Shown here piece by piece: positions 1 to 64,000 of a stretch of 64,000 nucleotides of DNA. The stretch lies in the NCBI GenBank assembly GCA_951394405.1, contig OX596335.1, positions 1,240,001 to 1,304,000 on the forward strand, read 5' to 3'. Position 1 is the first letter of the stretch. Each line of letters starts with the position of its first letter. The notes beneath the pieces are model-generated. The model worked only from the letters and a program-made list of their open reading frames with translations, did no database searches and was not told where the DNA came from. A program made the position numbers and the translations under genes. Source of the DNA: Coprinellus micaceus. Lineage: Eukaryota; Basidiomycota; Agaricomycetes; Agaricales; Psathyrellaceae.

Positions 1-439
<439 letters not shown>

Positions 440-1017
440 CTTCTTCTTCTCAAGTGTGTTGGACGGGAACTTGGTGGTGGTGGTAGTCGATGTGGAAGCA
501 ACGGCGCGTAAGTTTATGCAGAAACTCTTGTTCCTGATGTTAATGAAGGTCGTCGAAAAGTTGTGACCTCGAACCGGGGGGCGAACTGGTATCCGGTGGG
601 TTGCAAGCCTGGGTAATGAGCAGAGCCTGGTGGTAGTAAGGAGTGAAGGAGACGACAGCTTGGTTGAATGTCGGCCGGAGTGGTTGTAATTGTGATGAGT
701 GACCCGGAGATGAAAAGAGAAAACGCAAGTGGTGCCATGTCCAGCAATTTATCGTCGGACTCCACCACGTATCTACTGGTCTCGAGTCCTGAGACTATGC
801 CAAGGTAGGTACTCTACTGGATATTTGATAGTCCATCCGTGAGGAATAGAACCGCGGGCCAGCCACTTCCATGCCGCGAGCCAATAGGATGCCGTACGTT
901 TTTCGAATCTTTCGAGCGGCCGTTCCATCAAATTCTGGCGCTTATTATCAGACGGGGGCTTTCTGCGGCGTGCATGGGTCGATTGGAGGCAGGGAGATGG
1001 ATACATCGTGTCATACG
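440..1017. other. Gap between REC8 3' end and IDI1 5' end
   Basis: This 578-bp stretch must hold the REC8 3' UTR and the IDI1 promoter. The open frames in it (for example 514-768 minus) have no recognisable protein features and no convincing splice partners. I see no RNA gene or repeat. Confidence 0.5.
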
Positions 1018-4000
1018 CTACGCTAATATGTCAATAACAACATTATCGTATGGCACGGGCTGCTCAAGTCGAATTAGATCCTTGGTCGCCAGGACTGTAT
1101 CAAGTGAGTGAAGGGCGAGCATGGCAGAGGAACGCGGGAAGCGTACCCAAGCAGTGGTAGAATGCCGCAGCGGCGACATGTCGAGTACTCGTCGCTTGGG
1201 GGACAACGAGGTCAAACTTGAGCCGCTCTCCTACTTTGAGAGTCCGATACTGCATCTTCGCATACCTGTGGGGATGTAAGTCAGCCACAGACCCTCAATA
1301 CGGTGCCTGGACTTGCTCTAAGAAATTGAACGAGTTTCGCTCTAAGGTCGCGAGCCGCACTTCGGATTTCTGGGTTTCTTCCGCTTGTGTGTCAGCAGGA
1401 GGTGCAGCCTCGTCAACTAAAGGAAGGCTTGAGTCACGGCGTAGCACAAGTGTTTTCAAGCGAATGCCGCGACTCACCGTTGAACTCGTAATCCACATCC
1501 ATCCCCGCCGGCGTCCCGTTGATAATTGGCGAGAATCCATGCCCACCTCCCATATGGCTACCCGGTGCCACGGAGCTCCTCCTGCTCGTCGAGTTCCCCC
1601 TCAGCCGAATCTCGACATGGTCGACAGGGACATTGTCTAGATCATCACCATTAAGGCCAGCGAAAGGTTCATTTCCAGAGGAGGAACTAGGCCCTCCTGT
1701 ACCGGCTGCGTGGTCCCAGGGAAAGAGGGAGCTGCGCTGTGAACCGCTATTGCCTCCTCCTTTGGGTTGTTGAGTTCCAAGGAAGTCGAGGCCGAGTTGG
1801 CTGCCACCGAAGACGGAGCTAGGGCGGGAGGCGCGTCGCGCTTGGCCGGGTTCCTAGGTTGAAACGATTACAAACTTGAGTCGACGAAGGGGGCTTGTGG
1901 ACTCACCTCTGAAGAGCCGCGATGGGCATTCTCCTGGGCGAATTCGTTTCCTTGCTCAAACAGGCCTGCACCAAGGTCAGCCTATCTCGGCTAGGAACAA
2001 CACAGAACGAAAGGCAGACCATTGTCCATATCCATCATCATCCCCATATCCCCCATCCCACCATCGTAACCTCCGAATTCATCAAATGCACCTCTGCGTT
2101 CATGCTCCTCAAGCGGCTCGTCCTCCTCCGCGACCGTACTCAGCCTCTTCTTCTTCCTCGCCGGGCGCTCTGGTTCGTTATCCAAATGGATAGAGAGCTC
2201 CCCGGAGCGTGCTTCAAACTGGACTTTGAAGTTGGTTTGCCAGAAATCTATGAGTGAAGGTTCTTGGACTTGGAGGGAAATTTATAAGCGGCGTGGACTC
2301 GACGAAGAAGGCCGGGGACAGCGCACTTTCTTTTGGGACTCCCCAGAGGAGATCCTCAATGAGCTTTGCGCCGTCGCGTTCGGATTTCTTCTTCAGCAAA
2401 TCGCGTTTCAGTCCGTTTTGGAACTCAACGTATTGCGCCCTGGCAACCTATTGACCAACCCATGGTCATTCGTGACACGTTCCAGGGATTCGAACTAGAG
2501 ACTGACCTTGAGCTCCTCGTCAGTCAACTCCGTCCTTGCGTCCAATAGCAACCTCGTGCGTTTCTTCTGGTTCTTCGGCCCTGCTGGCTGCTGGTCGTTC
2601 TCAGGAGCGGTGACATCTTGGAGAGGTGTTGCACGGAAGTGGTCATCTTGAGACAAAAAGAGCTTTCCAAACGAATTGGCAGGACTGGGAGCACGCTTGG
2701 AAAAGACGGAGCCGGCGCGAGAGCCCGGTTGGCTTCCGGGATAGCTGTTCTCTACGCAAAAAGGGTATCAGCACAGGCCCCCGAATATATTGGCCCGCAA
2801 TTCCCGTACCCTTGTTAGCGTTCTTCTGCTCAAACATGTTCAGTCGAAGGGTTTCTGTGCAACGAGGAGGAATGCGTACCCTCTTGCTCCCAGGCGTACC
2901 CGGCTTCCTGCTCGCCGACTTTGGAGTGGCGGCTCCCCCCAGCGCACCCACATCACCCCCAACGTTAAACTCAAAGTTAAAATCCATAGCATTCCCACCC
3001 AAGTCAAAGTCCATCTGCATGCCGTCGTCGTCCCTATTCTGCCTGCAGATAGGCGCCCAAGACGCATTTCAGCCCGTTGCCATCAAAACAGCCACAAAAA
3101 TGGAAATCCGCGCACCTTCCAACGTTCTTCGCCGGGCTCCCCCACCCCAACTCTCGCGCAAGCTCATCTCCAAGTACAAACCCATCCCCACCCAAATCCA
3201 GCCCATCTGAGAGCTGGAACGGGTTTTCGTCGAAACTGAACCCCCCACCCTCGTTTTGACTGGATGACCCTCCCACGCCCTGAGTTCCAGGAAGACCCCC
3301 AAAGAAACTCTGGTCTCCTGCGTTCCCGAACGAGAGGTCGAACGTGTTCGAGAGGAAGTGTTCGTGATGCTCCGTCAGGATGTGAGGGTCCTTGCGTGCG
3401 GCTTCGACAGGACCTTGGGAAGCTTTAGGTTTGATTGACTTGGGTTTCTTCTTGTTAGGTTGGGTGGGATCGAATTCGCTGTCGGAGTCGTTAGGCCCAT
3501 GTTTTTTGGCGTGTGCGCCTATACGGGTTATCAAAGGGGTAGTCGGGACAGAGAAGAAGGGGGGATCTTACTGTCCGTAATGTTCAAGAATTCGTCCCAG
3601 TCGGTGACGAAGGCATCGTAGTCGAGGATGTTGGCTGTTCGAGCCTCTGCGACGATCGTAACGGCCGAGGGTCTATATACGTGTATGAGTTGGGCGGTTG
3701 AGCATGATAGAATGCCGAGCAGCTGTTCGAGCACCTACCTGACGGAGGTCTGAGCCATGTGCAGCTGCGCATCCATTGCCTTGCTGTTCATCTCAAGGAC
3801 GACCTTCTTGAGTGCCGTGACGCAGTTGGAAACGTCAGTTAATAAGATCTCTTGCTTCACTATGCCAGAGAGGTCAGGATCTAGCTATATGCGCCTCAGG
3901 TAGCCTTTGGCGCGGCAGCACCTTTGTACACTCTTTGGAACTGGTGTAAGAGATGTGGCCTTCATGTCAAAGCGAAATTACTCACCGGACGACGCCAAAC

Positions 4001-4255
4001 ATCAGGTTACTCGACAACCTTAACGCCAGGGGTTCCACAGGCTCCGAGATGAGGTCGCATAGCTTCGCTATGTCTGCTGTGAGGACCGACTTCTTGGGAA
4101 GCTTCTTAAATGCCGACTTTGAACCCAGAGTCGCGGCCAGCCTGATCAGACCCATATGAAGAGTTAGTAGAGTGAGCGACGAGGATGGTGAGGACGAACC
4201 AAAGAAGACCAAAGCCGCTGTCCCGTCGTGCGAGCAGTTCTTGAGTGAAGAACAT
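1018..4255 (-). CDS. REC8: Meiotic cohesin alpha-kleisin REC8
   Basis: Kleisin subunit that closes the meiotic cohesin ring and is cleaved by separase. The N-terminus starts MFFTQELLARRDSGFGLLW and continues LAATLGSKSAFKKLPKKS and LALRLSSNLMFGVVRVYK, which fits Rec8 better than mitotic Rad21. The C-terminal winged helix reads TSTRHVAAAAFYHCLVLATK and ends in DNVVIDILA. I derive 16 exons and 788 aa with consistent phases: 4255-4200, 4141-3986, 3932-3922, 3859-3739, 3672-3572, 3518-3116, 3042-2880, 2825-2810, 2751-2507, 2447-2327, 2247-2020, 1965-1907, 1853-1478, 1416-1302, 1265-1147, 1094-1018. Exons 3 (11 nt) and 8 (16 nt) are microexons and intron 14 is only 36 nt. The middle is acidic and Ser/Gly rich, as is usual for the separase-sensitive linker. 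The least certain junctions are around exons 3, 8 and 11. Confidence 0.9.
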
Positions 4256-4553
4256 GGCTAGAACCAACCCTCAACGACACCAGTGGAGGGGAGGAGGCGG
4301 CAGTGGTGGATTGTGGCCAAGAAAGACGAGGCAAGAGACAAGAAACGAACGGGAGGAGGAGAAGATGCTCGATGTGCGCAAAATACAATCAGTTCGTAGA
4401 TTAGATACAGATACATGCAAGATAGAAGCCTGCCAGAATACATAGTGTCGTGTCGAATGGCAATCAAAAGAACCTAGATACCCAATTGATAGTACACTTC
4501 GTTAGTCCCTGGAAATCGTGACTCTACCTGGAAGTGCCAGTCAGAGTCAGCCG

Positions 4554-6752
4554 TTAAACGTTCTGCCACTTCTTCTTCCCGAACCCAACAAGCCTCGCAA
4601 ACAGCTCATCCCTCCCTGAAATCCACAGGAACTTCTCTTCTGTTGCTGCGTTCGTCTCGGGATCGAGGTACGAGACATGCAACCCTTTTAGCAAGCCGTT
4701 CTTCCTGACACCGGTGATCGACCCGACGTCGATATCGAGCTTCGATTGTGGTGAGACAAACGATGTGAAGTTGAGACGCTTCCCTGTGAGTGTGATCACG
4801 CCGGGGTGGGATCCTCGTTGACCAGGGAATGCTGTGGATATACAGTGTCAGTTCGCGTTAGTATCGCAGGTCGTTTGGTGTAGAGCATACAATGGAGGTT
4901 TGAATTGGCATCTGGAGCCGCAATAGCCATCGCACCAGCGAATAGGGGGAGTGAAGCCAACGAAGGTGATTTCATCTGTAAATGTTGATGGGCAATGATC
5001 AGCGGTCTTCTCCAAGAGACGACAAGCATCGACTCTACTGACAGCTTCCTTTGCCATTTTATAACCCTCGTTCCCAATCATCTTGCTAATACCCTTGAGT
5101 TTGCTCTGCCCTCTGGGAGGACTCCAAGGCCTTTCTGGGGCTTTCGATGACGACGGAGAGACGCCTGGGGTGCCCGGTGCCCCCTTCTTTTTTCCGTGTT
5201 TCTTCCCGAAGAGGGCTTGGACATCTTCACCTTTGGCAACTCGCTCGGAGATGAGGTTCATTGCGTATTCGGCGTCGGTCGGCGCGCCCGCTAACAGGGG
5301 AGGGAGTCTGCGGACAAATGAGTGGGAAACGTGTCGAATATTACCAGAGAACTTACCGCTTTTTATCGCTGGGAGAGAGTGAGTTCAACACGGGGACGAC
5401 GTGCCAGTATAGAAAGCCGACGCCGAACCATGCCCCTCTCGCAAGATAACGAGTCGGAATGAAGCTTGTGAGGAATAGTAAACCGAACAGAGCCTAGACG
5501 GATGGTCAAAATGCCGCTTCGCCAGTATAACATAATATCTTACCATAGTATACCGTTTCGTCACAATCGGGTTGCGCCAGATGGCAATGCTAAGGATGGC
5601 TATCAGTCGAAACTCTCAGCTCCGTCAAGAAGGCACGTACTTGCGAGCTCTCTCGTAAAAGTCAACGACCTCGGTCAACACAAACAAAGCATACCGTCGA
5701 AGTTCGAGGGCTTCCTTGGAGGTTTCAACATCGTCCAGAATCGTTGGATCGTCTGGACCGTCGATGAGGGGTTCAGTCCCGTCGCTATCGAGGTTTAGGC
5801 TTGCCCTCGAGGCCTTTGCACTTGCATTAGACCCAACAGACGACACGGATGACGAGGGTTTGTGTGTGTTGAATTTCTTCTTCCATCCGGCATTTGCGAG
5901 GCGATATAGGCGCCACAGCTCTTTGATGTCCAGGGTCGAGGAAGGCGAGATCCTGTTCGAAATATGGTCGCTGAATTCGTCTGCTTGTGAGATGCGCTGG
6001 TTATGCTCTTTTAAATCTTCGAGGCTGGGGTAGGGGAAAATGCCTCTTTTAAGGAGGCTCACTAAAACAGATAGTAGGATGCCGGGAAGTATTAGATCGA
6101 ACCACCAGAGGAACCAGTATGCCTGCCGATACGGAGGGTTAGGCGCCCGGGACTTAACAGCATGGATCGGAAGCAGCTCACTAAACATCCGGCCAAACTC
6201 CTCGTATAATCTGTCCACAATGCCAAGTCGATGATAGCTTTGATGTGGGGCCACTGTACTTGAGCGATGATGTAGAGCCGGTTAAGGGTGAGCCTGAACC
6301 GGGCGAAGGTAAAAGGCGGGATCTCGCGCTGTTGGGCTGGCAGAAACGGTGCCACATAATGCTACAAAGAGAAGTCAGAAAGGCAGTATGAATCGACGAC
6401 TGTCTAAATATACATACTTCTGCGATGCTTGCCAAAAGTGACGGCTCTGCACTATAGTACGATGCGTTCGCAGCGGTTTCCGAGACGTTGGTCGTTGAAT
6501 CCGCCGAAAGCTCGGTTGACAACGGATTTCTCGGTAGTTCTGGAACATCATGGGACTTTATTTCTGTAACGTACTGGGGAAGAAGGGGTACGTTTCAGCG
6601 GGGTGGAGTCTTGATCAAGTTGGCCCAGCGCTCACTGTGGAGAAGATATGAAGAAACCGTTCAATCTCAGCGTTCTCGTACTGCTCGCGCAGCTGAGCCT
6701 CAGTGAGTTCTGGGGGCTCATTTACTAGCGGCTCATTACTTGGAGAATCCAT
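4554..6752 (-). CDS. GRAM-domain multi-pass membrane protein, GRAMD4-like
   Basis: The likely start is the Met at 6752 (MDSPSNEPLVNEPPELTEAQ). Exons 1-3 are clear (6752-6636, 6573-6418, 6361-6260); the 5' end of exon 4 near 6195 is ambiguous. Exon 4 carries a hydrophobic span around AYWFLWWFDLILPGILLSVL. A later exon (about 5500-5360) gives a second membrane region, ALFGLLFLTSFIPTRYLARG followed by GFLYWHVVPVLN. A Lys/Ser-rich linker follows, then a C-terminal GRAM-type domain (HSFPGQRGSHPGVITLTGKR, then KNGLLKGLHVSYLDPET and EEKFLWISGRDELFARLVGF), with the stop at 4554. GRAM domains bind phosphoinositides, so a role at organelle membranes or contact sites is an inference. It is divergent to INCENP. 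The family assignment rests on the order transmembrane then GRAM; the exact orthologue is uncertain. Confidence 0.72.
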
Positions 6753-7007
6753 GGGGTGGTATCGAGGGAGACAAGGGTGTAGCAAGCCATGATCTCCGAA
6801 AATACCAACTGGAAGCTGTGTGGTGGGGTTGAACACGCCTTTCGCCGCAAAGGACCCGGCCTGCCGGTTACGTCATGTCACGCGCCACGGGAGTGGAATG
6901 AGGCACGGTCACGTGGAGGAGCGCGAGCCAGCACAGCTGCCGAACGGTTCACATCAACAACGCCCAGCTTGCTCTTCACCATCTCGCCCGCCCAGCCAGC
7001 TCACATT
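6753..7007. promoter_or_regulatory. Divergent promoter between GRAM gene and INCENP
   Basis: The two start codons face away from each other across 255 bp, so core promoter elements are shared. It contains TTACGTCA (6868-6875), a perfect CRE/ATF-type bZIP site, a CACGTG E-box (6910-6915), and an ACGCGC core near 6880 resembling an MBF/MCB cell-cycle element. The motifs are read directly; the factors are inferred from motif identity. Confidence 0.5.
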
Positions 7008-10000
7008 ATGGCGCAAGGAAACCTTTTAGCATGGGCCAATGACATCCGCCTTACCATGGCCAAGGATACTGGCCGTGGGTTCTTCCAGCAAGCGGTTCAG
7101 ACGCAGGGATTCTTGTTTCTGGATGACTACTTGGAAAACATCCTCGCTGGTCCAAAGAAAGAGTGTGTACATTTGCTCTCTTGGCGCACAACTTCTAATG
7201 CTACTGCTAGCCCTCTCATTGAATTGGTGAAAACCCCAGGTCGTCGTAAGATCGCGGGCAAGAAACCCAAGGCAACCTCGAAGCTTGGAACGCCCATCGT
7301 CTTCTCATTAGTGCGCCACCTTTGCCTCAATATGTGCAGTGGTTAACTTTTAGAATAGGGTCCTTCAGCGGGAGAGAGTGCACCCCCTACTACGTCGTCG
7401 TCGCGTACCCCTCTCTCGATCGAGTCAGAAACCAAGAAATCAACTCCTCCCACCAAACCTGCCGAACCCAAGTCATCCGAGAACCGGCCCATTCTGAGCA
7501 AAACCTCAACTCAAGCAAGCGAATATACCAGCGTTCCCTCCCCGATCGAAGGGCGAGAAACACTTTCAGAAGCGAGCGGGACTGGCTCCCTTGTGCCTGT
7601 CGCCTTGGACCAGGCCAGTTTATCGGTGATTGCGGAAGATGAGGAACCTTCTGAGAGGACCCGTATGTCAATACACCCGCCGAATCCCTCGCCACCGAAT
7701 GTCCCCTCGACTAAACGATCTCTCCCTGATGTATCTCCTGAGCAACCTTCAGCGCCAGAGCCACCCGCCAAACTCACCAGAAAGTCTGCCGAGAAGGGGG
7801 AATCGCACAATGTGGCTGTGGAACAGGAAGTCTCGTTCCGTTCTACGCGCCGTTCACACTCAGACTACCACTCCGCCCAGGGAACCCCCGTCTCCCCACC
7901 CTTCCCTTCGAACAAACGAGCGAAACTATCAGAAGAGTCGAAAGAAGATGTCAATGCCGTTGAAGACCCCACTTCCACGGAGGTGCCTGAACAGGATGCC
8001 GAGATGGACGACGCTGAAGTTGCCAATCAGCTCACCGACCCAATGGATACCGATTTCACAACCAAGTTTGCCAACGATGCAACTGATAGTATGGACATCC
8101 AAGTACCCCTGCGCGATGCGGATGCTCTGAACAAGACGACTTCGATGGCCATTCCCTCTCCTCCGGAACCCATGGCTCTCCGTAAATCCATGCGTGTACC
8201 TCGTGATCCGCCAATGAGTGGTGTTATGCAGGGAGCCGCGACACCTGGGAACCCGGCTGGCAAGCGGACTTCATGGCTCATGAAGGCGAGGGAGATCAAG
8301 GCGCTGGACAAGAGTGTGGTGATCAAGAAGCCCCCGGTTTCAGCTTTCACTCCTGCTCCTCTCCCTAATGGGCCATTCAACGCAGGGTCGAAACGCAAGA
8401 GCGATGTCGAAGTCTTCCCCACCCCAGACAGTGAAACTGAGCACAAGGCCAAGGTGCCTAAACACGCCAGCGGTGACAGCCCCTCGTCCAGCTCGTCCAA
8501 GATTGTTGAGGCCAACACTAAGCCTTCACCGCATCCTCGTGATCCCTCTCCTATCCCGCCCCCGGCACTGCCCACCTCTGCACCACAGACCTCGCCTGGG
8601 GTTTTGGAACGTCTCAAGCAAACTATGGAAAGCCTTGTTGGGAAGACCCCCGCGCCGGCCAAGACCAACGTGTTCAGCGCCATTGCAGAAGCGAGAGCAG
8701 CTGCGGAGGCAAGAATCGCTGAACGCGACCGGCTGGAAGACACGCCTGTATCCCACGACAATGCAGCCTCGGAACGGAAGATGGAGGTCGACCTCGGTGG
8801 CGCGGCGCGACCCCAACCCATGTCTATCGGTGACCTATTCCCCAGCGGAGGCAAGGTTAAGGACAAGGGCAAGGCTCCAGAAAAGCCTTTCCAATTCTCC
8901 GCGCCGTCTGCGCAGAAACTGAATACTACGAGCAATCGGGACAGTACCAGTACGACGCCTCCTCACTCGCCCCCTCCTGCGTCGACGAGTTCAAGCTTCA
9001 TCGCTCCCAGTGGTCCCGTCTTCAAACAACCCGCCCCGGTCTTCGTCCCCCCCGTTCCAGCCCCCGCACCCACCTCACGTCCATTGCCTTCGCCGCCCAC
9101 TAAGGAATATACTTTCCACGCGCCACCTCAATCTGTGTTCACGTCAACCTTGGGCATGAGCTCGCCCTTTAGCTTTGGAGTGCAGAAGGAGAAGGGGAAA
9201 CTGCCCCTAACCGCGCAGTCCACAGCGGAGAGTGTGGCTTTAGACCGTGTATTCGACGACGACGATGTGCCGGCGTGGGTACCTGAGACCCAGGATACAG
9301 AGTATACGACCGGCTATGATACTCAGCCTGCCACGCAGGACATGAACATATGTGACGAGGATGATAGCTGGCCTGTTGACGAGAAGCTGGCTGCGGGCGT
9401 TCAGTGGACGTTTGGTGCTGAGGTCAAGGACGACAGTTTGACTTGGAGTACGTTGCCTTCGCAGAGTCAACGCGGTGGGGACACGACCCACTTCAGTCAC
9501 GACAAGACGACTTCGTCTCTTCGGAATATCGCTGAAGAGCCCACTACTGGACAGAACAGTAGGGTCCCAGGGGCGTTCGACTTTGGGGTGGACCACGACG
9601 GTGATAACGACTTGGATACATTCTCGAGTAAGGACAAGGAACTTGAAGATGCGGTCCTTGGGGGTGTTCGGCTTGTTACCCAAAAAGTAAGTGACCTAAA
9701 ATCATTCATCAAGGTTCCCGTCTCTAACACCTTGTAGAATACACCGCAGAAGGAGCCCTTCAGACCTCAGAGTCAGATGTCCATTGCATCTTCCTCTTCG
9801 GAAGAGACACAGTCGCAAGGCGGTTTCCTGAACCAGGCGTCCAAACTCTTTAGCAGTGCCCTCGGTGGTGGGAAGAAGAAGCAGCCTGAAGTCGGACATT
9901 CCGAGGCAAAGAAGAAGGTCTTGAGCAAGGCTGCCGTTGCAGCTAAGAAGGTGAGATTAATATTCTCCCGAGAGCGTCCATGTCCTGACGAAGCGTTCCA

Positions 10001-10917
10001 GCAACAAGAGGAAGCCGACAAGAAGGCCACTCGGCTAAAGGAGATGGAGGCTCGCAGGCAGCAGGCCTTGCAGAAGAAGGCCGAGGAGGAGAAGGCTAGG
10101 CAGGTAGAAGAAGAGAGGAAGGTCAAGGAAGAGATGGAGCGTCGTAAACGTGAGAGGGAGGAACAGGAGAAGGAGAAGCGAACCATGGTGAAACCAACGC
10201 CGGTCAAGAAGGTTCGCGCTCGCCTTGCTTCCAGTGCATCCGTTGTTAACTCTTTTCCCTTAGCCGGATGACCCTCCCCCTGCGAAGAAGGCCCTGCCCG
10301 AGAAGAAGGAGCTCAAGAAGACGGCTTCGACCTCGAGCCTAGCAAAGTCGCAATTGAAGCCAGCCTTGAAGTCTTCGACCTTACACAAGACGCCTACATG
10401 GGGTGGATCCAGCCAGGCAGGCTCGAGCAAGTCTGGCGAATCGTCCAAGCTTCCTAAATTCGCTCCTTCGTCGTCGTCCAAGGGCAAAGCTAAAGCACCG
10501 CCGATGACTGAAGATGAGCTCGGCCAGCCGTCGCAGCTCTTGCACGACCAGATGGCAGCTCGCGCGAAAGCCCAGATCATGGCTGCAAAGCAGGCAGAGC
10601 CCCTTGTTCCCAGCGAGAGTATCGAGTTGCCCGATATCAACAGCGAGTATTCCGATTCGGATGACGAAGACAGGAAGCGGACGTATGATCCTCCCGACTG
10701 GGCGCAGTCTCCCGACCTCAAGAAAGCGCTGGAGATCCAGAGCACTATCAACCCCGACGATATCTTTGGGGCAGTGCGGCCGCTTAAGATGGAGGAGATT
10801 TTCAAAACTAGGACGAGCCGCTTCCGAGCCCGGTCGAGTTCTGCGAACTGGACTGGGACGGATCGCCTGACTATCGCGGAGGAGAAGGAGTATGCGATCC
10901 GTATGGGGTTCAAGTAG
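7008..10917 (+). CDS. SLI15: Inner centromere protein (INCENP/Sli15), chromosomal passenger complex scaffold
   Basis: Scaffold that anchors and activates Aurora kinase at centromeres and the spindle midzone. The N-terminus (MAQGNLLAWANDIRLT, then GFFQQAVQTQGFLFLDDYLE) fits the helix that binds survivin/borealin. The C-terminus has the IN-box: YDPPDWAQSPDLKKAL, PDDIFGAVRPLKMEEIF, then a Ser-rich SSANWTG segment that resembles the Aurora phospho-site region. Between them lie a long Pro/Ser-rich disordered region and a charged coiled-coil (about 10002-10211; repeated KEE, RRK and EEE). Exons: 7008-7162, probably 7211-7245, 7369-9686, 9738-9950, 10002-10211, 10264-10917, giving about 1194 aa. The joins between 7162 and 7369 are tentative because an alternative second exon ending near 7310 also keeps frame. 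The 3' exons are secure. The gene is tandem with DCP2, 300 bp downstream. Confidence 0.9.
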
Positions 10918-11217
10918 ACTATCTATGGGGTCTTTTAGCATTTCATGTATTTATGCACCTCCATCGACAAAGTACTCATGCATTTTTGGACGCTCAAGGG
11001 CAATCCGGCGTCAATCCTGTGCCGCGGCGGCTATGCGCAGCCCAGCCTAAAATGGGATGCACGTGATGGGCCCTGGCCTTGTTTCCCGCTTTGTGTTGCA
11101 ACGGCGGCAATCTCTCACTGGTACATTTCAGACTTTCAACCTCTCGCGACCTCTTCCTGTTTCTGCTCTCTATTCGCACTCGCATTCCAGAATATCCCTC
11201 TCTATTCTCTATCCATC
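10918..11217. other. INCENP-DCP2 intergenic region
   Basis: This 300-bp gap holds the INCENP 3' UTR and the DCP2 promoter. A CACGTG E-box lies near 11060, and a pyrimidine-rich stretch precedes the DCP2 ATG. Nothing else is visible. Confidence 0.4.
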
Positions 11218-13732
11218 ATGGCCTCACCGCCTTCATCGCCCGAGATCTCTGCTGCCCTCGGGGGCGAAGAACAGTACTATTCGTTCTCCTATAAGGATGC
11301 CACAGAGGAGGAAATTATGGAGGAACTCACAACGTCAGTCCCTTTCTCTCCTTCCTTCCTCGACCATATGGCTGACTGGCTATCAGTCGTTTCATCCTCA
11401 ACCTGCCGGATGACGAGCTCGCATCGCTACAAAGAGTTTGTTTTCAAGTAGAGCAAGCGTACGTCGGCTTTATTGGCACAGGTTTCGTTGGATATGAACA
11501 TCCCCGGTCTAGTCACTGGTTTTACGAAGACTTTATCCGGGAACAGAATCGACGATGCCCGTCGCTACCGCTGAAAAAGTTTACCGCCATGCTATTCTCC
11601 GCCTGCCCCGTACTCCAACACTATGACCCCGAAGAAGCTTTCCAGTACTTTGTGCATTACAAGACTCAAGTCCCTGTTTGTGGAGCAATCATGTTGAACG
11701 AGACGTGGGACAAGGTATCTGAATCGTGTTCAGTGTAGAGGGTGGATGGCTTATAGTGTTGCTGTCAGTGTGTGCTTGTGAAAGGGTGGAAGTCGTCATC
11801 GGGGTGGGGTTTCCCAAAGGGCAAGATCAACGAGGGCGAGCCCAAGGACAAGTGCGCCATTCGAGAGGTCAGTTGTTTGCTTGGACCCCCCTGTGTGTTA
11901 CTGACTCGGAGAGACAGGTGCACGAAGAAACCGGCTATAACCTAACAGGCAAGCTCGACTCAAGGCAGTTCATTGAAATGGAGAATAGCGGACAACAAGT
12001 CACTCTCTTCATTGTTCCCGGAGTTCCAGAAGACACCGAGTTTAAGACGAAGACGCGGAAAGAGATCAGTGTACGTTGACATTTCCGCTCCCGGTGCCCG
12101 TTCCCTGTGAGCTTATCGAATTACAGAGGATCGAGTGGTTTAAGCTCGCGGATCTACCATCGTGGAGGAAAGGGAAGCACGCGACTGGGAAGTTCTACCT
12201 CATTGCACCATTCATTCCGTGAGTTCTGTGAGCCTAGTGCTTGGATCGTACTAACCTGTCCTTGCAGCCGACTGAAGGCCTTCATTATCGCCCGCCGGCC
12301 TCGCAAACTTCCGCGGAAAATACCCAAGACCGCCTCAAACTCACCGCCTCAAGTCGAGGCCGTTGCCGCCAACGGAACAGATTCGGACGCCCTCCAGGAC
12401 TCGAGCTCACAAGCATCGTCGCTCAACGGCGGTCCTCAGACACCATCTCCTCAATATACCGAGTCACAGCCTGCGTTCGTCCCTCAAATTGCTGGAGAGG
12501 GAAGGCAAGTACCGTTGGCGGCGGAGTCATTAGATCCTCATTTTGCCAAGCTTCTCTCTGGGTTGACGATGTCTGCGGCACCAGCACAGGAAAGTGTTGA
12601 GCCTGTCAAGTTAGAACCACCCTCGATGTTGCAGACGATCTTCATGTCTGCCAAGCAAACAACTGAGACCACTGCAGTCCCTTCGGAAGAGTCAATTACC
12701 CCGAAGGCCAACAACGTCCAAAGCAAACGGATCGCACCCGACCAACCAACGCCGACCGCGATCAAGACGACCACCGATACGAGCGTCACTATCAGCCAGG
12801 TCACTGCTGCTGTCCCTCCGTCGATCGTTCCCCTACCTGCTCAACCCTCCAACCCTGTCCTCATCCCTGCTGACAAGAGTGAACCCACCAACGGTCTTCA
12901 AGTAACCGCGAAGGCCTCCTTCAGCCCATCCATATCGCCTCGCTCCCCAACCTTCCGGAAATCATCCACAGCCGACATTTCTCCATACCTTGCACGCCCC
13001 ATGGCCACAGAGATGCCCGTCTCCGCTAAGCGCCTACAGCAGTTGGCGTTGTTGGAATCAGTTGCCACCGAGTCTGCAAGGATGACACCCAAGCTCAGGG
13101 AGGCAACGCCGTCGTTCAGCTCGATTGCTCCTCCCCCTCACCCACCCATTCCTGACGGCCGCTACGCTCCCACCCCATATCTTAATGGTGGCTCCAGGGA
13201 CCTGCGTCCCTTAGCTCCACCCGCAACCGGACCCATGGGATTCATGAGTCCGGGCTTCCCTCCTCCGTTCTCGCATCACATTCCCCAGCACCACGATCCG
13301 TTCATTGTTAGGTCGCAAACCAGCCAGGCGATTCACCGGCCCAATTTTCACGCACCTCCTGGGAGCGCAAGTATGACGCATCAACAGCTGCTCAATATGA
13401 TCAGTAATACACGGCCTGGCCCTGCCCCCCGTCCCCCTCCCCATTCATTCGCCCCCGGGCCTTCAGCACCATTCAGCAACGCGGGTCAACCGCCGTTCCC
13501 ACTCGGAGGATTAGGTACGGGGATGCCGACGCAGTTCGCTCATCCTCCCACAGGGCAGTTTAGTGCCTTCCATCCTCCACCGCACCAGTACCTCGCCCCA
13601 GGGCCACGCCCGTTCTCTGTTGCGCCGCACAACTCCTCAGCCGGCGCGTTGCTTTCGATCCTCAACTCTCCGGTTGCGCCCAAAGCGGTGCCTGCTCAGG
13701 TGGATCCAAGCCAGTTCCCGATGCGGGCTTGA
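11218..13732 (+). CDS. DCP2: mRNA-decapping enzyme DCP2
   Basis: Nudix hydrolase that removes the 5' m7G cap during mRNA decay. Seven exons (11218-11333, 11387-11458, 11513-11714, 11769-11867, 11918-12070, 12127-12218, 12268-13732) join in frame to 732 aa. The DCP2 box A is clear: FILNLPDDELASLQRVCFQV, HWFYEDFIREQN, LPLKKFTAMLFSACPVL and VPVCGAIMLNETWDK. The Nudix box (residues about 148-170) is complete: G-x5-E-x7-REV-x-EE-x-G in GKINEGEPKDKCAIREVHEE. Box B follows (RIEWFKLADLPSW, KFYLIAPFIPRLK). The ~500-residue tail is Pro/Ser rich and disordered. It has short leucine motifs (LLSGL, QLLNMI, LLSILN) like the helical leucine-rich motifs that recruit Edc3 or Pat1 in yeasts; that function is inferred. 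The start was chosen because it precedes box A and gives a 5' exon in phase. Confidence 0.97.
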
Positions 13733-16501
13733 AGTACGGAGTATCCTCTTTGGACGCCTGGTCCCCAGCCATGATCTCAAGTATATACCTGCTGGTCCCA
13801 TCGATGGCTCACTGATGATCGATGTCCTACGTCTCCCCCCACTTTCTCATTAACGTCGTGCTTTCTTTTTACCTCCTCTTTCATTCATTCACTCCATTTG
13901 ACGCGTTTTCTCCTCTTGTCTTGTCTGTGCATTCCGCTCACTCGTGGTCTCTATCTTTTACCAAACATACCTACACAACACCTGGATTGGGTTCATGAAC
14001 ACGTTATCATTCTTGGCCACCACGACGTCTGTAACGTAGCTATTCGCATTGGTTCTACCTCTCTCTTTCCTATCCTCTTTTCCCTTCAGCCTTGTTCCCT
14101 CACCTTCCTTCTCTCCCGCGAGTCTCAGCACTCTCAGTCTGGAGTTCAGCTCCTTTCCGTCTCCGTCTCCGTCTCCGTTTCCCTTCCCTCACCCCTGCCG
14201 CCCTCTCTTCTCCTCTCTTGCCAACGCCCTTCTTACCTACCTGTCTTTACCCTTCCTTACACTCTTTATTGATCATCGTATTCTATCCACCACACCGTAG
14301 CTATTCTGTGGACCACCACGCATACCACCCCACCCCACCAAGCATTGTTGTTGTAGTCTTAACCCTCTCTGTATTCTCGATCTACTACGCTTACTCCACT
14401 GTAGTCCTTGTATCAAATACAAATGCATCATGGTCACTGGCATGTGTGGCCAGTCACCCGTTTTACTATTAACGTTATGTGACCTGTTAGTGAAGCTGGA
14501 AGTCTTGGTGACGGATGGTGACAGATTCTGCCTTTGTCGCTTCTGAGAAACTTCTTTGTCCCGGAAAGCGGTGGGGCCATGTCGACCGGTCCATGGAAGA
14601 GAATGGGGAGGAAGCTAGCGTTTAGCGCCCGTTGCGATTACGATCTGATGAATCCTCGTAGCGAAGGCGCCCGCCTGCTGGCATTTTCCCCGAGCACCCA
14701 GAGACATCTTCGGATCGGTATCCTAGTTCTCCCCAGTTTCCAATACGCCGTAAGTCTCTCCTCAAGCTGCTCGGTTCAGTTGCCATGATCTTTACACGGA
14801 CACGTTTACTCGCTCCCCGCGCTCCGCTTCCGCTCTCGCGTGTCGCCGGGATCGAGCAAGAATGAAATAGCGACGTCGGTGGCGAGCCTACCTTGGCGCG
14901 TTATACTTTAGGATGGTATAATTGTATGCGGAGGGCGAAGGTTGTCGGCGCTAACCTCAGTTGGACCGGTGCCAAGTATGGACCATGCCCGTGTCCCGAC
15001 CATGCATTCCAGAATCAATTCTTCGATCAGGATGCGATGTGGGCGCTTGTATGTACGATCATCGTCGTCCCGATGTGCATCGAACCTCGGAGATCTAAAA
15101 TGGTTGAGGACGGGTACACCGGGTCTAAGTGCGACGGGCGCTACGCTGTCGTCGCTAGGCGCCTCTAAATGGGTGTTCCCTTTCTGATCCACTGAACAAG
15201 GCGCTGCTAGAAGCGCTACATATACTAGGTATTTCGAACTCCCTCCTCCGGGCGCTGTTGCCTTTTCACCTTCAAAGTAGGCGCCACGAGGAGCCTGTCG
15301 CCACCCCACTAGTGTTAGCTAGACTCGGCACTAGAATATATTCTAAATGGCATTGCCTGCTGCGGGGAAGCTGGGAGTCGTGAGTGGAGCTGAAACGCTC
15401 AACCGTCTCAACACGAGGCCTTGCGGTTTTCGGGCGGACATTGGATCGCGTCATGTCTCCATGAATCCGGTGGGGGGCGAAGAGTTGCCAACGAATGCGG
15501 AAGGTAGAGTGGCGGCGGCGAGGAAATTAAACTGGTTACCGGACGGGCACTATCGGATATTTGCATTCTGCACCGTGTAGTGCCAAGTCCTGTCAGGTGG
15601 GTTGGAGAATGATTGCAGGGTCATCCAGGGTTGGCTTTTTACCTCGAATGAGCATTACATGAGGCCACGATTATACTAGATAGAAGCTCAGAAGGTGATA
15701 AGATCGTTTGTTAGAAGCGGGAAACACAGAAGCAAGCAAGCCCTTCCTGGGCTTCCTGGATCCAGAAGACTGCGCAACAAACGCTGCGGTAGTAGATTGG
15801 GATGAGCCTGGACCTCTCACTGCCATGTCGGATCCGGGGTCAGAGAGTCGATCACAGAGCCATATCAACGGGATGGAGCATGGGTGAGTTGGTGGTGCAC
15901 AAGTATGTCATTTTGTCCCAAAAGAAAGCGCTGGTGTGCTGGCTTCCCGCCTTCGCCGATACGACCTCGGCGCGGCAGATACGCGAGTTGGGTAGCGTTC
16001 CGTCCAGACGCCACCGGTAACCGTATCGAGCGCTTCGAGGTCCCATGGAGCTTTCCTGTGAGTACACGAGCCCTGCACTGGGAGAGAAACCTAGAAATGC
16101 ACCTGGGAGAACTGGAGAGGGCGAGTGCAGCACTGCCGACGGCAGGCTCCCACAGGTGCCAACCCTTTTTGTTTCGGTTGTGCAATGGGCGCTTGCCCTT
16201 GCATCATGACAGAGCGAACGCCGCTTGTGACCGTGTGTTGCATCTCATGGCCATGTCATTTGTGAAGAGAACGAAGGGAGGATGGTCGTCTCTCTAGTAG
16301 GCGCCCGTGGATGTAGAGGAGAGAGGCCAATCAGGTGACTGGGGAATCTTATCTCAACTCCGCATCAGAGCGTGCCACAAGTTTTTTCCGAGTGGTCATT
16401 TCTCCTAAACCCCTGTGTTCATTACGCTTTCCTCTTTGTATTCTGTACCTTCCTATGGACATTTGACACACCACCGCTATTCTTTCTGAGCTACACCCAC
16501 C
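13733..16501. other. 2.8-kb gene-poor gap between DCP2 and PRPP synthetase
   Basis: The first ~750 bp (13860-14470) is strongly pyrimidine-rich, with a short CTCCGT repeat near 14158-14180, and is probably a long DCP2 3' UTR or spacer. From about 14560 to 16350 the composition changes and GGCGCY/AGCGCY-type hexamers recur. Open frames here have no recognisable domains and no convincing splice partners. I saw no tRNA, terminal repeats or transposase remnants by eye. A decayed mobile element or a non-coding RNA cannot be excluded. Confidence 0.4.
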
Positions 16502-17851
16502 ATGCTGACTGGAAGTGGAATCAAAATCTTTGCTGGTACGTTCAGGTTCTCGGTCTTGTGTCCAACAAACTCATGAATCCTCTCCAGGGACAAGCCATCC
16601 CGAGTTGGCAGAAATTATTGCTCGACGGTACCTACCTCAGCACAGTGCCCACGCCCTCGAACTCATCCCTTCCCCCTCCTTGCCCCGCATTCCAGGATAG
16701 GCCTCCCCCTCGGAAAGGCAGAGGTCCACCGCAGCGCCATCGGCGAGACGACTGTTACGATTCGCGAATCCGTCCGGGAAGACGATGTGTACATTATCAA
16801 TACGGGGTGCGGAGCCGTCAACACCGCTCTCATGGAGCTCTGCATCATGGTCCATGCCTGCAAGATTGCAAGCGCCAAACGGATTACAGCAGTCATTCCG
16901 TTGTTCCCCTACGCCAGGCAAGACAAGAAGGATAAGAGTAGGGCTCCGATCACTGCGAAGCTCGTCGCGAACATGCTCCAAAAGTCGGGTTGCGACCATG
17001 TCATCGTGAGTGCTCCAAGCTCCTCCCTCCTCTCCTAGCCCCCAGAGCTAATGGTTCCATCGTACGATGCAGACCATGGATTTGCATGCTTCCCAAATCC
17101 AAGGCTTCTTTGACGTTCCGGTCGACAAGTGAGTTAACCTTGGAAGCTGGTTGGCCTCCTCACTGACCGTTACGGTTTCTTGCTTCTCGACATTAGTGTG
17201 AGTTGCTCTTTTTCCAGATCACATCTGGCTTATGGTGATCTGACCCTCCTGTCTGGAATATTCGGGTCCAGTTGTACGCAGAACCGTCTATCATTCTGTA
17301 CATTCGCACGCACTTTGACCTCAGCGACGTGGTGATTGTCTCGCCCGATGCGGGAGGAGCGAAACGGTAAGCCAGTGCTTCTCCATCCCCGCTTCTGGCA
17401 ACAAAGGCTGAGCCTAGGGTGCAGGGCAACGTCCATTGCGGACCGCCTAGGAGTAGACTTTGCGCTGTTCCACAAAGAGCGCAAAAAGGCCAACGAGGTG
17501 TCGCGGATGGTGCTTGTGGGGAACTGCAGGGACAAGATCGCGATTCTGGTGGATGACATGGCTGACACCTGTGGGACACTGTGCTTGGCGGCATCACATC
17601 TCTCGGAAGCGGGAGCCACGAAGGTGTTTGCGTTCGTTACACACGGCATCCTGAGCGGGAATGCGCTGAAGAGTGTGGAGGCGAGCACACTGGAGAAGCT
17701 GATTGTGACGAACACGCTCCCGCAGCAGAAAAACCAGGCGGCGTGCAGTAAAATCGAGGTGCTGGACATTGGGAAGGTGCTCGGGGAGGTTATTCGACGG
17801 AGCCACTACGGGGAGAGTGTATCGAAGCTGTTCCACGAAGTACCATACTAA
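16502..17851 (+). CDS. PRS1: Ribose-phosphate pyrophosphokinase (PRPP synthetase)
   Basis: Makes PRPP from ribose-5-phosphate and ATP for purine, pyrimidine, His, Trp and NAD synthesis. The spliced product is 320 aa, the family's usual size. Exons: 16502-16535, 16588-16627, 16696-17005, 17073-17128, a single base at 17197, 17272-17366, 17425-17851. Motifs: [38 protein letters not shown], the metal site region [39 protein letters not shown], the basic loop [11 protein letters not shown], and the PRPP loop [12 protein letters not shown]. The one-base exon completes the Asn of conserved DNLYAEP. The stretch [11 protein letters not shown] replaces the more usual CGEINDNLMEL, a divergence within this family. 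PRS paralogues form hetero-complexes in yeast; which paralogue this is cannot be told, so the symbol is nominal. Confidence 0.95.
17197..17197 (+). other. Predicted single-nucleotide exon of the PRPP synthetase gene
   Basis: Exon 4 ends GAC AA before GTGAGTT at 17129, and the next large exon begins TTG TAC GCA (L-Y-A) at 17272. One base is missing to encode the invariant D-N-L-Y-A-E-P. A lone T at 17197 sits between CATTAG (17191-17196) and GTGAGTT (17198 on) and supplies AAT (Asn). It leaves introns of 68 and 74 nt and a total coding length divisible by three. Confidence 0.75.
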
Positions 17852-18085
17852 ATGGGACGGTAGTAGGGTAGAAGAGAATAGAAATGGTGACGAAAAATGA
17901 GCGACGGAGAAACCTTGATGGGGATTGGAAGGGGTCAGGTGGGCGTGTAGCGAACTGTTCAACTGGTAATTAGGACTATTCCCCGGCTCCTACTCGGCTG
18001 TCTTCTTTTTTCGCCTCTCCTCCTCCTCGTATGTCCCACCCCAGCTTCCAATACAAATAAGGGTCTGGGCAATGCGAGGCGTATC

Positions 18086-21000
18086 ATGTACGCTGCCACG
18101 GCCCACCACAACCATGTACTCCCTGCCAACGGCTACACCGACCCCCACATCCCCCACCACGGCCCCCACCACAACCACAACCACAACCACCATCCAGCAC
18201 ACCCCGCGGCGGCGACCAACTCGACGGCGGCGGCCCCACATCCTCCTCCTCACCCCCAGCCCCACCCGCCTCCCCAGCCACCCCCGACCAGGTCCAACAC
18301 CAGAGGACTACCGCCCCTCAGGGAGACCATCACGACAGTCGGCGTCCCCAGCGTCACAATCCAGAACGACCGCCTCTCCGTTGGAGATGCCCAGAGCAGT
18401 GCGTGCCCTCCTTTCCTCATCGTCTTCTATCCACGTAGAATCGTCGCTCATTCGCCGCCTTATCGTCGCTAGGTTCAACACGCTCCTACACGCCTATCAA
18501 GGTCCTCGGCGATGGCTCGTTTGGCACAGTGCTACTGTGCGACTGGCATGGCACGCTCCCTCCGAATACACCACTGTCGCCGATGCAATGCGGGCAGGGG
18601 GCACGGCCAGAGTGGGCTGGGAAACGGCTGGTAGCGGTGAAGCGGATGAAGAAGCGGTGGGAGGGGGGTTGGGAGGAGTGCTCCAAACTGAAAGAGCTCG
18701 AGGTGCGTCGCCTTCACTGACCGTCTATTCCTGGTTTTTTTGACATGGGGCGTACGGTAGTCGCTGCGAGCCATCCCATTTCACGAGAACATCATTCCTC
18801 TCTACGACTTTTTTCTGCTCCCAGCGACAAAGGAGCTCTACTTTGTATTCGAATCCATGGAGGGCAACCTGTACCATCTCATCAAGGCTCGCAAAGGACG
18901 ACCGTTTGCAGGAGGACTCGTTTCATCTATTTTTCGACAAGTCACATCTGGCCTTCACCACATTCACGCGCACGGCTACTTTCACCGCGATATGAAACCC
19001 GAGAACGTCCTCGTCACGACCGTCGGCCTTTTTGACTACACCCCCGTCTCACCAGTCGCTCCGCCAAACGCCTCCAAGGAAAAGGATGTCGTTGCCATCA
19101 TCAAGCTGGCAGACTTTGGCCTCGCGCGCGAAACGAATAGTCGCCCCCCGTACACGGAGTACGTCTCAACACGTTGGTACCGGGCACCCGAGGTACTGCT
19201 GCTGAGCCGAGAATACTCAAATCCGGTGGACATGTGGGCGTTGGGCACCATCATGGCCGAGTTGGTGAACCTCAGGCCGCTCTTCCCAGGGCAGGATCAG
19301 GTCGATCAGGTTGCGAGGATATGCGAGGTTCTGGGGGATCCTTCCGATGGTTATGGCTACGATATGAGCGGAAGTATCATCGGAGGGGGTGCTTGGCCGC
19401 GAGGGATTCGACTAGCGAGGGATGTGGGATTTCAGTTTCCTCAGGTGAGTTCTTCGCCATTAAGCTTGCATTCATCTGCTTAGGAGCTCCTTTAGACCGC
19501 ACCAAGGGATTTTTTCTCGTTATTCGACAAGTCGGTGCCCCGCTCGCTCATTCAGTGCATACGGGACTTGCTACGTTACGACCCCGATAAGCGGCTAACC
19601 ACGAAGGAGTGCTTGGAACACGAGTATCTTCGGGAAACCTCGCCGAAGAATGATATCCCTCTGCCTTCTGGACTCAAGGGTTCGATATCGCAGACGTCAA
19701 TACCAATGATGTCGTCGAACATGAACGGCAATTCCTCGCATCCCTCCCTCTCCTCGCATACGCCCCGCAATGTCCCTCCATCACATTCACACTCCACCCA
19801 CCACCAACATCTCCATCCACATCCCCCTCCCGTACCCGACGTTCCACGCCATCTTCCCCAACCCATCCCTGTGCATGCGCAAAATGGACACCGCAATCAA
19901 CCCATTGCTTCGTGGTCAACATCTCCCACTCAACCGCCACATCCGTCAGACTATGCGATGGATATCTCAGATCCTTCGAAACCTTATACCAACGGCCACG
20001 CCAACCCAGGTCCTACGATGGTACCCGAGTTCACAGGACCACCTCGTGTGGAGTCAGACCAGCAGGGAAGACCACCACCGCATGCCCAACCTCCCAAATC
20101 CAAACTTCCAGGACTTTCTTTTGGCAGCAAGAAAAGCAAATGGGGCTTGGGAATGTTCGGCGGGGACAAGGCGCACCAATTGCCTCCTGTTGATGAAACA
20201 ACTGCGCTCGGGACACGGAAGCGATCCCAATCAACGAGCACAGACAGCAAGTCAATACGAGAGCTTTCACCGTCTAGGGAGCCCATTCAGGACCCTAGGG
20301 AGCTCGAGAAGCTCAAGAAGAAGGAAGCCGAACGAGTCAACCGGGAGGCTGAGAAGGCTCGCCGGAAAATTGCTGAGCAAATGCATCGTGAACAGGCTCG
20401 TGCCGTCATGCATAAGCGTAATCGCATGCTTCAGCAACAGGTTGCCCGTGGGGAGGAAATCGAATGGTCGAATGCCAACGAGCAGAGAGTGGAGTTGGGA
20501 GAAAAGCCGAAGTTGGGTGTTTCCGGTCCTATCAGGCAGAAGAGTGTTGGGAATCTGGGCAACATTCCAACTGTTGGTGCTGCAGGTGGCAGGTATGCCT
20601 CGCCGCCCGTAGAGCCCGTCCCTCCTCTGGGCGACCATCGATATCGGGATTGGAGAGGTAATACGACGGCTGAACGCGTCACGAAGGCTCGGAGACGGGA
20701 TTTCGATGACGACCATTCCATGTCTTCGTCAGATGTCCAGAGTCTCAGCAGGGTATCGTCAATATCCTTTGCGACTGTCGACAGCGATCCGGGACCCTCG
20801 AGGCTGCGGCATCATCCAAGCCTCTTCGGTATCAGCTCACGGACATCACGATCTTCATTGCGAACTTCATTCGACGAATTCTCTCCATCTGTTCGCTCAT
20901 CAAACTCTTTCTCATTAGAAGGCTCTTCCTCCCTCGCGCACGACTTCCACGCACAGCTCAGTGTAAATCCCCACCACCTCGGCGGGAGTGTATCACCCCC

Positions 21001-21526
21001 TCCACTCCATATGCTCTCATTATCCCCGACGCTCTCCCCGACACTTTCACCCTCCCCTCCGTGGGGCGTGCAACAGGACGGCAAGGATCCAGGTCTCGAC
21101 CTGAAGTCACCGCCCTACATTTCCATCCAAAACGCATCCCATCCGCCAAGCAGTCCTCTGGATATGCATGCTTACTTGCATGGACGCCGAAGCCCACACC
21201 GTGCGCACTCACCGTATTCGCGACCGCTTCGATCAGGGCATTCCTCCCATTCCGCCAAGTCAGCTATCAATCCAATATTCAAGGTGGTGAGTACCAATGA
21301 CGTGCACTTTGGCTTCATAACACTAACATTTTCCTCGCAGCCCCCCGTTCCTCCAATACCTCCAATACCGCCATTACCCCCTTCGAACAATTACGACCAC
21401 AGCATCCCCCCGCCCAGCTCTCATAGTGTACTTCCTCCATTTTCAGAGTTGGAGGCTGTTGCTGGGGGCGACTATTCGCCCCTCGCACCCATGTCATTTA
21501 GTATACCTCCGGAGGACGAGGTTTAG
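18086..21526 (+). CDS. Ime2/MAK/ICK (RCK-family) protein kinase, possible meiotic or morphogenetic regulator
   Basis: Exons 18086-18398, 18473-18702, 18761-19444, 19496-21286 and 21341-21526 give 1067 aa. An N-terminal ~100 residues rich in His, Pro and Asn precede the kinase domain. The Gly loop is LGDGSFGTV (~residue 118), followed by the VAVKRMKK lysine, catalytic HRDMKPEN (~256), DFGLA (~298) and an activation loop YTEYVSTRWYRAPE with a T-E-Y dual phospho-motif. This combination marks the RCK group (yeast Ime2, Ustilago Crk1, animal MAK/ICK). The kinase core has an insert between HRDMKPEN and DFG (VSPVAPPNASKEKD). The ~620-residue tail is disordered, with a basic coiled stretch (EKLKKKEAERVNREAEKARR) and poly-Pro near the end. 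The last intron (21287-21340) is 54 nt without an in-frame stop, so its retention would add 18 residues. A role in meiosis or morphogenesis is inferred from the family. Confidence 0.88.
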
Positions 21527-22844
21527 ATGCGGACCCAAGGGCTTTTTGGATTTTTGTTTTGTTTTTGGGGTCTCTTTGTTCATCTTTCTTGTTGAAATTG
21601 TGTTGTATCGTCTCTAGACTATCTTGGTTGGCCCTCACCCCACCCACTGTCGTTTCTTGCATCGTCACTCACCGCTGTCATTCATTGCTTCACGTTTCTC
21701 TCCCTGATGTTGTTGCTGCTTGTATTATGGATCGGACGTGCTTCTCGTTCCACAAGGCCACTTCCCCTATCCTCTCATTCATGTTCATTCCGTCCGTATC
21801 TTTGGCTCATCCATCCTCCCACTGTTGCTGCATTCGCACACGCCGACATTCCTTGACATTCATTCCTCCTCTTCATTTCACCTCATTCAATTTGCTACCA
21901 GCCCCAACATTCACACCCAGGCGGTTGTACACCGAAGCGTATAACAAACACATAATATGAACTATCGGCTCGCAGCTGTTCACTTTACTTACGTAGTAAT
22001 ATCCTTTCGTGCTTCTTTATTTTTACATATCTTCTGCCCCTTCTTCTACTGCTCTCGCACTCCCCTTTGCGTCCCACCCTCCCTCTTCTTCCTCCACCCC
22101 CACCTCCTCCCGAACGTGCATGCAGTCTACTTCCTAGCCCCGCGCATACCTTACCCATTTTACCCTTAGTGACTTAACCCCCACCGCCTTTTTCACTTAT
22201 TTTATTCTATTTCGCTTCTTCGTCTTCGCTTTTCTGCTTCCTCATCATTCGTTCCCTCTCTCTCTTTCTCTCTCAGTGACCGGAAAGCTTGGTATACTAT
22301 AGTAAACAGGCAGTCAATGTGTATTTTTATGCTCGCTGGCTTGTATAATAGCACAAGCCAGGACCGGGACAAAACAAGCAAGGACCCCTCAAAAAATCGC
22401 AACCCGGGTTCGGGAGTCAAGATGAGAAGGCATCCTGGTGAGTTGGTTAGTCCGTTGGTCGGCGACGTAACACCCCCAGAGCAAACGCCACCATGACACG
22501 CGCACGTCGAAAACGACGAGGACGGTTGACATGGAAGCGAGGCTTTCGAAACAACACCAGAACTTCGTCATTCGAAAGCCAACTCCAAATCGCTGTAACG
22601 CCGTTGCACACACCTTTCTTCCCTGGTTCTTCCTATCGCTTTAACGTACTTACCTCGAAGAAGACTTCAACGGATTGATAGAGGTCGTCCGATACCCTAG
22701 CAACGGAGAAACGGAAGAGGGTAGGAATTAAACAGAAGGGAAAATATGAATTTATGTGTATGGATTCGATGCCACGCTAGGGTGATATGGATGCGTCGGC
22801 GGGAACGCGGGGGTCTATATGTCTTGCTTGATGGCACTCCATTC
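21527..22844. other. Convergent gap between the kinase gene and NDUFS6
   Basis: Both neighbours end here. The first ~700 bp is T/C-rich (pyrimidine runs to about 22270), resembling long 3' UTR sequence. The rest shows no coding signature; the 225-bp open frame near 22389-22613 is not supported by splicing or homology I can recognise. Confidence 0.4.
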
Positions 22845-23891
22845 TCAATGGTGGTGGTGAGGGTCTTGCTGGAAGCGGATTCCGCTGTGGGGAAGGAAGA
22901 AAGCTCAGTAAGAGCCGTGTTTCCCTCTAGCTAAGCAAGGGATATGACTACTCACCAGTACCTATGATGAAGAAAGCGCCCAAAATAGTTATCGTGAGCG
23001 GAACGGTATCGCCGGGTAAACGTTACGAGACGAGGGGTTGGAAGGCAGGGAGAGATGCGTGCTGGTGGGTGGTTGCGAAACGAAAACAACGGATAAATTA
23101 GACATACCCGCATGGTCTGGGTTCTGGCTTATCCTGTGCAAATTCAGGAGAAACAAAAGCAAAACGGTGATTAGCATGCGGCTCGACGGTCAATATACAA
23201 GGTAAGGGAGATACGGGTAGGTGAAGATCACAACACGAGTTAGCAACAAATTAAAGGTGAAAGTGTTGACCGACACGAGCGTGGGGTTCACGGCCGAGAT
23301 GGCAAAGGGGAAGCATATGAATTCAAACGTGCATGGGATGAATCACGTACAAGATTAATATAGACCTTGGGGTGGCCGAGAGGTCCTCCTCCTGTTGTGC
23401 AAAGGGGGACAAAAAGAAAGGAAACAAGTCAGCAACATTCACCCAGTCAAGGGGCCAAGATTGGGTTGGTTTCCATCGGACTGTGGCCCTGTCCTTCTCC
23501 ATCTCTAATACCCTCCTCCCTTAGCCCCTGCTCAAACCAAGAACGCACCTCCGTCGCAGACAGCCTTCCTTCCCTGGACGAGCCTGATGGGCTCCTGGGC
23601 AATCATCTCCATTGCACTCATTGGCTGGGGCTGAAAGTCCATGTTGGTCTGCTCGAAGCGGGGCGACGACCCTGCAAGCGGTCTCGGCCTCTGGCTCGTC
23701 GACCAAGTCCCAACATGGTTGGGCGCCTGCCATGTCGACACATCGTTCTTGTCCTGGCTCTGGTTGACGATCCCAGTCCCGGCTTCGGCACTACCGCTCT
23801 TGGGGTCAACGGGGGTGGATGTAGACGCTGCGCGGGTGGCGGCGGCGCGCAAGGAGCGATTGAGTTGAGGGAGAATGCGACGACCGAGCAT
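22845..23891 (-). CDS. Mitochondrial complex I zinc-binding subunit, NDUFS6-type
   Basis: Accessory subunit of NADH:ubiquinone oxidoreductase that carries a structural zinc ion. Five exons (23891-23549, 23391-23351, 23133-23108, 22961-22956, 22884-22845) join in frame to 151 aa. The N-terminus MLGRRILPQLNRSLRAAATR is an amphipathic, Arg-rich mitochondrial presequence. The C-terminal zf-CHCC motif spans four introns: RLVQGRKAVCDG, GGGPLGHPKVYINL, DKPEPRPCG, then Y, then CGIRFQQDPHHHH and stop. The ligands Cys (CDGG), His (GHPK) and the two Cys of PCGYCG are all present. Exon 4 is only six bases (GTACTG): it finishes the Gly codon, encodes Tyr and starts the last Cys. Without it the zinc site is destroyed. 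The CDPHHHH-like ending is typical of the family. Confidence 0.93.
22956..22961 (-). other. Predicted 6-nt microexon of the NDUFS6-type gene
   Basis: On the minus strand the six bases GTACTG lie between an ATAG acceptor and a GTGAGT donor. They join CCA TGC GG to C GGA ATC CGC, giving P-C-G-Y-C-G-I-R, the conserved zinc-binding end of the family. Intron lengths are 146 nt upstream and 71 nt downstream. Confidence 0.85.
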
Positions 23892-24160
23892 TGTTGTCGA
23901 GGATGACGAGCAAAGCTGAAAGTTCTCTGCCCTCCTTCCCGTTTAGGAAGCCCCGTTCCCGCTCCCATCCGTTTCTCACGCTGGTTGTGGGTCCTTGTCG
24001 AGCCACCGTTCAATCAGAAGCAGGGTATTTCGAGAATAGCGTTTAAAAATTGAGGTGCAAGAACGATTACAAAGGTCAGAGAAAAATGCTAGACTAATAT
24101 ACAATGCTCCAATCTATCCTATAGAGTCTATGCGCGAGCCCAGAGTTCCAAAATGCCCGT

Positions 24161-27100
24161 TTAGTCCATCTCCTCAATCTCAATGTCATCCTGCAAGTCA
24201 TCTTCATCGAGGTCCATGCCGTCCGTGCTCGGTGGGTGGTTGGCAATAATGTTCAAACGGTTCCGAGGGCCCTCGAACCGAACCTTGACCACTTCGTTCG
24301 GCAGGACACGTCCAGACAGCAAGAACACCGACAGAGGATGGAGCAACTCGCTCTGGATAGCACGATTGAGCGGCCGAGCACCGTACTGCGGCGAGTAGCC
24401 GCTGGAAAGCAAGAAATGCTTCGCCGCATCGTCCAAGTCGAGCGTGATCTTCCTGTCCGCCAAACGCTCCTCGACCTCCTTCATCCGTACGTCGACAATC
24501 TTGAACATATCATGGTGTGAGAGGGCACGGAAGATGATGATATCGTCGATACGGTTGATAAATTCGGGAGGGAAGTGGGAGGTGATAGCGCCCATGACCA
24601 TAGTCTTCGTCTCAGGGCGGATCGGGCCTTCAGGCATGTCGTGCAAGAAGGTCGCGCCGAGGTTCGAGGTCATGATGATCACCGTGTTCTTCATGTCGAT
24701 TACGCGACCTTGGCCGTCAGTCAAGCGACCGTCATCGAGGACTTGCAGGAAGATGGTAACAAACTCCCTGCAGGCCTTCTCGATTTCGTCGATGAGGATG
24801 ATGGAGTATGGCTTGCGACGGACGTATTCCGTGAGCTGGCCCCCTTGGTCGTAGCCAACGTAGCCCGGGGGCGATCCAATGAGCCTCGAGATGGAATGCT
24901 TCTCGGAGTATTCAGAGCCGTCTACGCGGATCATGGCGTCGGGAGAGTCGAAAAGAATCGTAGCGAGCTGAAGAGAAGTAAGTCAGCACCCCGCTCCAAG
25001 TTAATAAGCCACACAGGGAACTTACCGTCTTAGCCATGAGCGTCTTACCAGTACCTGAAGGACCCGCCATCAAGAAGCTCGCAATAGGACGATTGGGATT
25101 CGAGAGACCACTCCTCGAGAGACGGATAGCGTTGGCGACGGACTTGACCGCATCGCCCTGGCCGATAACGCTCTCCCCAAGAATCTTCTCCATGCGCAAG
25201 AGCTTCTCCTTCTCCGTCGTCACTAGACGGGTGACGGGGATGTGGGTCCACTTCGCGACAATTTCCGCAATAGAGTCGGCAGTGACGACGTCAGCACCAG
25301 TGCCACCAGCGGCGTCCTCCCTTGCCTTGCGTTCCTCGGCCTCCTTCAATTTATTCTTGAGCTCAGGGATGGCGTAATATCGAAGGTCAGAGGCAGTCGC
25401 CAGGTCGTATCTGTCAAACTCCAGTTAGTATCGAAATCGTGAAGAAACATGGACGAGAGTGCAGACCTTCTCTCAGCGTCCTCAGCCTTTGCTGTGAGCT
25501 CGTCGATCCTCTTCCGAATGGTATTGATCTCTTCTCCACGCTTCTTCTCGTTCTCGTACGCGGCCTTGAGGGGTTTCAACTGGTCGTCAACAGCCGAAAT
25601 GTTCTTCCGCGCAATCTGGAGGCGTTCCTTGCTCGCAGCGTCCTTCTCTCGCTCCAAAGCGTGGATCTCGACTTCCAACTCCAGCTTGCGTCTCTCGAGT
25701 TTGTCGATGTCCTCAGGCGCGGTTTCGCGTTGCACTCGGGCACTAGAGGAATGACGTCAGTACCAGCCAAAGAAATGACGAAGGGAAATATGCATACTTT
25801 GCACAAGCTTCGTCGACCAAGTCAATCGCAGAGTCGGGGAGCTTCCGCTGAGTAAGGTACCGGTGGGCGAGAGTCGCAGCCTGAATCAAAGCCCCATCCT
25901 GAATCCGCACACCGTGGTGAACCTCGTACTTCTCGCGAATACCACGAAGAATACTAATAGCCTCAGGAACAGACGGCTCGTTAACAAGTACCTGCGCGAA
26001 ACGGCGCTCCAAAGCAGGGTCGGTCTCGATGTACTTGCGGTACTCGCTCAGCGTTGTTGCACCAATGCAACGGAGTTTTCCACGCGCAAGGAGAGGCTTG
26101 AAAAGGTTTCCGGCATCCATTCCCCCGCCTTCGGCCCCCCGACCGGCCATGATGAGGTGGAGTTCGTCGACGAAGAGGATCACACCTGGGCCGCCGTCCT
26201 CCGAGGCCTTCTCGACTTCATTCAAAACGGCCTTAATTCTTTCTTCGTACTCGCCCTTGAACTTGGCCCCGGCCATGAGGGCACCCATGTCGAGGGACCA
26301 GAGGCGGGCCATGAGGGAGGCGGGGACGTCGCGGTTGACTATTCGTTGGGCAAGGCCTTCTGCGATGGCAGTTTTACCGACACCAGGTTCACCAATTAGG
26401 ACGGGGTTGTTCTTGGTCCTGTGAAACAGTGAGTATGCTGACAACGGCAGGGTTCAAAGGGTGTGCGCACCTTCGGCAAAGGATACGGACTACTCGCCGA
26501 ATCTCGTCATCTCGCCCAATGACCGGGTCAATCTTGCCCTCCTCAGCAAGCGCCGTCAGATCCACAGCGTACTTTTGCAAGGCATCAAAACCCTGCTCCG
26601 CCGTCTTGGACTCCACGCGCCGGTTACCCCTCGCCTGCTCTATGGCCGTCTTGAGAGTCGCTTCGGTGAGGTTGGACTCCCTGAGAACGCCTTGGATGTT
26701 GGAATCTTTCAGGAGAGCTAGAAGAAGGTGGTCTTGGGCGATATAAGAGTCGTGCATAGTCTTTTGGAGCGATTGAGCATCTCGGAGAACCTTGAGAGCG
26801 GTCCCACTGAAGCTGATCTCATCGGGAGCTGGGGACTGCTGGGGGATTCGGACGATGAGCTTTTGGAGTCCTCTTCGTACTACAGTCTATGACCAAAGTC
26901 AGCAAAGAGTCCTTGGGTACTTGTGTTGAAGTTACTCACCGGGTCACCACCTGCCCGAGACACTACGGAGGAGAATAAAGATTGCGTGGAGGGTTGTGGG
27001 CCGCCTGGAATGGCGTCGGAGCCCTGGCCCTCGTTGATCAAGACGAAAGCGATGTGAGCTGGAAAGACTGCACCGATGTCATCAGTCCCTGCATGCCCGC

Positions 27101-27211
27101 ACACAAACCAAGTCAGAGCCTACCTTGGGCGTTTGCATAGTCCTTCGCCAGCTGAACGGCCTCGGCGATAGTTTGCTGAGCCTTGTCAGTGAAGTCAAAG
27201 TTGCTACTCAT
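24161..27211 (-). CDS. HSP104: Heat shock protein Hsp104, ClpB-type AAA+ disaggregase
   Basis: Hexameric ATPase that threads aggregated proteins through its pore together with Hsp70. Seven exons (27211-27124, 27067-26940, 26886-26471, 26418-25798, 25742-25467, 25410-25026, 24967-24161) give 906 aa, the usual size. The N-domain starts [23 protein letters not shown]1 has Walker [19 protein letters not shown], Walker [16 protein letters not shown] and pore loop KFKGEYEER. The middle domain is a charged coiled-coil ([20 protein letters not shown]). NBD2 has GPSGTGKT, the pore loop GYVGYDQGG, Walker [10 protein letters not shown], and sensor-2 region [10 protein letters not shown]. The C-terminus is acidic and ends EIEEMD, comparable to the acidic tails that bind TPR co-chaperones in yeast. 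The start is supported by the conserved N-domain and by the TATA/HSE promoter just upstream. A degenerate copy of the 5' end lies near 31 kb. Confidence 0.98.
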
Positions 27212-27400
27212 GTTGTCACGTCAAGAGTGAGTAGGAGATGTGAGCGGTAGGGACCGGGGAATCGTTAAACGTCGTGAAAGGGAGTTGGGTGAAGGCCCCA
27301 CAGGTGACGACAGGCACTATATAGCACAGTGCGACGCTCTTTCCAGAGAGGTATAGACGGACAGGGTAGAGTCTCGAACGCCATAGAAAGTTCCGGCATC
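27212..27400 (-). promoter_or_regulatory. HSP104 promoter with TATA box and gapped heat shock element
   Basis: A TATA box (CTATATAG, 27317-27324) lies about 106 bp upstream of the ATG. Further upstream, GAA (27376-27378), GAA (27386-27388) and TTC (27391-27393) are spaced as a gap-type heat shock element: nGAAn, a skipped unit, nGAAn, nTTCn. This matches the known binding pattern of Hsf1 trimers. HSE use is inferred; no expression data are available here. Confidence 0.65.
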
Positions 27401-27907
27401 GACCAGGACAAATGACATCATCGAACCCCAACCCCTAACCCCACGCCCAGCCACCATCATAGGCTCTGACAGGCCTCGGTCCTCAACTCGACTCGAAGAC
27501 AAGCAAATGGGTACAGAAACATACACTCCCACCTCGGATTCACCCTACCAAGCTTCCACGGCGCAGGTCTGAGATATCCTACGCTCACTCTGAATTAACC
27601 GAAGAGCCCGCCCCGTGCCAAATAACTATAAGCGCCCAATCAGTAACGACTCCACAATCACGACCAGAGGCCCGTAGCTCTCTACGTGGTGCAGGACACC
27701 CCTCTGTGTATACAAAATTTCCCCTAATGGAACTTGTCGTACTATATTCGGACTATAACCGACGAAAATGAACCAGCTACGCGTTTGGGTCTGTAGGGAG
27801 ACCTCGGCCGGGGGACGATGGGCTGAACACATGCGAGCGAACCCAAGGTATGTGCTGTCAATAGCGCAAAATATTTATTATGCACCTTAGCGAACTCGAG
27901 CAAGCCA
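27401..27907. other. Gap between HSP104 promoter and the DUF6533-like gene 3' end
   Basis: About 500 bp with no supported gene. It contains the distal HSP104 upstream region and the 3' flank of the membrane-protein gene. No RNA gene or repeat was recognised. Confidence 0.35.
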
Positions 27908-29969
27908 TCATGTTGAAATCCGATTGTGGTGGACGGAAGGACTTGGCCGAACCTTCAGAGCAGGTGTGACAATGTAACCCACGGGAAACGTGATACCGGA
28001 GAGCAGCTCATGCTGTGAGTAAGGTTGGTCAGTAAGCATGGATATCGCTTGTCAGCGTTCTATTGAACTTACCAGTTCTGGGGTCGTTACCTGTCTCGGT
28101 TGCACGGGGAGCATCCGGCGCCCGGAGCTTCTCGACTTGAACGGAGGCCAGAAGGTTCTGACGGCGTCTCGAAGCTATCGAGGTCGTCCTCGGAGCCAGG
28201 TTCAGGGGGTGCAAACAGGAGCTTTGACGCAAACGGCTGCGATCCCATGTAGTCGACCTTGCGCATGTCGATGAGGAGGCGTTGGGCGAGTATCGAGACG
28301 ACGACTTCGTTTGCGCTGTAGGGTCAGTGTTAAGTTTGATCCCAACGCTATCATAATGACCAACGCACACGTTCGCAATTCTGAGACGGCAACTTTATCA
28401 GCCATCCGACCCACGAAAAGAATTGAGAGCACGCACAGATAAGCTGGGTTAGCATCTATGGTCGAAGTCTTCATTCTCTGTAAATATACGAGCCTGCGCG
28501 GCAATCTTGTTTGCGACGTACCGGAACCAGCCCAGGGGTGTGCATGATGGCAGAGCAAAGTCTTATGGCTTTTTGGGGTGACTTCAGCAGTATATTTCAT
28601 GAACCACAGGAAGGAATTCACCCACATAATAAGAACATACAGTGTAGCCCGCCCAGGCGGCGTATCACCTGGGCCAGCCGACCTCCCTGGCCTCTGTACC
28701 GAACGAAGAGTGTGTAAACACCCAATAGAGCCAGCACTGTGCTCCGATGTCAGTTTTCCCCGTCCCGCAATGGACCTCGTAGTGACGCACTGGTGGTTGT
28801 GGCGAGGTTCACGTATGAACGAATGTCCAGACCAGCAAACGCAACCGTTTTCTCGGACCGCTGTTTGAACGAGACGGTGTAGCAGGGGTACCCGAGTTCA
28901 CTCGGGAGAGCCGAGACCGGCTCAGCTGCGAACGGTATATATGCGGGCTCCACAGGATTGTGTTTGGGCTGTAAGAGAGTGCTCACCTGGATATTGAATC
29001 ATTCCCGCCAACTCAAGAACACCATCGACAAAGGCGAAACACTGGAAATATCCAGATCAGGGTGATGTTTCTTTAAGAGAGCGAACTCGTAACAAGTAGT
29101 AACGCACACAGGAAAGACCGAGTATCGCAATGAGGCGGAGGACCTTGGCGTGGAGTATGGCGCCGACGCAAATGCCCAGGGAAACTATGGTCTTTGCCTT
29201 GAGTGCCGGCACACCGATGCTGGTTTAGGGCTTACGATTACATGTTACCGCTACAAGCCAGTAGATCGCTGTCCCAAGGGCCGTGAGCATATACCGTTCT
29301 GAGCTTGTCATTCGTGACAACGCACCTTCGGAAGTTACTAACAATGCCTTGCAACCCTGGCCACGAGTCGGTTAGCTACCGGGGATACAAATCGTCTGGG
29401 GACAGTTAGTTGTATGCTCACCATTGGAGCAAGTATGAAGTGGTTCCTGTGGTCTCCTTGATCGACATCAGATGTGAGCGCACAGGCAAAGGACCCTTCA
29501 CAAGCCGTCTACTCACTACAAAGGCTCAAAGCAATGTAGGCCAACAATCCATATCGGATAACCATGTAGAGTGTCTTTCCGCGATTCCACCTTTGTGGGT
29601 GAACGACGGAAACCTGACGATCGGCGTGTTGGTAAACAGGTTTATTAGAATTTGTTGGCAGCTTGAGGGTGGTCCTACCTCTTCGCTCATTGTGATTAGA
29701 ATGTAATACGCCTGTGGTGGGAGAGTTGTAACATGTCGGATCCATAACCAGGGGTCAACGACTCACGTAGAAGCAATAGAAAGCGACTATTCAAAAGTCA
29801 GCGTCGGGATGTCACTCCTCTTGATTCCACGCACTGGATATATACTACCAGCAATGTTCATCGACTGTCCCTGGAAAGAACCACAAAGGAAAGAAATACC
29901 CACTTCTTGCGTTCGCCACCCAGCCACGGTATTTGCGAATCCCTGAATCTGCTCTGATGACAGAGTCAT
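27908..29969 (-). CDS. Multi-pass membrane protein, DUF6533-like basidiomycete family
   Basis: Start at 29969 (MTLSSEQIQGFANTVAGWRT). The gene is cut into about a dozen very small exons, typical of this expanded Agaricomycete family. Recognisable pieces, in order: VAFYCFY; AYYILITMSEE; VSVVHPQRWNRGKTLYMVIR then YGLLAYIALSL, the DUF6533-like W-N-x-GK-x-L-x-x-x-RY pattern; NHFILAPM; CKALLVTSE; RYMLTALGTAIYWLVAVT; SLGICVGAILHAKVLRLI; CFAFVDGVLELAGMIQYP; VLALLGVYTLFVRYRGQGGR; and the soluble end SANEVVVSILAQRLLIDMRK then VDYMGSQPFASKLLF. These suggest about seven helices. Several joins, and the 3' end (27908 or nearby), are uncertain, so I cannot exclude a damaged copy. Function is unknown. Confidence 0.6.
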
Positions 29970-31000
29970 CTTCTTGCTTGCGCTAGGGCGAGTTAGAATA
30001 CGGTAATTGAACGACAGGTTAGGAGGGGGCTCAGATGACAGCACTGATGGGTCAGAATTTGTACACACTCCCTATATCTCGCTTCATTTCAAGCTGGGGG
30101 CGATCCCGTCTTCGTCGGCCAAAGTTGACCTTGTTTTGTGGCTGCGACACGTACGGCCCGTTGTGTTAGCTCCAAAGAGAGTTGGCTTTTGGGCGCTTAA
30201 CCTTCGCCACATCAATTGCACCCCTCCGGCGAGTTTCCAGCGCTCTCCCCTTCGACATCCGCAGAGTCGGTTGGAATGTGCTTCTATAGTGATTGGTCTG
30301 CGAAGGCGCTTTCTGCGCACAGGCCGCTCGGCCGAGTGTCACTGTACACTCCTGTGCTCTCCGTGGTCGCACCAAGCGCGTTCTCTTCGTATCAGAGAAT
30401 CTTCAAGGGGGTTTGATTAGCGCTCGCACTGATACGCGAGCGCGAGTCCATGGAGCAGAGCCCGGCCTTGAAAAATCCGGGATGTCAATTCAGCCGTTTA
30501 GACAGGGTGTCCAGGAGGAGGCAGGGCCACCCGCAGGAGGAAACTCGCGAATGAGCTTGGCACCTCCTGCACTTTCTCCGCTTCTAGAAAGCGGCAAAGG
30601 ATAAATTTCCAAAGACTCACGCTATTTCTATTGAATGTCCCTGAGATGGTGAGTAGGAATCTAATGAAAAGCTTAACTGACGGCCATAGTTACGAACCTT
30701 TTAGACGAACTTGCCACGCTTGGCGCATTCCGCGCTTTTTGCACTTGAGAGCACCTGCCAACGCCTGTCAAAGCGCTGGCAAGCGGATTGGTAAAATTCT
30801 GATGGCCACTGGGAACGGAAAGGCAGTGGAACCGCCCACAAGTATCCATTGGGGGACATCCTCATCTTCGGCGCGATGGAACGCTGATACGTGTATGGGG
30901 TGAAGGTCTGAAGCCTCCGTTATGACGGAGAACCCACAAAGGCCCACCAATATATTCAGTCCTGAGATGGCCATAAACCGATGAAGTAAAACCGTACCTT
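29970..31000. other. Gap between the membrane-protein gene and the HSP104 5' copy
   Basis: No gene could be supported. The segment nearest 31000 should correspond to the HSP104 first intron and exon 2 if the duplication extended that far. A stretch reading LHPIHVSAFHRAEDED near 30870-30920 (minus) is only vaguely like a Clp N-domain, so I do not call it. Confidence 0.3.
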
Positions 31001-31011
31001 GGGGGGTTGGC

Positions 31012-31300
31012 TTAGTCCATTTCTAGGTGGACGGCTTCGGCAAGAGCTCGCTGAGCCTCGTTGGTGAAGTCAAAGTTACGCTCGTGATGTTGGCTGGACA
31101 TTGCTGGGTGTGAGCAGGATATCTGACTAGAGGAGAGATGAGTGGCCGACGGAAGAGTCTCGTAAAAGTCCTGAGTGATATTACCATGAAGGCCCCACAA
31201 GATGGCTCTGGGGGAGAATAGTGCACAGGCAATATTCATTCAAGTGGGGTATAGGCGTACAAGTGAGAGCCGGGAACGCCACGGAAAGCTCCAACACCTG
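31012..31300 (-). pseudogene. Degenerate duplicate of the HSP104 promoter and first exon
   Basis: The Met at 31101 begins MSSQHHERNFDFTNEAQRAL then AEAVHLEMD and a stop at 31012. This matches Hsp104 exon 1 ([21 protein letters not shown]) apart from a five-residue insertion. The conserved D-Y codon TAT is TAA here, and the run of C before AAGGTA is one base longer, so nonsense and frameshift precede the old donor site. Upstream, GAAGGCCCCACA (31188-31199) matches HSP104 27291-27302, and a 19-base block at 31274-31292 matches 27376-27394 at 16 positions. In that block the HSE half-site TTC has become CTC, and the TATA box equivalent is lost. Distances to the ATG are nearly kept (87 vs 80 and 173 vs 165). 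Similarity fades beyond about 31300, next to the neighbouring gene's stop. Confidence 0.82.
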
Positions 31301-31337
31301 CAATGTTACTATCGAGTCTCGATTCCAAATCCCACAC

Positions 31338-33186
31338 TCAGCGACCCTCCACCTTGATTCGAGGCCTCTTCCTGACGCTTCGGCGTAGCCTGGAGTGCTC
31401 TTCTTTAGCCCGTAGATGGATTTCCCCATCCTCACCGACTACGATGGCGACCGGGATATGCACATCCAGCTCGTGTTCCGTCACGACCTTCCGGAATTCC
31501 CTCTCGTACCCGTCGCGGACTTTAGGCTCAGACGCGTACTTGACCGGGTCGATTCCTAACTTGGTGTATAGTTCTAGCATGTCGATGGAGAACGGGCAAG
31601 AGGGGTCACGGTGAGGGCAGTCCCACCGTATACGGTTACGTGGCATCACGGGGCGCTGGAGAGACATATATGAAATGGTGTGAGGAGGGCAAGGTTCTTC
31701 ATCCTCGGAGTCGGTTTCCCCAGCTGTGGAGGGCTCGCTGAAGTCAGAGTCGTAGATAGCTGGCTCGGGGGGAGGAAGCTTTCGTTTCACCAACGGCGGC
31801 GGAGAGAACAGGAGGGTTGGCTCGGGCTGGCAGTTGCATGGTCGCACTCAGTTGTCTGTTTCCAAGTGTGCCAAAATGTCGTACCTCTCTAGGTTTGGGC
31901 TTCCTCTTGAGATTGTTCTCGAGGTACTTTTTCCAGTCCCCCTTCGTCCCTCCAAATCTCTCCATCCCAAACTCGTCATCCTCAGAAACGAGGTCGTAAG
32001 GCGACTTGACGTTCGGTGGCATCCCCCACCTCTGTCGCGTCTGCTTCCAATGGGTAACCCTGGACCTCTGCACGTATCGGCAAAAATCCACCCATTCCTT
32101 CACATCAAACAATTTGACATGAGCGGAGGCGCTGGCAATCTGGTTGGCCAGGAGCCATTCGCACTGTTCACCGAACCTCGAAATCAGGTCACCGTTTTCG
32201 AGGCGCCGGAGGAACCGGTCGTGTGGTAAAGACCCGTCGAGGCCAATGGTATTGTCGGATCCCTCTCCTTTCCCTACGTAATTGCAGCCACAAGAATCAG
32301 GCTCAAAATCCGCGCATTTAGTGTAGAGCGTACCTCGATAGAAGATGATACGCCGTCGCAAGTCTGCGGGGCGAATCTGAATGTGGTATTGCTCCATGAA
32401 CCACTTGATTGTCCTCCCTTCGATAGGCTGCTGAGGATTGGCGTCCCGAACCAGCTGCTTCATGAGTCGTATCATTTGCTGTCGATGGAACCAGTTCTCA
32501 CTTCGGCGGTATGCTTCGACATGCAACGTCCTCAGGACATATGTCCGACTGCAAAGCGATGACGAGAGTCAGCTCGAGTTCCATCAGGTGGAAAAGGCGT
32601 AGCGGACGATAGCCTTACTTGCCGGCCGACTGCATTAAGAATCGCTCCTGGCGTTCATCAGGCCACCGAACCTGCGACCTCTTCTTGAACCTCACGACGA
32701 TTCTGGGTCGCTGCGCGTACCCGGCCGCCTCTAGCATCGCAAAGAGCTCGCCAAGCCTCAACCGACTGCGATAGTTACTCGCTGGCCTACCCTCGTCGTC
32801 CTTCTTTCGTATCTCCCTTTCAAGAAGCTTTGCCCCCTTCTCCGAAAGCCATTGGACACTCTCGACTTTGATGACACCATATACCCAGACCTCCCCGCTG
32901 CTCATAACGTGTTGTCGTGGGTTGTCTGGCTGTGGGGGGAGGATAAACTCGGTGTCGTCTAGCCTAAGGTACTACGGATGTTAATGAGAGTTGACAGGTG
33001 TGGGGCGGGACTGTGTACGGACCCGACGTATTCCTCGGGGCCGCCATTATCTGAATGCATCATCTGAACAGAGTATAGTTCTGGTGCAGGGACCCTCCCT
33101 CCAGGAGCTGCAAGGAAGTCTTCGCCAAAGCCATGGTAGAGAGGCTCCACAAGCTGCAAGATGGAGGTCATTATAGGTTGTGACAT
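31338..33186 (-). CDS. Hypothetical protein, 557 aa, no recognised domain
   Basis: I do not recognise this protein. Four exons (33186-33019, 32971-32619, 32548-31885, 31826-31338) join in perfect phase with 47-76 nt introns, which supports a real gene. It starts MSQPIMTSILQLVEPLYHGF. The middle is charged and helical (SENWFHRQQMIRLMKQLVRD). A Cys-containing segment DFEPDSCGCNY and a late WDCPHRDPSCPF with Cys/His spacing could bind zinc, which is speculative. The end is strongly basic (LRRSVRKRPRIKVEGR), suggesting nuclear localisation or nucleic acid contact. No membrane span or signal peptide is seen. It lies just upstream of the HSP104 5' copy and faces away from the NIPA gene across a 1-kb gap. 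It may be lineage-specific. Confidence 0.75.
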
Positions 33187-34209
33187 TGTGAAATGATTCG
33201 GGCCAGCGACTGGAGGCCCTCGTGGTGTTTGTGCCTCCTACACGTGGCTGCAATTCGATGGTTTCTCAGGGTAGCAATCAGGAGCGTTCCAGAGACGGCT
33301 CTGCGTTACTGGAGAGAGGGAGCGACGGACGGGCTTTGAGTTGATAAGTTAGTGAGTAGGGAAGGCGATGTAGGTGATGGAAGTGAAAGAAGGGTTGGAA
33401 TCAGGGATTGCCCTTCGTGACTGACCACGGAGATCCCCGAGGATGAGGAATTTAAGCGCCCGCTCCTTGTCGCCCTCAGCGTTCGGTCACCAAGCGACTC
33501 AACGTGGCTCTTAGACTCTCCATCTTGCCATTAACTTGAAAGGTGGAAACTACGTCTAAAGTATATGTCAATGGGGTAGTGGTGCTACTAATGTGGCCAG
33601 GTCTTTTAGGGCTTTTAGGGCGTTGGAGCGGCCAGCAAGGTCAGCCTTTTACATAACATCCCCTCCGATTATACTTGAGCCATTGAAGATGTGTCCAAAG
33701 ACTGAAACTGGCAGCCACTGGACCCCTCTTTCTAAGTGTGACATATCGAAGTCGATCCACATTTGAGTAACGTCGCTGAGCGCACCGTCCGAGAACCAGA
33801 GAGCCACGAAGGCAGTCATGCGGCGGGACAAGATTTATGTCGACTCGACTCGAGTACGAGTCCCACTACTGAGGCCTGAGGGTTTGCGCAGTCAATCTCG
33901 TCCGTTCGATGTTACGGCTTACAGCTTCGAAGCGGAGATCGTTGGCTTGCTCGGTTATGGGCCAGTGGGTGCCGCAAGGGCGCCCCCCAAGGCTGTTGCA
34001 TCTTTGGATGACCTTCTATGGCTACCAATGGGATAACACTCGTGGAGGTCAAGGTTGAAGGGGCAGGACCTGTTCGGGTTCAGCGCATCAAAGCATCAAA
34101 GCAACGCAGCACTGGCACGGGGGGTCGGAACGAACGACAGCGTGCACTTTGACCTCCTTCCACCACCACCGTCTCTCCCCATTCATGACCACCGCCTGAA
34201 CAGCGTTTC
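33187..34209. other. Divergent 1-kb intergenic region
   Basis: Holds the 5' flanks of the 557-aa hypothetical gene and of the NIPA transporter. A short duplication of CTTTTAGGG is visible near 33602-33620. No supported gene, RNA or repeat was found. Confidence 0.35.
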
Positions 34210-36599
34210 ATGTTCTCCTCTACCAATGGACCCGAATACATGAAGGAACAAGCACCAGCCATGGCCACAGCAACCGTCACAGCCGCTATTTCTGACCCCA
34301 AATCGGCGTTGTCCATCCCGCTTGGGATTCTCATTGGCCTGTTGGCCTCGTTCGTCCAGTCGCTTGGCCTCACCATTCAACGGAAGAGTCATGTCGTCGA
34401 CCAATCGCTTCCTGAACACCGCAGAACGAAGGAGTACTTCAGGCCGTGCGTTCCCCACTAGCTCCTCCACAATCCCCGAAATAATGCGCTTGGACTGACA
34501 CGACCTACTTTTGACCAGACTATGGCTGCTCGGGTTTGCCATATTCATCTCCTCCAACCTCATCGGGTCTCTTGTCCAAATTGCCTCGCTCCCCGTTGTC
34601 ATCCTCGCTCCCCTAGGCGCCGTCTCGCTGCTCTGGAACGCCTTCTTCGCCCGCCTCATTTTGGGAGACAGGTTCTCCCCATGGATGATCCTCGGGACCA
34701 TCCTCATTGCCGGGGGAGCCATCCTCATCGGATACTTTGGTATCGTGGCGGAACCTACACGCTCGCTGGACGATCTGCTGGAACTTTTCAAACGCCCGGC
34801 GTTCGCGGCGTATTTCTCAACACTCGCCTTTGTGGTGGTCGTGTGCCTTGCCATCGTGCGTATTGAATCAAAGTTTCTGTTACGCTCAGAGCTCATGCGA
34901 TCGATGTAGACGCATATAACGGAGTTTACGCTCTCAAGGCGGGTGGCAGAGTTGTCGCCTGAGAACGACGGGAACGACCTCGTTCTAATGCCAGACGACA
35001 CTGATGTCATCGACCTCACGCATACCCCATCCACCATCCACCCCGATACACTCCCCGAACGGGAAGACGACAACCACATACCCACTGAACGCACACCTCT
35101 TCTGTCCGATCGCAAAGCCCATACGGACTCCTTGAAGTCCACTTCAACCGATTCCATCGTCCAGTCGCTCAACCGAACACGACTCGCTGTCGCCATTTCA
35201 TACGCATCATTTTCAGGCATTCTGTCGGGGATGTGCCTTATCTTCGCAAAGAGTGGCGTTGAGCTATTGCTTTTGACGATCGGTGGCAAGAATCAGTTTT
35301 ATAGATGGGAGACCTGGGTACTGTTGCTGGGGCTTGTTATCTTTGCCCTCCTCCAACTCTGGTACTTGCACAAGGCGCTTATTCTCGCAGATCCTACTCT
35401 GGTTTGTCCATGTACGTCATCCAGCCATTCTAGCCTGCGGTACCGACTCACGTGCGTGCTTAGCTGCGTTCTGCTTCTACAACCTATCATCCATCGTCAA
35501 TGGCCTCGTCTATTTTAACCAACTTTCCGAGATCAAACCACTTCACTTGTCGCTCGTGGTACTGGGGATAATCGTCCTCTTAGGCGGCGTCTGGGTCGTC
35601 AGTATCCAAGCAGGTGGCGGTGGGGTAGATGTTGGCCCTTGGGCTGAAGAGCAAGAGCTCATTGGACCCAACGGCGCGTTTTGCGACGAACCCGCGGAGA
35701 TTTCCGACCTTCACCTCCTGGATCGTGCACGCGACGCTGACGTCGAATCCGGCGCGAACGCGGAGGGTGGATTGCAAGAGATCTCTGCGACGCTGTCGAA
35801 GAACGACGTGAGGATTGGGCCAGTACCGCTGGATAGGGAGACGAGGAGCGAGTCAAGTGTCATTGAGAACTTGAGCCCGACAATGGAAAGGGTGCGGTAC
35901 AGCGTACCTGAGGCACCTCGACCCGGACCTCTTGAACAGCAAGGGGACGGATTGGGCACTCGCAGACGGAACTCTTCGCTCACTTCATCGACAAGTCGAC
36001 CTTTGTCGTCTTCGGTTTCGACGTTGCCAGTATCCCCTTCATATCAAACACGGTATGCTTTACGACATAGAGCGACAATGCACGACGGGCAACGAATAGC
36101 ATCTCATCCACATTCGGTCGCGCCAAGCGCACCAGGTCCTAGTTCTACATTTACGCTCCCTGGGCACCACCATCCACACGGACCGCTATCGCCTCCACTC
36201 AACCCGCTCGGGGGTGGGTTCCAGATTGGTTTGTCACCAATCAGTCCTGGGTTTACGATCATGCCGAAGATGCGGAAGACGAGGCTTGGGGGGTTGGGTC
36301 GGCAGAGTGGGTTGGTGCCCTCGAGTTCGGAGTATGTTGGAGGCGATAGGAGTGGGGAAATGGAGAGGAGGAGGACAGTGAGTGAAGGGGATGTGAATAG
36401 GGTGTTGAGGGGGTATGGTCCGGGTGGTGGGGACGAGGAGGAAGGCGATGTTGGATATGAGAGGAGCGACGCGGCAGATATTGCGGGGGAGGGGGAGCCT
36501 TTGGTACCAACACCAGACACGGAGCCGCCACCAAGACAGACCGACAGGTGGGGTTGGGTGAGGAGGTTGGTGAGTAGGGGGAAGCCAGGGCCAGAGTAG
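34210..36599 (+). CDS. NIPA-type magnesium transporter
   Basis: Predicted Mg2+ carrier of the NIPA group (DMT superfamily), probably in plasma or endosomal membrane. Exons 34210-34445, 34519-34855, 34910-35411 and 35464-36599 join to 736 aa. About nine hydrophobic segments are visible. The first is LGILIGLLASFVQSLGLTIQ. Next come SSNLIGSLVQIASLPVVILA with PLGAVSLLWNAFFARLILGD, the NIPA signature, and WMILGTILIAGGAILIGYFG. Later ones are AYFSTLAFVVVVCLAI, GILSGMCLIFAKSGVELL, WVLLLGLVIFALLQLWYL, CFYNLSSIVNGLVYF and LVVLGIIVLLGGVWVVSI. An acidic hydrophilic loop of ~90 residues (from THITEFTLSRRVAELSPEND) interrupts the bundle after the fifth segment. A ~330-residue disordered cytosolic tail follows, much longer than in animal NIPA proteins. 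The start was chosen because it precedes the first helix; MATATVT a few codons later is an alternative. Confidence 0.9.
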
Positions 36600-38238
36600 G
36601 GCGGGTGGGCTCCTATTCGATCGATGTCATTCATGGGCCGAGGCTCCCGTCTATTGGCTTGGACCGACATGCATATTCATTTTGTGTTCATTCTGTGGGC
36701 ATGGACATTCCCGAACATCGCTGTCAGTTGGCGGTTGGTTGGCAAGGCTTTCTGTATACTATTCAGTTGTAATGTGTGATATCCGAGCGTTGTGTATACT
36801 ATTGGTTCTATATGCGGACTCTTCCTTGAGAGGGATTCAGTGGGACCCGGCCAACCTCAGACGGGTGTGGACCTTTGAAGGGGACGCTTGGAAGCAGCCC
36901 CGAAATCGTTATACTCGCTCGAAGTGCGCCTGGGAGCGATGTTCCCGTTGACCCTGGATTCTTCTCGGGTCGACCAATGATGCTCCACTTCACACTAGTA
37001 AATGTATAGAAAGTCGCTTTTGATGTCCAACAGACGCAACGTGTATTGAATCTCATCTCCCCAGTGGGAAACGTCAGCTCTCCACCGAAGGTGAGAAGGG
37101 GCGAGCGCACGACGAGGGGTCAGAGAGCGCCCTAGATACCGTATAGGCACGTAAAAGCTTCGGATGGAACGCGCCGCCTCGCACAAGTTGCTTTGATATT
37201 ACGGTATCCGCTTTGGAACCCGTTGCGCGCAATTGGGTCCGAGGGCGGGTCCATGTGCTTCAGAAGATTTTGCGCAATCCTCTTGATTCTGCCAGGGCGG
37301 TGATTGGCGGGTCTGAGAAGGGGACGGGGAAGTGGAAGAAGAATCAGAAAATCACAGCTCTCACCGATGTACAGCTGGTCTAAGTACGAGGAGGCGCTGG
37401 CGGGAAACATTGGAAAAATTGGACAAGCCTCGACCTCAGTGCTTGCCAGTGGCTGACGGACGCGATGAAGCGTTGCTGATGGCTAGTGTTGGTAGCCAAG
37501 GCGTACCGATTTGAAAGTCGGAGAGACGGGTCGGAGGGAGGATCTTATCATTCCGAGAACATAACTTCCGATGGAAGCTTCTGGCCACATATCATACCCA
37601 AAGTAATGGGACGCCGGCTCCCCCTTGACTTTACTCTTTCCGGGAACGTGGGGACACCATCATGTCACTGTTTGGCCTGCATTAAATATCAGAGTGGAGT
37701 GGTTGAACTTGGAAGCGACGTCGAGGATAAAGGGCCTCTGCTGCTTCAGACCGTGCTGCGAAGGGGGGGATGGGGACTTTCTGAAGACACAAGCGCCTGG
37801 TCGGTCCACGGGCGCTCAAACGGAGAGGGCCATGTGGGGAGGATCTGCCCCCGAGATCTCTCCACGTGATCGCGATAGCCGCATCCGGACGCGACTCGCA
37901 AGTGGAAGCGATGAGGTCGTAAAGGTGGCCTGACCATCGACGACAACGAGGAGAACGTGGACCTGGGGTGCTTGGATCCCCGCAGAGAAGGCAGGTACGT
38001 CGGGAAGAAGGAGGAGAGGATTGAGTCACAACCGAAAGAAGCGGACGGCAGGGGTGTGAATCCACGAAACAAGGCAACGGACCAAATAATTGAGGCTTCC
38101 AAGTTTGAATCTGCGCCCTGAGGGACGTCAGACGGCGTTGGGCTCTCTGTTCTGAACCACCATCTTCCCCTCCTCCCCCCGCACGTCGTCGCCATTCCCC
38201 CTCTCTGTCCATCCCATATTGCCCATATTCCGGAGCGC
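36600..38238. other. 1.6-kb gap upstream of the DENN gene
   Basis: Short open frames on both strands, none with recognisable motifs or consistent splice sites. It should include the NIPA 3' UTR and the DENN promoter; the last ~120 bp before 38239 is C-rich and could be 5' UTR. Confidence 0.35.
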
Positions 38239-41200
38239 ATGGCGTCCGTCCGAAGGCCCAGAGCCCACCCGCCAGCTGTCGCTGCCAACCCTGCTCCGTT
38301 GGACAGCGGGCTCAGGTCGCGCTTCTCCGACCAGTCGCTTGAGATGCCCAAGATGACCCGCACAGCGTCGGCAGCGACCAGGAGGTTGCCGTCGTCGACG
38401 TCCGCAAAGTCAGCCGAGCCCAAAAAGGATAATAATGGTAACCGGGCGTTTAGCTCAGGCACCCACGATTCACTCGCGGCGGTCATAAACATTTCTACCC
38501 ACCCTTCGGCTTCAACCACCACCATCATCTCCCAAAACCAAGACCCCGCCCTTGCTGATGAGCTCGACTATATCACTGTAGCCTCTCACCTTCCTTCCAC
38601 CCCGAACGAAGCCCCGTCACCGTATCGCCCGGACAAGGCCTCCCGCATACTCGGTATTCGTCACAGACGCAGCATGGAGCCCATTCCAGCATCCACCCGC
38701 AACTCCATCGTCTCAACGCGTTCCTTGCGTGACGTCCCCGCCGTTGTCTCCCATGCATATACCCCCAACCTGCCCCTCACTTCGCTCTACGTGGTCTCCG
38801 GGTTGCCCAAGTCGCCACATACGTGGACGCTGGCAGACCCTGACTCCGTATTGGGACTTCACCACGCTGAGGGCGCCGTCAACCGCTGGTGGCGACCCGA
38901 GGTTTTGGGAAGCACGGTCAGCCCCGGTGCCGGCGGAGGCAAGAAGAAACGTCGGGGTAAGGGCGATGAAATCACCAAGGGCGCCGGGGCCCTCTCCAAG
39001 CAAGAGGTCGGGAGAATGCTCTCGAAGGCTCTCAAGGTTCGTCTTCCCAACCTTGATATTGGACATTATGTTGACCCGCCAAGTAGCTTTCATTCACCCG
39101 CGAAGTCGAAGTCATTGCCTCTACTCTACAGCCCGCCTCTACTATTCATACCTTTACCTTCACGCTCCCTGCACCAAGCACTCCTCTAGGACCTACGCCA
39201 TCAACTGACCTTCTACGGGCCTCAGTACTATCTAATAACGACAACCGCTCCTCTGCCGCCTTCGCCTACCCCTATTCCGACGATCCCTTCGCACGACCCT
39301 CCTCTGCTTATCTCGGCCCTCCCAGTATCATGGGACGGACAGGCCATGGCTCAGCCGCCGCGGGCCCTGGCGCTAGCACCACGGATCTCAGCCCCTCGTC
39401 TTCTCAGAACGTTACATACTATGGCGTCTGCCTAACGGTTTGGTCGCATGCCGATGCCGAACGTAGCACCGCTATTCGGAGAACCCTCGAAGCTGGGCGT
39501 TCTCGAAAGGAATCTGCACAGTCTGCCGTCACCTCGCGCCTTCGAAGTTTACGTTCAGATCTATCGGGTTCTGCGAGCGACGGAGGGGATCCTCATGCCC
39601 AAGCGCGAAGGCACCACAGGAAGAGCACCCGGGGACCGTGGGGAGGGGACGGCGAAACTGATGCTGAAATGGACATGGACGGCGCAGTCAGTGAGAGCGA
39701 CTTTGAGGTTGCGAGCACTGTCGGCCATGGACCTGGCGAGAGCACCCTTTTCCTTCCAGGTGATACCGTCTTCTGGCTTCCGTACGCCCTTAGTGAGTAA
39801 CACGCTGTTCATTCTCTCAAGATTGGACTAACCATTCATATAGCACTTGTGTCAAGACATCCCGTATATGATCTTATGCGCGATTACCTCACCCTTTCAT
39901 GGGCTCGCTTCTCCAAAGACGTGCAGTCTCACACCCTCCAGATATCCAAAATCCTTGCACACCCCGCTCCTCGTGCAGGCGAGCTCATTAAGCTCGACGC
40001 TAGTCCTAAATCTGACGGCAGCGACTCCAATTTGGAGGTCATTGCTCGCTTCCCTGGTGGACTGGACTTTGGCCGGGGTTTGGTGGACATCAACTTTACT
40101 ATGTGGCCCCTGTTCAAATGTCTTAATATTGACAACATCCTAACCATTTGCGAGGTACGCCTTCATTTCTGTGGGAGAACTATATGCTAATCCCGACTGC
40201 AGATCGCCCTTGCCCCTACTGGTAAAGTGCTCTTCTTCTCCAGGTATCCAGCCATGCTCGGTGTATGTATATGTTTCAGTTTGGTGATATGCCCTGTCCT
40301 CATAGCTTGCACAGATCGCCGTCAACACCATCAAGTACTTGGTGGAATTGCGCGGCTGGAATGGGATTGCTTTGCCAGCTGTCCACTCCCGTGACGCCAA
40401 GATCTACATCGACGACCCAGGCCCATGGATTATGGCTCTCTCGACGGAGGCGCGATACAGCATCCGCCCCTCTCCAGACGTTTGCGTCTGCGACCTGGAT
40501 ATCAACTACCTGAGCTGCCCATCCCCTCCCCATGGCATCATCTCAACCAAGCAGCAACGTGACAAGTATCGCCAAAGGCTACTTGCCGCCTTCGACTCCC
40601 ACTATCATCCCGACCACTGCATCCCTAGCGAGTTCAAGGAGGCCTTCCCCGCCGGAAGGTTCAGGCCTGTGTGCAAGATTCAGGCTAAGCGCGGTGCCTC
40701 ATCTGCAGCCGTCGCCGACCAGATCAAGCCTCCGGACTGGTGGCATTCAACCCGCATCATCCAGGCATTTGACTCTGTTCTTGCCGACAAGTTTAAGAAG
40801 CCTTCCCTGCTCAAACGCATCACTTCGTTCTACGCCCCCAAGCAACCTCCCAAGCTCACCATCGCTGAGCAGCACATCCAGCATTCGATCCGCAAGCGCG
40901 CTACTGCGTTCGTCGATGCTCGCGACGAGCTTGAGACTAAGATTGGTCGCCTATCTCGCAGGTTGAACTTCTTGATGACCGAGTCAGATCTCTGGAGGGA
41001 CAAGTTTGCTCAGTTCGAGTCGTATGCCGAGAAGCTTAGCGCCGAGGCTACTCAGTTGAGGACGAAGATCAATAAGGAGCAGAGGGAGACCAAGCGTTTG
41101 TCTGGTCTCGTTACCCTTACCGCTGCTGAGAAGGCCAAACTCCAGAAAGGTAAGGGCACCACATTGGTTTTTTGGCCTGTATGATTGATGCTTATCAATT

Positions 41201-42472
41201 TTCACAGAACTTCGGGACACTGAAAACGCTCATCGGGACGCAGTCGTCGAGCTGGAGAAGATGAAGGAGACGATGGAGACGATGGAACTCGAGCGGGCTG
41301 AGATGATTGCTGAGGTCGAGGCGCAGATCGAACGCGCTCTTGCTTCAATGGCTGTCGATATCTCGGATTCGGAGTATGGCAGCTCGCGCCCCCCAAGCCG
41401 TCTCTCAAGCAAGTCCGGAATCCGTTCGAGGAAGACCAGTGATGCTTCGAGGAGGCCCAGCGATTCTAGGAAAGGCCTGCGGTCGTTTTCCACAGACTCC
41501 ACCCTTGCCGAGACGTATGGCGAGGACGAGACCATCACCGTCAACCGCGACGAGCTGCCGACGTCAGACCTCAAAGGCGATTCTATTCAGGAGGAGGAAG
41601 AGGAGGTGACCCCGGCGAAGAAGAAGAGGTTCTCGGCGACGGATGTCGAACTCCCCTCGGACGGTATGAACGCGGTCGACGAGGGCATCAGCATGACGAG
41701 CGACAAGATTGCGCAGAAGGTCCTCGAGATTCAGCAGAAAGTAGGCCTTCTCCAACGCCTACGCCGGCCCAAATATCTGACAGTCCCCTCACCTTCACAG
41801 CTCGAAGGCGCGCTTTCCACCAACGATCGTCAGCCGCGCAAGTACAAATCCCACAGCTCGACCCAGGAGAGTGGGGAAGATTCGGACCTGGCGGCGGTTC
41901 GTCAACGTCCTCCACGCCATAAGCGTATCAATTCCAAACCTCCTTCCCAGAAAAAGAGGGGTCGCAGTGGAACCAACTCATCAAACCGGACGAGCACCCC
42001 TGTGAACGCAGCTAGCGAGGATGCCCCGTCGTCGCATACCAAGTCTGTCAGGTCGTCGATGGACTTGACCACTGTCGGAGGAAAGACTCCCACCCGCGAC
42101 ACTTTCACGATCGAAGTGCCCCCTGTCGAGTCGCTGCCGGAGTCAACGGAGCAGGAGATTGTCCGGGCAGCGGGGGAGGAGGGCGACCCTGAGCAGCAAA
42201 CCCCCGTGGCGGATTCCCAGCCGGTTTTCAAGCAGGAAATCCCGAAAACCGTCGTTGTTCCGCCAACCCCATCCAATGTAGATGAAGGCTCCGATACCGA
42301 CTTCCAGAGTGCGTATTCGACGAGCCCAAGAAACAGCTACGTCGATGATGACTCGGAAGGAGCATCGGACCTGGATGACAGCCTTGGCAACAACACGCAG
42401 AGAACGCGTTCCATCAGCACCGCGACCGCAATCGCTGACCGATTCCGACCTCTCGTCGCCGCCACTAACTAA
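38239..42472 (+). CDS. Tripartite DENN (AEX-3) domain protein, putative Rab GEF
   Basis: DENN proteins exchange nucleotide on Rab GTPases. Exons 38239-39036, 39087-39792, 39844-40154, 40203-40262, 40315-41149, 41208-41740 and 41801-42472 give 1304 aa. The uDENN part holds YYGVCLTVWSHADAERS and FWLPYALTLVSRHPVYDLMR. The central DENN follows: LTICEIALAPTGKVLFFSRY, MLGIAVNTIKYLVELRGWNG, DPGPWIMALSTEARYSIRPS and VCVCDLDINYL. The dDENN-like segment is FKKPSLLKRITSFYAPKQPP. A coiled-coil then runs roughly from 40900 to 41340 (RDELETKIGRLSRRLNFLMT), and the ~370-residue end is Ser-rich and acidic. The first ~190 residues are disordered. The 60-nt segment 41741-41800 has GTAGGC and CAG ends and a CTGAC branch motif. 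It is also open in frame, so retention would add 20 residues. Rab target unknown. Confidence 0.9.
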
Positions 42473-42971
42473 CTCGTAGGCACCGTCCTGTGTCTTGGAC
42501 AGGGTGACACGGCTCTCTTTTCCAACACTTCACCGCGCATTCATCTGCGCCTCCCTCTTGATTTATTTCCTTTTTTTCTACCATCTACCCATTTCCCACC
42601 GCAGTCTGAGGCAATAGTCCCTTCGCTCATTTGAAACCACGCCCATTTCTATCATCTTTCGTAACCTTATTTTGCGCTAGTCTACACCATCTCATCAGTA
42701 TATCCCAACCATCCCGGTCATGGAGCACATTTGACTATTCAGTTACACTTACTATCGCCCTATTACCCGTGTTCATATACTCCGAGCCTTTCGTTCATTG
42801 TTCGTTCACCTAAAGCGTTACCCTAGCTAGACCAGTACCATACTACACGTTAGAGTATGAAGATATCCAAAACAAGTCGAGCCATATATGCGTCCATGAG
42901 AGAGCGAGAGAGAGAAGAGGGTCCATGAAAGCTGGAAAGCGATACAGCACAAAGAGCGTCTATCCATACGA
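42473..42971. other. Convergent 3' gap between DENN and VPS13
   Basis: About 500 bp, T/C-rich from 42540 on. It contains both 3' UTRs; no gene or repeat is seen apart from a short GAGAGAG run near 42900. Confidence 0.45.
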
Positions 42972-45900
42972 CTAGTCCATCCTCCTCCGAGCGTTGAATT
43001 GTTTTACGACTGCTGCAACCTGGTTGAAGAACCATGTCTGGGAAGCCTTGTCCGGAATAATCGCGAACTTGTCGTTTTCCCTCCCGAGCCGGTGAGCGAA
43101 GCGAATGCCATTATCCTCCGCCGTCACGCCCTGGATTTGGTTGAACGGAAGCTCCCAGTCCAGGCGTAGCCGCTTGGAGTAGAAAGAGAGCACCATGGAT
43201 TGCGTGAGCAGGACGACGTTATCACCTCCAGGAGAATCTACAAAGATCGCTGGTCAGCCTTCGTAGAGGAAAGAACCCGACCTCAACTTGACGACGTACT
43301 GATGTGGGCCACATAAAGTTCTTTTCGATACGCTCCATCGTTGAGATCCTTCATCCAATACTGACCCAGAGCCTCGCGCGCAGAGTACGACTGTAGATTA
43401 CTTCAGTTTGCGACCATGGGAAATCAGGCTGGCAGGCTGTACCTTCAAGACACCATCCGCAGGAATGAGCCTCGGCATCCTGACACGATCCCTGTCGGGA
43501 TTGTCAAAGACCGTCGTTGTGTTCCGGATCCCTAGATTCTGGTGAGTTATACGAAGGCTTGCCGGTCTTCTTTAGGCTCACCCTCGGAAACGTTGGCGGC
43601 AAGGTCGAAAACGCCCACAACCGGTTTCGTCACCGCCCTGGTGGAGGTCAGTTTAGTGACAATTGCATGGTCAAAAGGAATCGACAAACCCAACAAGGCC
43701 CTTCCCCACACCCTTGAAGAACCCGAACGCTCCCTCCGATTCCGCACCCTCGATGGGCTTCATGAAGACGCCTTCCATTGCACTGGTCACACTACTCGCA
43801 AAGGCTTCACCCCCCGCCGAGAAACCATAGCTGCAGACAGTGGTGAGTTAGACAGGTTAACATGCAGAGGGAAGGGCCAAAAATCGTACATGGCATGGCG
43901 AGGTCGGTTGCGGCGCTGCGTCATCCTCCTCTTCGCTTGATATTCAGAGTCGAACGTGGCTGCAGACAATCCCTTCCCAACGCTGCTGGTGAACTTTGTC
44001 ACACTGTCGCTGAGACCGAAGACCGTCTTCTTGACGAAACTGGCAGCGCCCTTCGCAATTCCAATACCCAATTCCCTGTTGCCGTGCATGACCACGCCTT
44101 GGAAGGGCTCGTAGAAGATATCCGCCACGCCGGAACTGACATTGGTGAAGAGGCCGACGGGGTTGCCAATGAAGTCCGCCGAGCCCAGAATACGGTACAG
44201 CTGACGTAGGACCTCCTGTCGGTAGTGATAGAAGATGCGATTTTGAAGATCTGTTGTGCTGAGACGCATGTCCTTGATAGCAAGGGCATTCATTTCCAGT
44301 TGGGCGTCGTTGATGTTCCCAACTGCCATCGTCACGGCGTTCAGGACGACCGCCAGAGGATTGCGGATGATCATCCTGGAATAGTCGCGTCGGTTGGGCA
44401 GGATGGTTGAGTAAAAAAAAGAAATACAGCTTACTTTTCTTCACTGCTAACGCGCTCGGCTCGCATAAAAGAGATCGACAACAGAATGGGCTGTAGCTCT
44501 AGGACCTCGAAGTACAGAACCTGTCCTGTAGTTGACACAGTAGGGTCAGGGATGTCGCTTCCCTGGGCGATCAAGACACTATGCACGAGCCATTAGCACC
44601 CTGCTTTTTGAGATCGATGATAGATAACCCACTCCTGCGATTCATCTTCCCATGACATACCCTTGATTTGAGTCAGATCGTAGATGGCAAACAGTAGATC
44701 TTCATCGGCCTCGACGGTTAGGGCTTGAAGTAGGATAGAGCAATACTTGATGAAGAACACGCCGTGGGCTGTAATGTTTCAATGTGAGCACCCCAATCCT
44801 CACTACCCTGACCAATGAACACACCTTGATCCTTCAGCCAAATGACCGACGCCTGTACGGTCGGTAGGGCTCCAAGGTCTGATGCTTCCTTGGATATAGG
44901 CGTTGGCTGCATGATGACAGGGAAGAGTGCATCGTGAAGCTGGTTGTCAATCTGTAGCGATCCGCACGAGAGGGTAACTGCCTGAGCGACGGAGCTGTCG
45001 ACGTACTCGAACTTGAGCTGGTCAAAGGTCGCGTATATCACCTCCACCAAGCGCCTGTTGACGAGAGATATGCCAACTCCCGCGAGGTCAAGTGTAAAGG
45101 TAAGAAGAGGCTGTATTTCCTCAGTCACCGCTTCGAACCCTTCCATGCTACTTGTAACCGTGTCCTGCCTGGTGACTGGCCCGAGGGTGTTTGAACGCTG
45201 AGGTTTGTACAGACTCCTTTCAGGGTTGTAATCGGTAATGCGCAGGATTTGTTTCTGTCCCTCGGCCCTGACATCCAGAGACACGGCTTTCGTCCGCTTG
45301 TTTTGCTAGTATGGTGATCTGGGATTAAGCTTGCTGATGTACTTAGGGTACGCGTTGCTCACCTGGAACTTGAACGGGACCAGGTCTCCGATTTCCATGA
45401 TGTCGACGACACGTCGTATGTCACTCGTCGACAGAAGAATCCGCTTCTCTTTGGCAGCTGGGAAATCCCATGCGTACCTCGTCTTACTGCGAGAGGGAAG
45501 GTCGTATGCTTGTCGAGGTCTCTCGGGATCGCGTGTGCTGTCCTGTTCAAGGGTCAGCTAAACGCTGATGGTATGGCAGGAGGGATGCACACTCTCTGGG
45601 AGAACTTGAAAGAGTAGTCGGTGTCGTTTTCTATTTCGAATGGCCATTCGTCCGACTTGGAAAGAATGACGAAAATGGTGGATGCCTCGATCGTGATCTC
45701 CGCTCTTATCAAGTCCATAGTGTCGTTGCCCTCGGGAGTTGCGCGCTTTAACCGGAGGTAAACAACGCCAATGTTTTCAAGATTTATAGGTGAGGACCTA
45801 GACAGGGAACGCGGTCAACGACGGTGCACGAAGGGCTATCCTGACGCCGTACCATTGGGCATTGATCCCAGGATATGCGATGGTCAAGAGCTTCTCATCC

Positions 45901-48900
45901 TGTAAGCGAAGAACACTGAGGGTACCTCTGTCGCCCGAGGTGATCACAGATCGTTCCCGTGGGACTACCCCGTGTTCTCTGTAGGAGATCGACTCTGAAA
46001 GGTGATTCCTGATGAGGAATCGAGGGGTGAGGGTAATGACCTTGGAGATCTTATACTTCCCTTGACCCTCCGCCCAGGATACTCCCATGTAATAACGGTC
46101 AGGACTTTGCTTTTGAGTGACCGTGACAAGCTCGGTCTCCGCTGAAGGGGCTTCGAGGGAGATAATCTACTGGCTATTTAGAAAGGACTTCTTTGACAAA
46201 TTGAGTGCTGACCTTGGACCATGAGGAACTGGCGAATTGGAAGACGAACTCAGATCCTTGTGGATGAGAGTGCGAGAGGACTGGATGCGGTGTCATCGCC
46301 TGTCCAACATTTTAAGCGTGGAACTTACGGAACGGAGAAGTGCTGCTGAGAACATCTAGAGAACCCTTAGATTGAGGTCGCTACAGCCATGGTGCTGATC
46401 ATACCTGCGTGTGTGGGACCAGCAACATCTTGATAGTTCCCGCGGCTGGACCTGGTCGCCCTGACCGAGAAGGGGTAGCCCGTTTTATTGATGACGACGT
46501 ACGGGCTGTAGATTTGGACCTTGAAGGCTCCCCCGGATTCCGGATATTTCCTGAGACAACATCAGAATAGACGCGAGGAGGAGACTGCGAACGTACACGA
46601 AGTTCAAGCCCAGGCTGAGTTTGCGATTATTCTGATCGCGGAGGACGACCTGCTTCTCGATGTCAAAGTCCGAGTGCCCGTCCGTGTTGATAATTGCAAA
46701 GTCACTGGGTTTGAACACTGGAGAAGCATCAGCAGAGCAAGTCACATAAATTTCGCACAATGGCTCACCACTGTCTTGGATAGCCACATTCAAGAGAATG
46801 AAGTGGTTTAGTTCCACCGAGTGAATAGGCATGATTCCGCCCTTGCGGAGATAGCTCTTCCAGTTCTGGTCAGTGTTCTTGTCGTAGATGCGGTACTCGA
46901 TGTTGTAGGGGAGCAGGTTCTCCAACTCGAGTGGTGCTCTCAACTTGAGTTTGATCTTGGGGTATTTCCTGGGAAGGGCTATCAGTCGGGGAAAGAGTCA
47001 GAGTGAATCGAAATACCCTGCTGCGAGATCTTGAGCGTCTGTCTGAACCCAAGCCTGGAAACGAAATGCCGCTTCTTTGGAATCCCCATGGGCACACTTG
47101 ATAGCAAAACTCTTGCGAGCGACAAGGTCTTCCCACCTGATAGGAGAACACCATCGGTAGCCAAAGCCCTCTAAGATAAGGTGAGAAACCAGCGAGCGAG
47201 AGAGGGGCAATAGACTGACGATCAGGCTGAAGTCGAATGCGATACTTGCTTGCGACCTCGACGGGAAGGGCAAAATCTTGTCCAGGAACAATCCGTTCAA
47301 GCGAGTATGCCGGCTGTCCGTGCTCATCGACCAGCATCAACTCAAGGGGATACAATGTCGAGTTCTCAACCAGGTAGGTCGACCGAATCGTGACAATCTT
47401 GACGTTATCGACCACCTTCACCTCGCAGAGTAGGCGGGCGGGGTACTTCTCTGTTCGAGGACGAAGAGTGAAGACATATTCTCCCTCCCTGTCCACAGGG
47501 ATTCCCCGCAGCTGCTCCCAACTCTTCTCTGCAAACCGAATGCCGATATTGTGTTGGCCAGATGATACATGCTGAACTGAAAATCAGTACGATGCGAAGA
47601 ATTTGATGAAGGAATTCCCACCTCCCGCATTGTCTTCCAATCGTCGAACCTCCAATCGATGATATGGTTGTTCAAAACCTTGGTCATCTCGCCCTCACCC
47701 ATGCTTACCCCACTATCAATGTCAGAGAAGATCAGGAGCGGCGTCCCAGTGCGATTGCGAATGCGATAAGGAGCATAGGCCCCCCGTGGCTTGTTGAGTA
47801 GGACATCGCCCTCCTTACTCCAAGAGTTCAGAGTGCTGATCGCAACTTCAGCGAAAGTGGTGCTTAGATTGACGTCGAGACGCTCCCTGGCGTTGACGCT
47901 TAGGTGGGTGGCTCCGGCAGCACTGTCCTTGGAAACAGAAACAGTAAAGGTCCAAGGATCAATGACTGCAAAAGTTGTAAGGGGCAGATCAATCCCAGAG
48001 CAAGGCGAACCTACGAGGCTCCCAGTGAGAATTGGTAAGGTTCCAGTAGGTTATCTGAGAGGCCAAAGTTGTAGTGGCGCGCAGCTGAAGGAGAATGCGT
48101 TAGTTTGTCCCCACTGTATAAAACGCAAATCATTCACCGCCCCTGACCAGTCTTTCGCACCGACGATGAAGGGCTTCACTTTAAGGTGAAGCATAGGCTG
48201 CTCGTGAAGGTCACCAATCAGGATCAGCCTGAAGCCATCCAAGGACGCTTTGAGCTGCAAGGACAGATCAGTGTGTTGGAATCCCAATATAGACGATTAA
48301 CTTACCTGCTCTCTAGACATCAACACGGTAGCCTTGCCTTGCGTGAGGGTACCGGTGCCAGGTGATGCGACTGAGATGCCTGCTGGGCGTGGTTTGGCGT
48401 TCGGAGAAGAGACGCCGGAGGTGGAGACAGGAGATGTCATGCTGTGTTGTTGCGAGCTGCTATACAACTCTATCGCGCGGTTGACGATGGATGTGATAAG
48501 ATTAATGTCGCGATAGGACGCCCGTAGGACGACGGGCTTCACGACAATCTCAATATTGCTCATCTGCTGCGATGTCGAAGAGCGATTGTCCAAGGATACC
48601 GTGAGGTCAAGGTTGTCCAGGAATCGAACAACTTCGGAGTACCTTCCCATCCTCATGAGGGACATCCCCAGTCGAGTGACAGTAAGAGCTATGATCCCCT
48701 GTGCCATTAACGGTGAGCATTAACTGGAAACATTTATGAGACGATATGACCGCACCTGCTGCGAGAATAGCACCTGGCTGACATGTAGTCGAATGGCCCT
48801 CGATTGGGCATCGGTTTCATTCTCCAGGATGCTGACCGAGACATCGTGGAGGTCAACTCTGAAATCAAGTGTAGACGGGGACGAAGGCTGAGCCTGGGCT

Positions 48901-51900
48901 TCCCCTGAGGGGGCATGGAGATTGCTTGCGTTTGTAGCTTCCGGCTGATTGGGGAAGGGGCTCGTAAAGAACTGCAAGAGGGCAAAGATAGGATCCACAG
49001 CAAAGATGACCTGAGGAGAATCGATGGTAAGGACGGCGAGGGAGTTCGGTCCTGTCGCAGACTGGGTTCCAGAAGATGTGTACAGAATCATGAATTGATT
49101 TCGCTCGTGCTGTGCAGCAGGGATGATCTCGCGGAATTTGGTGGGACCTGGTCGTGTGTTGCTCATCGTGAACGATTTGAGAACAACCTGCGCTTCGAGG
49201 GATCCATCGGACAGTTGCTTCAACCTCAAGTTATTGTCGTTGAGCGCAAATCGAGCGATTCCACGCTCCTTCAAATGGTCTTCCGAGACTGCATTCTCGT
49301 CGTATAGATGAAGCTTGACCGCCGAGATACTGACCATGAGATCCAAAGCAGTCCAAGGTCGAGGCCCGCCTGAGGGTGAGCTCCGGAGCTCCGGTTGAAG
49401 GCTCACAGCCCCGTTGTCTTGTGGGAAGTACGCGTCAGCTGCTTGCATTTTTGAACCCTCGATTCCTGGGACGCTGCCGGAGACATCGGCAAAGATGCGA
49501 GGAATGGACTTCGAAAGAGTCATCAGCAAGACATATTGAGTCTGTGTTAGGTGAAGTCTGATGTCAGAGAGCTTGACGGACACCTATTCATTTGTCAGTT
49601 CTTGTTCTAGAACTCTTTTTGAGGTGCCTGGGCCGTACCTGCGTGTCCGGATGAGCGAGGTCGACATTCCTGTCGATACCAGTTGTTTGAATAACCTCCG
49701 CGTCGACGTTTATGTCGTCGATGATCTTGAGTTGTGAGGATCCGTTGCGGGTTTGGAGAGACGAGACGAGCTTGATGCCGTGTAAGCTGGCCGAGGTCTT
49801 GGTCGCGGCCAAATTAAACGAGTTCTTGGCGTCAATGTGACCAAGTCGCATGATCATAACGTCGGAGAGGGTCGTAGGGTCGCTTGGGAAGACCAGAATA
49901 GGCGACCTAATGGATACAGAAATTTGCATTCGGTCCATTTCCGAGGCTGTCTGAACTGCAACCGTCCGCGCGGCATCGTAGAGATACTTGAGCTGGGCAA
50001 GCTTAGTGAGAAACGCATACATGTCACGCAAAGGCTCTTCCAGATAGTTGAACTTGAGCGAGGCCGCGTTGAGGCGGATGGACGAGTTCACTCCTGCATA
50101 CGACTCGTCGTTGGGGTCGAACGTCTGATAGGTGAAGTCCGCAAAATCTTCACCCTCGATAGACAAGAGCTGGTTGAAGTCGGGCCGAATTCCATAGGAT
50201 TTGTTGTCGTTGACCAAGGCTAAGTTGCCTAGCCGTCCAGAGACGCGGAGAGATGCTGCCTTTGTAAGGATAGAGACATCTCCGACAGAGAGATCCAGGG
50301 TGGCGACTGCCTCCGATTCATTAACAAACACGACTGTGATAACCTTAGAACTAGCTCCTGTATGCACGAACGTGGGCGCACCTTGCACACTCTGAAGCTT
50401 GACAAGCACCCTAATTTTCCCGTCGTTCTGCGCAGGAGCCGAGGCAGCTCGAAGGCTCCCTTCTGCCGTTTCCACCTGCGGAGTTTGAGGTTGGGTGAAC
50501 GATGGTACAAAGGTAGTCATGATGAAGTCATAGACCGCCAAGATTGGTTCCGGTTCCACTTGGAATACTAGCGTCGAGAGCTTAACGTCGACTGTCTGGT
50601 CGATACCCTCGTACACAGATTCGAATTCGGGCGATTCCCGCTGTGCTCTTACATACTTAACCTTGAGCAGATCTGTAGGCGTCGACTCTCCTGCCGGTCC
50701 TGCGGGCGTTGTGACGACCTCCATTCGCTTGGAAGCTTGGGTAAGCGCCAAGGACACCGACCTGGGCGGCAATCAGCAATTACTCCAATTAAGGCAATCG
50801 AAGCGCCCGACCTGAGGTTCACATCGACTTCCATTGTGAACTTGGCCAAGCCAAAGGTCAGGGCAAACTGCTGCAAGGTCAACTCTCCTAGTGGTCTCTC
50901 CCCATCGGCAGTAGACTTGGATAGAGCTGCTCGCAAGACACCCACGTGGAACTCCAGCTCAAATGAACGCTGATGCAACTCGGCCTGTAGGGCAACCTGG
51001 TAAGAACGTGGTGATTAGCCGCTGCTCGTGTGACATAGGGACGGGGGTATATCGCGAACCTGGCCAAGGCCACCATCAGCCTCAAAGAATTCGTCCTCGG
51101 CACCATCGTCACTGCCATCCTCATCGTCGCTGACATTGTATTCGACCTCATTGGAGGGGGCGAAAAGATTAGTCGAGGGCAGGTGATACCTCGAAGTCGA
51201 CTCCATCCTATCCGAAGTTTTCAACGCGTGGGCCACGGGGGCGCCGCTGTCGAATTTCGGGATCGCCACATCGACTAGCCTCATCAGGGAATGGTACTTC
51301 GCGTCGGACAGGTTCACCTGCAGTGACGGCAAGTCACCGGCAACCTTAATCTGGGACAGATTGACCGCAGTAGGAACGATGGACTTCTGGATTTGGAAGC
51401 TGATGTTTATCCGCTCCAAGAGGTGAAGGTTGTCTTTCGACGGACCGGTCAAGGCGTCCAAACAGCTTTGGAGATTCCGTCCGATGACAAACTAATTAAC
51501 TGTTAGCGGTATGATAATGTGAAAAATGTGACGACGTATGTACCTGGGCGTCTTGCAGCTTGAGTGACATCTTATCGTACATCAGAGACTCAAGTTCCCT
51601 GTAGTCCTCATCGTCGTACTTCTGGTTACGCTTCTGGTAGATAGTCTGAACGGCCTTCTTGTCGGCCAAATCGCTCTCGATGGAAATGTGACCGGCGTCC
51701 AGAATGAGATGGCTACACTGGTTAGTCGTAATGCTAGCATAGGCGCCGAGTTTGAGATATGTGTTCGGGAGAAGGCAAGGCAGGCGAAAACATACTCTTC
51801 GGGGATGATGATGATTGGTGCGTTCATGTCCACATGGAGGTCAACCGTCTTGTGGGTCTGGAGAGCATATTCCAAACCAGCTCTCGTTTCCTTGCGAAGT

Positions 51901-54452
51901 CCTTCGAAAGTCTCACTGGCAACGTTCTGCCGAGGAGAAGACGGTCAGTAGGCAGTACACATCGAAGCGACAAAAATAAACGAACCAATAGGGCCTCTAC
52001 CGATTCCAGCTGGCTGGCGGGAGGCTTGAAGAACTTGTAAATCGCTTCGACGTAGCCCTTGTGGTAGATAATCTCCATATGACGCATACGAGCGGTGATC
52101 GCGTTATCAGCCCGGTCATCTAAGGGGTTGTTCTCGAACTTGACGAAGAAGAAGGGGTCATCCGCCTCTGGCTCCTCCTCCCTTCCCTCAATCTCAATGT
52201 GAACGGTCTTCACCTTCTTGACGCTCTGCTTGACTCGGACAATCTGGGGGTAGAGAGTGTTGGGCGTCGTGCCATCGAACACCTTGAAGTCCTGCAGCGA
52301 GACGGTCGCTTCGAAATTGCCAGGTCGCTGGATGAGGTTGGCGTTAAAAATATCGAAAACGACAGACAGTGCTTCCTTGCAAGCACCATGAGGGTCCGTC
52401 TTGAGCGTCAGGGAACCTCGCTTCAATTTCGCGTTAACCTGCATTTTGAGCGAGTCCCGGGGTGCCTCGAGCGCCTCCATAAGCGACGACTTTTCGTCGT
52501 AGTCCAAGACGTCATAGAGCTGTTTCCGTTGCTCCTCTGTCATCTCACCGTTGAAGAGCGGGTCCTGCTTCGGAGCGGTGTCCGAATCGCCGCCACTTCC
52601 CCAGAGCCATGCACCCCATCCTTGCTTTTGAGGTTGCTCCTTCTTCTTCCCCTCATCGATCATTTTCTTCTTCTCCTGGTCTTTGCGCAGCCGGGACCGG
52701 CCAATCGAGCGGTAGAAACGAAGGTCCTCATACGAGAGCTTTTTCTCCAAAGTTTGAAACTGTTCAAGATCCTGCAGGAGTTGAACGACAAAACTGAAAA
52801 ACGAGAAGGACACAACCGACCTCTCCCAGCAACGGTCCCATAAGCTTTTTCTGGAAGAGACCGACGTACTTATTTCTGTCGTCCCTCCTTTCGGCAAAGT
52901 ACCCCCACGTCCACTTCTTGTTCTTCTCGTGAACGACAGATAGGATCGCGTTCGCAGCAAATTGGAGCCGAGCTCGAGCAACATTTTGCGTCAACTGCTG
53001 CTCTGCTGGGACGAACTTTTTGTACTGAGATTGACGCGTGAGCCACTGTGACAGAGGAGAAGGGCGGTATAGAACCCACCTGTTGCTTCCGCATGTAGAC
53101 CTGATACATGTCCACAAGGGAGATTGCGTGTCTGTATTGGTGATCATCGAGAGACACCCCGATCTCATCGAACAGCAGCTCGACGTTGAAGCGAGGGGTA
53201 TTACGATCCACACGGTGATTTACAACAACCTGAAAAGTGGTGGGGGCTTAGAAGACAGACCACGACGGCAACGGACGCTAACGTACTCGCCCTTCCCCGG
53301 ATACAGGCTTCAGGATATACTGATGTTGCCATTTCCCATCTGCGTCGCGAATCTTCAGGTGCCTCGTTAGCTCTGGGCTTCAACGTGGACGATGACAATG
53401 CATACCATTTCCGAGAATCTGGCTATGGCTTCCTTCTGCGGTAGACCGGCCATACTCTGTGAATTGGTATCAAAGTAGATCGCGAGGCACTCTAAGTTAG
53501 CCAACTGATTGCTGTTAGCTTCTCCCTGGGCTCTGTAGGGCGAGTTACTCCAAGCCCACCTTCTGGATGGCGCCGGCTGTGCTCTCGATGAAGGCAGGCT
53601 TCCATTGCCCATCGACTGATACTGCGGAGAAGTTCTCTAGCGTAACACCTGCAGCGAATGGATGCTAAAGGCGTGTAAGTTCTCCGCATCGCTGTCAGAT
53701 AGATAGCAACTTACCCCAGGAACGCTAATGTCATCCTCGTACCGCACATGAATGTTCTTAATGGTCACTTGGACGTTGTTGATGACCTTCGTGATGAGGG
53801 ACTGTATGAGTCCCTGAGTTTGAGGGGAATCTTCGTGACTATAATTAGTACAGACTCGCCTTGTATGACATGAGCTAACCTGATGGTGCTTCTGCCCCAC
53901 CGCGAACATGAAGAAGTTCAGCGCTCTCTAATCTCTCCGCTTTAGCCGCTTGCTTTCGGGCTTCCTCTTCGGCCGCGTTAACGTTCGTCTGAGGCGAGGG
54001 TACCACAAGGAGGTATACGTCTTCGATGAGGATCTCCACCGGCTGATTTCCAAGGTTCATCCAATGAAGAGAGAGCGTGAACGTCCCAAGATGGCCTGTT
54101 ATTCGGTCAGATGGAATGTTGAAGAGCGATATTAAAGCGACATGCCCTCGATAACGTCGACGGGCAGCTGAAACTTGTCGAGAACTCCTTTCTTCAGTCT
54201 GAGGTTATGCAGGGTAAGCTGGCCTATGGGAACGGACGTCAGTAGGGACTAGGATTGGAGACCGGTGGATTCCCCTACCTTGACCGATACCATAGTTCAC
54301 CTGGTTCAGATCCAGGTTCTCGACATATGGGGCGAGGATTCGGTTGAACAGCTTTTGAAGTAGTTTCACTTATGGCTCCAGGGGGGTGAGGTGGGTGCTG
54401 AGGGGAAGCTTACCACATTGAGGACCTCTTTTCCAGGATCCAACCACCACAT
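42972..54452 (-). CDS. VPS13: VPS13 bridge-type lipid transfer protein
   Basis: Rod-shaped protein that channels phospholipids between membranes at contact sites (ER with mitochondria, vacuole, prospore or autophagic membranes). Starts [13 protein letters not shown] at 54452 (exon 1: 54452-54414). The chorein N-terminus continues [20 protein letters not shown] and [15 protein letters not shown]. The family signature [18 protein letters not shown] lies near 53750. Repeating-beta-groove sequence fills 53-48 kb. The SHR-BD/VAB-like region ([37 protein letters not shown]) lies at about 47.4-45.8 kb. The C-terminal ATG2-like part reads [20 protein letters not shown] then [12 protein letters not shown] (about 44.2 kb), and a PH-like end [20 protein letters not shown] finishes at 42972. 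I estimate some 30 introns and about 3100-3200 aa; not every junction was traced. No internal stop or break was noticed in conserved parts. Confidence 0.95.
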
Positions 54453-55604
54453 CTTGGTGAATTGGGGCTGGGTTCCAAGCTAACGAGTAGCACTCGCCCA
54501 GAGTAGAATGTTCGAATAGTTGTATCGCGTACTTAAGCACTCAAGTTCTCATAGATACTTGAAAGTTATAGTGGAGTCTGGTGGTAGACGAGGGTTGGTT
54601 GCGGTGGTACCTGGAGAACGCGTCGAAGCTCGGGCGTCATTCTCATCAAACGTCATTGCTTACCCTATTAGCCCTAACCCTAATGGTATGTGTACCTGTC
54701 CTGTGAGTCCAGTCGTCGAGTCCTAGAACTAGACCAACACCAGCCTCTCTCGAAGCCTCCAAAATGGAATGGAAAACCCAAAACTTTAGCCCGCTTGGGT
54801 CTTTTCTGGGCGACACAATTGTCGAAGAAGTCTGGCAACATGCATATGGCGAGACAATGGCACACGACGAAAGGCCTTCCTCTCTTCCTCGTCCGGTTCC
54901 AGTTTTCCAAGTTGGCTCAACTTCCGCCGGCAGAGTGAACTTCGGAGATTTGCTGGGCGCGATCCCTTGGGCGCGTGTCGCCTTTGGAACGTTTCAGTTC
55001 TCAAGACTCAAGGCGTTATCAGAGAACCCTTTCCAATGTTTTGGGGATCCAATGGCACATATCACTTACAGCTGTCATCGAGGCAAAGTGTGGCAAAGGG
55101 TTTGCGAACGTGATCCGAATGGCCCTGGCTTGAAACCCAAACAACCTGTACTCGACTTGAATCTTCCAAGCCCTTTGGATGAATGGGCGCGTATAGGCTG
55201 CGATCGCACGTCGGCCCAAGAGACCGCTGCGGCCCAGTTTGGTTTGAGCGCGGAACTGGGGGGTCAACTTGAACCCAAAAGTTGAGATCCGACGTCTTGG
55301 CAAGGAACCTGGTAAGGACCTTTTGTGACATTTTAGGTCTCCTTAATATTTAATGTGTTCCAGCGAGGAATCCAGAACGCCGAGCAAACCCCTAGAGCTC
55401 GAGGGAAGCGGGGTACGTAAACGCTTCTGGCACCTCAAGGCGTTGCCGATCAGCAATACTTCCCGTGGTGTCCCGAGTTTGGTGTGATGCTCATGTGAGG
55501 TACCTTTTGCGGCCTGTATTTAAATGGAACTAGTGCTCCCCCAAATCCCCAAGTCGTGTGCCCCCAATCCATTATCCCTCCCAAACCAAAACCTGTCCTG
55601 AATC
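54453..55604. other. Divergent gap between VPS13 and a small hypothetical gene
   Basis: 1.15 kb holding both promoters. A TTTAAA-type AT stretch near 55520 could be the TATA element of the downstream gene. A 522-bp open frame (54764-55285, plus) has no recognised features and is not called. Telomere-like repeats lie at 54663-54684. Confidence 0.4.
54663..54684. promoter_or_regulatory. Telomere-like TTAGGG repeats (telobox) upstream of VPS13
   Basis: CCCTAACCCTAA (54672-54683) reads as two perfect TTAGGG units on the minus strand, preceded by a degenerate CCCTATTAG. It is about 210 bp upstream of the VPS13 start. Fungal Tbf1/TRF-like Myb proteins bind such repeats in promoters; a role here is inferred only from sequence and position. 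Confidence 0.4.
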
Positions 55605-56345
55605 ATGTTCTCCGTCTACGCTCAACCCTCTGCACCATTGCCCAGCGTCTTTCAGTCAAAACTCATCTCTCCAGCAGTGAGTTCGCTCCTGCCCCCGGCT
55701 CTTATCCGCTGTGGGCTGACCTGTTACCTGTTTAGGTGCCCAACCTGCGCGATGCTGTTGAACCGTTTACGAAGTATGTCGCGCTCGACTTTAGCCTTGG
55801 AATTGGTTTTGACCCCCATGCAGAGCTATCATCCGCTCCAGGCCATCTGGAACGAAGCTCTTGTGCACCATCCCAACCTGGGGGACCGCAGATGATGCTT
55901 GTATGTATACATTACCCCGTATCACACGAACGTGCGTACTGACGCTGGGCGTGTAGACTGCGATTTCAACGACATCCAGGAGAAAAAGTCAAGGCTCCTT
56001 GTCCTCATCCATGAACTTGTCAAAAGCCTTCGCAGCGCAGGGGTGCGTCATCGCTGTGCTCTTCCCCTCGCCTGGCGCATAATGACGAACGACTCTTGCA
56101 GGTCCTCGCGACATATTCGCTTACTCCCTCCAGTTCATCACATTCTGTCGTGTGCGCACTTCCCCCCAACACCTACCTGAACCAAGTGGTCATTTCGGAG
56201 GTGGAAAAAGCTCGATTGACCTCGAGGTATGTGGGATATAGGGGTTTTGTCTGCATGGTGCGATAGTAGGCTGATTTGTGTTGTCCACAGTGCCAATTTC
56301 TCGGTTGTTGAAGGTCCGGCAGGGCCATGTCTTGTCGTCAACTAA
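55605..56345 (+). CDS. Hypothetical protein, 168 aa
   Basis: I do not recognise this protein. Five exons (55605-55676, 55736-55904, 55957-56042, 56102-56226, 56291-56345) join in phase with introns of 52-64 nt, ending LTSSANFSVVEGPAGPCLVVN then TAA. It starts MFSVYAQPSAPLPSVFQSKL. The second exon reads NLRDAVEPFTKYVALDFSLG, and a helical stretch EKKSRLLVLIHELVKSLRSA follows. The exon 2 donor is taken at GTATAC (55905) rather than GTATGT four bases earlier, because only this keeps exon 3 in the frame that continues into exon 4. No signal peptide, membrane span or metal motif is obvious. An AT-rich TATA-like element ~80 bp upstream and well-formed splice sites argue that it is expressed. Confidence 0.6.
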
Positions 56346-56982
56346 CAGCCCCTTTCTTCATTGTACTTGTACCTCTGATTACGGACATAACTTTCGGATT
56401 TATAGGTGTACCTCTAGTCGCTCATCGCTCATTGTATAATTATTTGCATCTCCCCCTCGCATAGATAATCTTATGGAATTGATTGGTCGTCTTTGCCGGC
56501 ACCGTGATTGTGAGCTGGGGGGAGCCCCAGAATGAGGTAATCGTCTTCCAGTTCTCGAAAACGTCTGTGTCAGAATGAGCGCCCGCCTCGAGAGCGCCGC
56601 GCGCTAGTGGTGAGGACGCGCCGAGGCCGAGGAGAAGACTGGCGCCGAACCCCCCGTGGGTAAAAATCCGAACTCTGTCGCTGGACACTGTGGTTGCAGC
56701 CTCGAGCCCAACGTTGCTCCGGACACTGCTCGCCGGGGAGGTCAAGAGTGCGGTGTGTGCGATGAAACGGAGGGTGATGATACTGGGGAGGTGAAAGCCA
56801 TCCGCACCGAGAGTGAGTACGCTCGGGGAGAGGTCACACTGCGGTGAGGAATTACTGACGTAATGGATTTCGCCTTTAACACATGCATGGGCCGTGCGAC
56901 AATTTGAAAGAGTGTCACGCCGATTTGTTGATTTCCACAAATTTATAGGCGCTGTCGTCTTCGGTCCTTCCTCGACGTGTCC
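56346..56982. other. Gap upstream of the ELO gene
   Basis: Holds the 3' end of the small hypothetical gene and the ELO promoter. A 600-bp open frame on the minus strand (56440-57039) overlaps it; I do not accept that frame as a gene because its only Met lies inside the ELO first exon. Confidence 0.4.
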
Positions 56983-58242
56983 ATGGCTCCCCTCGCTGAC
57001 CTGATTCTGGCCGTCGTGCCCTACCGTCTCCCCGTCCATCTCTACACCTACGTCCCCGGCGTCTCCCCCCTTTCCACCGACAAGACCGTCCTTGGCGCCC
57101 TCGCAGCCTACCTCGCCATTATCTTCGGGATCCAGGCGTTCCAGAAGAACCGCCAGCCATTAAAACTCACCACCCTTTTCCAAGCCCACAATGTCATTCT
57201 CAGCTCGGGTAGCGCCCTCCTACTTGTCCTCATGCTGGAAGAGATTCTCCCCATTGGGTACCAGCGGGGAGTCCATGGCGTACTCTGCGACGCCGAGGCA
57301 TGGACACCGGTACGAGTTTGCATTCCGGCATCTTCGATTGGTGTGCTCACGGCCTTCCCAGCGCATGGAATTCTACTACATGATCAACTACTACTTCAAG
57401 TATCTCGAGCTCATCGACACCGTCTTCCTCGCCGCCAAGAAAAAGTCGCTCCGTATGTCGCGTCACCGATGATCTGGCACCCCTCAGCAGAATTGCTAAC
57501 CTCGTACCAGAATTCCTTCACGTCTTCCACCACTCGGCTACCGCCCTCCTATGCTATACCCAATTGAACGGCAAAACCAGCATCGTATGTCGCGTCGTCA
57601 CGTCGTCAACCAGCTTCCAGCTCACCCCTTTTCCATCAGTCATGGGCCGTCATCACTCTCAACCTCACTGTGCACGTCATCATGTGTATGTTGCGACTCC
57701 CAGAACTCGCTATTCATAACTCATCAAACTGCGCACAGATTACTACTACTACGCTACCGCAGGCGGCGCTCGCTTCTGGGTAACTCGATTCTTTTGTCCT
57801 TGACAGCCGCGCGGATACTGATTTCGGAATACAGTGGAAGAAATATCTTACCAGCATGCAGATCGCCCAGTTCATCATCGACCTTGTCTTGGTTTACGGC
57901 GGCAGTGCGTGTGTCCGTCCTAGGGCACCCAATATAAACTTATCATCCCCTCAGCCTACGAGCACTTCGCTTCCAGCCGACCCGGACTAAACCTCCCCTT
58001 CTACAAGAACTGTCACGGCAGCGAGCAAGCTGCTGTCTTCGGATGCTTCCTCCTCACAAGTTACCTCTTCCTCTTCATCAACTTCTACTTTAACACCTAC
58101 AAGAAGAGCCCTGTATCGAAGAAGTCGTCGCCTAACGGGCAGGCTAATGGTCACTCCAATGGTCACGCTAACGGGTGAGTTACCTTGACGCATCCCGATC
58201 CTATGGGTTCACTAACCCCTCCCCAGACACAAGGCAGATTAG
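56983..58242 (+). CDS. ELO-family very-long-chain fatty acid elongase
   Basis: Condensing enzyme (3-ketoacyl-CoA synthase) of ER fatty acid elongation, needed for sphingolipid and long-chain fatty acids. Eight exons (56983-57309, 57362-57452, 57511-57584, 57640-57685, 57739-57779, 57835-57904, 57955-58174, 58227-58242) give 294 aa. Signatures: EFYYMINYYFKYLELIDTVF, the catalytic histidine box HVFHHSATALLCYTQLNGKT, VHVIMYYYYYATAGG, and MQIAQFIIDLVLVYGG. Seven hydrophobic spans are plausible. The C-terminus has an NGH-type repeat (NGQANGHSNGHANGH) followed by KAD; the last coding exon is only 16 nt. A Lys-rich tail (YKKSPVSKKS) could serve ER retention. The size and motif set fit the fungal Elo2/Elo3 group; which one is not resolvable. 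Confidence 0.95.
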
Positions 58243-58890
58243 ACGAACCCACCCTTATACCGCTGTTAACTTAGTAATGAGCTACACGGGCCTTATACCT
58301 TGACGCCAAGCCTGGTACTAATTACATGGCTACCGACTCGTGCTTACGACTGTAATGAGATGTTAGGAAACGTCTACGGTGTCCCTCCCGGAGCTTTCTA
58401 ATGGATATTATACATATTTAAAAGCCGAATACAAAACCTCGAAAGCGACTACACCCACTCTATACACGACTCCGCGAAGATTCCTGATGCCAACAGCCAG
58501 TCACCAAGAACTCATTTCACCGAGACGAGTCCGTCGATGGAATTAATCAGAACGCCATGCTGCAGCTTCCCAGTGGCTCTTGTCAAATGGGCGCCAGTTT
58601 GTCGCCGGACTCATTGTGCGTTGTACCGGGCATCGCCACTGGAAACCCCCTGACATGCGGTGGGTTGCAACGACTGCCTTAGCCCCGGAGAGGAGAGTTT
58701 CGCGGTTAAACTCCATTCAGCATGGGCCTGTCTTAAATTACTCTCAAATTGGTAAATGGCCCTTGCCTTCTTCTCTATCCCAGCGCATCTGGAACGGCCT
58801 TGAGCGACGCCCACCCTACGTTCCCTCCTCTTCGTCCTGGGTTCTTGATCGCATTTCCAGCCCTCCAAGCCAGAAATCCACCCTCGAGCC
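58243..58890. other. ELO-RasGAP intergenic region
   Basis: About 650 bp with the ELO 3' UTR (AT-rich near 58400-58430) and the RasGAP promoter. No further feature is supported. Confidence 0.4.
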
Positions 58891-61800
58891 ATGGCGGATT
58901 CTTGGGACCACTATGGTTCCAACCAGAATGAAAGTCTCCGCGAATTTTTGGTGTCGGCGGAACTCTACGTATCCTCGGCGGCTGGATCGTCACTGAGGAA
59001 GGTGAGTCTGTTTCAGAGTGGTTCATTGACGTTATAGAACTCATGATCGACCCTTGCAGCCTGCTGTGATTCGGAAGAAGGACGGGAAGGACTCGAAATC
59101 GACCACCAATGCAGTGGACGAGAGCAAAGCCAAAGGTTGGTTATGAACTTCCTGGCGTTCTCTACCCCTCTCACAACCCCCGCAAGAGAAGTCAAGTCTC
59201 GGCCTCTCGAAAAGGTTAGCTAGTGCAGGGCAATGGAGGAGCGCGACTTGCAAACTTCTTGAGGAGGGAGACCGATGCTTTTTGAACATTTACGTCGACG
59301 TGAGTCTCATCAGGCGTATGATTCGCCGAGACTTCTCTCACACACACCGCCCGTGCACCACAGGAGGCCATTCTTTACCAGACAGTCTATCTCCACCTAC
59401 TCAATCAGACCGATATCCGGCCAGCAGACCCTTCTCTGTTCTTCCGCAAAGATTGCGTCGGGTTATATTGCATCGCGTGGGTCGCTCCAGTCCGTGTGTC
59501 GCCGTCTCCAAGTCCTCTGATACACAGCCCGTTCCAGTGGTCAGCGTTGGACATCCTCACATGTGGCGGAGCCCATATACCTCCAATTCCCCAATTCCGA
59601 CGTCTGCTCGACATGGCTAGCCTTGCTGAGATCTTACGCTATACCTGAGATCTATGGTCGATGGTTCTTCCCAGTGGATGGCGGCTCGTATCGCATGTGG
59701 CGTCAGGTGGAACTCCTCGTCGCCCAAGGGCGCAACGTGGGGATATCCAGGTCAGATTTCAACACAGATAACCTGGAGGCAGCACCGGATGGCGAAGCTG
59801 ATGTCGATGTGACCTGCGAAATCCACCTTAACGATATCCTGTGCGGGCGTACGACACCCAAGAAGCGCGGCACTGTATCAACGGTTGAATGGCACGAGAA
59901 GTACACGTTCGCTGACCTCCCGCCGTTCGATAGCCTGGATATCGTGGTTTGGAAGGAGAAGAAGGTCATGAAGCCGTCTGTAGTAGGGTTTATTCGGATA
60001 CCGCTCAGCAATTTCCGTCGGGGTGAGCCTATGGAGGGTTGGTTTCCGATCATGCAATCACAGGCTGGGCCTACCCGCGAAATCCAGGTGGGGGAGTTGC
60101 GCCTGAAGATTCGCGTTGATGAGTGCGTTGTGATTTTCTGGCCGAGCCTCACAACTAACACGGTTCACAGAGAGATCGTCTTGCCTTATTCCGCATACAA
60201 GGGCCTCCTCAGGGTAAGCATTCCGTGGGTACTGTTTCCCATCGTACCTGACAATCCCCCCTAGACCTTCCACTCCAGGAACTTCTTGGATTGGCTGTCA
60301 GAACTTGAAACCAAGATGAAGCTCAAAGAGCTGTCGACACCAGTCATGTCATTGGCTGTGGCCAACAACACCCTCATCAAACAAATCCAGGACTACGCGA
60401 CGAGGGAAGTCTTGGAATCAGCCGGTTGTGAGTGTCGCCACCTACCATGCATATGATACACGCGCAGCACTAACGCCGATTCGTCCATCCAGCCCATCAG
60501 ACACTCTTTCGCGGCAATACCGTCCTTACCAAGGTTATGGAACTCGCCATGACATGGTACGGCAAGAACTTCCTCGATGCCAGCATTGGCCCAGTGCTTC
60601 GACGATTATGCGCCGAAAAAGTCGCCATTGAGGTGGACCCCATGCGGAGCCGCAAAGGCACGAAAGACGTGGAACGAAACGTGGACCTGCTCATTCATTG
60701 GTGCCAGGAATTCTGGAACCAAATCTATTCAGTGAGAAATGAATGTCCCAAGTGAGCGCTATTCAGTCTTGGGCACCACCATCAAGGTTCGGGATCGAGC
60801 TGACCATGGTTTCTTCGCAGTGAACTCCGGCGCTTGTTCCAAACCATTCGCACGTTGGTAGAACAACGGACTAAGCCCGAGAGTGGTGGAGGGCCTTCCG
60901 CTGAGCATCGTGACTTACCCAAGCAGAGTGTTTCAGCATTCTGCTTCCTTCGGTTCATCGTTCCTGCCATTCTGCACCCACATCTTTTCGGACTATACCC
61001 AGGTGTGTTGATCCCTATCGAGCGCCCGGAGAATCACATTTCCTAACGATTCAAATAGGCCTGCCGCCCGAGCCGGTTCAGCGCAGTCTTACACTGATAG
61101 CGAAGGTCATCCAGAGCCTTGCTAACCTGAATGCCGTATGTCTGGATATTTATTCTCGCAATCACATCCACTAACTCTCTCATAGTCTGTCCAGAAAGAG
61201 TCGTTCATGGCAGGCGTCAAAGACTTCCTAACAACAAGTCTTCCTGCGATGGTCGACTATATTGCTGCTGTCTCGGCGCCACTTGATGACCCATACCCTT
61301 CTAATCCGGCCATGGCCATGGCCCGACACAACCGATTGAGCATCGTGAATTCGTTACGCGAACGCTCCGGCAAGCTCACGGTACTCGATCGGGAAGCCAT
61401 CCCAGTCCTCCCCTACTTGCTCGATATACCACGCCAACTAGCGATTATCACATCCGCCGTCATTCGCAGCACCCGAGACCCTTCTTTGCAGACGCAAATG
61501 GCCGCTATCAAGGGCATGCCCCTCGAGGAACTTTGCGCCAAATGCTTTGAAGCGGAGGAACAGGCGCTCGTTCGTGTGACCCAGCTCGCCGCGAAGCTGT
61601 CTTTGGACAAAAGACGGCCGTCACTCCCTCATATCAGCTCTACGCAAAACGGCTCAGGCCCTTCAGGCTCGATGGCATCCCTAGATCGTGTCCCAGAGAC
61701 CCCTAGACCGGCACCTAGAGTGAAACGCAAGTCACTTCGACCGTCGACGGCGCCTTCATCTGGGTCCAACCCGTCCCCATCGCGCAAGTTCGTGTTCAAC

Positions 61801-62058
61801 GACGATATGCCCAGTCCAGGGATATTTGGGCGCTCTAAGCTACCTCAGGAACCTAGGTCGCCTCCGACAAGCGATCCGCAGAAGGTACCGCGTCGGCCAC
61901 TTCACGTCAAAGCACCGTCGACGGATTCTGTCCCAACGTACAAGAACATGGGGAAGACGGTCACCTCCCCGACCAAACCGAGGGAGCCGCTCAACGACCC
62001 ATCCGACGACACTAACAAGCGGAAAAAAGGCATCCTCCGCGGGATTCTACGGCTGTAA
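58891..62058 (+). CDS. PH-C2-RasGAP GTPase-activating protein
   Basis: Stimulates GTP hydrolysis by Ras-type GTPases. Eleven exons (58891-59001, 59060-59135, 59187-59299, 59364-59476, 59538-60122, 60171-60213, 60265-60427, 60493-60751, 60821-61002, 61059-61135, 61186-62058) give 864 aa. The N-terminal part resembles a PH domain (WRSATCKLLEEGDRCFLNIY; VAEPIYLQFPN; TWLALLRSYAIPEIYGRWF). A C2 domain follows (DVTCEIHLNDILCGRTTPKK; VEWHEKYTFADLPPFDSLDI). The RasGAP domain has the arginine-finger region HQTLFRGNTVLTKVMELAM and the FLR motif CFLRFIVPAILHPHLFGLYP, then LTLIAKVIQSLANLNA. The ~200-residue tail is Ser/Pro/Arg rich and ends RKKGILRGILRL. The domain order resembles animal RASA/SynGAP and fungal C2-RasGAPs; which GTPase it serves is unknown. 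The acceptor at 59187 (CGCAAG) is atypical but needed for phase. The gene is convergent with AP-2 alpha, 219 bp apart. Confidence 0.92.
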
Positions 62059-62277
62059 CGGACACCCATTAGCCCATGTTACCCCATCTATGGCCGCATC
62101 TATTGACTGATGAACTAATAATATTCGCTTTCTTTCTTGTTGTAATTGTAGTCAGCCAACCACAGTATACCCTGGGGAAAGAGTTTCTTGGAGAGATATG
62201 ATAAACCCCTTGACGACATTACCAGAAAGCGATAGTAGGTTACTTCGTACAATGCGTGCTGTAGATTGATAACGCGG

Positions 62278-64000
62278 TCAGACCGGTCGCTTCGTTCCTT
62301 GTAGCGGTTTCTGTATCAGCTTGAGGACCTCCGCAGAGACTTCCTCCGATGTGCTTCGGCAGGTTAATCTGCAGAGCTATCGAAGGAGGGCCTAAGCATT
62401 TACGAATGAAAGAGTGGGAGATGGTGTTTACCTTGGCCTCCTGGTTCGGTTCCAACCGCAACAAGCATCCCACTTTCCCATCCAGGGACATGTGCAAAAC
62501 ACCCGCAGCCACGATATTACTCGGGTTGGGGTCGATTTCGGACAGCACGTTCAATTTGTTTCCTGATACAACGTCCTTGTGCTTCTTCAAATCGAGCTGG
62601 TTACCGGCCAGGTCAAGGGGGAACACAGCCTGTGCCTCCCGTGGAGGCCCTCCAATCAACTTCCACCGCTCGAAGAAGTCGGCTTGGCCGAGTTTGACAT
62701 GTTCAAAGAACTTGGTCAGCGTAATAGGGAGTCGGAGGGAAACGGCCTGGTGCGACCCAGCCAGGTAAGACACCGTTAGGATTGGCGATTGGCTGAAGAA
62801 CTTCTTGCACTCAATGTTGAGAAGCTGCTGTGACTGGCTACGCGTGTCAATCGTACTCGGTGGAATTTTCGCGAACGACACAGAGAGGGCTTCGGTGTCT
62901 GGAACGTAGAGGGCGGCTGTGAAGGCGGTGAGGGGAGCGGATACTTTATTTCCAAAGTAAATGGCGATCTGGCCCATATGTCCTTGGTATCGAGACTTGA
63001 TGCCGATTTGGATTTGCACGTCTTCGTACAACACGCCTTCATTGGTGTAGGTAAGCCTGTCGTACCACTTGTCGATGTTGGGGCCAACCACGGGTCGTGG
63101 CGGGTGTGAGGACCCTGGCTCTGTTACTGCGTGGGCAGATACGGCCGACAGGTCCAGTCCCGCTAACGAGCTCATGATGTCTGTTGTTTCTGCTTGGCCA
63201 TTGGCAGCAGCTGGCGTCACCTTTTCAATTGCTTTCAGTTCCAAATTTGCTTCTTTCCCTCCATGGATCCAGGTTCGCTTGTCCTCGGTATCGCCGTGCT
63301 TGCGGCTGAGCCGTCCCAGAAGGGCGCTGACCCTGGGAGGGAATGGCGGCATCTCCTCGCAAACGTTCGGGAGGAAATCGTCGTCTTCTGGCCGCGAGGC
63401 AAGCGCGAAATATTCGCAGGCACGCTGCTGTAGTTCAGCATCAAGAACGTGCCTGTAGCGGTCGAAAATGTTGAGCAGCTGTGGTCGGATTTCTGGGAAA
63501 ACGTTGACCCATTTGATGTAGGTGGTCAACAGTAACGAACGCGTAGACGCAACACAGAACTGCGACTTTGAGTGTAATAGATGGAATTGCTCCGGGGGAC
63601 TGTATCCAGGCTCGTTGGCGATGAGATGTCCGTATTCGCCGAGGATGTAACCTGAAAGGGATGTAAGAAGCGATAGCAGGACCAAAACAAACGGTAATTA
63701 CCGCCAACTTTGACCAAACTCTCATGAGTTGACGGTTGCTTGAGGTGCTCGAACGCGACCTTCGCCGCGTACTCTTGAAGGTCCTCGGTGTTGATCACGA
63801 TTTGAACGACGCGGTACCAAACTTCATCCCCCACGTGATCTCCAGCGGCGCTAATGAGTTGCAAGATGGTATCGACATACCACTTGTACGAAGTTGCATA
63901 CTTCTCCGTTAGAATGGCCACCTTCAACACCATCTCCTCCCGGAGCGCATAATCTGCCACTCTCAGATAACGCAAGAGCTCTCCAACAATCACCTCCGAA
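62278..64000 (-). CDS. AP-2 adaptor complex alpha subunit, C-terminal half (runs off the window)
   Basis: Large subunit of the clathrin adaptor that sorts cargo at the plasma membrane. Visible exons: from the window edge to 63702, 63651-62432 and 62376-62278. The trunk solenoid is seen in [40 protein letters not shown] and [16 protein letters not shown] then [16 protein letters not shown] flexible hinge follows. The ear domain has [33 protein letters not shown] and [20 protein letters not shown]. The last exon reads [20 protein letters not shown] then IQKPL and stops at 62278, matching alpha adaptins. The acceptor at 62377-62378 (GATAG) is chosen over an earlier TTAG because only it gives this conserved end. 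The N-terminal half lies outside the window. Confidence 0.94.

What the first reader, a model, noticed from the sequence alone, without database searches (positions are those of the whole stretch)
17129..17271. Single-nucleotide exon in the PRPP synthetase gene
Conserved D-N-L-Y-A-E-P can be encoded only if one base, T at 17197, is spliced between GAC-AA (exon end 17128) and TTG-TAC (17272). The T is flanked by CATTAG and GTGAGTT, giving two normal-sized introns (68 and 74 nt) that both begin GTGAGTT. The full coding length then becomes 321 codons in frame, the family's size. Two-step splicing would explain it: after the first intron leaves, AAT abuts GTGAGTT and recreates a strong donor. One-nucleotide exons have been reported only very rarely in eukaryotes. 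No other GT/AG pairing in the interval that I tried restores the frame and the motif.
Basis: partly seen in the sequence, partly recalled or inferred. Interest (0 to 1): 0.88.

Follow-up and report, generated by a model that had tools for sequence, protein, structure and literature searches.

The report
One-letter exon in a mushroom gene
A core metabolic gene of an inky-cap-like mushroom seems to contain an exon of just one DNA letter between two introns, and most of the related public gene models looked at break at exactly that spot, which suggests that the one-letter exon is old, widely shared and generally overlooked.

Summary
In this PRPP synthetase gene (16502-17851) introns 17129-17196 (68 nt) and 17198-17271 (74 nt) flank the single T at 17197; with it the gene reads as 320 aa with the conserved DNLYAEP. 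Within the tested bounds no other GT/GC-AG scheme, and no single excision with any ends, gives DNLYAEP. Relatives make a sequencing error unlikely: among the 120 nearest proteins listed, 52 of 57 held by NCBI/UniRef/nr are aberrant at exactly this junction (VDN deleted, VDK, VDKW, VDNVSD, YYS ...), whereas of 63 from short, transcript-like contigs 62 read VDN and one VDS. Pleurotus ostreatus and Postia placenta models differ from contig proteins at one residue of 320: this one, K for N. Most wrong forms are what software unable to place a 1-nt exon would produce. The deleted form reaches Tremellomycetes, Ustilaginomycotina and Pucciniomycotina, so the exon may be as old as Basidiomycota. One-nucleotide exons are already known (plant APC11, VPS55; Fusarium CYP621A). 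No RNA reads and no genomic DNA of other species could be examined here.

The parts
16502..17851 (+). PRPP synthetase (ribose-phosphate pyrophosphokinase) gene, coding span with stop; 7 coding exons including the 1-nt exon; 320 aa
   Evidence: Joined translation without internal stops; match to human PRPS1 in the PDB, E 1.3e-132; 98% identical to a Coprinellus micaceus protein
16536..16587 (+). intron (52 nt)
16628..16695 (+). intron (68 nt)
17006..17072 (+). intron (67 nt)
17073..17128 (+). exon ending GTC-GAC-AA (V-D and the first two bases of the Asn147 codon)
17129..17196 (+). intron upstream of the 1-nt exon (68 nt): GTGAGTT ... CTCAC at 17159 ... CATTAG
17197..17197 (+). the single-nucleotide exon: T, third base of AAT (Asn147 = human PRPS1 Asn144)
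17198..17271 (+). intron downstream of the 1-nt exon (74 nt): GTGAGTT ... CTGAC at 17240 ... TCCAG
17272..17366 (+). exon beginning TTG-TAC-GCA-GAA-CCG (L-Y-A-E-P)
17367..17424 (+). intron (58 nt)
17121..17122 (+). GT of the Val145 codon (GTC): the false in-frame donor that would give the V-D-N-less model
   Evidence: 17121-17271 gives GFFDVP-LYAEP, 317 aa, the form seen in 59 of 128 proteins held by NCBI/UniRef/nr

Best explanation
The T at 17197 is a real one-nucleotide exon, probably constitutive. Two ordinary short spliceosomal introns (68 and 74 nt) lie one base apart, at phase 2 and phase 0 of the Asn147 codon. They must be removed one after the other, since the acceptor of the first and the donor of the second cannot be bound at the same time (inferred): most simply intron 17129-17196 leaves first, joining AA to T, and then AAT|GTGAGTT is spliced to the acceptor at 17271; the reverse order would give the same mRNA. 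The product is AAT, Asn147 (human Asn144), and an in-frame 320-aa enzyme. Joining the first donor straight to the last acceptor drops the T, shifts the frame and stops at codon 168, presumably a target of nonsense-mediated decay (inferred). The arrangement does not look peculiar to this genome: protein models suggest that it is shared at least across Agaricomycetes (inferred).
For: Only this scheme gives the motif. The protein aligns with human PRPS1 over residues 6-319 with D-N-L-Y-A-E-P in register. Among the 120 nearest proteins listed, 52 of 57 held by NCBI/UniRef/nr are aberrant at this junction; of 63 held only as jgi/lgn contigs 62 read VDN and 1 VDS. The Pleurotus ostreatus model P0083 against contig protein P0071, and the Postia placenta model P0087 against P0081, differ at residue 147 alone (K vs N) of 320; K is what the G of the donor gives when the extra base is forced next to GAC-AA, and four non-canonical excisions here give exactly DKLY. 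Models of Tricholomella, Lyophyllum (VDNVSD) and Rhizopogon (VDNVS) can be read as AAY-GTG-AGY, the one base followed by the second donor taken as exon; models of two Leucocoprinus and of Macrolepiota (YS or YYS before L) as AGY, the first acceptor plus the one base, with the second donor used (my reading of protein letters). VDKW and VDKY fit a donor four bases downstream, again one base modulo 3 (my reading). The other four introns of the gene are 52-68 nt, against 143 nt for the one-intron reading.
Against: No RNA from this species and no genomic DNA of another species was seen. Five models in the untargeted set (Laccaria bicolor, Moniliophthora roreri, Marasmius oreades, two of Taiwanofungus camphoratus) read VDN; how their coordinates achieve that is unknown. 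VDKC, VDKLLFQ and VDNWSMLNIRPQ are not fully explained. One ascomycete model (Cladophialophora immunda, P0182) also lacks V-D-N, so the deleted form alone does not prove shared ancestry. Annotation of Cryptococcus neoformans var. grubii used RNA-seq with a microexon search (passage of PMC3990503); the other Cryptococcus models that I saw (P0152, P0154, P0155) all have the deleted form, so a real deletion in that lineage is not excluded. A bare AG-Y-GT at a suitable place is expected in 8% of such stretches.
Confidence: 0.95

Rival explanations
1. Assembly error: one base (for example one T of a TTT at the start of the 3' exon) is missing, and the true structure is a single 143-nt intron.
For: A third T before TG would also give GAC-AA|T-TTG. 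Nothing in the window alone excludes it, and raw reads were not available.
Against: 52 of 57 models held by NCBI/UniRef/nr in the untargeted set are aberrant at the same codon, including Coprinellus micaceus at 98% identity. A 143-nt intron would be more than twice the other four (52-68 nt) and would by chance have to hold a well-placed YAG-Y-GTRAGT (0.029% of random 143-mers).
Confidence: 0.02
2. One intron with non-canonical ends (TG-AG 17130-17271, or GT-CA 17129-17270) and a real Lys at position 147.
For: Gives an in-frame D-K-L-Y; 42 of 128 proteins held by NCBI/UniRef/nr read VDK (41 followed by L, one by C).
Against: 0 of 105 jgi/lgn-only proteins have K (0 of 63 in the untargeted set). 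For P. ostreatus and P. placenta the contig proteins identical at the other 319 residues have N. Introns with full GT-AG ends are on offer.
Confidence: 0.015
3. The weak canonical donor is the true one: V-D-N is really missing from the mRNA (17121-17271, 317 aa), as 59 of 128 models in public databases say.
For: In frame, GT-AG; common in annotation.
Against: 0 of 105 jgi/lgn-only proteins lack V-D-N. Human PRPS1 keeps the motif, and Asn144 is among allosteric-site residues called strictly conserved in eukaryotes (passage of PMC5395218). A Val codon always begins with GT, so this fallback is always at hand to a gene finder.
Confidence: 0.01
4. A pseudogene or dispensable paralog with a frameshift.
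For: A second PRS gene exists at G000:C5:3728931-3729227; its V-D-N-L is uninterrupted.
Against: The rest of the protein is intact and 98% identical to that of C. micaceus; the same break shows in models of many species.
Confidence: 0.005

Closest known systems
Single-nucleotide exon of Arabidopsis APC11 (PMC4674806, part 1 of 3 read) and the 1-nt microexons of APC11 and VPS55 in land plants (PMC8831610, passages)
   Same: One nucleotide between two introns, needed for the frame, missing from reference annotations, conserved over a large clade; donor GTRAGT conserved at VPS55.
   Different: Plants and other genes; in Arabidopsis APC11 the intronic stretch is 422 nt. Shown by cDNA, RNA-seq and RT-PCR and, for APC11, by mutants in protoplasts; here only sequence and protein comparison.
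Single-nucleotide exon of CYP621A in Fusarium (PMC12940212, abstract and parts 1 and 2 of 3 read)
   Same: Fungal nuclear gene; 1-nt exon inside a conserved motif; a 139-nt apparent intron in F. graminearum that is really two; nearly all public models wrong at the spot. The authors call it the first for a fungal gene.
   Different: Ascomycete, one P450 subfamily of one genus, base G (AG-G-GT), middle base of a Gly codon, confirmed by reads. Here T, third base of an Asn codon, in a core metabolic gene, with signs of the same arrangement in many basidiomycetes.
Stwintrons (spliceosomal twin introns), e.g. [D1,2] (PMC5639578, passages)
   Same: Two introns at one place that must be removed in succession.
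   Different: A stwintron leaves no nucleotide behind; here one coding base is kept, and net removal of 17129-17271 would break the frame.
Recursive splice sites (zero-nucleotide exons, AG|GT; recalled, from no call)
   Same: An acceptor next to a donor, used one after the other.
   Different: Here one base separates AG and GT and stays in the mRNA.

Membership tests
single-nucleotide exon (1-nt microexon) | one genomic base flanked by a canonical acceptor AG and donor GT, with normal-sized introns on both sides | tested here: met
   CATTAG-T-GTGAGTT; introns 68 and 74 nt; CTNAY motifs with the A 34 nt and 28 nt before the intron ends
single-nucleotide exon (1-nt microexon) | the base is required for the reading frame and a conserved motif | tested here: met
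   only this scheme gives DNLYAEP; without it a stop at codon 168
single-nucleotide exon (1-nt microexon) | the base is present in mature mRNA of this gene | not testable with these tools
   no reads held; the nearest jgi/lgn-only protein, P0003 (94% identical), has VDNL
single-nucleotide exon (1-nt microexon) | conserved in relatives | tested here: inconclusive
   52 of 57 models of relatives are aberrant at the site, but no foreign genomic DNA could be read; DNA pattern scans gave 0
[D1,2] stwintron | internal intron splits the external donor between bases 1 and 2, so that the stretch starts GG, and nothing is retained | tested here: not met
   the stretch starts A|GT at 17129; no single net excision gives DNLY
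zero-nucleotide recursive splice site | AG directly abuts GT | tested here: not met
   AG-T-GT at 17195-17199
class I eukaryotic PRPP synthetase | full-length match to a solved member | tested here: met
   human PRPS1, residues 6-319 of the query, E 1.3e-132

The most novel reading that the evidence does not exclude
The one-nucleotide exon was already present in the PRPP synthetase gene of the common ancestor of Basidiomycota and has been kept, one base between two introns, in mushrooms, jelly fungi, smuts and relatives of the rusts, unnoticed because gene finders cannot draw it. It could also act as a fail-safe: an mRNA that skips the base is frameshifted and destroyed, which ties PRPP supply to splicing fidelity.
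Probability: 0.6. Interest if true: 0.85.

Novelty: new member of a known kind. Interest (0 to 1): 0.74.

Why it matters
It would be a further nuclear one-nucleotide exon in fungi (the authors of the Fusarium paper call theirs the first for a fungal gene) and, within the searches made here, the first in Basidiomycota: in a core metabolic gene and with a spread that looks far wider than one genus. It gives a test bed in tractable mushrooms for how a spliceosome handles an acceptor and a donor one base apart. It also says that the PRPP synthetase models of most annotated relatives sampled here are wrong at a residue of an allosteric site, and it suggests a cheap way to find more such exons: look for families whose gene models fail at one codon while transcripts do not.

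Tried and rejected
Looked for the locus as DNA elsewhere: a degenerate [11 protein letters not shown] pattern gave 0 stretches in viral contigs and 0 in genome contigs; scans of metagenome contigs are capped at 0 and were not asked for. Looked for copies of the intron pair in the own genome: only itself, so it is not a repeated intron family that this search could see. The other YAGNGTRAGT of the window (30615-30624, minus strand) was set aside as expected by number; one frame has an open stretch of about 63 codons across it and no homology was tested. AT-AC introns: two keep the frame, neither gives the motif. Literature: full-text searches (14 papers; 10; 7; 3; 14; 1; 2) listed no title or abstract on a one-nucleotide exon in a PRPP synthetase or in a nuclear gene of a basidiomycete; apart from the papers named in this report I saw these papers in listings only, several of them hold the terms for mitochondrial genes of fungi and placozoans, and subscription journals are largely not held. 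The PRPS evolution paper PMC12238573 (passages) tells of a conserved splice junction but the passages do not say which.

Biases: the untargeted list holds 120 of 7,992 matching proteins and its query itself reads VDN. Searches were aimed at the deleted form and at VDK, so the pooled tallies are enriched for those forms. From I count, by name, 124 basidiomycete proteins among the 128 (setting aside two animals, P0121 and P0208, and two ascomycetes, P0233 and P0182), of which 6 read VDN-L and 118 do not; only six lineages were looked up. The jgi/lgn-only proteins bear no organism names, so that they are basidiomycetes is inferred from identity; among the 42 added a few come from contigs longer than 2 kb.

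Full report
What the sequence shows. The gene starts at ATG 16502 and its stop ends at 17851. With introns 16536-16587, 16628-16695, 17006-17072, 17129-17196, 17198-17271 and 17367-17424 (52, 68, 67, 68, 74 and 58 nt) it reads as 320 aa without an internal stop. The protein aligns over residues 6-319 with human PRPS1, with D-N-L-Y-A-E-P in register; query residue 147 is human 144. The exon before the site ends GAC-AA, the one after it begins TTG-TAC, and between the two introns stands a single T.

Is another reading possible? I enumerated GT/GC-AG choices over the interval (donors 17090-17264, acceptors up to 17299, introns of 40 nt or more): three one-intron and sixteen two-intron schemes keep the frame without a stop, and only the 1-nt exon scheme gives DNLYAEP. 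Allowing any end dinucleotides, no single excision starting at 17100-17199 gives DNLYAEP and four give DKLYAEP. AT-AC ends do not help. Dropping the T gives a stop at codon 168; retaining intron 17198-17271 a stop at 193; retaining both introns a stop at 148.

Chance. YAGNGTRAGT occurs twice on the two strands of the window, 1.58 expected, so the motif is not rare as such. In 200,000 random 143-mers of the same composition, a bare AG-Y-GT leaving both parts at least 45 nt long occurs in 8.0%, so the bare signal is weak evidence; YAG-Y-GTRAGT occurs in 0.029%, and with a CTNAY motif near the end of both parts in 0.005%.

Where it comes from. The window lies in an assembly of 50.3 Mb in 17 contigs. 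The nearest proteins are of Coprinellus micaceus (98%), C. aureogranulatus (96%) and, among named ones, Ephemerocybe angulata (95%), so this is probably an agaric close to or within Coprinellus (Agaricales, Psathyrellaceae). The assembly has a second match to the PRS N-terminal domain, on C5, in which V-D-N-L is uninterrupted. The intron pair itself was found only once.

Relatives: the decisive part. Of the 120 best of 7,992 proteins, 57 are held by NCBI, UniRef or nr (annotated genomes, by their names and contig lengths) and 63 only as jgi or lgn contigs. At the site the 57 read: VDKL 22, V-D-N missing 17, VDNL 5, VDKWL 4, VDNVSDL 2, and seven single forms (VDNWSMLNIRPQL, VDNLYYSL, RGYYSL, FGYSL, VDKLLFQL, VDKC, VDNVSL). 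The 63 read VDNL 62 and VDSL 1. So 52 of 57 models made from genomic DNA are aberrant at this codon, and the sequences that look like transcripts are not. That the 63 are transcripts is inferred: their longest contigs are under 2 kb and the frame is uninterrupted although the gene in this window has six introns. An open frame was needed for them to be found at all; but a real VDK or a real deletion would also have left the frame open, and neither was seen.

Most wrong forms have a simple cause if the true structure is GAC-AA | intron | Y | intron | YTN. V-D-N missing: the V codon always starts with GT and lies in the frame that a one-intron model needs; in this window it is 17121-17271. VDK: an aligner that cannot place the single base puts it next to GAC-AA, where the genome has the G of the donor; in this window the matching excision is 17130-17271. 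VDKW and VDKY: consistent with a second GT four bases into the donor. VDNVSD and VDNVS: the first intron is spliced and the one base is read on into the second donor, AAY-GTG-AGY. YS or YYS before L: the first acceptor and the one base are read as AGY, and the second donor is then used. The last two classes would show the two halves of the 1-nt exon separately. These readings are mine, from protein letters, without the DNA; VDKC, VDKLLFQ and the C. aureogranulatus form are not fully explained.

Pairs that look like one species. The Pleurotus ostreatus model P0083 and contig protein P0071 differ at one residue of 320, and so do the Postia placenta model P0087 and contig protein P0081 (113 contigs): residue 147, K against N. 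This speaks against a real Lys and a non-canonical intron.

Reach. Two further searches were aimed at the deleted form and at VDK; pooled with the first there are 233 proteins. Held by NCBI/UniRef/nr, 128: V-D-N missing 59, VDK 42 (one of them VDKC), VDN 9 (two animals, one ascomycete, six basidiomycetes), VDKW 7, VDKY 3, others 8. Held only as jgi/lgn contigs, 105: VDN 104, VDS 1. The deleted form appears in Russulales, Hymenochaetales, Polyporales, Boletales and Auriculariales (orders recalled from the names), Cantharellales, in Tremellomycetes (Naematelia; also Cryptococcus, Kwoniella and Naganishia by name), Ustilaginomycotina (Tilletiopsis; Tilletia by name) and Pucciniomycotina (Cystobasidium); VDK appears in Sphaerobolus (Phallomycetidae). 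This points to an origin before the split of the three subphyla. Against it: the deleted form also occurs in one ascomycete (P0182), where it may have another cause, and at least one Cryptococcus genome was annotated with RNA-seq and a microexon search (PMC3990503, passage), although the Cryptococcus models seen here have the deleted form. I hold the deep date at about 0.6.

Mechanism. Shown: canonical sites, frame, motif, and the break in models of relatives. Inferred: two successive splicing reactions. The match of the second donor to CAGGTAAGT is 5 of 9 before and 6 of 9 after the first intron is removed, a small help to the order first-then-second; the opposite order is not excluded. Also inferred: decay of mRNAs that skip the base.

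Known cases. One-nucleotide exons were shown in Arabidopsis APC11 (PMC4674806, part 1 of 3), found conserved over land plants in APC11 and VPS55 (PMC8831610, passages), and in Fusarium CYP621A with reads (PMC12940212, abstract and parts 1 and 2 of 3). A one-base exon is also reported in placozoan mitochondrial cox1 (PMC5436844, listing only), and papers on fungal mitochondrial genomes hold the term (for example PMC12308204, listing only). A 2011 survey noted 1-bp exons in annotations without experimental support (PMC3064661, passage). So the kind is known; the gene, the phylum and the breadth in fungi appear new within the searches named. Asn144 of human PRPS1 is among residues of an allosteric site called strictly conserved in eukaryotes (PMC5395218, passage), although one contig protein here has Ser; N144S is listed among variants of relapsed leukaemia (PMC7403961, table passage).

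Limits. No RNA reads, no DNA of other species, no raw reads of this assembly. The verdict on this gene rests on enumeration plus the proteins of relatives.

Noticed in passing
30615-30624 (minus strand): The only other YAGNGTRAGT of the window (TAGCGTGAGT). About as many are expected by chance; one frame is open for about 63 codons across it, and no homology was tested.
   Followed up: partly
L001 (G000:C5:3727431-3730727): Second PRPP synthetase gene of the genome, with uninterrupted V-D-N-L-W where the window's gene has the two introns.
   Followed up: partly
P0182 (Cladophialophora immunda): An ascomycete model that also lacks V-D-N (GFFDIP-LYAE); either the same exon is older than Basidiomycota or this is another mis-modelled intron.
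   Followed up: no
P0192: A contig-only relative whose longest contig is 32 kb yet reads uninterrupted through VDNLYAEP: possibly a lineage without these introns.
   Followed up: no
about 18439-21526: Downstream gene on the same strand encoding a protein kinase (DMKPENVLV, STRWYRAPEVLL) with a long tail; read by eye from the ORF list.
   Followed up: no
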